64,000 nt of DNA from Patescibacteria group bacterium (GCA_022705745.1 JAKJDW010000006.1:1-64000), one strand, 5' to 3'; positions 1 to 64,000 are shown, counted from the stretch's first letter. Notes: generated by a model not told the origin, from the letters alone. A program made the numbers and translations.

Positions 1-105
1 TTTATTGCTGTATTAGCTGTAGCTAAGAAAATGGTCTATATTATGCGAGCTTTGCTCAAAAATAATACACAATTTGATCATAACTATTACAAATTGACAA
101 GTTAA
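1..105 (+). CDS. IS110-family transposase, C-terminal fragment
   Basis: The window opens inside a reading frame that ends at a TAA. The last 34 residues include AVLAVAKKMVYIMRALLKNN, which matches the usual end of IS110/IS116/IS902 transposases, where a conserved A-x-A-x-K-hydrophobic helix closes the protein. Only the tail is visible, so the DEDD catalytic domain and the serine motif cannot be checked. The stretch that follows has two inverted repeats and may be the element's right end. The identification rests on this short C-terminal resemblance. Confidence 0.5.
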   Translation, partial: FIAVLAVAKKMVYIMRALLKNNTQFDHNYYKLTS

Positions 106-153
106 GTTTCTTTATTCCTCTTGATTTTTCTTATAATAGGACTTTTCCCGAAA

Positions 154-187
154 GATCTCGAACAAAGTGAGATCCCGATCTATCGGG
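154..187. repeat. Two adjacent palindromes between transposase and nusA
   Basis: A GATCTC/GAGATC hairpin is followed directly by the palindrome CCCGAT-CT-ATCGGG. They lie between two converging genes and could be the end of the insertion sequence or a bidirectional terminator. The CCCGATnnATCGGG core resembles the CCCCGATAAATCGGGG core in the 43-kb intergenic repeats. Confidence 0.5.
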
Positions 188-233
188 AGAGGACTCCTTT
201 CAGTCGAAAAAGGGGGCTAATATTTTTTTGTGA

Positions 234-1268
234 TTATTTTAACTCTATTGCATATCAGGTAATTTGACTAGCTAGTCTTATGTTTGAAGCTCATCTTCAA
301 ATTGCTAATGCTTTTTGTGATTCATCTAGTGTAATATAAGCTTTTTTATCTTTTATTTCGATATTGTCTATTTGAGCTGGTTTCAAACATGCAGTAATTA
401 ATTTTATAGGGTCTTCTATTTTTTCTATATAATCTATTTTTTCTCAATCTAACAATGATAATACGGTATTGATTCTATCTCACTTATGTCAAACCATTAC
501 TCCTACAGGATCTATTTTTTCGTCTGTTGAGCTAACCATAATTTTTGTTTTTTTTCATGGTACTCTAACTACTTTTTCAATTATAACTAATCATTCTTCT
601 AGTTCCGGAACAATCTTTCTTAATATCGCTTCTATATAATCGGGAGAAGATTGGGTAATGTTTAACATAATACCTCAAGAGTCTTTTGAGATTTGTTTTA
701 ACAAAACAAAAACTTCTTCTCCAGGTTCATACATTCTGTTTGGAATTTGTCAATCTGGTAGCAAAACTACTGCCGCTCATTCTATATCTAATATTACACT
801 ATCTGCATGTACTCTAATTACTTTTGCTTTTAGGAGTTCGCCTTCTTTGTTTTGAAATTTTTCAAAGAATTTTTCTCTTTCTACATTTTTTAGTTGTTGT
901 TTGATCGTTTGGGCTGCTGCTTGAGATGCAATTCTGGATAGTTCCATACTTTTGGGAGTAACATCTATCAAAAGTTCTTCTCATTCTTTGATGTCTTTTC
1001 TGATTTCCTTGGCAGCTTTTAATCAAATTTCTGTGTCCTCATCTTCTATTTCGTCTTCTTTCTTTACTAGTAATTGTTTGTAAACTTTTACATTTCATTC
1101 ATTGTCTATACTTATTGCAATATTTGCTTTTTTGTGTTCAGGGTAATCTTTTCTAAATCATGATCTGATACCCATTTTTACAATTTCAAAAATTTGAAAC
1201 GCATCAAACTTGTAGTCTTCTACGAGTTGAGCAATAGCTACTTGGATACTTTTACCGTCTAATTTCAT
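234..1268 (-). CDS. nusA: Transcription termination/antitermination factor NusA
   Basis: A 344-residue NusA that binds RNA polymerase and nascent RNA and modulates pausing, termination and antitermination. Domain order: N-terminal polymerase-binding domain (about 1-125), S1 domain (about 130-200), then two KH domains. The last KH carries ALAIGRGASNIRLASQ, with UGA coding glycine in the GxxG region. The protein stops right after the second KH domain, so it lacks the acidic repeats of gamma-proteobacterial NusA, as in most other phyla. The start is the ATG that gives the usual MKLDG-type beginning. A bidirectional terminator lies upstream, so it is probably transcribed alone. Confidence 0.95.
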
Positions 1269-1388
1269 GGAAAATTTTAGTAAAAAATAAAATGAGAATA
1301 TTACAATTCTCATTAAAATCAATGTAATGATAAAAAAACGATTTTCAATAGATTTTTTTAATGGAATTAGATTTTAAATAATTAATAT

Positions 1389-1420
1389 AAAAAATCCTAC
1401 ATGATTAGCAGGATTTTTTT
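1389..1420. terminator. Bidirectional rho-independent terminator
   Basis: AAAAAATCCT and AGGATTTTTT form a stem with an 11-nt loop, and there are T/A tracts on both sides. It separates the minus-strand accessory unit ending at 1494 from nusA. Confidence 0.8.
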
Positions 1421-1493
1421 GTAAATGTGGTTTAAGGATCATTGTGTCGGTAAAAATATAGTTGTTACATTAATTTAATATTAATATTATTTA

Positions 1494-2303
1494 CTATTTA
1501 TTTTTTATTATTTTTGTTTGCTCAAGAGTATTTATAATAAACTCTTTAACTTTATCTTTATCAGGATATCATCCTCGATAGGCAGTTTCATTACTATCTT
1601 CTCCATAATTTATATTTCCTGCCCGTCATCAGAACTCTTTATGGAGAGTTTCACAAAGAATTCAGTTTCCATAAAAATTAACTTCTCAATTATCAGATAA
1701 AATTAAGAGATTGCTATAGCTACCATATAATTTGTCTGCGTAGATGGAAGTTTTACTATGAGTAGAATTTATGATCAAAAGATCTCCATCAAGGAGAATT
1801 TCTTTTTTATTTATTGCTTTTTGAGCTTCTTTTTCGTGTTGAGAATTTATACCTTGAGCCCTCCTATCAAGAGAACGAATATAATCAATATGTCTCCATT
1901 GTTCTTCAGGATTAGTTATTCAACATTGTTCTAATGTTCTAATGATTTCAGGGATATAGCCACGGTCATTTGCAGCAATTAGTTCATCCTCAAGGCTTGG
2001 TTCAACTCCAATTAATTTTAGAACTTGTGAAATTGAGGCTGGGTTTTTAGCAGATTCTCCGTGATGATCTATAGATAACACTTGTTTAAATTTTCATTCT
2101 CCAGCACCACTTAATTCAATAGCGACTGCCTGTTTTCCATTTTGGAGAATCTCTAAAATTTCATTTTCATAATCTTTAACAGAAGCTCTCCATCATAAAT
2201 TTTTATCAATATGAGGAATTCAATATTTTTCTAATTTTTTTTTAATTTGTTGCATTTCTGCATCTTGTCCTCAAAGTAGAAATACTTTTTCTTTATTCTC
2301 CAT
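1494..2303 (-). CDS. DHH-like conserved protein, paralogue A
   Basis: A 269-residue protein, paralogous to the gene at 3801-4568. It begins MENKEKVFLLCGQDAEMQ, has a VLSIDHHGES motif near residue 75 and then AANDRGYIP. The DHH motif and the 'xGGxDxEM' opening recall a poorly characterised family related to DHH phosphoesterases; I cannot confirm the other metal-binding aspartates. UGA codes glycine at several positions. It follows the KH protein at 2366-3376 by 62 bp and is probably co-transcribed from the conserved promoter at 3683-3730. No specific reaction can be assigned. Confidence 0.75.
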
Positions 2304-2365
2304 TTTGTAATAATAATGTAAAATATTTTGAGTAAATGAGAAATGTATAAGATATGTGTTCTTTA

Positions 2366-3376
2366 TTATTCAATCATAATCCTACATTTCAGCTTTTCAC
2401 AAAGTGATTTGATATTTGATCATCCTTTCCCTATTACTAATCACTTATATTCACTAGGAATTTTAATTTTTATAAATGATTTCCCTTGAATAGCATTGGT
2501 GTCTATTAGTACAACAGAGTAGGTGTGGGTGATGTTTCTTCTATAATCTTGAGTACAGGCTATTCTTTTTTGTGCGATGATAAGATAATTTTCTGGAATA
2601 TCATATTCGTGAAAATCTTCAGGTCATCATCATATATCTACTATTGAGATAAATCCATTTTTTTGAGATTTTATATGTTCATCCATTCTTTTTACTCTTC
2701 TTTGTTTAAGCTCGTGTTTAGCTTTTTCAATAATGTCTTTTACTTCTTTGATTTCATTTGGTGAGATTATTTCTTTTTCTTGCATTTCTCAGGTCCAAAT
2801 AATTTGCCATGATGATGAATTATCTGATGATACTATGCCAAATTTTTCTTTTTCATCCTTGTCCATACGACATTGTATGAGCAAAGGTGCTTTGGTAGAA
2901 ATAACTTGAGGTGATGGTTTGGAAATAATATAACGATTTCTGCTAGCAAATCATGATCTTCCTTGATGAGTTAGTGTGTATCATCGTTCTTGAAGTATAT
3001 CAGCTAATTCATTTTTGTCTGCAGAAATACATGGCCATTCAGATTCTAATGATTTAATTTCAAGTTTGTTATCACTTTCAATACCAGTTACATTGTAGTA
3101 ACAAGATGATTCATAATCAGTTGGACTATAATCTCGTTGTGAAATAAGCCAAATGTTTTTTCAAATAAGGTTTTTCATATCTTCATTACTTAAAATTTTT
3201 GGTGTTGTTCAAAAATCGAGATTACGCAAGAGTTCGTCATTTTTATTTGATTTTTCTCATAATGACTCATTCGTTGTTTCATCTACTTCTTTTGTTTCCT
3301 TAGTAGTATCAACTTCTGAAGAAGTGATTTCATTATTAACAAGTTCCTTGTCTAAATTTAAGTTTTCTTTTTCCAT
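2366..3376 (-). CDS. MEKENLNL-family protein with C-terminal KH domain
   Basis: A 336-residue protein in two parts. The first 45 residues are an acidic, T/E/N-rich, probably disordered tail starting MEKENLNL. The last 40 residues contain VIGKGGSNIKSL, a good KH-domain GxxG signature (two of its glycines are UGA), so nucleic-acid binding is likely. The middle is not recognised. The gene at 6539-7045 has the same N-terminus and a similar upstream region, so the two are a paralogous pair. It is first in a unit with the DHH-like gene at 1494-2303, behind a 306-bp leader. Confidence 0.75.
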
Positions 3377-3682
3377 TTTATTGTTTTTTAAAAAGTAAAT
3401 TTTTAGATTTTTAACAGTTTTTTTGTTTAGTTTTTTGTTTACCTGACATCTGATGGGAACAGAAGCTCTTGCAATCCGTCGCAGATACACTTCTCTAACC
3501 GATGATGTCTTGAATATTTGAGTTTATTAGCTCCGTTATAAGAAGGATCTGAGGATATTCCTTTTATATTTGCTTATCTATAGAGATACAATAGACAGCA
3601 CTAGAACCTTCTTATTTTTAATTTAGTAACTTATTTTTTTCATATTCTTTCAATATTTTCGTTTGTTTTTATTTTAACACTC
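3377..3682 (-). promoter_or_regulatory. Long structured 5' leader of the KH-domain gene
   Basis: These 306 bp hold no convincing gene. On the minus strand they form the untranslated leader between the conserved promoter and the ATG. ATAAGAAGG near 3537-3545 can pair with CCTTCTTAT near 3610-3619, closing a domain with smaller hairpins. The layout resembles the leader duplicated at 4921-5245 and 7050-7374, though the sequence differs. Confidence 0.45.
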
Positions 3683-3730
3683 ATATTATATTAAACAAAT
3701 CTGTGAAAAATATTGACAAAGTTGTGAAAA
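3683..3730 (-). promoter_or_regulatory. Conserved promoter/operator motif, copy 1
   Basis: Read on the minus strand, two TTTTCACA repeats 21 bp apart flank a TTGTCA box, followed by an AT-rich -10 region ending near TATAAT-like sequence. The same arrangement occurs at 5198, 5844, 6387 and 7327. A 21-bp spacing is two helical turns, which suits a dimeric regulator on one face of the DNA. Confidence 0.6.
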
Positions 3731-3732
3731 AC

Positions 3733-3764
3733 AAAAAGCTATCTAAAATAATAAGTAGCTTTTT
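3733..3764 (-). terminator. Rho-independent terminator
   Basis: AAAAAGCTA and TAGCTTTTT form a stem with a 14-nt loop and a T tract in minus-strand sense. It ends the transcript carrying the genes at 4637-4912 and 3801-4568. Confidence 0.75.
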
Positions 3765-3800
3765 GTTGTAAATAAATTTTATACAAATACTTTTTATAAA

Positions 3801-4568
3801 TTATTCCTTTTTACTATTTGCATATTCCCTCACAAATACTTCAAGTTCTTCTAAATTTGGGTTTCATCCCCAATAACAAGTTGGTATACTATCTACTAAT
3901 AATCAATCTCAACCAATCCATCCTCATGGAAATTTTTCATTGATTTTTTGTACAAGTTCTTTGTTATCAAAAACATTTACTTCTCCATCTCTAGAGATAA
4001 TAACTAATCCATTGTATTCTCCTGGGTTTAATCGGTGTATTGGAGCACATTTAGAATGAGACATTTTTACAATAGTAATATCTCAAATAACCTCACGATT
4101 GTTTCGAGCAGATTTTGCTTCAGCCACCATTTCTTCGCTAATATTTTGGTTATCAAAAATCTTTTTAGATTCACCTATAACATCTTCTTTAGTAAAACCT
4201 GCACGAAGCATTGCTTTTGGTCATCATGCATCTATTGCAGCTATCATTTCTTCATCTCTACTTGGTTTTAATCCGAGTAAATCGAGAATTTGTAAAATAG
4301 ATGCTTTCTCGAGAGCTCTTTCTCCATGATGATCAATACTCATAACATTCGCATATTCACCTTCACCAGCACCAGTAAGTTCAATAGCTACAGGCTGTTT
4401 TCATTCAGCTATAAGCTGTTTAATTTCTTCTGCATAGTCTTCTACTTTTGCTCATCGACCAAGTCACTTGTCAATATAAGGGACTTGTTCTTTGTCTAAA
4501 ATACTTTTAATGTGTTGCATTTCTGCATCTTGTCCTCAAAGGAGGAATACTTTTTCTTTTTTTTCCAT
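3801..4568 (-). CDS. DHH-like conserved protein, paralogue B
   Basis: A 255-residue paralogue of the gene at 1494-2303. It begins MEKKEKVFLLGGQDAEMQ and carries VMSIDHHGERAL near residue 77 and SIPTCYWGGNP near the C-terminus. The shared features are the GGQDxEM opening, a conserved ELTGAGE segment and the DHH motif. They suggest a DHH-phosphoesterase-like fold, but this is inference. It lies 68 bp behind the small zinc-ribbon gene and is probably in the same transcript, behind the duplicated leader. Confidence 0.75.
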
Positions 4569-4636
4569 TTTTTAATAAATTATAGTATAAAATAAGTTTT
4601 TAAACTCTGTTACAATAGTTTTTTTGTTTTTGATTT

Positions 4637-4912
4637 TTATTTTTCAATACCGTCACATTTTTTTTGGTAATGTTTACAATTCAAACATTCAGATATTCTT
4701 GCTTGAGTTTTACATTTAGCAATATCTTCAAATAATTTTTTATTGGGACCATTTGGATTGAGTTCACAGTTTTTTTCATGCAAAATTAATGCATCTCTAG
4801 ACTTTAATATACTTCATTGATGGTAATAACTTCACGGATCATAATGTCATTGAATTGTTTTCCCACAATGTTGGCAATTGAGTTCTTCACGATATTCATC
4901 TAAAGTGTTCAT
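4637..4912 (-). CDS. Small zinc-ribbon-like protein
   Basis: A 91-residue protein with two cysteine clusters: CQHCG near residue 13 and a C-terminal CLNCKHYQKKC. A third Cys-rich stretch (HEKNCELN) lies between. This pattern suggests one or two zinc sites and a nucleic-acid or protein-binding role. Under standard code the gene is invisible because UGA codes glycine at least four times. It is the first gene behind the duplicated leader at 4921-5245 and is followed by DHH-like paralogue B. Confidence 0.65.
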
Positions 4913-4920
4913 TTTATAAT

Positions 4921-5245
4921 TTTTTTAAAAAGTAAAATTTTAGATTGTTAATAGTTTTTTTTGTTTTTGATTTTTGTTTTTGATTTTTGTTGTACATCAT
5001 ATCTAAGAAATACAAAGATAGATAGTAAAATAAAATATTTAAGATCTTAATTGCATACAAGACTGTTGATAATACTATACAAACAGTCTTATACTATTTA
5101 TATATGTAGTTAGGAGATATTACTCCATCAAGGCATCTCGTTCTCAAGAAATACAAGAGAAGAGGCAACTACATCTGTCTTTTTATTTTGACGACTACAG
5201 TATAATAAAATAATCTGTGAAAAACATTGACAAGTTTGTGAAAAA
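4921..5245 (-). repeat. 325-bp duplicated leader, copy 1
   Basis: This stretch matches 7050-7374 at a constant offset of 2129 bp with only a few substitutions. In minus-strand sense it runs from the conserved promoter to just upstream of an ATG. TGTAGTT near 5105 and AACTACA near 5171 can close a domain containing smaller hairpins (GGAG/CTCC, CTCGTTCTC/GAGAAGAG). It holds no gene and is probably a regulatory 5' leader. Confidence 0.75.
5198..5244 (-). promoter_or_regulatory. Conserved promoter/operator motif, copy 2
   Basis: Same arrangement as copy 1: TTTTCACA repeated with a 21-bp period around TTGTCA, then TATTATACT. It drives the duplicated leader and the zinc-ribbon/DHH-like unit. Confidence 0.6.
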
Positions 5246-5246
5246 A

Positions 5247-5278
5247 TAAAAAACCCATCTAGAATTCAGGATGGGTTA
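5247..5278 (-). terminator. Rho-independent terminator after the lipoprotein gene
   Basis: AACCCATC and GATGGGTT pair around a 10-nt loop, followed in minus-strand sense by TTTTTATTTTTT. Confidence 0.8.
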
Positions 5279-5346
5279 GTTTGTCATTGTTTACTACCTG
5301 TCAGTGACACGCAGGAGTCTTTTTGTACGCGGACTAGGCGGTTGTA

Positions 5347-5390
5347 TATACTGGCTATCGCCGATCTTCGTGGGTATACACCACTGCAGG
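5347..5390 (-). repeat. 44-bp structured 3'-UTR element, copy 1
   Basis: The sequence from TATACTGGCTATCG to CCACTGCAGG recurs at 5975-6018 with about five differences. Both copies lie downstream of a small minus-strand gene and upstream of a terminator. In minus-strand sense GTATACC near one end can pair with (G)GTATAC-like sequence at the other. Confidence 0.65.
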
Positions 5391-5431
5391 TCTATTCCAA
5401 CCCCTGGGTTGGTACCAAGCCTAGAAGTATC

Positions 5432-5767
5432 TTAATATTGCTCCAGCACTTTTATGGGTGCTGTAGTTTTAAATTCCTTTTTGTTTCCAGACAGTAGTTT
5501 ATTTTCATAAACTCTGCTGGATCCACCATTCATAGAATGGTGGAATTTATTTTTCGAATACCACTCAAGGGTATCGTTGTGTTGGGGATAGAACACAACG
5601 AACTTAATGTAGTGTCTACGATTTTTGACAGCTTCAAGGCTGTCTTTTAATGCTATGGAGTCCAAAGGGCTTTCTTTGCTGTTTGTACAATTTGTTGTAC
5701 ATGCAGTCATTGCAACAAGACCAAAGACAAGACCAAAGACCAAAAAATTTTTAATTTTTATTTTCAT
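5432..5767 (-). CDS. Small secreted lipoprotein
   Basis: A 111-residue protein with a signal peptide: MKIKIKNF, a hydrophobic stretch, then LVAMTAC, a fair lipobox with lipidated Cys near residue 23. Lgt, encoded at 26454, would supply the diacylglyceryl group. The mature part is not recognised. None of its five glycines is UGA, and the region is richer in G+C than its neighbours. It therefore reads equally well under the standard code, which suggests recent acquisition. It has its own copy of the conserved promoter and ends in TAA. Confidence 0.7.
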   Translation of the reverse strand: MKIKIKNFLVFGLVFGLVAMTACTTNCTNSKESPLDSIALKDSLEAVKNRRHYIKFVVFYPQHNDTLEWYSKNKFHHSMNGGSSRVYENKLLSGNKKEFKTTAPIKVLEQY

Positions 5768-5843
5768 TTCATTTGTGTTCGGTATTAAACCCCCGTCCCC
5801 GGCTTTATAGTTTTATTTTTATTTTTATTTTTATTTACAACTA

Positions 5844-5890
5844 CAGTATAATAAAATAATCTGTGAAAAATATTGACAAAGTTGTGAAAA
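5844..5890 (-). promoter_or_regulatory. Conserved promoter/operator motif, copy 3
   Basis: Near-identical to the motif at 7327-7373. It lies 77 bp upstream of the lipoprotein ATG. Confidence 0.6.
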
Positions 5891-5895
5891 TGAGA

Positions 5896-5920
5896 AAGCC
5901 ACCCGAAATGCAGGTGGCTT
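5896..5920 (-). terminator. Terminator-like hairpin
   Basis: AAGCCACC pairs with GGTGGCTT. The U tract in minus-strand sense is interrupted (TTTCTCATTTTC). It follows the 6029-6190 gene and its 44-bp 3' element. Confidence 0.55.
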
Positions 5921-5974
5921 AATATAATTTCAATTATATTGATCCCAAAAGAAACACAATTGGGATTCAAAATG

Positions 5975-6018
5975 TATACTGACTATCGTCGATCTTCGTG
6001 GGTATACGCCACTGCAGG
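5975..6018 (-). repeat. 44-bp structured 3'-UTR element, copy 2
   Basis: Second copy of the 5347-5390 element, here bounded by GTATAC at both ends. It starts about 10 bp after the stop of the 6029-6190 gene. Confidence 0.65.
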
Positions 6019-6028
6019 ACTTTGAGAG

Positions 6029-6190
6029 TTACCATCTACCATAGAGCATCCCGTGGTGGACGCCCTTTTTGATGGCTTCCTGGATCTCTTTGTCATAATT
6101 TCTTTTGTGAGCCCAATTACGGGCACTACTTTCTTCCCCTACAGAGGCATATTTGCCCCCTTTGGGGTAATCTTTTTTTGCTCTGCACAT
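6029..6190 (-). CDS. Small basic protein of unknown function
   Basis: A 53-residue protein, MCRAKKDYPKGGKYA at the start and HGMLYGRW at the end, ending in TAA. An in-frame TAA lies 13 bp upstream, which fixes the start. It is rich in Lys, Arg and His. Its six glycines use GGN only, never UGA, and the local G+C is higher than average, as for the lipoprotein next to it. A different frame upstream (6139-6351, GTG start) encodes a hydrophobic segment and could be a separate gene or a decayed N-terminus. No function can be named. Confidence 0.5.
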   Translation of the reverse strand: MCRAKKDYPKGGKYASVGEESSARNWAHKRNYDKEIQEAIKKGVHHGMLYGRW

Positions 6191-6538
6191 TTTTTTTGTT
6201 TTTTAGTTTGCCTACTCTTTGATGGGATTTTCGGCTTACTCCTACTATCTTCAGTAGATAGTACTGTATGCCAGATTAGAAATTTTATCAAGCAAATGGT
6301 AAGAAAAACAAACCACAGGATATTTATAACCTGACACAGAGTACTATCCACTGATGATAATAATTTTTGTTTTTATTTTACTACTACTATATAATATAAT
6401 AATCTATGAAAGATGTTGATAAATCTGTAAAAAACACTTATTGCATCTAATTTGATTAATTTTTATGGAATAGACCTAATATTTTGTGTAATCTATTTTA
6501 CTAATTTTTAAAAAGTATAGTTTAATAAGTATAAATAG
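6191..6538 (-). other. Leader and promoter region without a firm gene
   Basis: Between the small gene at 6029-6190 and the stop of the 6539-7045 gene there is the conserved promoter, a TACTATCT/AGATAGTA hairpin near 6243-6263, and an open frame (6139-6351) with one predicted transmembrane segment whose reality is uncertain. Confidence 0.4.
6387..6435 (-). promoter_or_regulatory. Conserved promoter/operator motif, copy 4 (diverged)
   Basis: Shows the same layout as the other copies, with several substitutions (TTTTTACAG and CTTTCATAG in place of the TTTTCACA repeats). Confidence 0.45.
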
Positions 6539-7045
6539 TTAAAAATATCTTTGAATCTCACGAGCATTGTCTATCTCATAACCAACAATATTTAATATTT
6601 TATTAATTATATTTTCACCTATACTTTCAGGCCTTCGTTCAAAATAACTAAGCCCAACGACTATTTCTTTGTCTTTACAGGTTAGTTTAAGACGATTATC
6701 AGAAAGGCGTTCAACCGTGATAAGTAAATAAACATTGTAATCATAATCCCATGCATATTCTTTAGGAAATGCAACATCATATGTAGCTCCAATTATTTTT
6801 ATATATCATGTACCACCATGATTTGGATTTCTCCTCATTATATTTGCGTAGTAAATTTTTTCAATTTTTTTAGTTTCTAGTGAATCATTCAATTCTTCCG
6901 CAGTTTTTATCCCAACATTATCAATTTGACTTTCAATGGAATTATAATCCGTTTTTTCTACTTCAGAATTAGCTTCGGGCTTGATTTTAGAATTATTTTT
7001 ATCATTAAAATCCCCATTTTGTAAATTTAAGTTTTCTTTTTCCAT
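6539..7045 (-). CDS. MEKENLNL-family protein, short paralogue
   Basis: A 168-residue protein whose first eight residues (MEKENLNL) and disordered N/E/K-rich tail match the KH protein at 2366-3376. The last 90 residues look folded, with HGGTGYIKIIGATY and a C-terminal INKILNIVGYEIDNA, but no KH GxxG motif is visible. It sits directly behind the second copy of the duplicated leader. Function unknown; the shared N-terminus and shared regulatory sequence suggest a role in the same system. Confidence 0.7.
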
Positions 7046-7049
7046 TTTT

Positions 7050-7374
7050 TTATTTTTAAAAAGTAAAATTTTAGAGTTTTAATAGTTTTTTTGATTTTTT
7101 TTTTGTTTTTGATTTTTGTTGTACATCATATCTAAGAAATACAAAGATAGATGGTGAAATAAAATATTTAAGATCTTAATTGCATACAAGACTGTTGATA
7201 ATACTATACAAACAGTCTTATACTATTTATATATGTAGTTAGGAGATATTACTCCATCAAGGCATCTCGTTCTCAAGAAATACAAGAGAAGAGGCAACTA
7301 CATCTGTCTTTTTATTTTGACGACTACAGTATAATAAAATAATCTGTGAAAAATATTGACAAAGTTGTGAAAAT
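7050..7374 (-). repeat. 325-bp duplicated leader, copy 2
   Basis: Counterpart of 4921-5245. The high identity of non-coding sequence placed in front of unrelated genes points to recent duplication or to selection on an RNA structure. Confidence 0.75.
7327..7373 (-). promoter_or_regulatory. Conserved promoter/operator motif, copy 5
   Basis: TTTTCACA repeats with a 21-bp period around TTGTCA, followed by TTTTATTATACTG in minus-strand sense. It begins only 8 bp after the stop codon of the 7382-7753 gene. Confidence 0.6.
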
Positions 7375-7381
7375 TTTTGTT

Positions 7382-7753
7382 CTATATTTTTTTCGCCAAT
7401 ATTTCTAGAAGAGACTTCATGTTTTGTATTAGATCTATCATCTCATCAGATTTTCAAAAAATGATTTTTGACTTAAAATCATTCAATAAGCCTGATATAG
7501 TATCGATAATTTCTATAATTTCTTTTGATGATTTAATCTTATCTATATCTATATCAGATAAGGTAGCGATGATTTCATCTAATTGTTCCTCTTCTTTGGG
7601 AGAAAGAATATCGATTTGAGCTTCTAGATCTTTGAAGTGGGAAAATATTTGGCGTATATCTTCCAATGCTTCTCAGATGTCGTTTTCTTGAAGCTCTTTT
7701 TCCATGTCGTTGATAAGTATGCGACAAGTGTTAAGTAATTGTTCCTTGTTCAT
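7382..7753 (-). CDS. Small helical/coiled-coil protein
   Basis: A 123-residue, acidic, strongly helical protein starting MNKEQLLNTCRILIND, with heptad-like LSPKEEEQLDEIIATLSDIDID and a C-terminal SLLEILAKKI. One UGA codes glycine in DIGEALEDI. No known family is recognised. It stands alone between the terminator of the STAND NTPase gene and the promoter at 7327, so it is probably transcribed separately. Confidence 0.65.
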
Positions 7754-7802
7754 TGTAATATCATAAAACAAATAAAAATAAACTTTAATCTTCGTAGATA
7801 TA

Positions 7803-7837
7803 TAAAAAAAACCTTACGAATTTTTGATGTCGTAGGG
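7803..7837 (-). terminator. Rho-independent terminator after the STAND NTPase
   Basis: In minus-strand sense CCCTACGA pairs with TCGTAAGG, followed by eight T residues. It lies 63 bp after the TAA of the NTPase gene. Confidence 0.8.
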
Positions 7838-7899
7838 AGTATAGTATTTTTATTTGTGAATAAGACGGACAAAGTTGGGAAAAATTATATTTTAGTTTG

Positions 7900-10293
7900 T
7901 TATTTATATTCTTGTTGGTATTTTATGTGAGCAAGATAATCTCAGTTTAACATCAATAGTATATCTTTTAATGAATGTCGGTATAATGTATCTAATCCAG
8001 ATAACATGGTGTTTATAAAATTTCATTCACCCTCTCGTGTAAAACAAAAATTTTTCTTTTTACATAGAGACCATAATTCATTTAAATGTTCTTGTATATC
8101 TTTATTGTCATCACCTTCTTGTATTTCTCTTTGTATATCTTGTATTATTTTTAATCATACATTTAATTGTATTAAGGTTTGTTCTAAACCTTCTTTATTG
8201 AAAGGGAATTGTTCTATTAATTCTTTATCTTTTAATGCTATCTTAACTTTTTCAATGGATGAAATAATATCTTTTTCTTTACCATCAAAAACTTTTTTTA
8301 CAAAGTCATGTATTTTTCATATACTCTGAATATCTTTATATGAAACTTTTCTATTTCCAAACACGGATAACAACGCCTTATTGTATACATTTGCTCGATA
8401 TTCTTTTTCGTGTGGATAACTAATTTCTTTATCTTTATTCTTTTTAAATTTATCTAGTACTTTAATCATATTGTTACTATCCTCAAATCATGGTATGCTA
8501 AGAAATATTGCTATTTTTTCCGGCATATCATCAAAAAAATAAGCTATTTTTGCTATATATTCTATATATTTTTGTGTATCTGTAAATGTGTGTGAATAGT
8601 TAATATAATTAAAATATTCCAAAAAACTTTTGTGATAAAAAGATATTTTGTTGTCTCATTCGTTTTTAAAAAATCCGTATGCAAATAAAGTTTCCAAAAA
8701 TATATCAATTTTCTTATTAATCATTTGATATGTTTTGTGTGTTTCTCGTTTTGTTGTCATAAAATCTAGAAAATCTTCTAACTTCATATCATGTACATCA
8801 AAATGTTTCTTATATTTGATGTAGGCATCTGTTTGTAGCATCCCACCATCGAAAAGATCAGTAAATAAAAATCTTAACATCTCCGCATGTAAATCTCATT
8901 TTGATATAACTATACCATTTTTTAGATTCTTTTGATTATATAAAAAAATATTGTTACTTGCAAAAGAAAGAAAATCTTTCCTTAGCTCATCATATTCTTC
9001 TCCCATAAATGGATTGTTAAGATACAATCTTTCGTTTTCTTCTCAGAAATTATCAGATTTTTGACCTTCTCTTTGATGAAGATACTCAAAAAATTTATCA
9101 TAAATATCTTTACGAGTAATATCTTTTTTTTCATTACCATTTTTATCTACAAAAACTTTACCACCTCTTCATACACTTATTTTTCTTTTAACGATATTAG
9201 CAAGCATTTCTATAATAATGGGTGTCTTAAGTTCACTATCTACCACATCCACTATATCAGTAAGTTCTTTTTTAAATTTTTCTTGTATATGCTCAGGTTT
9301 GATTATTTTTGTAAAACTCTGGATATAATCCGAGATAGCTACTTCTTCTTGAAGTTGATATAATACAACATTTTCTTTTTTTTCTGTTTTTTCATCATTT
9401 TTATACACAAAATCATCATCTACATATCTTCACAAAAGTATTAGTTTCTTATTGGAATGTTTAAATTTATCCGAATTACTTATTTCAGCAAGCTTTTTTA
9501 CTGTATTTGGATTTTTTTCATCCAAAGCATCTATCACAAAAATGTTTTCTGGTCATTGCAATATATTTTCAAGAGTATCTACAGAGTAATCATTGAGATC
9601 TACCTCTTTTACTCGTGTAGAATAGGTATTATTTTTTTGTAGATGTGAGAAATTAGATAGATTCATGAGTAAATATTTGGATAATATAGTTTTTCCTGAT
9701 CATCCCGTGGCTTGAATAATAAATAATTGGTTATTTTCATGGAGAATATTATCAATTAAATCATTGGAAGATAGATTTTCCCCTTCTCAAGAAAGATTTT
9801 GTGTTACATAAAAATCTTTGAGAAAAATGTTATTTCACAATAAGGTATCAATATGAATGTTGTTGTATTTTTGTGTTTGGTTTATTTTTTCTATCTCTTG
9901 TTCTATTGGGGTTTTTGGTATCAATCTTCCATCAGGGGAGGGTATTAATGTTTTTCTATCTTCTTCTATAAATTGAGATATAATAGGATTTGCGATGATA
10001 TTTTTATTTTTCATATATAATTTATATAATACATATTTCCAAAATTCATGTTCATTGTTGTATAATTTTAACATCCATCTACATTTTTCTTTTTCAGGGA
10101 CTCCCTCATCATCAAGATATTCTACAACTATGTTTTCAATATTCTTATCTTTGGATGATATAATAATATCAACTAAAAAAGATAAAATATATGTTCTGAT
10201 AAAATTGCTATTAATACCAATATAATTGAAAATATTTTCCATACTCATGTCATTGGATATGTTTTCTTTTATTTCCTCTAGATATGCATTCAT
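7900..10293 (-). CDS. STAND/NACHT-like NTPase
   Basis: A 797-residue protein from the ATG at 10293. A P-loop QATGGSGKT lies near residue 195 and a Walker B FVIDALDEK near residue 250, followed by KLILLGRY in the place of the NACHT sensor. 'DALDE' is typical of STAND/NACHT signalling ATPases, which includes the Avs-type antiviral sensors. The remaining 450 residues are helical with no clear repeats. The same frame stays open without a stop up to the TAA at 10486-10488, and the 190 bp between (for example EFINLTKQPYSKQG) look coding, so the true N-terminus may be missing or reached by read-through. Upstream in the same frame lie the phosphatase and kinase-like genes. Confidence 0.75.
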
Positions 10294-10485
10294 TATATTA
10301 GTGTCTGCTATAATATTATTTCCCAGTAAAATATTTAGTGTAGAAACAGCACTTTTAAATTCTTCTACTTGTTGTGGATATAATGATATATCGAATTCAA
10401 AAATCTTATTTTCATTATGTACCTTAATTTCTCATTGTTTACTGTATGGTTGCTTTGTAAGATTAATAAACTCTCATGTTTGATT

Positions 10486-11205
10486 TTAAAATCCATAATC
10501 TAGTTGAGATACTTCACTTTCTTTCATATCTTTGATAAGATCAATTTTTGATCTATTATATTTTGCATCCAAAAAACCATTTGTTCCTGTACGATGACCT
10601 ATCATGATATGATGTTTATAAGAATTATTTTGTATATTTTTTTTAATTTTTTCTATATAATCAAAAATCCTTACTCTTGACTCCAGTATTGATTCTGCTC
10701 ATGCTTCGTTTTTTTTTGTTCATTGGATAGGTATCTCATTATTTTGTCTATCTCATTTTTTTCTTGTAGCTAAAGCTCTTGTTAATTTTAGGTGTGGATA
10801 TTTTTCTTTCATTATATGAGTATCAAACATCTCTTTTTCGTTGGGAAATGTTAATCATATTTCTTCACAAAATATTTTAGCAGTTTGCCAATCCCTTTTT
10901 ACTATAGGATCAAAGTGGATACAAAGTTCTTGTATTGGAATTCATAATTGTAAAAAGTTATTTGCTTGTTTTTTAATGCTGGATTTGGGTCAAAATTCAG
11001 ACTCTATTAACGGTTCGTCAGCTTCTTTTCTCATATCTTTTTCCATATTAGCTATGGTTAATCCATGGCGTAATAATCAAACAAAATGTTCTGCTTTTTT
11101 ATTTTGATTTAATGTTTTTAGTAAAGAATTTTCCAAAGAATGATTAGCAAGAGGTTTTTTTGCTATTCATGATTGTTGTTCTATTTCTTTGTCTAGTAGT
11201 ATCAT
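10486..11205 (-). CDS. Histidine (RHG) phosphatase-like protein
   Basis: A 239-residue protein. FVGLLRHGLTIAN near residue 45 matches the catalytic RHG-x-T/S motif of the histidine phosphatase (phosphoglycerate-mutase) superfamily. HHIMIGHRTGTNG near residue 200 fits the second catalytic histidine. It starts 25 bp after the stop of the GHMP-like gene and shares its frame. Its own TAA is followed in frame by the STAND NTPase. This tight order suggests the three work together, possibly on a phosphorylated metabolite or signal, but the substrate is unknown. Confidence 0.6.
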
Positions 11206-11229
11206 CAAATATGTCGTAAGATAAAGTAT

Positions 11230-12948
11230 TTATGTCATTTTTTTTATTATAGTCACAGGAATATTTGTTTTTCCTAATTTTAACCAAAATTCTCTCAAAG
11301 ATCATGCTGACTCGAAAGGGAATTCTTGGTCAGTGCGATTATAAATAAATTTGTTTAGTGGATAGACTATTTTCCCAAGCATTTGATTTTGTTGTCCAGA
11401 AAATGTAGAAGGTCATAACTGATTGTTTTTTATAGTAAAATCAGGAGCTTGTAATATTAAATCAAATATTTCTATGGTAGTAGATTGAGATTTAATATCT
11501 TTTGATGTTAGTGCTTCGCCGTTGAAATATATTTTTCCTTTTACTGCATCCAAAAATAGTCATGAAGTTTTTTCTGGCTCTATATCAGCATAATTACAAA
11601 TTGTTTGTTCTCAAAAATTATCTATCATCACATATACATTTTCTGAATTTTCAGATGAAATAGATGCAAATAGATTTTGTTCTATTTTAATTCCTTGGGA
11701 AGGTGGTGTATCAAAATTGTATTTACTTGCTATACGAATATGGGGGTATTTTGTTCTCATACTTTCTATAATAATTCTTAGTATATCATAATCGCTATCG
11801 TCTTCGAATATTATTATATAATTTCATCCAAATTTACTTGTATATATAGGAAACATACCAAACATATCAGGGGAGACATTTTTTTGAGCACAAGCAGAAA
11901 AAAAGTCATCAACAATATCACTATCTTCTTCTATATCGTTATATAAACTATGGATAGTATTGAAGTGATTTATAAGTTCATATATATACTCTCTACGCGG
12001 TCAATATTGATAGATATGAGAAAACAAATAAAGTGTTTTTATACTCATTGCACTAATAGCATTTGTTATAATTTCATAATATCCATTGGTAGAAAATATT
12101 TTATGGAGATGTGAGTGAATACTATCCCGATTTTGATTATTGAATCGTTCGCTATAATTTTTATTTTTCATTCTGGTAAACTTTTTCTGACTTTCTACCA
12201 TATTGGTATTTGCTCTTTGTCATGTATATATCATCGCCCAACGGATTGGTAATGTGGTAGAAGATATATCTTTAAGATTTAACATTTTGGGTATTGTTTG
12301 ATAATATTCTTTTATAAATTGTATATCATCTAGTTTTTGTATATTATGTGAATCGCTTAGATATACATGAGGATGTGCTGTTTGCAGTAAGGTTGTATAG
12401 TAGGAAGGACCAGAATTCCCGTGTTTTATTTCCCGTGTACACTTATGAGCTAATGTTTTTATTTCATGAAAATGAATACTATTTTCAAAGGACTCATAAT
12501 CATCTAATATGTTTTGCTTGTATTTCCCAGTCAGTATACCAATACCAGTAACAATTAGACTAAATATTGTACCTGTGAACCCTAATCATTCTCCTCTTGT
12601 ACTTTCTGAAACTACCGCTATTTCATATCCATGAGTTTTTTTGTTAAGATTCATTTCTTTTTCGAGAAGATCAAGTCATGGGCCATAGTGACTCTTTATC
12701 AATTCTTTTTCATATTCTAGGAAACGTTCTCAATTATACATAGAAATGTATTCTATACTGAGTCATTTTTGTGGAGTTTTTCTGATCCCCACATAACATT
12801 TTGAATCTATTTTTTGTTTAATACTTATAAAACTATCAACATGCCCTATCCCGGCAGGAAATCGGTTGAATCAAAAATGTCAGCTTATTACAAACTCACA
12901 GCTAGAAAATAAATGTTCTTTTCATTTTTTTATATTTTCTATTCACAT
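11230..12948 (-). CDS. GHMP-kinase-like protein with extra C-terminal domain
   Basis: A 572-residue protein. Three segments fit GHMP small-molecule kinases in order: ISGHFGFNRFPAG near residue 25, a glycine-rich phosphate loop RGEGLGFTGT near residue 120 and SKFGGNYIIIFEDD near residue 370. REIKHGNSGPS near 175 resembles the HGxxSGxD motif. UGA supplies most of the glycines in these motifs. The last 130 residues (NGEALTSKDIKS onward) look like an added winged-helix-like domain. The match is by motif only, and the substrate is not known. It is the first gene of the three-gene unit. Confidence 0.55.
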
Positions 12949-13055
12949 GATATTAAAATAAAAATAAAACTACTTAATTATACAAAAAAAAATCATTTTT
13001 GTCAAATTTTTGAGCTTATTTTCACTACTGTCCAAATAGAAAAAATCAATAACAG

Positions 13056-13086
13056 GAAAATCCGTGTGATTAGCACGGATTTTTTC
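13056..13086. terminator. Rho-independent terminator
   Basis: AAAATCCGTG pairs with CACGGATTTT around a 7-nt loop and continues into TTTT. It lies between the toxin stop and the start of the GHMP-like gene. Confidence 0.75.
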
Positions 13087-13112
13087 TGTAAATACTGTTT
13101 AATATAAACTCA

Positions 13113-13499
13113 TTAACTTAGAGTTTTTTTTCAACTTAGAAGTTTTTTTATTCTATCCTTGTTTTCATTTTTCTTATCAGCTTTTGCATAAATTTCTATA
13201 AATTGTATAAACTGGATAGTTTCACTACATTTATCATATGTGTAGATGAGTCTCAATTTAGTAGTGCTTTTAAGTGATTTACATGCAAACTTTTTAGCTT
13301 TATAAACTGGCAAAAAAACAGATTTTCATAATTGATTTATTCTTTCTACTCCTCATATATTAGTAGGATTTGTTTTTAGTGCTCTTTTAAAATCAGAGAA
13401 ATCTCACTTATCTCCATTATAATTTCATAGTGAGGGATATGATTTTTTTATTTTTTTATAATCATGTATAAATTCGTTGGTATACAAAAATTTAATCAT
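13113..13499 (-). CDS. RelE/ParE-like toxin
   Basis: A 128-residue basic protein beginning MIKFLYTNEFIHDYKKIKKS. The layout fits RelE/HigB-type mRNA interferases: helix-rich N-terminus, central VFLPVYKAKKFACKS, KLRLIYTYDK beta strands and a C-terminal IYAKADKKNENKD. It overlaps the end of the Panacea antitoxin gene by 8 bp (AATGATTAA), the usual coupling of a toxin-antitoxin pair. Catalytic residues cannot be fixed by eye. Two UGA codons are read as glycine. Confidence 0.7.
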
Positions 13500-14220
13500 T
13501 ATATGTGACTTCTGCTACAGAATAAAGAGATTCACGATAGTGAGCTAATCCATAACTAATTTCATCACCTATTTTTTCTGTAGCTTTTCGAGGCATATCA
13601 CCATGAGAAAATTCAGTTAACCATTTACCAGTTTTGTCACTATATTTTGTAATAACGCTATCTAATTCTGCAAGTTCTGTTGCTGAGAAAACAGATAAAT
13701 CTGGTCTTTCGTTTGGGATAAATCTTTGTTGATTATATCAATGGAATTCAGAAGTTATGGTTTTAATGATTCATGCCTTTTCCATGAGTGCGACAACAGC
13801 ATCGATAGATTTTGGCATAGGTCACATTGGCATTTTTATATAGAGATCTCCTGTAATTGAGGTCCAATACTTTTCATAATGGTTGAAGTCGGCGAAATAT
13901 AAAAGTTTGTTTAACACAATCTTTCCAACATTTGGTTTTCCTGCACATTGAGAAAGTATGTACAGAATGGTCTGTATCATTTTGTTTAATGGATGATTTT
14001 TTGTGATTTTGGTTTTTTCAACAGGTTTTTCTAATAAATTTTCAATAGAAAGCTCAAAAATATGTGCAATTTTTTCTATTTCATTCTTTTTAAGATCTCT
14101 TTTACCTGATTCAATATTGGCATAAGTTACTCTACTTATCTTTAATAAATTAGCCATTTGTGCTTGTGATAAATTAGCATAGTTTCTTAGAGTTTTTATT
14201 TTTTTTGAAAGATAATCCAT
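13492..14220 (-). CDS. HTH-Panacea antitoxin
   Basis: A 242-residue protein. Residues 1-60 are an XRE-type helix-turn-helix (LSQAQMANLLKISRVTYANI). From about residue 75 comes a Panacea domain (DUF4065), with the typical LNKLLYFADFNHY and GDLYIKMPMGPMP segments. Panacea domains neutralise many unrelated toxins in PanAT toxin-antitoxin systems; here the partner is a RelE-like protein. The HTH probably autoregulates the operon from the AT-rich region upstream of 14220. Confidence 0.85.
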
Positions 14221-14517
14221 TATAATTTTGAATAGATAAAATCAAATAAACTATAACCTATTTTTTCTTATGTAAACTATATTGAGGTATGTGGTCAAAC
14301 ATGAGTATAAAGATTTTTTTACAAAAATCAAGAAAATTGTATAATTATTTATACTTTTATTTAACATTGTTGTTTTAAACAAAATGACAAATTGAAAAAT
14401 TTTAATATTTATTGAATTTTTTTGAACATAAAGAAATATATTTTCCTTTAATTTTGTATTGTAAAACCGTTAGTATTGACTATATTGTTGTCGTTTTATT
14501 CTTTAACCAAAGATATC

Positions 14518-15018
14518 ATGTATAATGGATTTAATGTGTTTCAACTTGCTTTTTTCTTTGTTGTTCCAGTATTGTTGTTTTTGATTTTGTTTGTACTTTA
14601 TCAAAACCTTTATTGAAAAGATCAGAAAAAACCTAAACTTATTGTTTTATATTCTAAGACTATGATTTGGGCATTAAGTTTTCTTTTTATTATTATATCA
14701 GCAAAAATTGGAGATGATTATTTGGATATGAGACAATCTTTTCAATATGATGAATTAAATCAACAACAAGAATATGTAGATTTGTATGGATGTAGCCAAA
14801 AGTATGGAAACTATGATTATCAATGATGAAGTTCTAATTTAACAGAAGAACAAATTGAAACTTGTCGTGTTGAGCAGAGAGAGCGTCAACAAAAATATAC
14901 TGAAATAAACCACAAAGGTGTGATGTATAAGTCAATTTACCGTGTTTGAATTATTGCTATATTACTGATTATTCACATCATACTTTATTATTCTGTTAGA
15001 AACAGAAAAGAACAATAA
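14518..15018 (+). CDS. Membrane protein of unknown function
   Basis: A 166-residue protein with hydrophobic segments near residues 7-27, 43-58 and 138-158. A polar, Gln/Glu/Tyr-rich loop with two cysteines (YGCSQKY and ETCRVEQ) lies between the second and third. Four UGA codons code glycine. It lies 97 bp upstream of gltX on the same strand. No family is recognised. Confidence 0.65.
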
Positions 15019-15115
15019 TTGAAAAATCAACCATTTATCGTTGAAATTATAACTTATAAAGTTATTTATTGTATTGAATAATTGTTTTTTTTTATTTTTT
15101 TAGTATATTGGAAAT

Positions 15116-16801
15116 ATGGCTGATTGGAAAGATTTAGCGGATTTAATGTTCCCAGATGTTGATCAAACTATAGCTGATTTAGAGAAAAAATATCCACCTA
15201 GGACAAATGCTACTTGTTCTCGTTTCGCGCCTAGTCCTACTGGATTTATGCATATTTGAAATTTTTATTCAGCTTTTGTTGCACAGAGATACGCCAAACA
15301 ACAATGATGAACATTTATTTTGAGAATAGAGGATACAGACCAAAAAAGAGAGGTAGATTGAGCAGTAGATCTGATTATCAATTATCTCCAAAAATTTAAT
15401 GTAGAAATAGATGAATGACCTATAGGAGCAAACAGCCAAGATGTCTGAAATTACGGTCCTTATACTCAATCCCAAAGAAAAGAAATATATCAGATTTTTG
15501 CCAAAACTTTGATAGAAAAATGATTGGCATATCCTTGTTGGATGACAGAATCCCAGTTAGAAGAAATTAGAAAACAACAGACCGCCCTCAAAGTGACTCC
15601 ATGAATTTATGGTAATTATTCGCTATGGAGAAACAAATCCCCAGAAGAAATTATGCAAAAATTAGAGTCAGATTCCAATTTTGTGTTGAGATTCCGTTCC
15701 CATGGAGATTTCTCCCAAAGATGTGAATTTGATGATTTGATCAAAGGGAAAATAAATATGATAGACAATTACAATGATATCGTTTTGATAAAATCTGAAG
15801 ATGGCTTGCCGACATATCATTTGGCACATATCGCAGATGATTATTTGATGAGAACTTCGCATGTGATTAGGGGAGAGGAGTGGTTGACTTCTGTGCCTCT
15901 TCATATCCAGCTTTTCAAGGCATTTGACTTGCCTTATCCGCAATATTGTCATGTAGCACCGCTTTTGAAATTAGATGAAGAAGGCAACAAAAGAAAACTT
16001 TCCAAAAGAAAGGATCCAGAAGCGGATATTGCTTATTTTTTCCAAAATTGATACGCGCCAGAAGGAATTATCGATTACCTGCTGACTATCGTGGATTCAT
16101 CTTATGAAGACTGGCAAAAAGCCAATCCAGACAAGAATTATCTCGATTTCCAAATCAAAATCGAAAATATGAATACCTCTGGAGCTTTGTTTGATTTTGT
16201 CAAACTTCAAAGCATGAATAATGCTTATCTTTCTAGGATTTCGACAGAGGAGCTATACAATCAAAGTCTAGTTTGGGCAAAAAAATATAGACCATATTTG
16301 GCTGATTTGATGCAAGAAAATCCTGATTATAGCAAATCTGCTTTGGATATTGAAAGACATACTCCAAAAGATCCAAAAAGATTCACAACATTCAAAGATG
16401 TAGATACTCAATTAAGATTCTTTTTTGATTCAGAATATGAAAAATTAATTGAATCAGTAAAACTGAAAATAAAAAGTTGAGATGAAGAATTTCAAAAATT
16501 TACAGAATTTGATATGTGAATTGTTTCTAGTTTCTTGGATGAATATTTATGAGTTTTGGACTTGGATTTGATGGTAGAGGAGTGGTTTTCTCAGTTGAAA
16601 GAAATTTGAAAGAAACATTGATTCGCTTGAAATAATGCTGAATTCAAAGAATGAGGATATATTTGAAAAGTTTGAGATTTGGCAATGATTATTAGAGTTT
16701 GACTTTGTGCTTCTACCAAAACTCCGGATTTATTTTCAGTTATGAAAGTTATGGGTAAAAGTAGAATTGAAAAAAGATTAAAAAATTTTTTTCATTTATA
16801 A
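15116..16801 (+). CDS. gltX: Glutamyl-tRNA synthetase
   Basis: A 561-residue class I aminoacyl-tRNA synthetase. It has RFAPSPTGFMHIGN (HIGH box, glycine encoded by UGA) near residue 45 and KRKLSKRKD (KMSKS box) near residue 295. RIEDTDQKR and the Rossmann fold identify it as the GlxRS family, non-discriminating or discriminating not decidable by eye. The C-terminal 180 residues are the anticodon-binding region. The ATG was chosen because it gives the normal spacing to the HIGH box. Confidence 0.97.
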
Positions 16802-17046
16802 AAGAAAAATTTGTAAAATTTAATGAATAACTAAAATAAATTTATATTAAATTTTTAAAAATAGAATTTTAATTTTTTATTTATAGTTAATGTATAAATT
16901 TTAGAATATTTTTTAAAAAAGTTTTGATTTTTTTTCAAAATAGTATCAAAATAGCATTTTTTTGATGAAAAAAAGGAAATTTTGATGTAAAATATACTAG
17001 GTAAGAACTGGTATTAAAAAAATATGTAAAAAAAGTCCTCAAAAAT

Positions 17047-17074
17047 TTGACAAGAATTTTTTTTTGATTATAAT
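17047..17074 (+). promoter_or_regulatory. Strong sigma-70 promoter
   Basis: TTGACA and TATAAT, both perfect consensus, are separated by 16 bp. No gene-length frame follows, which suggests transcription of a non-coding RNA. Confidence 0.75.
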
Positions 17075-17080
17075 AGAAAT

Positions 17081-17797
17081 GTACAAATGAGTTGAGTAGA
17101 AATTATTTGATGATTTGGGTACGAAATATTCAATGATTCATTTAGTGACTATTCAAAGCATCTTGTACTATTCTAGGAAGAAGGTCATACACATTTAATA
17201 ATTAACTTTTGAATCTTCAATAATATTGTCGTTTCAAAAGTTGGTTCATAGTTGATTTTCTTCTACTTGAGTATCATGTTTGGATTTTAAGCTTTTAATT
17301 TCCAAAAGAAGTTAAAACAACTTAGAATTTGAATATGACTAGATTATCTATATTATTTTGAATAAAAATTTTATAGAAATTTAGATTAGAATGGCATTGT
17401 TATGGTTTTGTTCATTTATATCTACATCACTTCAAGAATCTTGAATTTTGTTCCACAAGGATAGAATAAAAAGTTTTAGAAGTCATAGATATAGAGCGAT
17501 TACCCTCAAAAGTAATTGATTATACAGATTAATTTAGGCCAATTTAGTTTGTATAACGAAATCTAGATGGCATTCTAACTCAAGCAGAAGAGTACTAATA
17601 GAACCTAATTCTATAAATATAGTTTGTACAAAAATAAAAATAAAAAATTGGCCAGATGATTTATTTACTAACTTACAAACTATGTAGAATGTCTATCTAG
17701 TATTTAGGCTTTGGTCTATTTCTAGATTAGACCAATTATTATTTGTTTACTGACTTTCTTCCTTTACCCTTAAAACTTGCATTGAGCAGGTTTTTTT
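17081..17797 (+). ncRNA. Candidate long structured RNA
   Basis: About 715 nt between a consensus promoter and a terminator (AACTTGC/GCAGGTT plus seven T). GGCCAATT near 17527 pairs with AATTGGCC near 17646. CTAGATGGCATTCTA near 17562 pairs with TAGAATGTCTATCTAG near 17685. TTGGTCTA/TAGACCAA forms a hairpin at 17711-17735. I found no tmRNA tag, T-arm or SRP motif. A 29-codon frame at 17097 (MSGVEIIGGFGYEIF) is possible, so a mixed or decayed coding origin is not excluded. Confidence 0.5.
17773..17797 (+). terminator. Terminator of the candidate RNA
   Basis: A 7-bp stem (AACTTGC/GCAGGTT) is followed by TTTTTTT in plus-strand sense. Confidence 0.7.
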
Positions 17798-17822
17798 CGT
17801 TATTGAACAATCTAGTTTTGTT

Positions 17823-17854
17823 AAAAAAACTGCCTCTAAATTTTAGAGACAGTT
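17823..17854 (-). terminator. Rho-independent terminator inside the code-25 reading of the next gene
   Basis: AAACTGTCTCTAA pairs with TTAGAGGCAGTTT and a T tract follows in minus-strand sense. It begins 11 bp after the UGA that ends the membrane protein gene in standard code. Confidence 0.8.
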
Positions 17855-17864
17855 TACTTTTAAT

Positions 17865-18329
17865 TCATTCAATTGGACAGCTCGGAAGATAAATAATTAT
17901 TTCCGAATCCGGGATTTTTTGAAGTGAGAAATAGTTGATAGTTGCATTTTCATCACGACTAAACTTTTTAAATTCCACTTTGGCTGTATCAAAGCCAGGT
18001 TTGATTGAGACATTTTTTGTTAGAAATGTGTTTTGATTCAAAACGCCATTCTCTCCATAATAATAAAAGATACAATACTCTTCATCATCTAAGGTTCCCA
18101 TTTCTAGAAAAGTATATTTCCCAGTAGTATCAGTTTTGTACTGTACTTTTTCTAAGGGAAAGGAGCTTACTTTTTCCTCAAATTTAGGTGGAATTAAAAG
18201 TGCTACAACAAAACCTACAAGAGCTCCAATTAATAATCCTGAAGCAAATAAGGTTGCAAAACTTTCGCCACGAAAAAGGACACTATACAATGCCCATATG
18301 AGAATGACTGAAATAATAATTGTTACCAT
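17865..18329 (-). CDS. Membrane-anchored protein that appears to stop at UGA
   Basis: A 154-residue protein with a hydrophobic N-terminus (IIISVILIWALYSVLF and GLLIGALVGFVVALLI, two membrane segments), then a soluble beta-rich domain. Its glycines use only GGN. The frame ends at UGA, 11 bp before a strong terminator. Under code 25 it would read through that terminator for 42 more residues to the TAA at 17739. The terminator makes UGA the natural stop, so the gene probably came recently from a standard-code organism. Product unknown. Confidence 0.6.
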   Translation of the reverse strand: MVTIIISVILIWALYSVLFRGESFATLFASGLLIGALVGFVVALLIPPKFEEKVSSFPLEKVQYKTDTTGKYTFLEMGTLDDEEYCIFYYYGENGVLNQNTFLTKNVSIKPGFDTAKVEFKKFSRDENATINYFSLQKIPDSEIIIYLPSCPIE

Positions 18330-18511
18330 AATTTTAATTTTTTTTGGTTAGTACTATTTTTTATTTACACTTAAATTGTAATGATATATATATATGTCAA
18401 GTCGTTTTTTTTTGTTGAGTTTATTTTTCTAGTTGTAAATTAGTGTTGTAGAGATATTAAATTTTCAATTGAAATAAGTCTTCAATCTATTATAAGAATT
18501 TTGTTCAACAC

Positions 18512-18527
18512 GAGAACGATTCTCATT
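18512..18527 (+). promoter_or_regulatory. Possible Fur/PerR-type operator
   Basis: GAGAACGATTCTCATT, containing the palindrome GAGAA-CGA-TTCTC, resembles Fur-family boxes and lies 35 bp upstream of the peroxiredoxin ATG. A peroxide or iron regulator would make sense there, but the match is short. Confidence 0.35.
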
Positions 18528-18561
18528 TAGAGAAGTTTTATTAGATAAATACAACAATATT

Positions 18562-19215
18562 ATGGAAACACAAAACACATTACCTTTAATTGGAGATATG
18601 GCTCCAGCATTTCAAGCTCAATCTACTGCTTGACCAATCAACTTTCCAAAAGATTATAAAGGAAAACGAGTAGTTTTATTCTCACATCCAGCAGATTTTA
18701 CTCCTGTATGCACAACAGAATTTATAGGGTTCCAAAAAGCTTATGAAGATTTCAAAGCTATCAATACAGAATTATTATGATATTCAGTAGATGGACTACA
18801 ATGACACATAGAATGGCTTAGAAATATTGAAAGAAACTTTGGAGTAAAAGTAGAATTCCCATTATTAGCTGGATCTAAAATTGCACACTTATATGGAATG
18901 TTACATCCAAATGCAGATGATTCGACTACTGTTAGAGCGGTCTTTGTAATAAATCCAGAAGGACAAATCGTAGCTATTATGTATTACCCACTTTCAAATG
19001 GAAGAAGTGTAGCAGAGATTTTAAGACTGGTAAAAGCGTTACAAACTACTGCTAAACACAAAAGAGCGACTCCAGAAAATCGACCAAATAATCCAATTTT
19101 TGGAGATAAAGTGATAGTTCCTCCTGCAGGTACCATGAAAGATGCTGTTACAAATGCTCAAAAATATGAAAATAAAGATTGGTATATTTGTGTAGAACAA
19201 AATCCAAACAAATAA
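18562..19215 (+). CDS. Peroxiredoxin, Prx6/1-Cys type
   Basis: A 217-residue thiol peroxidase that reduces hydrogen peroxide and alkyl hydroperoxides. [14 protein letters not shown] near residue 40 contains the peroxidatic cysteine. The long C-terminal region ([11 protein letters not shown] and VIVPPAGT) is typical of the Prx6/archaeal group. UGA codes glycine at several sites, including STAGPINFP. A terminator follows immediately. Confidence 0.95.
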
Positions 19216-19230
19216 GATCACTATTATCAA

Positions 19231-19270
19231 AAAACTCCTCGAATTTTCAGAAATTTAGGAGTTTTTTTTT
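19231..19270 (+). terminator. Rho-independent terminator
   Basis: AAAACTCCT and AGGAGTTTT pair across a 17-nt loop, followed by a run of T. Confidence 0.8.
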
Positions 19271-19363
19271 GTTGTAATATTTTTTTGAAAAATATTTACA
19301 AAAACTTATTGAATAATAAACTTATATATTTAGAATCAAATTACATTTAAATAGTCAAAAAAA

Positions 19364-19960
19364 ATGAAATATTATGTTGTCCGAGAGTGATTGAAAAGAT
19401 GAATATTTACTTCACGAGATGAATGTAAAAATTTTGTTGTTTGAGTAAAGTGAGCTAAATATAAATCTTTCAATAGTTTGACAGAAGCTGAAACTGCATT
19501 AGAAAAATGATTTGAACCCTATTATACCAAAGAAAAGTGGTTTGAAAAAAATATTCCGTTTGAAAAAAATAGCATTGCAGTTGATGCCGCGTGTAGTCGT
19601 AATCCTTGAATTACAGAATATCAGTGAATAGACCTTGTTAGTGGAGAAACGATTTTTCATACCAAGCTTTGAGAATGAACCAACAATATTTGAGAATTTC
19701 TTGCTCTTGTTCACTGATTAAGTTATTTAAAAAAAAACAATTCAGATAAGGCGATTTATTCAGATTCCAAACGAGCTATCAAGCGAGTTTCAGAATGAAA
19801 ATGTAAGACAAATCTAAAAAAAACACCAAATAATGCAAAAATTTTTGATTTAATAAAAAGAGCAGAGGATTGGTTGGCGAAAAATAAATTTGATACAAAA
19901 ATACTTAAACGAGATACGGAAGAACGATGAGAAATTCCAGCAGATTTTGGTAGAAAGTAG
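19364..19960 (+). CDS. rnhA: Ribonuclease HI with viroplasmin-type hybrid-binding domain
   Basis: A 198-residue enzyme that removes RNA from RNA-DNA hybrids. The first 45 residues (KYYVVREGLKRGIFTSRDE, FVVGVKGAKYKSF) form the Caulimovirus-viroplasmin/hybrid-binding domain. The catalytic domain follows, with AVDAACSRNPG (first Asp), GEFLALVHGL (Glu) and AIYSDSKRAI (second Asp). Glycines in GVKGAKY and GEGTNNIGE use UGA. Confidence 0.92.
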
Positions 19961-20033
19961 GAGAGATTATTGGTTTGAATTTTTTTTTGATAACCGTATA
20001 CATTTGAATGTTTTATATTATATTCAAAATATC

Positions 20034-20444
20034 ATGATAAATCCAAACTGTATATTTTGTAAGATAATTTGATGAGAAATTCCTAGTGTAAAAATACGAG
20101 AAAACGACGATTTTGTAGCTATATTAGATTCTTTTCCAAATCGTAGAGGTATGACTTTAGTTTTGAGTAAAGACCATTACGGCTCTGATATATTCCAGTT
20201 AGATGACGATTTTTTGGCTAAATATATGAAAGCTACAAAAGAAGTTGTTTCTATACTAAAAAAATGATTGGGAGTGGAGAGAGTTTGAATGGTTATTGAA
20301 TGATTAGAAGTAAATCATGCTCATATAAAATTATATCCATTTTATGATTGAATGTGATTTCAAATAGGAATATGAAGTTGACCACAAGAATCTCTGGAAA
20401 ATTTGAATAAGGTTGCCGAAGAAATATGTGATAAAAGTTTATAA
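20034..20444 (+). CDS. HIT-family hydrolase
   Basis: A 136-residue histidine-triad protein, of the family of nucleotide hydrolases and transferases acting on dinucleoside polyphosphates or AMP-lysine-like substrates. CIFCKIIGGEIPS opens the fold and EVNHAHIKLYP carries the HxHxx triad near residue 95. Two consecutive UGA codons encode GG after CKII. It starts 73 bp after rnhA. Confidence 0.93.
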
Positions 20445-20580
20445 TTTTAGGTTTTGATAAAAAATTGTGTTAAAATATGCCTGAAATAAAGTATTTATTA
20501 ATCTAAACATTAGCTTACTATCTTAATATATAGGTACGAGTTTGGATTCGTGTCTATGGTTTTATAAATTTTCCGATTTG

Positions 20581-21513
20581 ATGAACAAGGACATAAAAGC
20601 ATTAGTAATGTTTTCTTGATGACTTGATAGTATTTTGGCTGTTAAAATATTAGAGAAACAGTGAATAGATTGTACGGCGATTATTTTTACAAGTCCATTT
20701 TTTTCTGATAAAAAAGCGAAAATTCAGGCAGAAAAATTTGGTATAAAGCTGATGTCAGTAGATATTACTGATCCACACTTTCAAATGCTACAAAACCCAG
20801 TTTATTGATATGGAAAAAATTTAAATCCTTGCATTGATTGTCATGGACTAATGTTCAAAATCGCTTGAGAAATAGCAGACCAAGAGTGATTTCAAATTAT
20901 AGCATCGTGAGAGGTTGTGGGACAAAGACCTATGAGCCAAAATAAATCAGCTCTAAACTCTGTCAGTAAAATAACTTGAAGAGATATTCTTCGTCCTTTG
21001 TCAGCTAAACTTTTACCAGAAACTATTTATGAGAAACAAGGTTTGGTAGATAGAAATCAACTACTAGATATTTCAGGTAGAGCTAGAAAAACACAACTTC
21101 AGTTAGCAGAGGAGTTTGGTTTACAATGATATGAATTTCCATGAGGAGGATGTCTACTTACTGAAACTTGATATACAAATAAACTAAAATCCTTGTTTCA
21201 ATCGTTCCCAAAAGAAACATTGCCAATCGATGCTGAACTATTAAAGTATACTAGATTACAGATATTTCCACGATGATTTGTAATGATGTGAAAAGACAAC
21301 GAAACAAACCTAAAAATTTTAGAAATTATTCAAAAAGAAAAAAAACATTCCAATAGATATTTGGTTTTGAAACTAAAAAACATCACTTGACCAATAGGTC
21401 TTGTTAGAAATATTCTTTGAGAGCAAAACTACTTACATGATTGTAAAGCCTTATTCAAAGAAAAAGTTGGAAAATTAAAAAATATGGAAAATTTTGATTT
21501 TGAGCTTAGTTAA
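20581..21513 (+). CDS. PP-loop tRNA thiolase-like protein
   Basis: A 310-residue ATP-pyrophosphatase-type enzyme. The PP-loop FSGGLDSILA (both Gly are UGA) begins at residue 11. NPCIDCHGLMF near 95 and GGGCLLT near 190 supply cysteines suited to sulfur transfer. This resembles MnmA/ThiI-related proteins that thiolate uridine in tRNA, but is shorter and differs from both, so the modified position is uncertain. It has its own 135-bp upstream region. Confidence 0.75.
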
Positions 21514-21587
21514 AAAGTTTGAAAATATAGGAGTAGTTTATTCAGATTATTAAATTAAAGTTTAGAATAGTTCTAAAATTGTTATTT

Positions 21588-21620
21588 TTAAAAAAACTAT
21601 TGGTATGCCAATAGTTTTTA
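21588..21620 (-). terminator. Terminator of the 21.6-kb RNA
   Basis: AAAACTATTGG and CCAATAGTTTTTTT form a perfect stem with a four-base loop, oriented on the minus strand. Confidence 0.85.
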
Positions 21621-21861
21621 AATAGAGAGCCTCGGTTTGGTTTTAAATAACCAATTTAAATAAATTACAATTTTAGCAATTAATTTAGATTGATAAGTTA
21701 AATAGGTTCCGAAGCTCTCTATAGGATTTTATCCGACCTTGTTTGGTAACAGATCTGGATAAGTTTTAAGAGGAATACCTCTAACACCATAACCCAATTG
21801 CTAGGCTTAAGGACCTGATGCAGACCCTGTGTGATAGAGCCTAAGCATAAGTCATTGTGTT
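21590..21861 (-). ncRNA. Structured non-coding RNA of unknown class
   Basis: About 270 nt with no reading frame, starting 7 nt after a -10 TATAAT and ending in a perfect terminator. Stems visible in RNA sense: TAACACAATGAC with GTTATGGTGTTA, a TTAGGCT/AGCCTAG inner stem, AGAGG-TATT-CCTCT, and ATAGAGAGC paired over 100 nt with GCTCTCTAT. I found no tmRNA T-arm, RNase P core or SRP loop. The size would suit a 6S-like or other housekeeping RNA. Confidence 0.65.
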
Positions 21862-21867
21862 AATACA

Positions 21868-21894
21868 ATTATACTCAAAAACCTTTTAAATCAA
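21868..21894 (-). promoter_or_regulatory. Promoter of the 21.6-kb RNA
   Basis: On the minus strand TTGATT and a perfect TATAAT are separated by 15 bp. Confidence 0.55.
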
Positions 21895-22031
21895 AAAAAA
21901 CGAAGATTTTATTTAATATTCTCAACCATTTTTTTATTTTTGTGATATAATAAAAAATGCTTACTGAAAGTTAAGCATTTTAAGATGTTTGATTAAGAAA
22001 CATAGAAGTACACTTATCTTGTTTAATTTAG

Positions 22032-22418
22032 TTAATTTTTGATTCTCAATATATCATAGGCAATCTTACCGTTTTCTATGCATTTCTTTATCATGGTTTC
22101 GTTTCTGTTTAGTCCAGAACTACCGCTTTTAATTTCCAAAAACACTATTTCTCTTAAACTTCAGTTGGATAGTCAATCAAATACTAGATAATCTATTCAT
22201 TTACCTATAAATACTAGATCCTTGTAGTTGTATGGAAATCACGGTAAAATTGGTGCGATTTTTTCATTTACTTGTCATATCAAAACATTTTTGGATCTTT
22301 CTATTGCGTTTTTTCTTTGTCATCTTATTTTTATTCAAAAATAAATTCTTGATAACAAATATCAAATTATCAAGCCGATAATTATTCAAATGACGATAAT
22401 TGGCAAATTTTCTTTCAT
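22032..22418 (-). CDS. Membrane-anchored Holliday-junction-resolvase-related nuclease
   Basis: A 128-residue protein. The first 25 residues are a membrane segment (IIVIGIIIGLIIGYLL). The rest matches the Endonuc_Holl family: YKDLVFIGKGIDYLVFDG followed by IVFLEIKSGSSGLN, a PD-(D/E)XK-type core with D and ExK. Family members are annotated as resolvase-related endonucleases; the true substrate is untested. UGA supplies most glycines. Confidence 0.8.
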
Positions 22419-22604
22419 TTTCTATTGTAAAGTAAAAATAAATTCTTAATAATATGAACAAGTGTTTTCATGTATACATTATAAAATGACAGTTTATTAT
22501 TTCAACACAAAATTATGTTTTACTTGTTCGTAGGTAGAGTCTAGTATAAGCATAATGTTTTTGGTGTTTGTTTTGTAAATTTATTTTATTTTTTATTTAA
22601 ACTG

Positions 22605-23843
22605 ATGATTGATTTAAACAAAGTTCGTGAAAATTTAGAGGAGTACAAAAGAGTTTGTAAATTGAAATGAAAAAATATAAATGTTGACCATATTTTAGAG
22701 CTTGATGCTAGTAGAAAAGCTATGCAAACAGAGATTGATAACTTAAAGTTTCAACAAAAAGAATTAGCATCAAAACAAGATTATGAATGAGCAAAAGCAC
22801 TAAAATCACAAATACAAGAAAAAGAAGAAAATTATGAATCTAACTTGGAAAAATTAGATTCTTTGCTTCTTGCTATGCCCCAATTTATTCGTGACGATGT
22901 AGTAGAATGAAAAGATGAGTCTGAAAATTCAGTTTTGGAAAAATATTGAGAAATTCCTAAGTTTTTTTTTGAGCCAAAAGATCATATAGAATTGATGGAA
23001 AAACATGATATGATAGATTTTGCTAGATGAGCAAAGGTTTCTGGAGCTAGAAGTTATTATCTAAAAAATGATGGTTTGTTATTGGAAAGAGCTTTGTTCC
23101 AATTCGCCATGGATAAAATGGTTCAAAAGTACTGATTTACTCCGATGGGGGTGCCACATATTGTGGATGTTAGATCTTTTGTTTGAGCAGGATTTTTTCC
23201 TGGAGGAGAAGAAGATGCTTATCACTTAGAAAAAGATGATAAATGGTTGATTGCTACAGCAGAAAACTCATTGATTTCTTATCATACTGATGAAATATTA
23301 GATGTATCTGAATTGCCAAAAAAATATACTGCACTTTCTCCAGCTTATCGCCGTGAGGCTTGAAGCTATTGAAAAGATACAAAATGATGTTATAGGGTTC
23401 ATCAGTTTAATAAAATAGAACAGGTTATTTTATGTAAAGCTGATATTGATGAATCAAACAGTTGGCATCAAAAAATATTAAGCATTTCTTTGGAAATACT
23501 TTCTGATTTATGACTACCTCACCAAGTTGTATGAATTTGTACATGAGATTTGGGTAGTTGAAAATATGTTCAGCATGATATAGAATGTCGAATGCCATCT
23601 AGAAATGCGTATTGAGAAACTCACTCTGTTAGTTCCTTATTAGATTTTCAATCTAGAAGATTAGGGATTCGTTATCGTGATATAGATTGAACAATTAAAT
23701 ATGTTTATACGCTAAATAATACTGTTTTAGCTTCTCCTAGGATTTTAATTCCAATTATTGAAAATTATCAAACTGAAGATGGGAAAATAAAAATTCCTGA
23801 AGTTTTGAGGAAATATATGAATGATAGAGAATATATTTGCTAA
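22605..23843 (+). CDS. serS: Seryl-tRNA synthetase
   Basis: A 412-residue class II aminoacyl-tRNA synthetase. Residues 1-105 form the antiparallel coiled-coil arm that contacts tRNA-Ser. The catalytic domain has [26 protein letters not shown] (motif 2, glycines by UGA) and a C-terminal [15 protein letters not shown] (motif 3). It ends in TAA. Confidence 0.97.
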
Positions 23844-24061
23844 TAATAATCGGAAAAAGGTTATAAAAAAGGATCCATTGCGATTCTTTTAAAGATTTTG
23901 TAATAGTTTAATTGAAGTATTTGTTTTGTTAAAATTATAAATAAATTTTAAAAGTCAAGTCGTATTAGTGTTTTAATTGTTAGTATTTTAGACTTTTTGT
24001 TGAGTTTTGTTTATAATTGTTATATAAAAATGATTATTTTAAGATTTAATAAAAAATCCCT

Positions 24062-25378
24062 ATGTATGAACAAACTTGACAATACAGAGAAGCACTGGAA
24101 AGTGCAATTATGCAATCTGATGTGATAAAAATTTTTGATAATCTTTTAACTATTGCAGTAGAGGAGTGAGCTTCTGATATCCATATAGAACCATTGGAAA
24201 ATTATTGTAGGATTAGGATTAGAATAGATGGAGTTCTTTTGGAGTTAATTCAATATCCAAAAACCTTACATGAAAATATTATTTCAAAATTTAAGATAGA
24301 GTCCTGACAAATGAGGCCAGATGAAAAAAGACTTCCACAGGATGCTAGAGTTTCTAGTGTAACTTTGACCAATAAGGAGATTGATATGAGAGCAAATACT
24401 TTGCCGACAGTATGGTGAGAGAAACTTGTGATGAGAATTGTTGATAAATCTAAAAAAATTCCTCCTTTGTCAGAGCTTTGATTGGAATGAAGTAATGAAA
24501 AGATAATTTATAAACATTTGTCATTTCCAAATGGTATTATTTTGAATACTTGACCAACTTGATCTGGTAAAACAACGACACTTTATGCTTGTTTGGATTA
24601 TATAAATAAACCAGAGATAAATATTATTACATACGAAGACCCTGTGGAAAATAAAATGGAAGGTCTCAATCAAGCACAAGTAAGGTCTGATATTTGATTT
24701 ACTTTTGCTAATGGTTTGAGATGATGATTAAGACAGGACCCGGATATAATGATGGTTTGAGAAATCCGTGATAAGGAAACATTGGATATGGCCATGGAGT
24801 CAGCAATGACATGACATTTAGTATTTAGTACTGTACATACTAATTCGGCTATAGAAACTATTAGTAGAATATTGAATTTATGAGCTAAGCCTTATATGAT
24901 GGCTGGAACATTTAATTTGGTTATAGCTCAAAGGCTTGCGAGAAAAACTTGTATTCATTGTGCAAAAGAAATAGATATCAAATCTGACGAAAAACGGCAA
25001 ATGGCTAAAAAAATTTTCTCTAATTTTGATAAAGATTTATTGAAAAAAGAAATTGTATCAAGAGGAATTACAAAAGAACAATGGTCTAGGTTTATGATAG
25101 AATGAAAAATGTTAAAATGAACAGGGAAATTTGATGGAAAGCAGTGTCCAATTTGTGGAGGAACTTGATATAAATGAAGAATTGGTCTATTTGAATTAAT
25201 GGATTATACTGATGATATAAAAAATATGCTAATTGAATGAAAATCAAATATGGAAATTGAACAATATGCTTTGAAAAGCTGAATGATTGATCTTAGTAGA
25301 GATGGGATGTTTAAGACAATAAAATGATTAACAGATTTGGATGAAATTTATAGATGTGTGAAAATGAAACATGGTTAA
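24062..25378 (+). CDS. pilB: PilB/GspE-type assembly ATPase
   Basis: A 438-residue secretion/pilus ATPase that powers assembly of a type IV pilus-like fibre. GPTGSGKTTTLY (Walker A) lies near residue 165 and MMVGEIRDKETLDMA (Walker B) near 235. A zinc-binding CPICGGTGYKGRIG lies near 362, and KTCIHCAKE provides the other cysteine pair. The usual N-terminal N1 domain is missing, as in short CPR versions. Its neighbours are a membrane-protein remnant, a secreted protein and lgt rather than pil genes. Confidence 0.9.
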
Positions 25379-25618
25379 GAAAAATGAAATTATTTTTTTA
25401 TATTTTTATTCACTTGTTAAAGACATCTCTTTGGCTTACACGGTTTACTATATTATATAAATTATCGTGTTTTAGGGTTTTATTCTTTAATAGTTCTTAT
25501 AAAAATATTTATTATACCAACTTCAGTGGTATCTGGGCTTGTAAAAATATTAGATATATGTATACTTTTAGGGCTTCTATGTCAAACACCATTGGCAAAT
25601 ATAGTAAATTTGATTTAA
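25371..25618 (+). pseudogene. Possible frameshifted small membrane protein
   Basis: An ATG overlapping the end of the PilB gene opens a hydrophobic frame (MVKKNEIIFLYFYSLVKD) that stops at 25460. A second frame, shifted by one base, continues with GFYSLIVLIKIFIIPTSVV and ends at TAA 25618. Together they would encode about 80 residues with membrane character. Neither frame alone looks complete, so this is either a frameshifted gene or spacer. Confidence 0.3.
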
Positions 25619-25634
25619 TTATTAGTTTTTGTAT

Positions 25635-26300
25635 ATGAAGAAGTTTAGTATTTTAATAATAGTTATTGTGTTTTGTGTATTTAGCAGTTTTTCTTTTACT
25701 CAAGAAATTCTAAGTAATGTTACTCAAGATGTAGAAAAAATAGAAATTAATGATTATTATTGATATTTATCATTACTTGTTGATTTACACTCTGAAATTG
25801 GTAGGTGAGAGGTTTCTGATAAGCAAATGTTTTTTGCTGTTGGTTTAATTAATGATTTAAAATATTATTCTAATTTGGATATTATTGAATATTTGTGACA
25901 TTCTTTTGATGTACAAAGAACACTAGATTTTTTACTGTGAAATATTTTTGAAGTTTTAACTCAATCTGAATTTACTATGCATTATATTAATAATAATTTA
26001 ATGTTACTCAAAGCTAAAAAAACTGATTGTGACTCCTTAAAGGATATTTCGGATAAAAACTTTGTTTTGGCACTCAAAGATTTAGATATTCAAAATATGG
26101 AAATTAATTTGAATAAATCTTTAGATTATGCGAATTGTTCTTCTTATAATAGAATTAATTATAATGCTCAAGATAAAATTTTATGAGAATTAGATTTTTA
26201 TCGTACAGTATTAAAACATAAATATGATTATTTTTATAGGCAAAAATCTGCTATTATAGAAAATTATCCGCAGATACTTTATCAATTAAAGAAGCAGTAA
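25635..26300 (+). CDS. Secreted protein of unknown function
   Basis: A 221-residue protein with a signal peptide (MKKFSILIIVIVFCVFSSFSF) and cleavage expected near residue 22. The mature part is acidic and helical, with few cysteines. Phrases such as NKSLDYANCSSYN recur in style in the VanW protein at 60731 (NKSLDYLLE), but no shared domain is clear. Six UGA codons code glycine. Confidence 0.65.
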
Positions 26301-26453
26301 TAGTAGGTTTGTAATTCTTTAATTGTTGGTCGTTAGTTGAGGGTTTATTAACTAGCGACTATTAATTAACGATTATTTAAATATTTTTTTTCTTGAAACT
26401 ATTGTTTATATAATTATTCTTTCTTTTGTATATTTTAATTTATATTTTTTTTA

Positions 26454-27302
26454 ATGGTCGCTTTTTCTATTGGATCTATAAATGTTTATTGGTATTGAGT
26501 ATTTTATTTAATTTGATTTTTGATTTGATATTTTTTTCTTAAATTTATTGGTAAAAAGAAAATATTTTCTAAGTATAAAAATTTACAGAAACTATTATCA
26601 AATGATGTGGAGAGTTTATTGATTTATATTATACTTTGAGTTTTATTGTGATGAAGATTGGGAGAGGTTTTTATTTATGAATGGTGATATTTTTCAAAAA
26701 ATTTATTAGATATTTTTGCTGTATGGAATGGGGGGATGTCTTTTATTTGAGGAGTCATTTGAGTTTTCGTATCATTATTGATTCTTAAAAAAACAAAAAA
26801 ACTATCAAATATTGAATTTTTTTTATTATTTGACACCTTTTTGGTTGTTGTTCCTTTAGCTATTATATTTGGAAGGTTTTGAAATTATTTAAATCAAGAA
26901 ATTTATGGTCTTGTAGTTCCTGCTAACTATTGGTGAATGAATGATTTCTTTGTGAATCTTCTTACTAAATTAAATGTTTTTCATGTTTATAATTTGGTTG
27001 ACTCTAATTTAAGACTTAATACAAATTTTATATCGATATTTTTTGAATGATTTGTATTATTTTTGATATTATCAATTACATTTTTTAGAAACATTAAAAA
27101 AAGAGAGATAAAGCCGTGAATCATTGTTGCGAACTTTTTAATATTTTACAGTATTTTTAGATTTTTTATAGAGTATTTGAGAGTAGATAGTCAATCGCAA
27201 TACATTTGGCTATTTACAAAAAGCCAACGAATATTTTTGATATTTATTTTTACTGGTTTTGTCTTTATGTTAAATAAAAAAATTAAAACAATTAAACTAT
27301 AA
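26454..27302 (+). CDS. lgt: Prolipoprotein diacylglyceryl transferase
   Basis: A 282-residue integral membrane enzyme that transfers diacylglycerol from phosphatidylglycerol to the lipobox cysteine of lipoproteins. Seven hydrophobic segments are visible. The signature RFGNYLNQEIYG (Gly by UGA) is near residue 143, and a later FRFFIEYLRVD contains the conserved C-terminal Arg/Glu region. It would act on the lipoprotein at 5432-5767. Its stop overlaps the convergent AbiEi-like gene by 6 bp. Confidence 0.93.
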
Positions 27303-28064
27303 AACATAACTATATTTTTTGATTATATTTTTTAAATTTTCTGAGAATTCTGGTTCTATACTCAAAGATAGTTTGTATAATCTATTTATACTACTATGAT
27401 GTTTGTTTTTTTTCAAAATCTCCTCGAACACATTTAGGGCTAATGTTTTTTTATTTTTTCTAATTACCTTTTTTATGAGTTCTTCTGTATATCATTTATT
27501 TACGATAGATGGATTATATAAACTTTCTAATATCGCTAATTCTATGTTGGCAATTGAAAATACATTTTTTCAAATATACACATTTTTAGTATGTTTTTTA
27601 AAAAAATTAAATAAACTTTTTCAATTAGATTCGTATGTTTTGAATGAAATTTGTTTTTCAAACATAATTGTTTCTAGGGCCTGTTTATTGTCATTTATTA
27701 TTAGTAGTTCTTCTGGAACATCAAAGTTAGTCATATTTAATTCTAATGCTTTTATTCATCATATATATCGTTTGTTATTGGCAAATCATTTGCAGTGCTT
27801 TTTTACAATACATCGATAAAACATTTCTAAAAGTTGTTGTTCTTGATATTCTTTTTCTGGATTTTTTACTAAGAATATACCCTTTTTTAAGTTTAAAAGA
27901 TGTCATTTGTTCTTCAAATGATAAATCATTTTGTATGCTTTATTTTCTGAGTACTCATTATCTAATATTTTTTTAACAATTTCTTTAACTTTATCTATTT
28001 CTATTAATTTATTTTTATATTTTGACAAGTTTTTAACAACAATGTCGAAATTGTTTTTTTGCAT
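27297..28064 (-). CDS. AbiEi-like winged-helix protein
   Basis: A 255-residue protein. Residues 15-65 (KAYKMIYHLKNKGHLLNLKKGIFLV) form a winged helix as in AbiEi-type antitoxins. NVFSIANIELAILESLYNP near 165 matches the conserved core of the C-terminal domain. AbiEi usually represses and neutralises the nucleotidyltransferase AbiEii, but no AbiEii is next to it, so it may be an orphan regulator. Confidence 0.6.
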
Positions 28065-28085
28065 ATCCTACGATTAAAGAGTAAA

Positions 28086-28514
28086 ATGATTAAAATTAAT
28101 ATAATGTTTTTACCCAAAAAATCAAGTGGATTTTTCCATAAAAATTTGAAGGACTTTTCTATTGTTTTTTATGTCATTAAAGCTATTACATTCATCGACG
28201 GATCATTACTTAATTTTATTTTTTATGGATTTGTTATTATGAACTCACAATGTTTAGTAAAAGACACTCTTTCAAGTGTAAAATCTATTGATTTGGAGTG
28301 AGTGAGAGCAGAATTTACTGAACTTGTAGAATGAAGTTATGATGTTGTTTTGGAAATTAATTCTCAAAAGTTTTTGATTAGATTGGTAAATGATTGAGAT
28401 TCTATTCAAAATTTTGAAATTGTTGCTAGTAAATGATTCGTTAGTGATTTAACAAATAGTCTTATATTTGCTCTTAGAAATTTGGTAGAAAGTTTGCAAT
28501 TAGCTTTATATTAA
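28086..28514 (+). CDS. Small protein of unknown function
   Basis: 142 residues from the ATG at 28086, or 91 from the in-frame ATG at 28239. The second start is attractive because the C-terminal part (LVKDTLSSVKSIDLEGVRA, FEIVASKGFVSDL) looks like a compact alpha/beta domain. The first 50 residues are less convincing. Three UGA codons code glycine. It lies 134 bp upstream of the atpG-like gene. Confidence 0.5.
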
Positions 28515-28648
28515 GATCTATTTGTTAGTATTTGATAGTCGTTAATAGGCTTATGATACAATTTTACTTTTTTCTAAAAAAGACTTGAAAAAGGAAGTTT
28601 TTTTGTTACAACAAAAATTGTAATATTTATTTTCTATTAAAAAAGCCT

Positions 28649-29506
28649 ATGACTGATGCAAAAAAAATCAAATCTGTTTCCAACTTAGGACAGATTACTG
28701 AAAATTTGGAACAGGTTTCAGCTTTTAAACTACAGAAAATAAGAAAACAGACAGAAAATTACAAACAATTTATGAAAGATTTTTTAGAAATATTTAGTTC
28801 TGTCGGTTTTGATTGAGAACCTGTGAATGATAAATGAAAAGATTTGGTTTTTGTGATATCTAGTGATAATGGCTTTTCTGGAAACTCTAATCAAAGGTTG
28901 TTTAAAAATATAGCAGAAAAATATAAAAATAATAAAGAAGCGTTGAATATTTATTGTCTTTGAAAAAAATCTTTGGATTATTTTTTAAAGGAATGATTTA
29001 ATGTAGTAGGATATACAAATTTACCTGAAGAATTTACTGAACAAGATTTTATAGAAATATACAACTATGTTGAAAGTTCAATATCTGATAAGATATATTC
29101 AAGCATAAAAGTTTGTTTCAATTATTTTAAAAACACACTAATTAGAACGCCAGTAACTTTTAATTTGTTTCCATTTAATAAAAGAAGTTTGGATGCTTTT
29201 ATTTGAAACATGAATATTGATTTAAATTTTTTTAGTCTCGATTCCAATAATTTGATGGTGTGATCTAATTTACAAGAGCTCAAGCAGGAAATGAACAAAC
29301 AAATTTCATGATATATAATCTATTGAGCAGTTTTACAAAATAAAATCTGAGAGCTGACATTAGATATGTTGCTTATGAAGAATATAAAAAATAATGCTAA
29401 TGAAACTGTAAGATGATTAGTAGCATCTTTTAATAAGATTCGTGAGAGTCTACTAACTCAAGAAGTTAGTAGAATTATGACTTCAAAGATGTTTGTAGAA
29501 TCTTAA
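28649..29506 (+). CDS. atpG: ATP synthase gamma subunit (F1)
   Basis: A 285-residue protein, the rotor shaft of F1. Residues 1-45 form the N-terminal helix (VSAFKLQKIRKQTENYKQ). VISSDNGFSGNSNQ near 70 corresponds to the SDRGLCGGFN motif, and the C-terminal helix runs from LTLDMLLMKNIKNN to REXLLTQEVSRI-type sequence. The epsilon subunit is encoded 33 kb away at 62325, so the usual atp operon is broken up. The family assignment is good but the sequence is divergent. Confidence 0.75.
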
Positions 29507-29530
29507 ATTTATTTTAATAATAATAAAATT

Positions 29531-29734
29531 ATGAACTCTATTAATGATAAGGTTTGACAAGCAATTAACAGGCAACCAGTTCAGTGTTATACGAGAGTTA
29601 TGTGATATTTGAGACCAGTTAGTTGTTACAATCTTTGAAAAAAATCTGAGTTTTATAGTAGGAAATATTATGATAAAATAAAAGCTTATAACAGACATTT
29701 TGTTGCTGAGTATACAAGTGATGCGATATGCTAA
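29531..29734 (+). CDS. Mini NrdD-like protein
   Basis: A 67-residue protein matching only the C-terminal part of class III ribonucleotide reductase: PVQCYTRVMGYLRPVSCYNL followed by GKKSEFYSRKYYDK. Full NrdD ends in a similar segment with zinc cysteines and a glycyl radical; here the catalytic barrel and the zinc ribbon are absent. Small stand-alone versions occur in other bacteria with unclear roles. A terminator follows. Confidence 0.75.
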
Positions 29735-29796
29735 AATATTTAATCTCTATTCCTTGTGGGGAGGATAGAGTAGTTTATTTACGGTTATTTAAACAT

Positions 29797-29831
29797 AAAA
29801 CATAAGAATCTTGAAATTCTTATGTTTTTTT
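29797..29831 (+). terminator. Rho-independent terminator
   Basis: AACATAAGAAT pairs with ATTCTTATGTT, followed by a T tract. Confidence 0.85.
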
Positions 29832-29842
29832 ATACATTATAT

Positions 29843-30286
29843 ATGTTTTATTTTGTAGAAAGTTTTTTTATGTGATTAATTTGAACTGAAAAAAATATAA
29901 TAATATCTGAATATTCAAAAAAGCCTCTAAATAATTTTGAAATGGAAGATTTTACAGTAAAATATCATGAATGAAATTTTATTTGTTGAGATGATATAAC
30001 TGTTTTTTTGAAAATAGAAAATGAAAAAATAAAATCATTTTCATATACATGAAACTTGTCTATTGTGTCTTTAGCGTCTGCTTCGTTTATTTCTGAATTT
30101 GTTATAAATTCAGATATAAACGAAATTTTGAAACGAGATTATGACTTTGTTTCTAATAAAGGGTTGGAAGTTTCAAATAGAAGAAAGAGGGCAGTAGTGT
30201 TGCCTGTGTTGGCTATTAGAAATGCGATTCATCAGTATTTAGATGACTGAATAAGTGATGATTTTGATGACTTACTTGATGCCTAA
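29843..30286 (+). CDS. NifU/SufU-like iron-sulfur scaffold, degenerate
   Basis: A 147-residue protein of the NifU_N/SufU fold: NFICGDDITVFLKIEN, then FSYTGNLSIVSLASASFI. The first ligand cysteine (CGDD) is kept. The second, normally GC(A/S)I after the glycine, is replaced by NLS, and no third cysteine is visible near RRKRAVVLPVLAI. It may be a scaffold with altered ligands or a protein that lost cluster binding. Confidence 0.75.
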
Positions 30287-30287
30287 A

Positions 30288-30400
30288 AGTTTTCCCTCTA
30301 ATTATGCTGTTCGTAGAGCTAGCCATCAACAGCACCTAGGTGGTTATGAGAGAAAGGTAATGTTGAAGTAGTAGACAAGTTTGACTTGAAATATGTAGAC
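30288..30400 (+). other. Hairpin-rich spacer
   Basis: TGCTGTT and AACAGCA pair within an outer CTCT/GAGAG stem. This gives a compact structured segment between the NifU-like gene and the membrane protein. No terminator T tract follows, so a small RNA or leader is possible. Confidence 0.35.
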
Positions 30401-30444
30401 AAATGTGTATATAGTAAATTACTATTTATTAGTAATTTTTTGTT

Positions 30445-30825
30445 TTGAAAGTACTAAAAGACCTTATATTAAATATATTATTACACGGTTTGGCTTTGTT
30501 TTTGTTAAACAAATATTTGCCTTCTTGGTTTTGGGTAGAATCTGTACAATATACGGTTGTAATTACTTTTTTGATACTAGCTATTCTGTTTTGGATAATA
30601 AATAATATTATTAAGGTTGTGTTAAAAATATTGACTATACCGCTGAAATATATGACTTTTGGTCTTTTTTCATTGGTATTAAATATGTTTATGCTATATT
30701 TGTTTGAATATTTTGTTAATAATTCTGGAATATGAATCACGGTTCATCTTGGTACTTTTTTCCAAGTGTTTGTGATTTCTTTGTATGTGGCAATAGTGTC
30801 ATTTATAATTAAAAAAATAACTTAG
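30445..30825 (+). CDS. Four-helix membrane protein (phage holin family 4 / DUF360-like)
   Basis: A 126-residue protein starting at TTG (KVLKDLILNILLHGLALFLL). It has four hydrophobic segments and the internal PLKYMTFGLFSLVLNMFMLY characteristic of the small four-TM family PF04020. An in-frame stop upstream and the lack of another start support TTG. Function in this family is unknown despite the phage-holin name. Confidence 0.8.
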
Positions 30826-30871
30826 TTGATCTTTATAATAGTTAAAAATATTTTATTTGTTAATATTAGTG

Positions 30872-31438
30872 ATGGTGAAAAATTACTCAATAACTAGAGA
30901 AAATGCAGCAAAAGCTTTATGAGTGTCTACGAGGACAATAGATAGATATGTAAAATCTGGTAAATTATCTTATAAAAAAGTTGCAAACAAAGTTTTGTTA
31001 TCCAAAGAAGAAATAACAGAACTTCAAAGAGATTTTGGAGCCCTTCGCCAAGAACCTGTTTCTGAAATAGTTGGACCTGTGTCTACTACTAGGTCTGTAA
31101 CTACAGTAAATCCCTCAATTGAACAAGCTATTGATGCTAAAATAGAAAAATTTTTTCTTATTTTTAATGAAAAGGACAAAATTTTGGAAGAAAAAAATAA
31201 AGTTATTTTTATGTTACAACAAAGAATTTGAGAACTTGAAACAAAAATAAAAAACATGGTAGCATTACCTGATTATAGTAGAGAAAAACAAGAAGCAATA
31301 ATAGAAAAACAGAAATTAGAAGAAAAAATATCTATTTTAAAAAGTAAAATAAGGTCTGAAAAAACTAAAAACTTAGTTTTTATTTGAGCTTCTTTAGTTT
31401 TGATAATTATTGCAATATTCTTTTTTATGCAAAATTAG
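30872..31438 (+). CDS. Membrane-anchored HTH protein with coiled coil
   Basis: A 188-residue protein. Residues 1-50 (ITRENAAKALGVSTRTIDRY) are a MerR/excisionase-type helix-turn-helix. A long coiled coil (KDKILEEKNKVIFMLQQRI and beyond) spans about 90-165. A single C-terminal membrane helix (LVFIGASLVLIIIAIFFFM) ends the protein. It could tether DNA to the membrane or act as a membrane-bound regulator. A terminator follows. Confidence 0.8.
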
Positions 31439-31460
31439 TTAGTACCTTATATAAATACAT

Positions 31461-31488
31461 AAAAGCTAGTTATAAAACTAGTTTTTTT
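31461..31488 (+). terminator. Rho-independent terminator
   Basis: AAACTAGCTTT-like stem: AAAGCTAGTT pairs with AACTAGTTTT, then TTTT. Confidence 0.8.
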
Positions 31489-32427
31489 GTTAATTTGGAT
31501 ACTTTTTTGCTGTAGAGTAGAGAAGGCTTGTTACTTTAGACCTGGTATTTTGCTGTTTTGAATCAGGTTTTCTTAATTTAGAACTAGTTTTTTGGGGAAA
31601 AGTAGAAAAAGAGTAGGGGAGTAGTACTCTATTTGGGAAATTGTTTTGAATTTGAAACTCCTCCGAAAAAAATTTGTTTTGATTTTGAATTTATTTAAAA
31701 ATTTAAATAAATTTCGTGAAAAATCAGAATTTGGGTGATTATTTAGAATAGGCCTAGAATCTGTGTGAATTTTACTCTGCACAATATATCTTGTGCAAAG
31801 TAGATTATGAAAAGCAGAAAAGATTTATTTGTCTTTTTAGATCTTACATTTCTATAATTTTTGTATATTTATTCTTTTTAATAGAATAAAATTTATTTAA
31901 TTTTTTTTAGATCATTTTTTAGATTTTTTAATATTTATTTACTACTTTCCTCGTCTAAATATTGTTATTTATAAGACTCCACTATTAAGAACTAGGGATT
32001 TCTCCTTGTTTCAAATTCGACATTTTAAATGGCTTAGTGCATAAAAGTATCATTTAACTCAAAAAATGAACGAATTTGAAATTGTAATTTTTGATTTAAT
32101 GCCCTTTTGTTAAATATAATTTTTTAATTTTTTCCATAATTTATTTAAAAAAAACATTTTGATTTTTTCTAAATAATTTTTTTGGTATAAAAAATATTAT
32201 AAAAAAATAAAATAATTTATTATTTTTGATTTACTTTGCACAATTTTTTTGAAGACTTGAATTTTTTATAATAAATTTAGTTTTTACTGGAGGATTTTAA
32301 CACAATATTTAATATAATTTTGGTTTTTGTAAACCTCCACTACTCTGTTTGTGTAATAAAAATTTGATAATTGTTTATATTTGCTTATAATGAATATATG
32401 TTAATTTTATTTTAGATTATATTTTTT
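31489..32427. other. Gene-free AT-rich region
   Basis: Nearly 940 bp with no supported gene. It holds a perfect hairpin at 31773-31802 (TACTCTGCACAA/TTGTGCAAAGTA), the palindrome AATTTATTTAAA/TTTAAATAAATT near 31685, an inverted CAAATTCG/CGAATTTG pair about 60 bp apart near 32012 and 32073, and TGGAGG/CCTCCA bracketing 32288-32340. TTTGCACAA recurs near 32229. It may contain an RNA or a replication or regulatory site. Confidence 0.4.
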
Positions 32428-34425
32428 ATGAAAATTAGCAGAATAAAAATTTCAAATCTATTTACTTTCCCTTATATAAGTTGATTTCATTGAAAAAAAG
32501 GTGTGATTTTTGATGCAAGAGAAAGAAATAACTTTAATATTATTATTTGACCAAATGGATCTGGGAAAAGTAATTTTTTGCATATAATAAGCCAAACTTT
32601 TAGATTTTGATTGGTAAATCATTACTTTTATGATAAAAGTATTTTGGAAAACAATGAAAAGAATAAATTTAAACAGGTTATACAGGTAAAAAAGAAAAAA
32701 ATAAAAAATATGCCAAAACATTATTTATCTGGTGATAAACCTTCAAAAATTGGTATTACTCTAAAACTCAATCAAAATGATTTTGAGAATATTGCTTTTA
32801 TGTCAAAGCACACCATCTTACTAAACAATATATTAAAAAAATATTCAAAATTGGACATAAGTTTTAGTGATTATCATTCCTATGATCTTATTTTTGAACA
32901 TGAGATTTATTTGGAATTTTTAGTCAATTCAAAAAATTGATCTTTTAAAATCGCCAATTATAAATTTTTGTCTAATAAGATGAGATTTATTTTGTTTTAT
33001 ATACAAAATATAGAATTGATTCAAATATGTATTAATATTTTTAATGATTTTGAAAAATTACCAGAACAGAAAAAATTATATTCTTTGAAAAATACTTTCG
33101 CATTATTAGAATCAGAAAGAAATATTCTATATGATAATACATGAGAGTATCAGCCATTTCTTGTTGATTCTGTTGCAGCTAGAAGTGAGGATATTGAATT
33201 ACATAAGGAGCACAAATTTGCTTCTGTTACTGTATGATATGATCTATTTATTATAAAACTTATCAAACTTGCAAAAGAAAAGTTGTTGTTTGAATGAAAA
33301 AACTATACATTGGAAAGTCCAAAGGTTCAGTTAAAGGCCTTGACATCGTCTTATTATTTTCGTGAAACGGCCTATTTTATAAAGAAAATATTAAAACTAG
33401 ATCTGGATATTAAAATCTCTGACAAATGATTAGAGATAGTTTTTGTGAATAAATATGGAAATTTAATTTATTTTGATCAACTTAGTTCTTGAGAAAAGTC
33501 TATTTTGATGATTTTGATTGCATTATTTGGTTATGATTTATCAAGTGGATTGTTTATAATAGATGAAATAGAATTACATCTACATCCATATTTATTGAAA
33601 AAAATGGTAGATCTTTTAAAAGAAATATGAGCAAAACTTAATATACAATTCATTTGTTCTACTCACTCCCCTATTTTAATTGATGAGCAAAGTATAAATA
33701 ATGTTTATAAATTTAGTTTTGTTGATTGACAAACAAACATACATTACCCTATGAATTCTATTCGTGATAAAGAAGCTACACTTATTCATATTTTAAAATT
33801 TGAACATATTGCAAAAATATTTTTTATGAATAAAATACTTATGGTTGAATGAGAAACTGACGAATACTTCTGGAGATTTTTTTTAAGTTATTTGTCTAAA
33901 AAACCTGAATTTAAATGAAAATTAGATAATTTTGAAATTTTGAATATAAATTGAAAATGAAGTTATTCTAGATGGAGTAATTTTTTAAAAAAATTTGGTA
34001 TAGAGTCTTATTTCATTTGAGATTGGGATAATGTTGTATGAAATGGTATTGTTGATTATCAAGAGATGGATACTTACATTAATTTAACTAAACAATGTCT
34101 TGATTCCGATCATATAAAAAAGGAAAAATTTTATGTAAGAATTATTGAAACAATAAAAAAATTTTTCCCTGAAAAATATGAATATATTAAAAACAAAATT
34201 CAACTTTTTTATGATCAATGAATTTTTATTTTACAGGAATGAAATTTAGAAGTTTACTTATGATTAAAAAGAAAGGGATTGGAAGAAACCATTAGATTTT
34301 GTAATAATAATTTTTACTCTTGGTTGAATAATAAAAATTATAAAAAACATTTTCAAGAATTTAAAGAAATTGTTGCTCAAATTTTTAAACTTAAGAAAAG
34401 AGACAAATTAGTTAAAAGTTTATAA
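32428..34425 (+). CDS. OLD-family ATP-dependent nuclease
   Basis: A 665-residue protein with an N-terminal ABC-type ATPase and a C-terminal TOPRIM nuclease. GPNGSGKSNF (Walker A) lies near residue 42, LSSGEKSI (signature) near 352 and LFIIDEIELHLHP (Walker B) near 375. HSPILIDE is the switch histidine. The TOPRIM part has ILMVEGETDEYF (catalytic Glu) near 470 and FIGDWDNV (Asp) about 60 residues later. The architecture fits OLD nucleases and fused PARIS-like defence proteins. No helicase partner (GajB) is adjacent, so it may act alone. Confidence 0.85.
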
Positions 34426-34614
34426 AGTTGCAAATTGAAAGTTACAAGTTATAAAGTTGAAAGGTTCGTAGGGGTGAATATTCTTGGTGTTCTTAATTCC
34501 CGTTATTCATACGGGGTAAATTGGGTATACGGTAATCGTCTGCTGTTTAGACCGTAGTAAACCAGAGTATTATGGTAAAAAAATTACTCGCTTTATATAT
34601 AATTAACTTTTTCA

Positions 34615-34646
34615 AAAACAAAAAAGACCAACTGAAACAGTCGGTC
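34615..34646 (-). terminator. Terminator of the 34.6-kb RNA
   Basis: In minus-strand sense GACCGACTG-TTT-CAGTTGGTC is followed by TTTTTTGTTTTTG. Confidence 0.8.
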
Positions 34647-34990
34647 CGTCCTTACATAGGTTGTACAACCTAGAGACGGAACAACTCTTTATCATTAATA
34701 TAGAGTTTATTAATAGACTTCGTTTTTTTAGTACCAAATCTATTTATAAACACTATATATTTTTTGGCATTACAATTAGGCTACATTAAAACCAAAAAAA
34801 CCGTCTCTAGGATTTTTTGCATAAATTTTCGTTTTGGTAAACTACTCTTTTATGCATTTAAATCTAATTGAATACAATTTAGATTTAAATTAAAATCTTT
34901 GCTTTTTTGTTAAATAATTTTATTTACGATTCCAAAATATCTATATATAAAAATAAAACAACAAAAAAAACAAAAAATCATCTAATCTTT
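34615..34990 (-). ncRNA. Candidate structured RNA upstream of dnaB region
   Basis: About 375 nt without a reading frame. CCTAGAGACGG near 34669-34680 is perfectly complementary to CCGTCTCTAGG near 34800-34811. TAGGTTG/CAACCTA and TGCATAAA/TTTATGCA form smaller hairpins. TTTAAATCTAA/TTAGATTTAAA near 34856-34890 is an 11-bp stem. The 3' terminator shows minus-strand transcription. The 5' end is not fixed. Confidence 0.55.
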
Positions 34991-35052
34991 TGTTAGCACA
35001 TTTTTAATTATTTATTATATAGTATATCTAATATAGTATATTTCTGTTGGTA

Positions 35053-36405
35053 CTACTCTGTTCAATCTGTTGTATTATCTTTGAAATCGATGAACTTCAT
35101 AATACTTGCTTTGAAATACAATTCTATTTCTCAAACTTCTCAGTTTCTGTTTTTTCTTACACAAACATCTGTTAATCATTTTTTATCTGTGTCTTTGTCA
35201 TAATAATCCTCTCTATGTAACATTATAACACTATCTGCGTCTTGTTCAATAGCTCATGATTCTCTTAGATCGCTTAGATGTGGTTTTTTATCTATTCTTT
35301 GTTCTACAGCACGAGATAATTGTGAAAGGGCTATAATTGGAATCTCTAGCTCTCTGGCTAATTCCTTTAATCATCTAGAAATTTCACTGATTTCTTGGAC
35401 TCTATTTCATAAAAAGTTTGTACCGTGCATCAATTGTAGGTAATCAATAATTACCAGATCCAATTCTCATTTTTCTACTTTTAATCTCCTAAGTTTTGAT
35501 TTTAATAAAGGTATATTTGTTGCAGATTTGTCATCTATATAAATTTTTTTGTCTCATAAAATTGTCATAGCTTCTCATATTTTAGAAAAATCTTCATTGG
35601 TTAAATCTCCTTTTGTGATTTTTTTCATTGGTATTTGTGCTACTTCTGCTATAATTCTATCAACAATGGATTCTGACCCCATTTCTAGTGAAAATATTGC
35701 TATTGATTTGTTTTGTTGTAATGCAGCGTTGGTGACTATATTTAATGCAAAAGATGTTTTACCCATTGATGGTCTGGCTGCAAGTATTATGAGTTCTCAT
35801 GGTTTGAAACCAGTTAACATATTATCTAATTTTTTATAACCAGAAAAAACTTTTGTGCTGTTAACTTTCTCTGGATTATCTACGATGGCCATGTATTCTT
35901 TTGTTCTTCATCACATAATTTCATTTATATGTTTTATAGTATTCCCTGTTTGACTTTGTGTTAGGTCAAATATGTTTTTTTCTATAGATTCTAGAATGTT
36001 TGTAGTGTTTTCTTGCTTATAAACATTTCAAATTATGTTTTGTGAAGTTTTTAATATTTGTCTTAAAAGAGATTTGTCTTTTACTATTTTGGAATATTCA
36101 GAACATCATGAGGTAGATAATAAAAAAGTTGATAGTTCATAAAGATAGTCTAATCCTCCCACAAAATCTAAATCTCAATTTTTTTCTAATTGGTTTCAAA
36201 GAGTTACTACATCTATAGTTTTATCATCTAATTGTAAAATTGCTTCGTATATTTTTTGATGTTCTTTTTGGTAGAAATCTTCAGGTCATAGCCTGTCTCA
36301 GTTGTAAATATGTAATGTATTTTTGTCCATTAAAACTCATGACAAAACTCATTTTTCTGCTTCAATGTTGTGTGGAGGTAGTTTTATATCGTTGATAGTG
36401 ACCAT
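35053..36405 (-). CDS. dnaB: Replicative DNA helicase
   Basis: A 450-residue hexameric helicase that unwinds DNA at the fork. The N-terminal primase-binding domain begins [27 protein letters not shown] (Walker A) lies near residue 213, [10 protein letters not shown] (Walker B) near 325, and SDLRESGAIEQDAD near 395 contains the arginine finger region. UGA codes glycine throughout. Confidence 0.96.
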
Positions 36406-36424
36406 TTTGTAGAAAGATTATGGA

Positions 36425-36700
36425 GTTAAAAGTTATAAAGTAGTTTAAAAGTTTATAAGGTTCAAAAGTTTATAAAGTTCGTTGAGTTTTTACAATTTGG
36501 GAAGGTGGGGGTTTGTGGTTTTTTAGATCCCCCTTAGTCCCCTTTATTAAGGGGGATTCCACCACCCCAACTACACTAGAACAGCTTCCCCCTAGGGAAG
36601 AACTTTTCACTAGTAAAGTTTATAAAATTATAAAGTTCATAAAGTTACGAGTTTGTAAAGTTTATCAAGTTATAAATATGTGATGAAAATCTTATATTAA
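36425..36700. repeat. Intergenic repeat cluster
   Basis: Many copies of AAAGTTTATAAAGTT-like units flank a GC-rich palindromic core with GGTGGGGGTTTG, CCCCCTTA/TAAGGGGG and CCCCCTAGGGA. Related clusters lie at 42840-43310 and 61830-62085 and, in short form, at 34424-34470. Confidence 0.65.
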
Positions 36701-36760
36701 AAAAAAGATAATATTCAAGAGAAAATGTAGTTTTCAATTAGCTTTTTATCAACATAGATT

Positions 36761-37600
36761 TTACAAATTTTCCACATTTTTGTTTTTTTCTATTTCTTCG
36801 ATTTGTTTTTTTACTATTCCTTCATCTTCAGGATTAGTTATTCACAATCGTCTATCTGGAGTTGAATAAATTTTCATTTTGTTTTTCTCTATTTTTATTA
36901 TATTAGATAGTTCTACAGGTAAATAGCACTCAATCTTTCTGTTCCCTTTATTTTCTAGTTTGAAATTTGTTAGTATATTATCTAATTGATTTAAAGTTTT
37001 TTTGTTTAATCAAAAGATATTCATGCTACAAAGATCATCTTTTTTTAATCAAAAATCAGACAATGTGTCTTTTGATATTCAAATCATTTCTGTTATACTG
37101 TCAACATAGTTGTCTTCTGTGATTCCAAATATTCATCTATTTGTGGTTCATTGTTCTGGAATTACATTTCATAGTATGTATCATAATGTTGCCATTTCAT
37201 CTGAATTTTGTAAGTGATTGTATAAGATCTTAAACGAGTTTTCTCAATATATATCATCTCAATTACAAACAACAAACGGATTATTTATCAAATCTTTTGC
37301 ACTACAAACAGCATCTACTGTTCCCCAAGGTCTATCTCTCTCATTTTCATCAAAACTTTGTTTAGCATATTTTACTGGAATTCATTTATAATTATCTCAA
37401 AACTTTTCTTTGAATGCTTGTTCTGTCATTTTGCCTACGATAAATATAATTTCTGAAAAATTTGATTTCAAAGCTTGATCCATTGAGTATTCAATTAATG
37501 TAGAATCATTGGGTCATACTTTTGCAAATTGTTTTATTTTTCAACCAAAACGAGATGATAATCATGCTACCATAAATACAAGAGAAATTTTTTTATTCAT
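36761..37600 (-). CDS. Sugar-phosphate nucleotidyltransferase
   Basis: A 279-residue protein of the NTP_transferase family that activates a sugar phosphate with an NTP. The glycine-rich MVAGLSSRFGGKIKQFAKVG begins the Rossmann-like fold at residue 10 (several Gly by UGA), and VVCNGDDIYG near 110 carries the metal-binding Asp. The sugar and nucleotide cannot be told from sequence. It is followed closely by the M20 peptidase. Confidence 0.85.
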
Positions 37601-37623
37601 AGTCTTATATTTAGAAATTAAAA

Positions 37624-38934
37624 TTACTTTTGGAAAAATTTATAGCTAAATTCTAGTCATTTCTTGATCAAATCTATATCAAAATTTTCATTAACTCAAT
37701 GCATATTAGAGTCTTCATTTGCTAATGGTATAGATAGTATGTTATTACTAATATATGTTTGAAAGATATCAATAATTGGTAAAGATCATCATGATCTAAG
37801 ATAATTTACTTTGTTAGCATATATTTCTGTTAATAGTTTTTCTGCTTTATCTATAAATTTATTTTGTAAATTTATTTTTGTTGGTTTACTATATTGCTCA
37901 AAACTTAGCTTATATTCTATGTTTTTTGGTAAATTATTTTTAATCCGTTCCTTAAATAAATTAACTATAGAGTCACATTTTTGGTTGTTTACCAATCTAA
38001 AGTTAATATTTGCTGTTGCAGTATTTGGTATAGAATTTTTAAAAAATTCTGTGTTTCATGAATTGAACCCCGTAATTTCGACGCATGGTAGCCATCAAGA
38101 TTTGGTATAAAAATCAATATCTTTTAATTTTGTTTGAGAAATTCAAAGGTTTGTATTTAAGTCTTTTTGATTAAAGGGTATTTTGCTATTTAATATTTTT
38201 TGATTTACACTCAGCTCTTCTACTTCATAATAAAAATATGGTATAGTCACTTGATTGTTTGCATCGTATAATTTGGAAAATAAGTTTATTAGTTCTTCAA
38301 TTGGATTTAGGACTACTCCACCATAAATTCAGGTGTGTAAATCTGTGTTTGCTGTTTTTATTTCTAATTTTGCATTAAATCATCATCTAAATCATGATCC
38401 AATGGTTGGTAAGTTTTTTACAATACTTCGATCTGATATTAATATAAAATCGATTTTAAATTTTTGTTTATTTTCTTCTATAAATTTCATAATTCATGGA
38501 GAGCCTATTTCTTCTTCTCATTCCAAGATAAATGTAATATTGTATCACAATTTATTTTCTTTTATAAGTTTTATTATGCTCAATATGTGTACCAATGTTT
38601 GTCATTTATTGTCTACTACTCCCCTTCAGATAACTTTATCTTTCCCAATATAAAGATTGAACGGGTTTTCTTTTCGTCAATCTATTTGCTTAGCATTTTG
38701 AACATCATAATGTCCATAAATTAATCAATTTTCTAAATTATTATCCACAAAATAAGATGCGATAATTATGGGGTTTCAATATTTATTTACTACTTCTACT
38801 TGAAAATTATTTTGTTCAAATAGTTCCTTTAATCGGTTTGAACAATTTTTTATATCTTGATCAAAATTATTGTTTGTAGAAACACTTTTAAATCATAAAT
38901 ATTCTTTTAATAATTTATAATATTCTGCTATCAT
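37624..38934 (-). CDS. M20 family metallopeptidase
   Basis: A 436-residue zinc dipeptidase or deacetylase. LIYGHYDVQNA near residue 75 has the first metal His and Asp; KGQTLVHI near 110 and ILEGEEEIGSPG near 135 hold the bridging Asp region and catalytic Glu pair. RSGGSLPIIDIF near 380 belongs to the C-terminal metal site. UGA codes many of these glycines. It probably recycles peptides. Confidence 0.9.
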
Positions 38935-38958
38935 ATCGTTCGTTATTTGAGATAAATT

Positions 38959-39864
38959 TTATTCTATATTACTATTTGATAACTCTTGGATTTTTCTTTT
39001 TGCTTTTTCGTTGTTTGGTTCTTGTTCCAATACTTTAAAATAGTATTTTTTAGCATTATCATTATCCTGTGTTTCTTCGTATAATTCAGCTAGAGTTAAA
39101 GCATAATTTGAATTAGTTGGTCTTAATTTTACAATTTTTTCCATTACTGCTATTGCATCCTTTTTTCTTTCAGTATTGTATAAGATTTCAACCATACTAA
39201 TGTAATACTTAGGATTACTTGGTTTTGTATTAATTGCTTTTTCTATTAATAATTCTGCAGTTTCATAATCTCAACTAATTAAATAAATTTCTCATATTTG
39301 TCGTATCGCGTTGTGATCATCTGGATCTTCTTCTATTATTTTCTTTAATAAAGATAATGCTTTTTTATGATTTCATATTGTAAAATATAAGTCAGCTAGT
39401 TGTTTGTTGAACTCTAAGTTATCTGGTTCTATAGCCAAACCTTCTATTAATTTTTTTTCATATTCTTCTAATTTACCATCTTTTTTATATACATTAGCCT
39501 CATAAGATATCTTTTCTAATATCTTTTTTTGTTTTTCTAAAATATTTTTATTTGTATTCTCCTCACTATTTTCTTTTATAGTTCACAGTTTTTCTTTGGA
39601 TTCTGTTTCAGGATTTTTATTTTCAAAAATACTACTTATTATTCCTTCATCATTGATGTTGTTTTCTTCTCTTGTTTCTTTTGCTCTTTGTTGTAATAAT
39701 TCATTCTTCATTTTATCTAAAGTTTTGAGGTTATGAATTTTTTGTTTTATTAAAGTTATCATTTTATTTCATCTTTTAGTTAAAAAAATTACCACTATTC
39801 TAATTGGGAAAATAAGTAAAATTACGGTAAGTACTATCCAAAGAGTTGTCCCTAGTTTAGTCAT
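38959..39864 (-). CDS. Membrane-anchored TPR protein
   Basis: A 301-residue protein with one N-terminal membrane helix (TTLGIVLTVILLIFPIRIVV), a charged linker and about five tetratricopeptide repeats (for example IEPDNLEFNKQLADLYF, LRPTNSNYALTLAELYEE). TPR repeats scaffold protein complexes. It sits 45 bp after the PSP1 protein gene and is probably in the same transcript. Confidence 0.85.
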
Positions 39865-39909
39865 AAAACCAATTTTAAAATTTAAAAATGCGAAATATAA
39901 GGTTGTTTA

Positions 39910-40830
39910 TTATCATTCTATTTCACTTTTTATTTTTTCTAATTCTTTTTCTTCTTCTGTTTTTATTTTAGGATCAGGTAACTTTGTTATTTTCAACTCT
40001 CAAGTAGGAATTTTAAATGTTTCTCCATCTTGAGTTTTTATTGTTACATCACCTGTCATTATGTTGTATGATGTTACTAGTCAATCAATGTTTCATTTTA
40101 AATATTTTACTTCACTTCATTTTGGAGGATATTTTTTACTTTCTTCTCTATATATTTCTAATTCATAAATTAAAGAACATTTTAATTTACCACATCTTCA
40201 TTTCAACCTTTCTATGTCTCTTCATTCTAGATTTTGAAGTATTAAATTTTCCATTTCTATACTAGGAAGAGGTAGTGTTGTTTTACAGTGCATGGGTATA
40301 ATTCAATCAGCTCCACAAGGTAGTATATCTGTTCTAGGGTCCATTTTTACCATATCCCTAGCACCTACTTGGAATAAAAAAATATTTTTTCAAATTTTTT
40401 CTCTTAATTTTTTCACGAAATCAGTAAATATATATCTTTCTTCTGAGTAAAAATAAAAGTATAGCTGATCTAAGTATATATGAAATCTAGCTGTAACAGG
40501 TATGGAATTTTTGAATTCTGCCTTAAATCTTTTTTTAAATAAAGGAAATATCTGTAATGCAAATTTACTTTGCTCCTCAAAAAAATCCAACTCCTCTCAT
40601 TTTAGAATTTTTGTAAAATGTCATATTCTATCAGTATTTATATCATGTCAAATATAAATTCATATAGAGGGTTTTTGGTTATTTTCTTCCATGTTGTAGA
40701 CAAGCTTGTCTCATGTTTTTAGTTCTTGTAGTGAGGTTTCATCTATATTTATAACTTTTATATTTTTGTTTGTGTATCGATCTAAAACATATACGGAATT
40801 TTTAGATTGATCGTTTTTTGCTTTGTTCAT
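39910..40830 (-). CDS. PSP1-domain protein (YaaT-like)
   Basis: A 306-residue protein. The conserved cysteine motif ERLKGRCGKLKCSLIYE near residue 215 and ILPCGADGIIPMHCKT near 170 are typical of the PSP1 C-terminal domain (YaaT/RicT). In Bacillus such proteins act in the RicAFT complex on RNase Y and development. Here only PSP1 is seen. Order and spacing suggest co-transcription with ftsH upstream and the TPR gene downstream. Confidence 0.85.
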
Positions 40831-40856
40831 AATAATTTTTAGAATTAAAATAATTT

Positions 40857-42728
40857 TTATTTTATACTATCTTCCATTAGTTCAACGAATTCTTCTCTGG
40901 TTAAGTATTCTTTTTCCAGCAAAACTTTTGACATAGATTCTATTAGTTTTTTGTTTTTTGTTATTATTTTTTTTGATTCTGAGTAACAATTGTTGATGTA
41001 CAATTTAATTTTTTCATCTATTTTTTCAGCAACTTTTTCACTGTATGTTTTGTACGGTAAATATTCCTCTCTTGATCCATCAAAATAAAATACAGGTCAT
41101 AATTCCTCGTCCATTCAATATTTCATAACCATATCAGTTATGATTTTTGTCGCTCTTTCAAGATCATTTGAAGCTCATGTCGTGATTTCATCCCTTCCAA
41201 AGAATACCTCTTCTGCTGCTCTTCATCATAATAAAGATATTGTTTCGTCAATAATTTTGTTTTTTGAGTAAAGATACTTGTCTTCTTCTGGTGTTTTCCA
41301 GGTTGCTCATAATGCCTGTCATCTACGAACGATAGTTATTTTTTCTACTTTATCTGTATTTTCCAATAAATGTGATGTAACAGCGTGTCATAATTCATGA
41401 TATGCTATTATTTGTTTTTCTTTTTCTTGCATGCTTTTTACCTTTTTTTCTGGTCACATTAAGACTTTTTCTAAAGCATATTCAAACTCTTCTTCACCTA
41501 TTACTGTTTTGTTTTCTTTTGCTAACTTTAATGCTGCTTCATTTACTATATTTTCTATGTCAGCTCAAACAAGACCGCTAGTTCTTTTTATTAGAGAATC
41601 AAGATTTAGATTTTTTTCTACTTTTTTACCTTTTAGGTAATATTCAAATATTTCCTTTCTTTCTTCATAAGTAGGAGCAGAAACCAATATTTTTCTATCA
41701 AATCTACCCGCTCTCAATAAGGCTGGATCTAATATGTCAGGTCTATTGGTAGCTGCCATTACGATGATATTTGTTTTGTTATCAAATCAATCCATTTCTG
41801 TGAGGATTTGATTTAAGGTTTGTTCTTGTTCTTGGTGTCATCCGGTATGTCAAAGTCCTCTTTTTCTTCAAATAGCATCTATTTCATCTATAAATATAAT
41901 TGCTTTTCATGCTGTTTTTGCTTTTTGAAAAAGGTTTCTCACTTTGGCTGCTCACATTCAAACTAACATTTCCATAAACTCTGATCATGATACTGAAAAG
42001 AATGGAACAGAAGCTTCTCATGCAACAGCTCTTGCCAACAAGGTTTTTCAAGATCAAGGTTGTCAGTATAATAAAACTCATTTTGGATGTCTGGCTCACA
42101 CTTTTTGATATTTTGATGAGTTTTTTAGATAATCTACTATTTCTGATAATTCTTCTTTTACTTCTTCCATTCAGGCAACATCTGAAAATTTTGTATTTTC
42201 TTTGGTTTTTATGTTTTCCTTTCAAGCTTTTGTATTAAAAGGTAGTCATCATCATTTTGGTAGAGAAAACCTGAATAAAAACAATATAAGTACAAAGAAT
42301 ATGAGTAGCGGTACTACTTCTTTGAGAATCGAAGTCAAAAAACTTTCTTGTTCTGATTTTATGTTTATTTCTGTGGATCAGTCTAGTTCAATTCATAAAT
42401 CTATCAAAGATGTGTTTTCTGGTTTTTTAGATTCAAAAACATTGTAAATTTCCTCTGTTAATGTTTTTTGTATTGTCATAAAAGATTTTCCCTCTCCAGT
42501 TCAAATAAAAACATATCCAATTAACTTACTGTCGTTTATTACATCTATTTTAGAAAACTCTTTGTGTGTGTATTTATCTATGAATAAATTTAATGAAACT
42601 TCCTCTTGTTTTTTGATTGTTTGGATTATGTTTTTATCAATGTTTGTAGATTGATAGGTTTGATATATGATTACTAATAGCAGTAGAACTAGAATTGATA
42701 TTCGTACATTTTTTGTTTTTTTAAACAT
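40857..42728 (-). CDS. ftsH: ATP-dependent zinc metalloprotease FtsH
   Basis: A 623-residue membrane AAA protease that degrades membrane and short-lived proteins. Membrane segments lie near residues 9-25 and 135-155. YGQPGSGKTLLARA (Walker A) lies near 225, [15 protein letters not shown] (Walker B) near 280 and the arginine-finger region [10 protein letters not shown] near 325. The zinc site AYHELGHAV lies near 445. Glycines of the P-loop are UGA. Confidence 0.97.
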
Positions 42729-42839
42729 TTTTTATCTAATATGACAAAAGTAAAAAAAGTTGAATTTTTATTCATTTAGAATATATAAAAATTGGTTGGA
42801 ATTTCAAATAGAAAACATTATTAAATTAATAGTGAAAGT

Positions 42840-43310
42840 TTATAAAGTTACAAGTGAATTAAAAGTTGTAGGTTGATGGCTATCCCTCTTATGTGTTACG
42901 TAGAACTCCGTAAGTAAGCGTGATAAAGGGGATTAGATAGACTTCCCAATTAAGATTCTTCCTTAGGAGAAGTTGCTCTAGTGTTGCGCCCGCGGTAGTG
43001 CGGGTAATTAGGGGTTTGTAATTGGGGTAAAACCCCCACCTATCCCCGCAGTACTGCGGGGAAGAACACCCTCCCCCAAGGGAGGAACTTTACCATGAAA
43101 TTCTTCCCTTCGCCCCGATAAATCGGGGTTCGGGAACTTGCTCTAGTGCTGCGCCCGCAGTATTGCGGGTAGTTTGGGGTTTGTAATTGGGGTAAAACCC
43201 CCACCTATCCCCGCAGTACTGCGGGGAAGAACATCCTCCCCCAAGGGAGGAACTTTACCATGAAATTCTTCCCTTCGCCCCGATAAATCGGGGCTTCACT
43301 TCGTTCGAAG
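42840..43310. repeat. GC-rich intergenic repeat with a 165-bp tandem duplication
   Basis: Two copies of a unit start at about 42975 and 43140. Each contains a CCCGC-GTA-GCGGG-type palindrome, GGGGTAAAACCCCC, the palindrome CCCCGCAGTACTGCGGGG, CCTCCCCCAAGGGAGG and CCCCGATAAATCGGGG. They differ at about ten positions. The G+C content is far above that of the surrounding genes. No gene is present. Confidence 0.8.
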
Positions 43311-43352
43311 GGGGGCAAGGAAAACTTTCAAATCTTTTACAAAATATGAACG

Positions 43353-45419
43353 ATGATGAGTCTGAAGAAACAGCTTAAAACTAACGATAGATATCTTAAA
43401 ATACTTCAAAAAAATTGAATAAATAATTTGAAGGAGTTTTTTCAGTACTTTCCTAGAGATTATGAAAATAGGGAAAACCTTGTTACTTTGGATCAGATTA
43501 ATATTTTGGATAAAGCAATTTGTTCTGTAAAATGATTTATAACTGATAAAAGATTTTTTCAAAGATGAGCAAGAAAAACTTTTACTATAAAATTTAATGA
43601 TGAAAAATGAAATAGATGAGAAATAGTGATTTATAATTCTGCTTTTTTAGCTTCCAAAATAAAAGTAAATAGTTGGTATATAATCGTTGGTAAACCATAT
43701 TTTAAGTATGGTAAATTTAGTTTTTCCAATCCTGAAATTATAGAAACAGAGGCTATTGATGATAATGTTGACCAACAAAACGATCCTTCTTTTGGAAGAA
43801 TATATCCTATATATTCAGAATTGAATTGAATTAAGCCTTCTTGGTTTGCTAAAAAAATGTGGGATATTTTGCCGGAAATCGAAACTACTTTTAGTGAATA
43901 CCTACCTCAAGATTTTTTACAAGAATTCAATTTGATTGATATAAAGACTACAATAAAAAACCTACATTATCCAAACAATATAGACAATGTTAGACAAGGA
44001 AAATATAGGATCTTTTTTGATAAATTACTTAGATTGCAGTTACACTCTATTATAAATAGAAATGAGTATAGGCAAAATGATATAGATTTGAATGGAAGTC
44101 AAGAAGACCGGGCTATAGTAAAATTTATAGTGGATAGATTGGAGTTTCAACTTACTGGTGCTCAAAAAAAAGTTATAAAAAAAGTTATAGAAGATATTCA
44201 TTCTTGAAAACCAATGATGAGGCTTTTGCAATGAGATGTTGGTAGCTGAAAAACCGTTGTTGCGGCTATAGTTGCTTTTTATGTATATAAGAAATTTTGA
44301 GCTCAATCTGTTTTTCTTGCTCCATTAGAGGTTTTAGCAAATCAGCATTATAAAACTTTAGCTAAATTATTGCTTCCATTATGACTTCGTATTGAGATTT
44401 TGAAATGATCTTTAACACAATGACAAAAAGATAAAGTTAAATCAGATTTGAAAGATTGAAAAATTCATATTTTGGTATGAACTCATGCTGTCTTACAAGA
44501 TGATGTGGAGTTTAAGGATTTGAAGTTTGCAATTATAGATGAACAACATAAGTTTGGAGTTAAGCAAAGGGCTGTTTTTCATAAATTTGCTAATCCTCAT
44601 ATTTTACAAATGTCTGCTACTCCAATTCCAAGATCAATGGCTTTAGCATTTTTTGGAGAATTTGATGTTAGTGTGATTGATGAAATGCCAAAATGAAGAA
44701 AAGAAATTTATACAAAAATAATTTCTGAATCAGAATTTGTGAAATTAAAACCATGGATATTGACTAGAATTATGCAAAAACAAAAGATTTTTATAGTGAC
44801 ACCATTGATAGAAGAATCAGAAAAAATGGAAAATTTAAAAGCGGCAACGGTAGAGTTTGAAAATATTAAATCATTATTTTTTGAAATAAAAGATAAGATA
44901 TGACTTTTACATGGTAAAATGAAATCCACAGAAAAGGATGAAGTGATGAAGGGTTTCCAATGAGATAAATATGATATTTTAGTTTCAACAACTGTGATAG
45001 AAGTTTGAGTAGATGTTCCTCAAGCAACGGTGATGCTTATAAAAAATGCTGAAAGGTTTTGACTTTCTCAGCTTCATCAACTAAGGTGAAGAATATGAAG
45101 AAGTGATTTACAATCATATTGTTTTTTGGAAACTAAAAACAAATCTTGAGATTCTTACAAGAGATTGAAAGCTATGGAAGAAACAAATGATTGATTCAAA
45201 TTAGCAGAACTAGATTTAGAGAGTCGTGGTGCTTGAGAAATATTATGAACGATGCAATCGTGACAAACAGATTTGCCTTTGGAAATATTGATGAATATGA
45301 AATTCGTAGAAAAGGTTAGAGAATGAGCAGAATGGTTATTGGAACATTATCCATGACTTGAATGACTGGATGCATTAAAAAAATATTTAGATGAAAAAAT
45401 AATTAAGGTTTTGGTTTAG
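43353..45419 (+). CDS. recG: ATP-dependent DNA helicase RecG
   Basis: A 688-residue superfamily 2 helicase that reverses stalled forks and remodels branched DNA. The N-terminal wedge (OB) domain includes EFFQYFPRDYENR. LLQGDVGSGKTVVAA (Walker A) lies near residue 295, FAIIDEQHKFGVKQR (DEQH box) near 397, MSATPIPRSMALAFFGE near 425 and GEKLLEH-type helicase C motifs follow. An alternative start lies one codon later. It ends 2 bp from the stop of the convergent gene. Confidence 0.95.
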
Positions 45420-45421
45420 TT

Positions 45422-46762
45422 TTATAGTACAATAGTTGTCATATATGTTGGTTGAAAAATATTCATATATTCCAAAAACTCATTTGGATGTGTTATGTTA
45501 TCCAACTTATCATGCTCTAAAGCTTGTGCAATAATTTCTACACAATTATACACATCATCTTTTTTTAAAGTCTTATTTTTTATAAATCATCATCGAGTTT
45601 TTGCTCACATTGAATCTATTCAAAACAATCATCATCATAATGCTGCATTATTATCATATTTTTTTCATAATTTTTTTTCACTAAATTCTAATATTTTTTG
45701 TTTTGTGTCTTCATCAGATCTTAGAGCCAGTACATCGAAAGATTTGGTTCAAGATTTTTCTAAATAACTATATAAATCAACTTCTTCTACATGTCATCAC
45801 TTATCATCTTTTTGAGTAAGCATAGTTGAATGTCTAATTTTTATTGGATCGGTTCATATTATTATTATACTATGTGTGAAATCTGTGTCATATTTTTTAT
45901 CATATGCTTCTAGTGCTTTACTTCATATGTGTGCTTTAAATGCCTTGCCTCATATATTTAATTTATCTGCCTTTTTGTTTAATAAAACAACATCTCCTAT
46001 TTTTAAATTTTTTTGCAATAATCTTTTTTTGTTTAGACTTGGATTTTTTTTAAGTAATTTTTTATTTTTGATTTCACTTAATATGTATGTTAATTTTAAA
46101 TCTTTTTTTATGTCTAATGTTTTTTCTATTTGTGTTTCAAATTTATTTATCATAGAATCTAATTCATTAATACTTTTATTATCTAAATCTAATTTTTTAA
46201 TATCTGTTGATAAATTAAAAAATTCTGAAAATCATACATTATTACCGCCTTTAATGAATCTCCATAAGATATTGAATACTTCTTTTATTACTCAAAATCA
46301 TATTCATTTTTCTATATAATCTTTTAAAACCTTTTCTGAATTTGGATCAAAATCTTTACTATTTTCTATTTTTTTAAATATTTTATTTAAATGTTCTTCA
46401 GTTTTGATATCTAAATCCCCTTCTTCTAAACTCGGATTTCATTTTGTTTTTTTTGTTAAAGTTTTTAAACAAAATTTTGTATTAAAATTTTGTAATTGGA
46501 AATTAAATTTTCTTGTATTATCCATTTTTAATTTTTTAATTTTATATAATTTGTTTAGATTTCTATCTAATCGTTCATTAAATTTGTTTTGTATATCTTT
46601 TATTTTTGTATTATTATCTAATTTTTTAAAGTCCTTAGACTTCAAGAATTCATGAAAAGACCTTTCGATTGCTATGTTGAAATTTTTAATATCAAAATTA
46701 TTTGGTAAATTAAATTTATTTTTTAATGTTGATTCTTTTATGTTTTTTACGTAATTTGTCAT
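45422..46762 (-). CDS. Permuted NlpC/P60-like peptidase with helical N-terminal region
   Basis: A 446-residue protein. Residues 1-250 are Lys/Asn/Asp-rich and helical. The C-terminal part has KIGDVVLLNKKA near residue 265, FTHSIIIIGTDPIKIRH near 315 and a late DDVYNCVEIIAQAL, the order of catalytic His then Cys seen in permuted papain-like (YiiX/NlpC) domains. Cell-wall or lipid substrates are possible. No signal peptide is visible. Confidence 0.65.
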
Positions 46763-46879
46763 TTTTTATTAATTATAATTTAATAACTAGAATAAGTATA
46801 ATTAAAAATAAAAAATTGTCAAAATATGTTATTTTTCAACTATTTGTTGTTTGAAAAAGATAATGTGTTTGGTAATAAA

Positions 46880-47557
46880 TTATTCTATTTGCCAATCTAT
46901 TTCTTTCTCTCAATTATTCTTGAGTATTTCATTTATTTTAGAAAAATGTTTACATCAAAAAAAACCCCTATGAGAGCTTAATGGAGATGGATGTGGTGCT
47001 TCTAAAACATGGTGTCTATTTGTGTCTATTAGTGTCTTTTTTGATCAGGCGAAAGATCATCGTAAAACAAATATTAATCCGTTTCTTTTATCTGATAATG
47101 TTTTTATTGTTGCATCTGTAAATTTTTCTCGTCATATTTGTGAATGAGACATTGGTTCTCCCCTTCTAACAGTTAGTGAAGCGTTGAGCATAAAAACTCA
47201 CTGCTCTGCTCGTTTTTGTAAATATCAGTTTGTTGGTATTTTGATTCATATATCTGTTTCTAATTCTTTGAATATGTTCTGTAATGATGGGGGAAATCTC
47301 ACTCATGGTTTAACGGAAAAACATAGTCCATGTGCTTGTCATGGTTGATGATAGGGATCTTGTCATAGTAAAACTACTTTTACTTTGTCAAACGGAGTGC
47401 TATTGTATGCATTAAATATATTTTTTCATTCTGGATATATGGTTTTTCACTCTGATTTTTCTTTTTGTAGAAAATTTTTTATTTCTGAAAAATATGGTTT
47501 TTGAAATTCATCCCATAGTTCTTTTTTCCAAGATTCTTCTATTTGAGGATTAATCAT
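46880..47557 (-). CDS. ung: Uracil-DNA glycosylase
   Basis: A 225-residue family 1 UDG that removes uracil from DNA. [20 protein letters not shown] near residue 60 contains the catalytic water-activating Asp, and EAPHPSPLSSHRGFFG near 185 the catalytic His loop. Glycines in both motifs use UGA. Confidence 0.96.
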
Positions 47558-47581
47558 ATTTTGAGTTTTTTATAAAAAATC

Positions 47582-47652
47582 AAGGTCGGTAGGAATTGAA
47601 CCTACTACCAATGGCTTCGGAGACCACTGCTCTACCGGTGAGCTACGACCTT
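47582..47652 (-). tRNA. tRNA-Arg (CCG)
   Basis: 71 nt, full cloverleaf: 7-bp acceptor AAGGTCG/CGACCTT, D stem GCTC/GAGC, anticodon loop CTCCGAA with anticodon CCG, and T arm GTAGG-TTCAATT-CCTAC. CCA is not encoded. Confidence 0.92.
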
Positions 47653-47761
47653 TTCTATTTTTATAATAATAAAATGATTATAGTAATCAAACAGATTTTT
47701 TCAAAATCACTAAAAAATAAGAATTAAAATTATTTGAAAAATATGATAAAAAATAGACATT

Positions 47762-50700
47762 TTATCCTTGACGAGCCATCTGCTCCGCTAGAAGTTCGCT
47801 TTGTTCAAGCACCTTATCTGCTTCCATTCTTGCAAGATCAGGTGGATAGCCATATTGTTGAAGAATTTTTTTCACTTCTACTCTTAATTTTGCCTGAATA
47901 TCGGATTTTTTGAGCCAAAGTCAGGTTGCACTTTTACGGACACGAGCTACAATGACATGGATCAGTTCTTTCATTTTTTCATCTTCCAATAGTTTTGTGG
48001 ACTCGTTTTGGGAAAGAACGGTATAAAAAGCAAATTCCTCTGCTGTCAATCCAAGCTCTTGTGCTGATTGATCTTCCAAATGTAAGGCTTTGGCGATATC
48101 ACAGAGCTCTTGAATAACTTGAGCGCTATCAATTTGAGCATTTGTATATTTTTTCAAAACTCAGTTTATCAGTTCTGAAAACTTTTTTGCTTGAGCAATA
48201 TTTGTTCTTTGTCTTAAAAAAATTTCATCGTTCAAAATTCTTTTTAGAAGTTCAAGAGCTAGGTTTTTATGTTTCATATTTTTTACTTCCAATAAGAAAT
48301 CATCAGAAAGTAAATCAACATTCGGCTTTTCCATTCCTATTGCTTCAAAAATATCTATCACTTCTCAATGGAAAACTGCAGAATCTAAAATTTGTTTAAT
48401 GGTTGTTTCTAGTTTAATATTCTCTACACGAGATCTGGAAATCTTCATAATTCTGGTTTTTATTGCTTGAAAAAAAGCAACAGCATCTCTGAGTTGATCG
48501 GCTTCTGGAGAAGGGACTGCTAAAGTGAAAAGTTTATTTAAGATCAATGTTTCTTTCAAAAATCTTTGTTTGAGATCTTTAGATTGTACAATCCAATCAC
48601 AAGCTCCGATCAGAATTTTTAATTTTTCTTGAGGGGAGGCTGAAAAATATTTTTTCCATTCGTAACCATGAAACATCTGCTCTACCACTTCATATTTTGT
48701 GAAAAGTTCAGCTATATTTTGTTCTTTTTCATGGACTGCAAGTCCTGTTCCTCCACTTTGAGTATATACTGACATAGCATCTCTAAGATCTTGAGCAATT
48801 CCTATATAATCAACAATCAAACCTCCTGCTTTATCCTTATAAACACGATTTACTCTAGCAATTGCTTGCATTAAAGCTGCTCATTGCATCCTTTTACTTA
48901 AATACATTGTATGTAAACAAGGAACATCAAATCCAGTAAGCCACATATCACAAACTAAAGCAATCTGAAAAGGATCTTCAGGATTCTTGAAAGCTATAGC
49001 AAGAGCTTTTCTCTCTTTGGATGTGGTAAAATGTGGTTGGAACTCTGCGGGGTCATCACTAGAAGAAGTCATAATTACTTTGATTTTGCCTTGTTTTTCC
49101 CAAGCGGGACGAAGTTTTACAATTTGATCATAGATACGAACTAATATTTTTCTACTCATTGCCACTACCATTGCTTTCCCTTCAAAAACTTCTTGTCTTT
49201 GTTCAAAATGCATTACAAAATCTTTAGCTAAAAGTTCTAATATTTCTGGATTTCCAATTAGATTTTCAATTTTGGCAAGTTTAGATTGTATAGCTTTTTT
49301 ATCAGATGGATTTACATTGTTAAATTCTTCAATACTAGCATCAATTTCTTCTAAAACTGACTGATCAATTCAGATTTTTAGTAATCTACTTTCATAACTA
49401 ATAGGAACGGTTGCTCCATCTTCTACAGCCTGTTTAATATCGTAGACATCAATATCATCACCAAATACTCATCTGGTAGATTTATCTGTTCTCTCAATAG
49501 GTGTCCCTGTAAAGCCAATGAATGAAGCATTTGGCAAAGCATCTCTAAGATATTTAGCATTCCCATATCTCAATTCTGATTCTTTTGTTTTTTCATTTAA
49601 TACTGCTTTTGCTTTGAAACCATACTGACTACGATGCGCCTCATCAGCAATAACAATAACATTTTCTCTTTTTGATAAAGTATCAAAAACATTTCCCTCT
49701 TCTGGGAAAAATTTTTGGATAGTAGAGAAAACTATTCCTCATCAAGCTACTTTCAACAGACTTTTGAGATGTTCACGAGATTCTGCTTGTTGAGGTGTTT
49801 GTCTAAGTAATCAACGAGCATTTGAAAAAGTTCCAAAAAGTTGATCATCAAGATCATTTCTATCAGTAATTACCAATAAAGTTGGATTTTTGAGTTCGGG
49901 ATGAGTGATAAGTTTCCCTGCATAAAAAACCATAGAAAGCGATTTTCAGCTTCCTTGAGTATGTCGCACAACTCCGATTTTGCGGTCTCCATTGACTGCT
50001 TGGAGTGTGGAAGCTATTGCTTTTTCAACAGCATAATATTGATGATAAGCGGCGGTTTTTTTGAGTTTATCAATAAAAATCTGTCCAGTTTCTTCATCTT
50101 TTTGCTCTTCGTTTTCAAAAACAGTATAATTAATAACTACATCAAGTAAAGTAGCTGGATCAAGTAAGTTTTTTGTAAGAACCTCTAATTCAGTAATTAT
50201 TCATCATTTTTGAGAACCAACTGGCTCTTTCCAAGCAAGGTAGCGAGAAAAAGGAGCAGAAAAAGGAGCAACTCTAGCTTCTATCCCATCAGAAATCACA
50301 CATAGTCCGTTATATTGAAAGAGAGAAGGAATTGCGGTTTGATAATTTTGGATTTGAGTATAAGCTCTATAGAGATCAGCATTTTCATCAAGTGGATTTT
50401 TGAGTTCGATAAGGACGAGTGGCATCCCATTGATAAATATCACGACATCACATCTTTTTTCTAGATTATTTTCTTTGACAGTAAACTGATTGATCACACG
50501 GAAATCGTTTCTTTCTAGATGTTCTTGATCTACAAGGAAGATGTGTTCGTTTTCAGTTTCTCCATCGTGAAAAGATTCTATCTTGATTCCATCTCTGAGC
50601 CATTGATGGAATTGTTCATTCTTGGAAAGCAGATCTGAAGCGTCTAAATGAGTGAGTTTTTGGTAGACTTCTTTCAAGGCAGATTCAGAAGCGCTTGGAT

Positions 50701-50866
50701 TGATGATTTTTAGTTGTTTTTTGAAAATTGGAGAAAGAATGACTTCATCTCGGGCAGTTCTCAATTGAGGATCGGCTTGAGGAATGGTAGATGAGCCGTG
50801 TTGATAAGTGTAGCCTTGCTCTTGGAGAAGCTGGATAAGGAGATTTTCTATTGTAGATTCGTTCAT
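47762..50866 (-). CDS. hsdR: Type I restriction enzyme, R subunit
   Basis: A 1034-residue motor and nuclease subunit that translocates DNA and cleaves it. [18 protein letters not shown] near residue 150 holds the PD-(D/E)XK nuclease core. HTQGSGKSLSM (Walker A) lies near 310 and [11 protein letters not shown] (DEAH box) near 405. FTGTPIE and a C-terminal [18 protein letters not shown] with IARVNR complete the helicase motifs. It is the last gene of the defence operon, separated from hsdS by the Thoeris and accessory genes. Confidence 0.96.
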
Positions 50867-50895
50867 TAAGGCTCATAAGCAGGTAAATATTTATT

Positions 50896-51801
50896 TTAAT
50901 ATGAAATTTTTTTTATTGTTGATGGAGTGTATGGGGTTCATACTGACTTTGTATCATATTCAATTTTTTTATAATTTTTAGTTTGAAAAGTTAAGTAATC
51001 ACATATCTCTTGAAAATTTATATCTCATTTAGTTAAATCGTCTGGATATATAGATATAATAACATTTTCGATTATACTTTTACTTTTTGCTGCTTCTATA
51101 AATGAGTCAATAAGTTGTTTTATTATAACACTTCTGGTTAAGTTGGAATCTTTATTATGCTGCGCTGAGATTAATGGCACAGAAATAATCTCTCACTTAT
51201 TTCAATTATCAGCAATGTAATCCCATAATTTATTTATACTGACCATAAAATCATCTGTATTACAAGAAACATGATTATTTTTTTGTTTTTTAGAATTAAT
51301 TAACAAGTAAAAATGTTTTTTATTGGGGAATCACATATCTCAGATATCAATTATAGTTCAAATATCTAGTGGTAGCTTATCTGAATATTCCGATAATTCA
51401 GATTCTAAGTATTCTACTTTTCAAAAGTAATCTTTTATCATCCTATTTTGTATACTATTTGATCTTTTTACGTTACCTCATAATTTTAAATCTAAATAGT
51501 CATTTATTGGAACAATTATGGCTCATTCATTCTTAAATATATCTCCAATTTTTATTTCAATCCAAGAATCTATATCTCTTAACTTTCTTTTACAATATTT
51601 TTTAGGCCGATTACGATAAAAAGATATAACTATCGACATAAAAATCATTACGATAAAAATTTTTATACTTTTATGCTTTTCTAACTCCGCAAAAAAATAT
51701 AAAAGAATTTCAAAAATAAGTCGGATTATACCAAGAATAGATAAAAAATCTTTTCATATATCTTTCCGTTTTGATAATAATGATTTAAATTGTCGCTTCA
51801 T
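50896..51801 (-). CDS. thsA: Thoeris effector ThsA, TM-macro (DUF6430) type
   Basis: A 301-residue protein. Two membrane segments lie between residues 20 and 70 (IRLIFEILLYFFAEL, IKIFIVMIFMSIVISFY). A macro-like domain follows, starting near GAIIVPINDYLDL, the position of the macro 'IVNAAN' strand. In type II Thoeris such TM-macro proteins bind a TIR-made signal and damage the membrane. It starts 1 bp after the thsB stop. UGA codes many glycines, so the gene is adapted to code 25. Confidence 0.8.
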
Positions 51802-51802
51802 T

Positions 51803-52306
51803 TTACAATCATAAATTTTGATAAATATTTTGTTTATAATAATATGGTCAGGTATTTCATTCCTGTTTTAATTCATAAAAAGAATTTATCCAATTATTCA
51901 TAGCATATTCAATAATTTTTTGATTGTAACTAATATGAATAGCTAGTTCATCTTTTAATATTGCAGGACATAAGTTAGTGTCCATACTTCTTTTCCCATT
52001 GAGATTTACAACAATAATAGGTAGTCCCTTCTTTATCGCTTGTTCAATTTCTCGGCGTACAAACTTAAAGAGGTTTTTTGTGTTTTCTCAGACTAAGAGT
52101 ATAAAGATTTTGGCATTTTGCATTCTTTCTGATAGTTTTCTTTTAATTTGCTCTTCTGATGCATAACTTCTAAGATTATTCAAATCATGAGCATCATAAA
52201 AATTGAATGATGTATTATCATTGTGTTTTCGAGCACACATTAAACGATAATAATGTATGTCATTATCTGCATCAAATGCAATATAGGTTTTATTGGCATA
52301 GACCAT
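51803..52306 (-). CDS. thsB: Thoeris sensor ThsB, TIR-like (MTH538/DUF1863) protein
   Basis: A 167-residue protein. KTYIAFDADNDIHYYRLM at residue 5, NFYDAHDLNNLR near 35 and AKIFILLVGENTKN near 70 follow the order of the MTH538 TIR-like fold. ThsB proteins detect phage and make a nucleotide signal from NAD. The frame ends in TAA directly before the thsA ATG. The catalytic Glu is not certain by eye. Confidence 0.82.
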
Positions 52307-52426
52307 GATAATATTATTTAAAAGATAAAATTGTTTTTTATTTCTGTTTTTGTTTTTATATTATAATTTTTTAAAATCTTATAATATACTCTTCTAAATC
52401 AATCATATTTAAAAAAACAAACCTGA

Positions 52427-52633
52427 CTATTTCTTTGGTGGTGTTTTGGTAGTAGATGTACCTTTTTCTACGGGTTTTGGTGGTGTTTTGGCAGTAGATG
52501 TACCTTTTTCTACAGGTTTTGGTGGTGTTTTAGCAGCAGGCGCACCTTCTTCCATTTTTATTGGATTAGGTACTGAAACTGCAAAATTTTTAGGATAAGA
52601 ACTACATAAGTGTCAATTTTTTTCTAAATTCAT
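52427..52633 (-). CDS. Proline-rich repeat peptide
   Basis: A 68-residue protein: a short N-terminus (MNLEKNGHLCSSYPKN) then three copies of a 14-residue repeat, KTPPKPVEKGTSTA. The DNA repeats are nearly identical, so copy number may vary. Its start overlaps the end of the upstream membrane protein gene by 10 bp. Its role between RM and Thoeris genes is unknown. Confidence 0.6.
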
Positions 52634-53097
52634 TTTATGTTTTTTAATAAAAATAAAACTAAAAATACTATACCACATACTAATGTAATTATTTGAATAT
52701 GTTTCATTAAACTAAGGATCTGGTTCATAGTTTTTATTTTACATTCTATCTTTTCTTCTTGTTTTTTATTTGAATCATTCTTTATATATTGCATATCATG
52801 TAAATCTATAGACAATCGATGAGCTTTTTCACTTATTATGAAAGAAAATAGAATTAATAACAATGTTACTCATAATAATACTCGACTTCTTATAAGAAAA
52901 TATAAAAATGAAACATCGCTCATTTTTTTATCTAGCATAAATAGAGATACTCATATTGCAGCAGTTGTTAATGTAATCATAGTACTATCAAAAACATTAG
53001 AAGATCTGTGTGCTGAATCAATATAATGTTGTCTAATCTGAACAAATTCTTGCCTTTCAGATATAGCCATTTGTTCAGATTGTTTTTTTTCTGACAT
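52624..53097 (-). CDS. Membrane protein of the defence operon
   Basis: A 157-residue protein. The N-terminal 35 residues are polar (MSEKKQSEQMAISERQEF). Hydrophobic segments follow near 42-58, 75-95 and 130-152 (IITLVCGIVFLVLFLL). Gene overlap with the proline-rich peptide suggests translational coupling. No family is recognised; it may be an extra effector or an anchor. Confidence 0.65.
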
Positions 53098-53116
53098 AAC
53101 TTTTTAGTTTATCAAT

Positions 53117-54355
53117 CTAAAACTCCACCCTCACTTCTCCACTCATCAACTTTGGTAAAAGCTGATCACGAGTAGCTGAAAGTTCATCTATTTGATCCAA
53201 ATTTTTTGTTATTTTTTCAAATAAATTGTTTGTAATTTTACAAAATTGATCAATTATTAGATTATCTGGTATAATTAAATCTATTTGTTTCAAATGCATC
53301 GGTCAAAAGTTTAATTGTACGCTTCATGATGCCATTGATTCTAACTGATGAATAAACGCTCTTGATGACAAATATAGATACATAAATCAATAAGATTTCT
53401 TATCTAGAGGTCTAAATCTAATAACACTCGTATTTAGCATCAAAGGCAAATGTTTTCTTCTAATTATAGCACTTCTGCCCAAAGTTCAAGAAGTTGATAA
53501 AACAAAATCTCTTTCTTCTAAAAGAAAATGTTTATATCTTCAATAAGCTTCTTCATTAGAAACAAAATTAGCATTATTGGTTAAAATATCTTGATTTTGA
53601 ATTAATTTTATATTTATAAACTTTGTTCATGAATCAGTATATTGCCAATTTCTAATTCATGGTCACTCTAAGAAATGAAAAATATCTTCAATTTTCCCAA
53701 CTCTCCGCCCTTCAGGTAAATCATCATCTACTTTCCACTTCCCAAACCACTCCTTGAAAAGCTCTTGTCCCATCTGCTCAAGAGTCTGATTTTCTTCTCT
53801 GAGAAGTTCAATCTTATCATCAAAGGAACTAAGGACTTTTGCGATGGCTTGCTGCTCTGGAAGTGGGGGAAGGGTGAGTTTTATATTTTGAACCCCATAA
53901 ATTGGTAATTTTTTTTGCACAGCTCAAACCGTATTTTTATTTATCTCATTTTGTCCTAAATTTGAAATTAAAAAATAATATAAAAATAATGGATTTACAC
54001 TTCTTAAACGTATAATTTTAACACAATTTTCTGTCAAATTAGCTTTATTCAAATATTCATCAATATAAGCAACAAGGCCAATACTTCCAACAATTGAAAG
54101 AATTACATCTCATGTATTTACAATATATCTAGATATGCTTTTGTATACCTCATCACTTACGTATTGTAACTGATCTTTTTTAATTTTATGATTCTCAAAG
54201 TCTGTAATACGGATATAAGGATGTTGTGTTTTATATGAAACAAGAATATCTCCTTTAGGCAGCCTTTTGCCTCCTTTTATTTCAGAAACTTCTCCCAAAG
54301 TCGTTTCTTTCCATCATTCTGGTACTTTTGTCATTGCTTTACTATTTTTAATCAT
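53117..54355 (-). CDS. hsdS: Type I restriction enzyme, S (specificity) subunit
   Basis: A 412-residue subunit that chooses the target sequence. Two target-recognition domains (EGWKETTLGEVSEIKGGKR to about 165, and from about 215) are each followed by a conserved helix (PPLPEQQAIAKVLSSFDDKI near 190 and the C-terminal KNLDQIDELSATRDQLLP). UGA codes glycine. The start may be the in-frame ATG at 54334 instead. Confidence 0.93.
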
Positions 54356-54409
54356 TCAAATTGTTATAAATTAAATTTGATTTTCAATTGGTCACAATTT
54401 AAAGACACT

Positions 54410-54503
54410 TCATGTTAATTTTTTTTGATTTTTTTAACATGACACATCTCTCATGTTAATTTTTTTTGATTTTTTTAACATGACAGATCCCTCATGTTAA
54501 ATG
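54410..54503. repeat. Tandem palindromic repeats between fic and hsdS
   Basis: Two full units and a partial third of a 41-bp repeat. Each unit is CATGTTAA, a T-rich loop, TTAACATG and a short spacer. They lie directly before hsdS and at the end of fic. The 8-bp inverted arms suit an operator or an attenuator; the winged-helix domain of the Fic protein is a candidate ligand. Confidence 0.75.
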
Positions 54504-54504
54504 T

Positions 54505-55569
54505 TTAGAATCACTTTCTTAAAAGATCGTACAATTTAACATTAATGTAATATTTTTCTTTTTGTATTTGTACCATTTCAACAATTCATAGGTTTTCTAA
54601 TTCTTGCAAATATTTACTAGCAGTTTGTCTAACAACTCATAATTCCTTTACTACGAAATCTATTTTTGTATAAGGATGCTTAAATAACAATTCTAAAAAA
54701 TCTTTACTATAAAAGCTTAATTGAGATTTCATTAATTTTTTTGTTTCTCACATAATATCCCAAATATTTTTGATAGTATTTGTTGTCATTAATGCTGTTT
54801 CTTCTACTCAATCTAATATAAAATATATCCGATCTTCCCAATTTCAGCTATCTCTTACTTCTTGAATCTGATGATAATACTCTGATTTATTTGCTATAAT
54901 ATATCCACTGAGATATAAAACAGGTAAATCTAATAATTTTTTCAGAATTAAATAAAGAACATTGATAATTCTTCAAGTACGGCCATTCCCATCATGAAAT
55001 GGATGAATTGATTCAAATTGATGGTGAATTATTGCCATTTTTATCAGTGGATCTACATCATCATCTGAATTTATGAAATTTTCTAAATTAGTTAAGTAAT
55101 TTACAATATCATTATAATTTTGGGGTGGTTCATACACTATATCATTTGTTTTATCATTCATTAAAACAGTACCTTCTATTTTTCTAATTCAAACTGTATT
55201 ATGTTCTAGTTTTTCTTGAATTTTGACAATATCATTAATGAGAATACAATCATGTTTTTTTACTAATTCATACCCAAATAATAAAGCCTGTCTGTAATTT
55301 TGTACTTCCTTGGTTTGTAACGTAATATTTCATATTTTAATATCTGCTTTATAGAGTTCATCATGAGTAGTTATAATATTTTCAATAGCAGAACTATCTT
55401 TAGCTTCTTGTAAAGTTAAGGAATTTATCAAAATCGTGGGATTTGGAATTAATTTAGTTGTACCATTTAATTCTGCTAAAGCCGCTCTTGCTGTAGAAAC
55501 TTTTTTCAAAATTCTTTTTGTCTCTACATCTATATCAAGTGGTAATTTTGGAATTACATAATTACTCAT
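54505..55569 (-). CDS. Fic-domain protein with C-terminal winged helix
   Basis: A 354-residue AMP-transferase-type protein. KDSSAIENI near residue 55 is the inhibitory (S/T)xxxE(G/N) helix of class II Fic proteins. HPFHDGNGRTGR near 193 is the catalytic loop. The last 70 residues form a winged helix (FLELLFKHPYTKIDFVVKEL). It lies between hsdM and hsdS, in the place where RM operons often carry Fic or HTH regulators. Confidence 0.9.
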
Positions 55570-55579
55570 CTTAAATTTT

Positions 55580-57097
55580 TTATAAACTAAATCAAATTTT
55601 TCATAATTGATTCTTTATTTCTTCATTCAAAACTTGTTCTTGTTTCATCTGTTCAGATAGAGTAGAAGTCAGATTTTTCATTTTCTCTTCAAAAGGAATA
55701 CCATCATCTTCCTCCTCAGGAATCCCTACATAACGACCAGGAGTCAAAACGAAACCTTGAGCCTCAATCTCATCAAGATTTGCAGATTTACAGAATCAAA
55801 GCTGATCTTCATAATGTTCTCCCTTTCTTCGATTATGATAAGTGTTTGCAATCCTTGCAATATCCTCATCCGAGAGATCTCTATGAACTCTTGTTTTCAT
55901 AAACCCTAATTCAGAAGCATCAATAAAAAGTATTTTGTCAGAATTTTCTTTTCTTCCTCTCCTAAGGAACCAGATACAAGCAGGGATTCCAGTATTATAA
56001 AAAAGCTGTTTTGGTAAGGCGACAATACATTCTACCAGTCCGTTTTGGATCAGATTTTTTCTAATTTCTCCTTCTCCTCCCGTATTGGAACTTAGACTTC
56101 CGTTTGCAAGCACCGTTGCCATCACTCCTGTAGGCTTGAGATGATAAAGCATATGTTGCATCCAAGCAAAGTTTGCATTTCATGCAGGAGGAAGTCAATA
56201 TTGCCATCTTGCATCTCCTTGGAGCAATTCTTGCCCCCAATCAGACTGATTAAAAGGCGGATTTGCTAAAACGAAATCAGCTTTGAGATCTGGATGCGCA
56301 TCTTTGAGAAAACTTCCTTCTGTATTCCAAGCTACAAACTCTGAATTGATATGGCGGATTGCAAGATTCATTTTTGAAAGTTTCCAAGTAGTCTGATTGG
56401 ATTCTTGCCCATAAATCGTAATATCTTGCACATTTCCTTGATGTTCTTTGACAAATTTTTCACTCATCACAAACATTCCACCACTTCCACAAGCAGGATC
56501 ATACACTAGTCACTTATAAGGCTCTATCATTTCTACCATTAGCTTTACAATCGCTTTTGGTGTGTAGAATTGTCCTCATTTTTTCCCTTCAGCGTTGGCA
56601 AATTCTCCAAGGAAATATTCATAAACTCTCCCAAAAAGATCTTTGGAAGACTGGCTTTGTTCTTTGAGTTCAGTATTGGAAATTAGATCAATCAAACCAC
56701 CAAGAGACATCACATCTAAATTTGGCTTTCAAAATACTTTTGGCAAAACATTTTTGAGCTGAGGATTTTCTTTTTCTATCGCATCCATAGCTTGATCTAG
56801 TTCAATTCCTATTGTTGGTAATTTTGCTCTTGCTTGGAGATGATTCCATCTCGCCTGTTGTGGCACGAAAAAAACATTTTTTGCGGTATACTCATCTCTA
56901 TCTTCTGGATCATCATAAGGACTAAAAGCCTTATTTGCGAGTTGATCATAAAGTTCTTGAAAGCTATCGGAAATATACTTGAGAAAAATCAATCCAAGCA
57001 CGACATTTTTGTATTCTGCAGCATCAATATTTTTTCTTAGTTTGTCTGCTGCTTTAAAAAGCTGTGCTTCAAAATTGCCATTTTGTTCTTTAGCCAT
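55580..57097 (-). CDS. hsdM: Type I restriction enzyme, M (modification) subunit
   Basis: A 505-residue N6-adenine methyltransferase. The helical N-terminal domain ([16 protein letters not shown]) comes first. [15 protein letters not shown] near residue 175, [10 protein letters not shown] (SAM motif I) near 200 and [13 protein letters not shown] (catalytic NPPF) near 279 follow. It is the first gene of the operon and ends 10 bp before fic. Confidence 0.96.
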
Positions 57098-57269
57098 AAG
57101 TTTATCATGAAAATTTAAAATTTTATATTGATTTGAATTTTATTTATTTTGTATTGAAAAGCAAGTAAAGAAGTATTAAAATAATCAATTATTAATTTAT
57201 TATTTGGTCTTTATCTTAGTAAAAATTCTTGTTTATTTTTGATGGAATTTTGAATAAACAAAAAAAAAC

Positions 57270-57345
57270 AGGACCGGCAGGAATTGAACCCGCGACGCGG
57301 AGCTTTGCCCCGCAATCCTGCGGGGTACCACTGAGCTACGGAGTT
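57270..57345 (-). pseudogene. Degenerate tRNA-like sequence carrying a repeat palindrome
   Basis: Read on the minus strand, the T arm GCGGG-TTCAATT-CCTGC and the D-loop sequence TAGCTCAGTGGTA are clear. However, the 5' and 3' acceptor strands (AACTCCG and CGGTCCT) barely pair, and the D stem has no GAGC partner. The perfect hairpin CCCCGC-AGGATT-GCGGGG takes the place of the anticodon arm. It resembles the CCCCGCAGTACTGCGGGG palindrome of the 43-kb repeats. No normal anticodon loop can be assigned. Confidence 0.55.
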
Positions 57346-57365
57346 TTTTAAAGTAAACAAAAAAC

Positions 57366-57437
57366 AGGGATAGAGGGATTCGAACCCCCGACACGCGGCT
57401 TTGGAGACCACTGCTCTACCGATTGAGCTATATCCCT
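57366..57437 (-). tRNA. tRNA-Trp (CCA)
   Basis: 72 nt, complete cloverleaf: acceptor AGGGATA/TATCCCT, D stem GCTC/GAGC, anticodon loop CTCCAAA with anticodon CCA, and T arm GGGGG-TTCGAAT-CCCTC. The CCA anticodon reads UGG only, consistent with UGA not being tryptophan. Confidence 0.95.
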
Positions 57438-57494
57438 ATTCTATTTTCGTTTTTTAAATTTGTCTAAACTATAAGCCTGATTATGTGTTATGGT

Positions 57495-57865
57495 ATAATA
57501 TATCTAAACTATCTTGTAGATAGTATTGTGCACTACTTCAGCACTAAATTTGTACAATTCTAAATTTATATTATACAAATTTAGTGCTGAATAAGCTTAC
57601 ATCGATTACGGTTTACCCCTCTTCAAACAATCTGTTTGACTGAGTAGAAGTAGCCCTAAAAGGACACCTTCACGTTGCATCTTTCCCCTAGCACTAAAGT
57701 TTGGTGCTGGGTAGTTTTCGTTTCTGTGGCACTTTCGTTTGCTCCCGATGGTCGGGACGGTCCAGCATCCATTAGATGCTAATCTTTTTTTGATGTCAGG
57801 ACTTTCCTGCCTAGTTTTTACTAGACTAATACCTTGTTTAGACAGACTACTTTTAATTAAATTCA
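57495..57865 (-). ncRNA. rnpB: RNase P RNA
   Basis: Catalytic RNA that matures tRNA 5' ends. In RNA sense AGGAAAGTCCTGAC (P4 region) is followed by GAAAGTGCCACAGAAA, then GATGCAACGTGAAGG and GAGGGGTAAACC, the conserved blocks of bacterial RNase P RNA in their usual order. TCTAAAC near the 5' end pairs with GTTTAGA near the 3' end, giving P1. A long AT-rich hairpin (57536-57592) is inserted near the 3' end. An open frame at 57606-57866 is incidental. Confidence 0.85.
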
Positions 57866-57976
57866 TTCAAACTTCAAGTAGAAATAAATTTTAGTTTAAA
57901 AATTTATATTCTATTGTATATAAAAACCTTTTTCATAAAAATAAGTTCGTTGAATTTTAGTTTAGATGTTTTTTTT

Positions 57977-58600
57977 ATGGCTAAAAAAAATATAGATTTT
58001 ATATTTCAGACTTTGGATAAATTATATCCAAATGCTGATACAGAACTGAAATATCAAAATGGTTTTCAATTACTTTTGGCGGTAATTATGTCTGCACAAG
58101 CTACAGATAAACAGGTAAATAAAGTTACAGACAAATTATTCAAAACTGTTTTTGAGCCAAGAGATGTTTTGGAAATGGGTTTAGATAAGTTTACAAAAGC
58201 TATATCTTCTATTAATTATTACAAAACAAAAGCAAAAAACATTTATGCTACTTGTGAGATTTTAGACAAAAATCCTGAAATATTATCTTCAGATTTAAAG
58301 TCTTTGACTACTCTACCTTGAGTTGGAATCAAGACTGCAAAGGTAGTTTCCCATGTGTTATTTTGAACAAAAGTAATTGCAGTAGATACACATGTACATA
58401 GGGTGTCAAATAGGTTGTGATTGGTAAATACAAAAGTACCAGAAAAAACTTCAGAATCACTTGAAAAAATAGTACCAGATAAATACAAGTCTATAGCACA
58501 TCATGGATTGATATTATTTTGACGCTATCATTGCACAGCTAGAAATCCTAAATGTCAAAACTGCCCTTTCAAAGATTTTTGTAAATTTTTTAATTCATAA
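57977..58600 (+). CDS. nth: Endonuclease III
   Basis: A 207-residue base-excision repair glycosylase/lyase for oxidised pyrimidines. LAVIMSAQATDKQVN near residue 35 opens the fold. LPGVGIKTAKVV near 115 is the helix-hairpin-helix with catalytic Lys, and AVDTHVHRVSNR near 135 has the catalytic Asp. The C-terminal cysteines (HCTARNPKCQNCPFKDFC) bind a 4Fe-4S cluster. The LPGVG glycine is UGA. Confidence 0.96.
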
Positions 58601-58668
58601 TTTGTAATATGTTTACTATGCAAGAGCCTGTTTGGTGATATAATTTGTTATTGTTTTTAAACGAATAT

Positions 58669-59262
58669 ATGAAGTATCATAATTTTTTACTGATATCTAT
58701 TCCTATTACTGCGGATGTTTTTGTGTTTTTGTATCCTGTTTTGTTAGTTATATTATATCTTGTTGGTCTTTTCAAAAATAAAGATTATTACAAAGAATCT
58801 GCTTTATGGATATTTTGGTCTTGAGTTTTATCGATGTTGTTCAATATTGTTGTACAATTTTTTTGTGATAAAGTTAGACCAAATATTTTATTATGATTAG
58901 AATATGAAAAAATAGAAACGATTTTACATAAGTTTTTGCCTCAAAGTTCTTTTCCTTCTGATCATGCTGCTATGTCTATGGGAATTGCAGTATGAATTAT
59001 ATTGTGGTGAACTAGAAATAAAGATAAAAAATTCATTTATATGTGAATAGTGTTTATTTTGTTCTCATTGATTATGTGAGTTTCTAGAGTAATGGTAGGT
59101 GTTCATCGACCAACAGATATTGTTGCATGATCTATAATTTGAATATTGATACCTGTGATTCTATTTCAAAAAAATATTTATAAATTTTTCAAGAAAATTT
59201 TAATAATTCCGTTAATTAATTTACAGAAAACTATTTGGAAATTGTTTGGAGTTAAGTACTAG
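58669..59262 (+). CDS. PAP2-type membrane phosphatase
   Basis: A 197-residue protein with several membrane segments. DKVRPNILLG near residue 75 (motif 1, K-x6-RP region), SSFPSDHAAMSMG near 105 (PSGH-like motif 2) and SRVMVGVHRPTDIV near 145 (motif 3) define the PAP2 family. Undecaprenyl-diphosphate or lipid phosphate hydrolysis is likely. The stop overlaps the convergent small gene by 11 bp. Confidence 0.9.
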
Positions 59263-59488
59263 AATTGTTATATTTATTCTCGGCTTCTATGTCTTGTTTT
59301 AATGCTTCAACTAAATTTTGATGTCTTTTAAACTCTGCATTTTGTTTTTCTAAAAATTCCTCTTTTGTGATTTTTCTAAGCTCCAATTCTTTTAAAATGT
59401 TATTTAGTTGATGTGTATGCGAAGCAATTAGAATATTCATTCTAATACTTTTTCAAATTTCTGCTTTAGATGTATTTTTCTCTATCAT
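59252..59488 (-). CDS. Small helical protein
   Basis: A 78-residue protein starting MIEKNTSKAEIGKSIR and ending in an acidic coiled-coil-like helix (ELRKITKEEFLEKQNAEFK). One UGA codes glycine. It is only 24 bp after the methyltransferase-like gene on the same strand and may be its partner or an independent peptide. Confidence 0.55.
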
Positions 59489-59511
59489 GAGCAATTTTTA
59501 AGGAATAAAAA

Positions 59512-60570
59512 TTATTTTAAAATAATTATTTTCCTGGCTACTTTTTGCTTTTCTCTACTATAAATGTCTTTTATTGATCAGAAATTTCGTCATTTTTTTT
59601 GACTGAAATCGCTGATTTCTTCTTCCAAAAAATTATTTTGATTGATGTAATATGGTATTGTAAAAATAGCTTTTACATTATTTTTTTCTTTTATTTCTGA
59701 GATAGTTGATATAAATTGTTTATATAATTCTAAAACTTTTTTTTGATATTTTATTATATCGTTTTTTGGTGTTTTGTCTGTGACCATTGGTCATAGTCGT
59801 CATTCTGATACTATCAAAATATTTCAATTTATTTTTTCTTTTGGTAAACTTTCAGAAATATCGTGTTGAAATATTTCAAAGGATTTATTGTTTTTCTCTG
59901 ATTGCATCTCTCGTCGTATTTTGTTTTTTCCCAAATGTGTAATATCAATATCTGATCAAATAAAATCGTATCATAAATAATTTGCTAGAAATCCGCTTGT
60001 TCCAGATCATGCGAAGGGATCAAAGATGGTCAAAAGTTTGTAAAGATCATCAAGTTTATAAAGTTGATTGGATTCGTTGAATAAGTAGTTTTGTAGTCAG
60101 ATGTTGAGCATAATGTGGGTAAGTTTTGCTGGCATCATTCACATTTTCATACTACGAGAAGGTTTGTCAAAATCAATTTTTTCATATAGTTTTATGTTTT
60201 GATATCATCTTACCACTCAGATTTTATCTTGAAACTTTATTACTTCTATTCATTTGTTTTTTACATCAAGGTCGGTTTTTATCCGGTCTACTAACTTGAA
60301 TCTTTTGATGTTAAATTGTCTTTTTAATTTAATTCAAAAGTCCTTATCTTTTGTTCAAATTATTTTTTTTCACTCTAATTCTTGTGCTAATTGCTCGTGT
60401 TCAATAACTTCTCATCGTTTAATAATCCCTCATAATTTATTTAATAGTTTTGGAAAATCTGTATCAAAGGTAAAAAGAATATTTGTTATTTCTTTTAGTT
60501 TAGTTGGTCTAATAAGCTCTAGTTCAGCTAAACTTATTTGTTTATTTTTTCATATTATAGCAAAGAACAT
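59512..60570 (-). CDS. Trm11/RlmL-like RNA methyltransferase
   Basis: A 352-residue SAM-dependent methyltransferase. The N-terminal 150 residues look like a THUMP-type RNA-binding region. IFDPFAGSGTSGFLANYLG near residue 190 is motif I, and IGSDID follows with the acidic residue. NILIVSEGRLGPMVT near 260 stands in the place of the catalytic (D/N)PP motif, but DPPY itself is not kept, so the target base is uncertain. Confidence 0.75.
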
Positions 60571-60669
60571 GATTTGTTTTGATAATAAATGTTGTTTTTA
60601 ATGTATTTACAGTATATGAAAACAGTATATGAAAACAGTATATAAAAGCAATATTTCATGGTATATTTT

Positions 60670-60698
60670 TTGACAAAAAACTTTGTTTTAATTATAAT
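60670..60698 (+). promoter_or_regulatory. Consensus sigma-70 promoter
   Basis: TTGACA and TATAAT with a 17-bp spacer, perfect at all 12 positions. An AAAGGGA Shine-Dalgarno-like segment follows. Upstream, AACAGTATATGAAA occurs in three tandem copies (about 60604-60645). Confidence 0.85.
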
Positions 60699-60730
60699 AT
60701 AAAGGGAATAGTTTATTTTGGATATAAATT

Positions 60731-61825
60731 ATGAAAAAAGTTTTTAAAACTATTGTTTATTTCTTTTCTATACTTGCTTTTGGAGCTGTATTTACAAATG
60801 CAAATAATTTTTCTGTTGATTTTAGCCTTTTTGTTGATGATATTGTTTTAGTTGCTAATTCTAATAAAAAAATATCATTTATTAAGTTTTTAAGTGATTT
60901 TAATAAAACAAAAGATAATAAATGTTTTATTAGTTACTCTAAATCTTTTGTTGAGCTTTCTCCTATTTGTTTTTTAGATTATAATACTTTTAAAGTTGAT
61001 GTTAATAAATCTTTAGATTATTTGTTGGAATGATTAAATTGATTTTCACAATATTATGGAGAACATTTAGATCATTTCGTTTATAAACCAGCTGATGTTC
61101 TTTATAGTTTGTCAGATATAGACAGATATAGACAATATAAATCTACTATGCATGAAAAAATTGTTGTTACCTACATGGAAAATAAGTGACAAACCATTAG
61201 AATAGACAAAGAGAGTTTTGCTAAATTACTTTTTGATAGGTTTTCGTTTTATGTTGTGCCTACTTATTTGGGGAATAGATGAAATTGTTCGATTACAAAT
61301 TATAGATTAGCTATATCAAAATTAGATTGAATGGAGCTGAAAGCATGAGAAGAATTAAATTTAAATTCACTTATATCATATGATCCTTGTGCTTGTAAAT
61401 GAACTTTATGAAATAATTATATGTTTTTTTGATGATCTTGTGGAGCTAGCACACAGCTTTTTAGATTATCTTTGATAATGCCAAATTTAGATGTTATTGA
61501 AAGATATCCTCATAGTAAATGGCGAGCTTATTATTACTGAGATAAGATTATGTGAGATGATGCAGCTATGTTTGAAAATTCAATGAAGTTTATTGTAAAA
61601 AATAATTTTAGTAGTTCTATATATTTTAGAGTTTATGAGCAATGAGATTGGAGTTATTTAGTTTGAGTGTTGCCATATAAAGAAAATAATTATAGTGAAA
61701 TAAATAAATCTTCCAAAGGTTTGTCAGCATCTGTTTTCAAGAAAAACTATGATTCATTTGGAAATTTATTGGAAGTATATGAATTCAATTCTAGATATAG
61801 TTCTAATTATCCTGGGAGAAGCTAA
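60731..61825 (+). CDS. Secreted VanW-like protein
   Basis: A 364-residue protein with a signal peptide (MKKVFKTIVYFFSILAFG). The VanW core is in the second half: GGSCGASTQLFRLSLIMPNL, then VIERYPHSKWRAYYYGD. VanW proteins occur near cell-wall genes, and their reaction is unknown. UGA codes most glycines, including both in GGSCG. Confidence 0.85.
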
Positions 61826-61829
61826 GGGG

Positions 61830-62085
61830 TTATGAAAGTTTGTTGAGTTTGTAAAGCCTGCCACGCAGTACTGCGTGGTTTGTAAAGTTTATAAAGTTGA
61901 AAGTTTATAAAGTTCTTCCCTTGGGGGAAGCTGTAGCTCCCCGCCCCGCCCCGCAGTATTGCGGGGCTACGGGGCGGGGTAGATGGGGGTTGTAGTTGAG
62001 GGTAAACCCCCACCTAGTCCCTCATAAATTCAGGACATTCAGCCTCCCCCTAGGGAGGAATTTTAATTACAAATATTCTACAAAC
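61830..62085. repeat. GC-rich intergenic repeat cluster
   Basis: Copies of AAAGTTTATAAAGTT flank palindromes CCACGCAGTACTGCGTGG, CCCCGCAGTATTGCGGGG and CCTCCCCCTAGGGAGG. The units match the clusters at 42840-43310 and 36425-36700. No gene is present between 61826 and 62264. Confidence 0.75.
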
Positions 62086-62263
62086 TTGCCTGCCTTGCTA
62101 CGTAGTCCTTATACAGTACGGGACTTACAGGACTGAGTTGGACACGCCTGCAACAGGAGGGTGAGAACTAGCACTTGCAAGAAAGATTATATTTGAAATT
62201 TTTAATGGTTCTTTGTTAATTTTTACTTGCATATCTAGGGGTTGTGTGATGAAGAGAATAAAT

Positions 62264-62298
62264 AAAAAAACTTCGTAGATTGTTTCACGAAGTTTTTT
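62264..62298 (-). terminator. Bidirectional terminator after atpC
   Basis: AAAAAACTTCGT pairs with ACGAAGTTTTTT around a 10-nt loop. Confidence 0.8.
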
Positions 62299-62324
62299 GT
62301 TTATTTTTTTTACTAAAACTGTTT

Positions 62325-62765
62325 TTAATTTTTAAGATTTTTCAATCTTATATCTGCATTTATTTTATCCAATTGGATTAGCGATCTTTCTATTTCTTCC
62401 AAACTTCCAGATTTTCTTAAGCTCTTTATTTTTTCTTCTATTTTAAGTTTTTTAGATTCTAATTCTTTTATTGATTCAGTTGGAATTGTTGTAGCACTAG
62501 AAATAACAACCTTCACTATTTTGCCATCTACAAAAGCCATACCTTTTCAAACACTCAATGATACTAAATTGTTTTTTCAAACAATAAAATCGTTGCTAGA
62601 TATGCTTCCAACTGGAATTAAATTTATTATTCAGGGTTTTAAAACAGTTACCATTGGTGTGTGTCATGGCAATATTTTAACTTCACCAATTTCAGTTGGT
62701 AAAATTACCTCCTTTATTTCTCATTCAAATATAGTTTTTGCTGGACTAGAGATTTTTAATTGCAT
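62325..62765 (-). CDS. atpC: ATP synthase epsilon subunit (F1)
   Basis: A 146-residue protein. The beta-sandwich domain has KISSPAKTIFEGE, TEIGEVKILPGHTPMVTVLK (PGHTP with UGA glycine) and MAFVDGKIVKVVISSA. The C-terminal helical pair (ESKKLKIEEKIKSLRKS) completes the fold. Epsilon links the gamma shaft to the c-ring and can inhibit hydrolysis. It lies between a repeat cluster and ftsZ, away from other atp genes. Confidence 0.9.
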
Positions 62766-62864
62766 TGTTTTTTTGTTAAATATATAATACAATATTATAT
62801 TACAGTCTTTATTCTAAAAAGTCAAAAAACACTATCTTTGTAATGATTTATTGATTGACATTTC

Positions 62865-64000
62865 TTAATTTTCTGGATTTAATCTTTTTCTCATAAATGC
62901 AGGTGTTTCTAGATCTTCCCCTTCCCATTGATTATTGTCTTCTTCAGTATCTATTTCATCATTATCATCTTCATTATTTGTTCTTACAATTCTTTCAATA
63001 AAGCTTTCTGTAACCTTTTTTGGTGCTGTAGGTCTTCAAAGCATATCTCTATTTGGAGATTTTATTATAGGATCTTTGCTTTGTTCTTCAAAACCTGTAG
63101 CTATTATTGTTACTTGAACCTCATCTTCCATAGATTCATCTAAACTCATCCCCCAAATCATATTTACTTCAGGATCTATTATGTCTTCAATAACACTAGC
63201 TGCTTCCTGTACTTCTGTTGGTGTTAGGTCAAGCCCTCATGCAACTGCAAATATAACATTTTTGGCTTTGTCTATATTTGTTTCTAGTAACGGATTTTCT
63301 ATCGCCTTTCTAGCTGCATCTACTGCTCTCTTTTCTCATGCACCATAACCAATACCCAATAAAGCATTTCAAGAATTTTGCATTACAACTCTTATATCTG
63401 CAAAGTCTATATTGATATCTCATGGTTTTGTAATTAAATCAGAGATTCATTTTATACCTGAATATAGTATTTTATCTATCATCAAAAATGCTTGTTTAAA
63501 GGTTGTTTTTTTATCAATTACATTGAAAATTTTGTCATTTGGTATAACAATTAGGGTATCTACAGCATTTTTTATCTTTGCTAATCCTTCCTCTGCTTGT
63601 ATTTCTCTTTTTTTACCTTCAAAACTAAATGGTTTTGTAACTACTCATATAGTCAAAATACCCATTTCTTTTGCTATATTTGCTATTACAGGTCCTGCTC
63701 ATGTTCATGTTCATCATCACATTCATAATGTTATGAAAACCATATCTGTATCTTGTAACATGTTCTTTATGTCTGTTTCACTTTCTTCTGCTGCCTTTCT
63801 TCCTATTTCTGGATTGGCTCAAGCTCATAAACCTTTTGTAAGATTTAATCATATATTGACTTTTTTTGATGCTAAATTATTAGCTAAATCTTGTGCATCA
63901 GTGTTGATTGCTACAAAGTCTACTTTTTCTAATCATTCACTAATCATTCTATTTACGGCCTTGTTTCCACAACCTCCAATTCATAGTACTTTAATCTTTG
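62865..64000 (-). CDS. ftsZ: Cell-division protein FtsZ (N-terminus outside the window)
   Basis: The first visible residues are KIKVLGIGGCGNKAVNRM, so only the extreme N-terminus is missing. The tubulin signature LGMGGGTGTGAGPVIA has UGA in nearly every glycine codon. NIDFADIRVVMQNSGNALLG and the T7 loop region follow. The C-terminal tail ends in TPAFMRKRLNPEN, where the FtsA/membrane-anchor-binding peptide is expected. It polymerises with GTP at the division site. Confidence 0.96.

What the first reader, a model, noticed from the sequence alone, without database searches (positions are those of the whole stretch)
7900..12948. GHMP-kinase-like, RHG phosphatase and STAND NTPase in one frame: a possible new system
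Three minus-strand genes sit in one reading frame, separated only by single in-frame TAA codons with 24 and about 190 bp to the next ATG. The first looks like a GHMP small-molecule kinase with an extra C-terminal domain, the second a histidine phosphatase, the third a STAND/NACHT-like sensor ATPase. A kinase and phosphatase acting on a small molecule next to a signalling NTPase suggests a metabolite-sensing or antiviral switch. The motifs are seen; the joint function is inference.
Basis: partly seen in the sequence, partly recalled or inferred. Interest (0 to 1): 0.85.

Follow-up and report, generated by a model that had tools for sequence, protein, structure and literature searches.

The report
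Kinase-like partner of a phosphatase-NACHT switch
In a group of tiny recoded bacteria, a NACHT protein (the switch type used in immunity) with a phosphatase-like front end always sits beside a gene for a kinase-like protein, apparently an undescribed sensing or defence system; in this genome a stop codon cuts the phosphatase-NACHT protein in two.

Summary
P0001 belongs to a GHMP-kinase-like family with a conserved C-terminal domain that resembles an OmpR-type winged helix; all 51 members lack the catalytic Asp of mevalonate kinase. P0002 and P0003 are not naturally two genes. In 9 genomes of the same class their counterpart is one long uninterrupted ORF: RHG-phosphatase-like domain, NACHT/STAND NTPase, C-terminal region. 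In the window that ORF carries an in-frame TAA, and the 64 codons after it are coding but hold no ATG/GTG/TTG. In a search of 353 genomes of the class, 13 carry the phosphatase(-NACHT) gene; two of these lack NACHT. In 12 the GHMP-like gene lies directly upstream on the same strand; in the 13th, across a contig break. The window operon has a perfect sigma-70 promoter and lies in a 13.7-kb island, absent from the one congener held, with a Panacea-type toxin-antitoxin pair. PADLOC, Pfam and the held papers have no such pairing. A defence-type, metabolite-linked NACHT switch is the best reading, but function is inferred. Kinase/phosphatase antagonism is weakly supported: the GHMP Asp is gone and the phosphatase's second His is lost in most homologues. 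The window copy may be broken.

The parts
11230..12948 (-). Gene 1: GHMP-kinase-like protein P0001, 572 aa, with C-terminal wHTH-like domain
   Evidence: Profile of relatives matches mevalonate kinase E 7.5e-5; family in 53/353 genomes of the class; tree
12571..12609 (-). GHMP motif 2 (glycine-rich loop) SESTRGEGLGFTG, residues 114-126
   Evidence: Alignments with mevalonate kinase and 51 family members
11245..11628 (-). C-terminal domain resembling an OmpR-type winged helix, residues 441-568
   Evidence: pLDDT mostly 65-86; BaeR Z 6.3, SaeR Z 6.0; most conserved part of the family
10486..11208 (-). Gene 2, first part: RHG histidine-phosphatase-like domain P0002, 240 aa (TTG 11208 or ATG 11205)
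   Evidence: His_Phos_1 aligned 45-196, below cut-off; fused homologues
10486..10488 (-). In-frame TAA inside the phosphatase-NACHT reading frame
   Evidence: absent from the 9 complete homologues
10294..10485 (-). 64 coding codons between the TAA and the first ATG of P0003, no ATG/GTG/TTG
   Evidence: Codon score 0.36 bits/codon, equal to real genes; corresponds to a continuous segment in relatives
7900..10293 (-). Gene 2, second part: NACHT/STAND NTPase with C-terminal region, P0003, 797 aa
   Evidence: NPHP3_N 6.6e-5; Walker A, Walker B and FxHKSFxEYF aligned with fused homologues
9688..9711 (-). Walker A ATGGSGKT of the NACHT domain
   Evidence: aligned with homologues
12977..13005 (-). 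Sigma-70 promoter TTGACA-17-TATAAT, 12 of 12 matches, before gene 1
   Evidence: consensus match only
13057..13083 (-). Terminator-like stem between the TA pair and the operon
   Evidence: consensus match only

Best explanation
The locus is an operon of a two-gene NACHT system. Gene 1 is a GHMP-fold protein, probably a ligand-binding pseudokinase, with a C-terminal winged-helix-like domain. Gene 2 is a STAND protein with an RHG phosphatase-like domain in the effector position, a central NACHT NTPase and a variable C-terminal sensor region. Most likely it is a conflict (anti-invader, abortive-type) system. A trigger felt by the C-terminal region or through the GHMP-like partner lets NACHT bind ATP and oligomerise, which brings the RHG domains together to bind or dephosphorylate a phosphorylated metabolite or nucleotide. 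The GHMP-like protein binds the same kind of ligand and, through its wHTH-like domain, either controls the operon or docks the switch. Shown: domain content at profile level, operon structure, linkage, island, and the TAA inside the phosphatase-NACHT frame. Inferred: ligand, trigger, order of events and antiviral role. In this genome the TAA may have inactivated or split gene 2 recently.
For: Linkage of gene 1 with gene 2 in 13/13 genomes of 353. Gene 2 is a single ORF of 981-1649 aa in 9 genomes, and an ORF open from a contig end in a tenth. The profile of these ORFs aligns to the window read-through protein from RH..., across the TAA, to GxGKT, DxxDE and the FxHKSFxEYF box. Pfam NACHT in L097 1.6e-9 above cut-off, nSTAND5 in L091 below cut-off, HEAT repeats in L075. 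GHMP: mevalonate kinase 8teb E 7.5e-5 with A1, 2r3v 0.007 with A5, Pfam GHMP_kinases_N in 4 of 9 members. wHTH-like C-terminus: BaeR Z 6.3, SaeR 6.0, YycF 5.1, KdpE 5.0 over residues about 435-568, where pLDDT is mostly 65-86. Window GHMP falls in the NACHT-linked clade, support 98/91. Perfect TTGACA-17-TATAAT 29-57 bp before the start and a terminator-like stem ahead of it. 13.7-kb island between nusA and gltX, 0.58 kb in the congener. Panacea antitoxin E 2.3e-18 in the same island.
Against: PADLOC has no hit for the window proteins and most homologues tested. Neighbours outside the window are mixed (RNB, PPK2, GGDEF, PALP, Nudix), not a consistent set of defence genes. Most GHMP-like genes live without gene 2. 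The wHTH match is of middling Z and has no sequence support. Structure prediction of the phosphatase failed (pLDDT 37) and the GHMP core was low. The window copy carries a stop inside the conserved protein.
Confidence: 0.55

Rival explanations
1. A regulatory rather than a defence STAND system: the GHMP-like wHTH protein is a metabolite-responsive transcription factor and the phosphatase-NACHT protein a signalling scaffold that tunes phosphometabolite use (compare MalT-type STAND regulators, from general knowledge).
For: The wHTH-like domain is the best conserved part of the family, with a near-constant SSYSxNKNEMLGKI stretch, which suits one constant target. Nudix genes, a PLP-dependent decarboxylase, an oxidoreductase and a second His phosphatase sit next to some copies. 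GHMP-only members are numerous.
Against: Gene 2 is sporadic (13/353), lies in a variable island in the one case with a congener to compare, and its C-terminal regions differ strongly among copies (HEAT array in L075, other sequence elsewhere). This is more usual for conflict systems.
Confidence: 0.25
2. The window copy is only a decaying remnant: the TAA is a nonsense mutation, so phosphatase and NACHT are no longer made as one protein. (This concerns the window copy and can hold together with the best explanation of the family.)
For: TAA lies inside a segment continuous in the 9 complete homologues. The 64 codons after it are still coding but hold no usual start codon. GHMP motif 1 differs in the window, as in its two nearest relatives, which lack gene 2 next door.
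Against: All other reading frames are intact over 1719, 720 and 2394 nt. The promoter is a perfect consensus and the RHG, GHR and Walker residues are kept. Read-through, re-initiation at 10293, or a base error in the metagenome-type assembly would each leave it functional.
Confidence: 0.5
3. Three unrelated neighbours that share a strand by chance.
For: GHMP-like relatives outside the class have other neighbours. P0002 and P0003 find no relatives by single-sequence search.
Against: 13/13 linkage with homologous fused genes found by profile.
Confidence: 0.02

Closest known systems
Bacterial NACHT (bNACHT) anti-phage proteins, e.g. bNACHT25 (PMC12169576)
   Same: Tripartite layout: N-terminal effector position, central NACHT, C-terminal sensor region; Walker A/B and the NACHT F-H-x-S-F-x-E-Y-F box.
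   Different: Effector position holds an RHG phosphatase-like domain rather than a nuclease; a GHMP-like gene is always next to it; PADLOC models do not match; anti-phage activity untested.
STAND-based conflict systems of Kaur et al. (PMC7159879, PMC8195603)
   Same: STAND NTPases coupled to enzymes and repeat regions; Nudix among the effector domains in PMC7159879.
   Different: No GHMP, histidine phosphatase or Gracilibacteria in the text of PMC7159879; no GHMP, histidine phosphatase, PGAM or Nudix in PMC8195603.
Mevalonate kinase / GHMP kinases
   Same: Glycine-rich motif SE.P.G.GLG, GN.SG and GG motifs in order; profile match to 8teb, 2r3v, 1kvk.
   Different: Catalytic Asp of SGVD absent in all 51 members; extra C-terminal wHTH-like domain; window copy lacks motif 1.
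Histidine phosphatase superfamily branch 1 (PF00300)
   Same: LLRHG, second Arg, late GHR; Pfam alignment 45-196 of P0002.
   Different: Score 14.9 against a cut-off of 21.7; second His lost in most homologues; fused to NACHT in relatives.

Membership tests
GHMP kinase superfamily | Glycine-rich ATP loop (motif 2, P-x3-GLGSS-type) with the superfamily profile | tested here: met
   A1 profile against PDB: mevalonate kinase E 7.5e-5; Pfam GHMP_kinases_N in 4 of 9 members; window SESTRGEGLGFTG. P0001 alone has no Pfam hit.
GHMP kinase superfamily | Catalytic Asp of the SG-x-D motif (not universal in the superfamily) | tested here: not met
   No Asp at the aligned column in any of 51 members. The claim is therefore 'GHMP-like', not 'GHMP kinase'.
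GHMP kinase superfamily | Fold of the GHMP core | tested here: inconclusive
   AlphaFold model of residues 1-300 below pLDDT 50.
OmpR-type winged helix | beta-sheet, three helices and wing, matched by structure | tested here: inconclusive
   BaeR Z 6.3, SaeR 6.0, YycF 5.1, KdpE 5.0; no sequence-profile support.
Histidine phosphatase superfamily | R-H-G with second Arg and second His | tested here: met
   Window LLRHG, KRDWQTA, IGHRT; His_Phos_1 aligned 45-196 but below cut-off. Second His not kept in most homologues.
NACHT/STAND NTPases | Walker A, Walker B (DxxDE), sensor Arg, FxHxSFxEYF | tested here: met
   ATGGSGKT, FVIDALDE, LGRY, FYHKSFLEYF in P0003; Pfam NACHT 1.6e-9 in homologue L097.
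bNACHT / AVAST defence systems | Match to a described defence family | tested here: not met
   No PADLOC match for P0001-P0003, nor for homologue fusions L068, L091, L094 and GHMPs L068, L075; the L075 fusion hits only HEAT/WGR/Cas2 models weakly.
bNACHT / AVAST defence systems | Protection against phage | not testable with these tools
   Needs an experiment.

The most novel reading that the evidence does not exclude
A new class of NACHT immunity in recoded Patescibacteria in which a GHMP-fold pseudokinase and an RHG domain bind or process one phosphorylated small molecule, so that the NACHT switch is set by a metabolite signal made or destroyed on infection.
Probability: 0.25. Interest if true: 0.85.

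Novelty: new variant of a known kind. Interest (0 to 1): 0.68.

Why it matters
Patescibacteria have very small genomes, and a search of the held papers for NACHT together with Patescibacteria and defense systems found nothing. A linked two-gene NACHT system with an RHG phosphatase-like effector and a GHMP-like partner would add a new effector chemistry and a new kind of partner to NLR-related proteins. It also gives a concrete, small operon to test for metabolite-gated immunity. The many stand-alone GHMP-wHTH-like proteins (the family is in 53 of 353 genomes of the class, and in 9 others of 380 sampled across the phylum) are themselves an undescribed family as far as the libraries searched show.

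Tried and rejected
Single-sequence searches with P0002, P0003 and the read-through protein found nothing in 40 relatives, 380 phylum genomes, plasmids or phages. The one weak hit (G343) is an unrelated ORF. Profile search was needed. Neighbourhoods of the first GHMP relatives, all outside the class, suggested 'unlinked'; this was reversed once the class was searched by profile. Phylum search with the fused profile gave only the window and a 63-position match in G098, which was not followed up. AlphaFold of the phosphatase alone failed. Programmed read-through signalled by RNA structure at the TAA: fold z -1.07, not notable. Sequence match of the C-terminal domain to known DNA-binding families: none. 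A recurring defence-gene neighbourhood in other genomes was looked for in a small set and not found.

Full report
Setting. The window is the start of a 66-kb contig (G000:C63) of a genome read with code 25 (TGA=Gly). Sampled host genes in the window use TGA for 386 of 639 glycines. The three ORFs use it too: 15, 8 and 14 times.

Observation. P0001 had no Pfam hit. P0002 matched His_Phos_1 at E 0.021, below its cut-off. P0003 matched NPHP3_N (a STAND N-terminus) at 6.6e-5, just below cut-off. PADLOC gave nothing for the three proteins.

The GHMP-like family. P0001 found relatives in other Patescibacteria, full-length at 22-27% identity in the best six, and no phosphatase or NACHT was seen beside them. 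A profile of these (A1) matches solved mevalonate kinases (best E 7.5e-5) and other GHMP kinases, and four of nine members match Pfam GHMP_kinases_N. Searching the whole class with A1 found the family in 53 of 353 genomes. With 51 members aligned (A5), mevalonate kinase aligns through SELPPGAGLGSS and GNPSGVD. At the Asp of SGVD no member has Asp. Several superfamily members are known to work without that residue (general knowledge), so loss of activity is likely but not proven. The last 120 residues are the best conserved part (A6). In the model of P0001 they are the only confident part (pLDDT mostly 65-86) and match OmpR-type DNA-binding domains (BaeR Z 6.3, SaeR 6.0, YycF 5.1, KdpE 5.0). 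Z under 8 without sequence support leaves this a probable, not a certain, winged helix.

The phosphatase-NACHT gene. In the class, several GHMP-like genes are followed on the same strand by a large ORF that begins with an RHG-like motif and contains a NACHT. L075 (1649 aa) ends in an array of HEAT repeats, and L097 matches Pfam NACHT at 1.6e-9, above cut-off. A profile of six such proteins aligns to the window read-through protein domain by domain: from the RH motif to the late GHR, across the TAA, then Walker A, Walker B and the FxHKSFxEYF box. The scores in that alignment are low and the homology of the window copy rests on the ordered motifs and the shared position next to a GHMP-like gene of the same clade; the class search with the seven-row profile (which includes the window row) shows family membership of the other loci. 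Nine genomes have the complete gene as one uninterrupted ORF: L068, L075, L082, L091, L094, L097, L122, L123, L124. A tenth copy, G467, is cut by a contig end (L089, L125). Only the window has a stop inside.

The TAA. The 64 codons from 10485 to 10294 score as coding in the phosphatase frame and in no other. They correspond to a segment that is continuous in the relatives, and the first ATG, at 10293, lies in the middle of it. So the window has a fused gene interrupted by TAA 10486-10488: a nonsense mutation, an assembly error, or a rare read-through/re-initiation. No marked RNA structure sits there.

Linkage. With the fused profile, 13 of 353 genomes match. In 12 the GHMP-like gene is directly upstream on the same strand of the same contig (in L068 with one Nudix gene between). 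In the 13th (G467) the GHMP-like gene and the start of the fused gene end contig C8, and the rest begins contig C7. The 13 belong to families f1, f160 and f163. Two genomes of one genus (G448, G449) match only over the RHG region; in G448 the protein ends in an S4 domain (E 3.2e-7) instead of NACHT. This suggests that GHMP-like plus RHG-like is the core pair. In a tree of 51 GHMP-like proteins the window's protein lies in a well supported clade (98/91) with most NACHT-linked ones. Its two nearest relatives (L074, L083, 43% identity) stand alone. A phylum sample of 380 genomes has no other convincing copy. Nudix genes adjoin GHMP or the fused gene in L068, L089, L094 and L122, and lie further downstream in L123 and L124. 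Pfam confirms five of these; the L123 one is called from its sequence motif only.

Catalytic residues. Arg-His of the RHG motif is kept in all copies that include it. The window and L075 also keep RHG and the second His (GHR/GHK). The others have RHY/RHL/RHF with Asn, Ser or Arg in place of the second His. So the window's phosphatase looks canonical, while most of the family is changed in the active site.

Transcription and surroundings. A perfect TTGACA-17-TATAAT lies at 13005-12977 before the GHMP start and a terminator-like stem at 13083-13057 separates it from the genes upstream. Upstream are a RelE-like ORF (E 0.07, weak) and an HTH-Panacea antitoxin (E 2.3e-18). The congener G380 has nusA and gltX 0.58 kb apart, where the window has 13.7 kb (1358-15087) holding the whole set. 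With only one congener, insertion here and loss there cannot be told apart.

How it probably works. From the bNACHT pattern (PMC12169576: N-terminal effector, central NACHT, C-terminal sensor) the RHG domain is in the effector position. I propose that activation clusters RHG domains and changes a phosphorylated small molecule or exposes a binding site, with the GHMP-like protein as ligand-bound partner or regulator. Only the anatomy is shown; trigger, ligand and antiviral role are inference. A non-defence regulatory role is the main rival.

Novelty. No paper in the held library combines GHMP kinase, NACHT and histidine phosphatase, histidine phosphatase and STAND NTPase, or GHMP with winged helix and 'fused'. 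The library is limited to open papers. Filed as a new variant of STAND/NACHT systems.

Noticed in passing
window 13113-14220 (-): HTH plus Panacea-domain antitoxin (SocA_Panacea E 2.3e-18) with an overlapping small RelE-like ORF: a PanAT-type toxin-antitoxin pair 164 bp upstream of the GHMP-like gene.
   Followed up: partly
window 1358-15087: Island of 13.7 kb between nusA and gltX; the congener G380 has 0.58 kb with a small acetyltransferase-like ORF there.
   Followed up: yes
window 4957-5244 and 7086-7373: 288-nt direct repeat, 97% identical, with related shorter copies at 3654 and 5814, among small orphan genes inside the island.
   Followed up: no
window 6209-6244 (-): Rfam DUF805b RNA (RF02914) above its gathering score, between two orphan genes of the island.
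   Followed up: no
L120:1243-2103 (-) (G448): GHMP-like gene paired with an RHG-like domain fused to an S4 RNA-binding domain in place of NACHT; G449 has a similar short RHG match.
   Followed up: partly
L066, L067, L070, L073, L076-L081, L084, L085: A second, stand-alone GHMP-wHTH-like subfamily (MNSKNLKKTY...), in several genomes near gyrB-like and lepA-like genes, looks vertically inherited.
   Followed up: partly
L123:943-3331 (-) and L124:464-5214 (-): Genes downstream of the NACHT gene include a Nudix hydrolase, a small 101-110 aa gene, and a canonical His phosphatase (L123, E 2.1e-28) or a PLP decarboxylase and FAD oxidoreductase (L124).
   Followed up: partly
L075:3240-5050 (-): C-terminal HEAT array of the NACHT protein made of 93-bp units about 75% alike, suggesting repeat expansion.
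   Followed up: no
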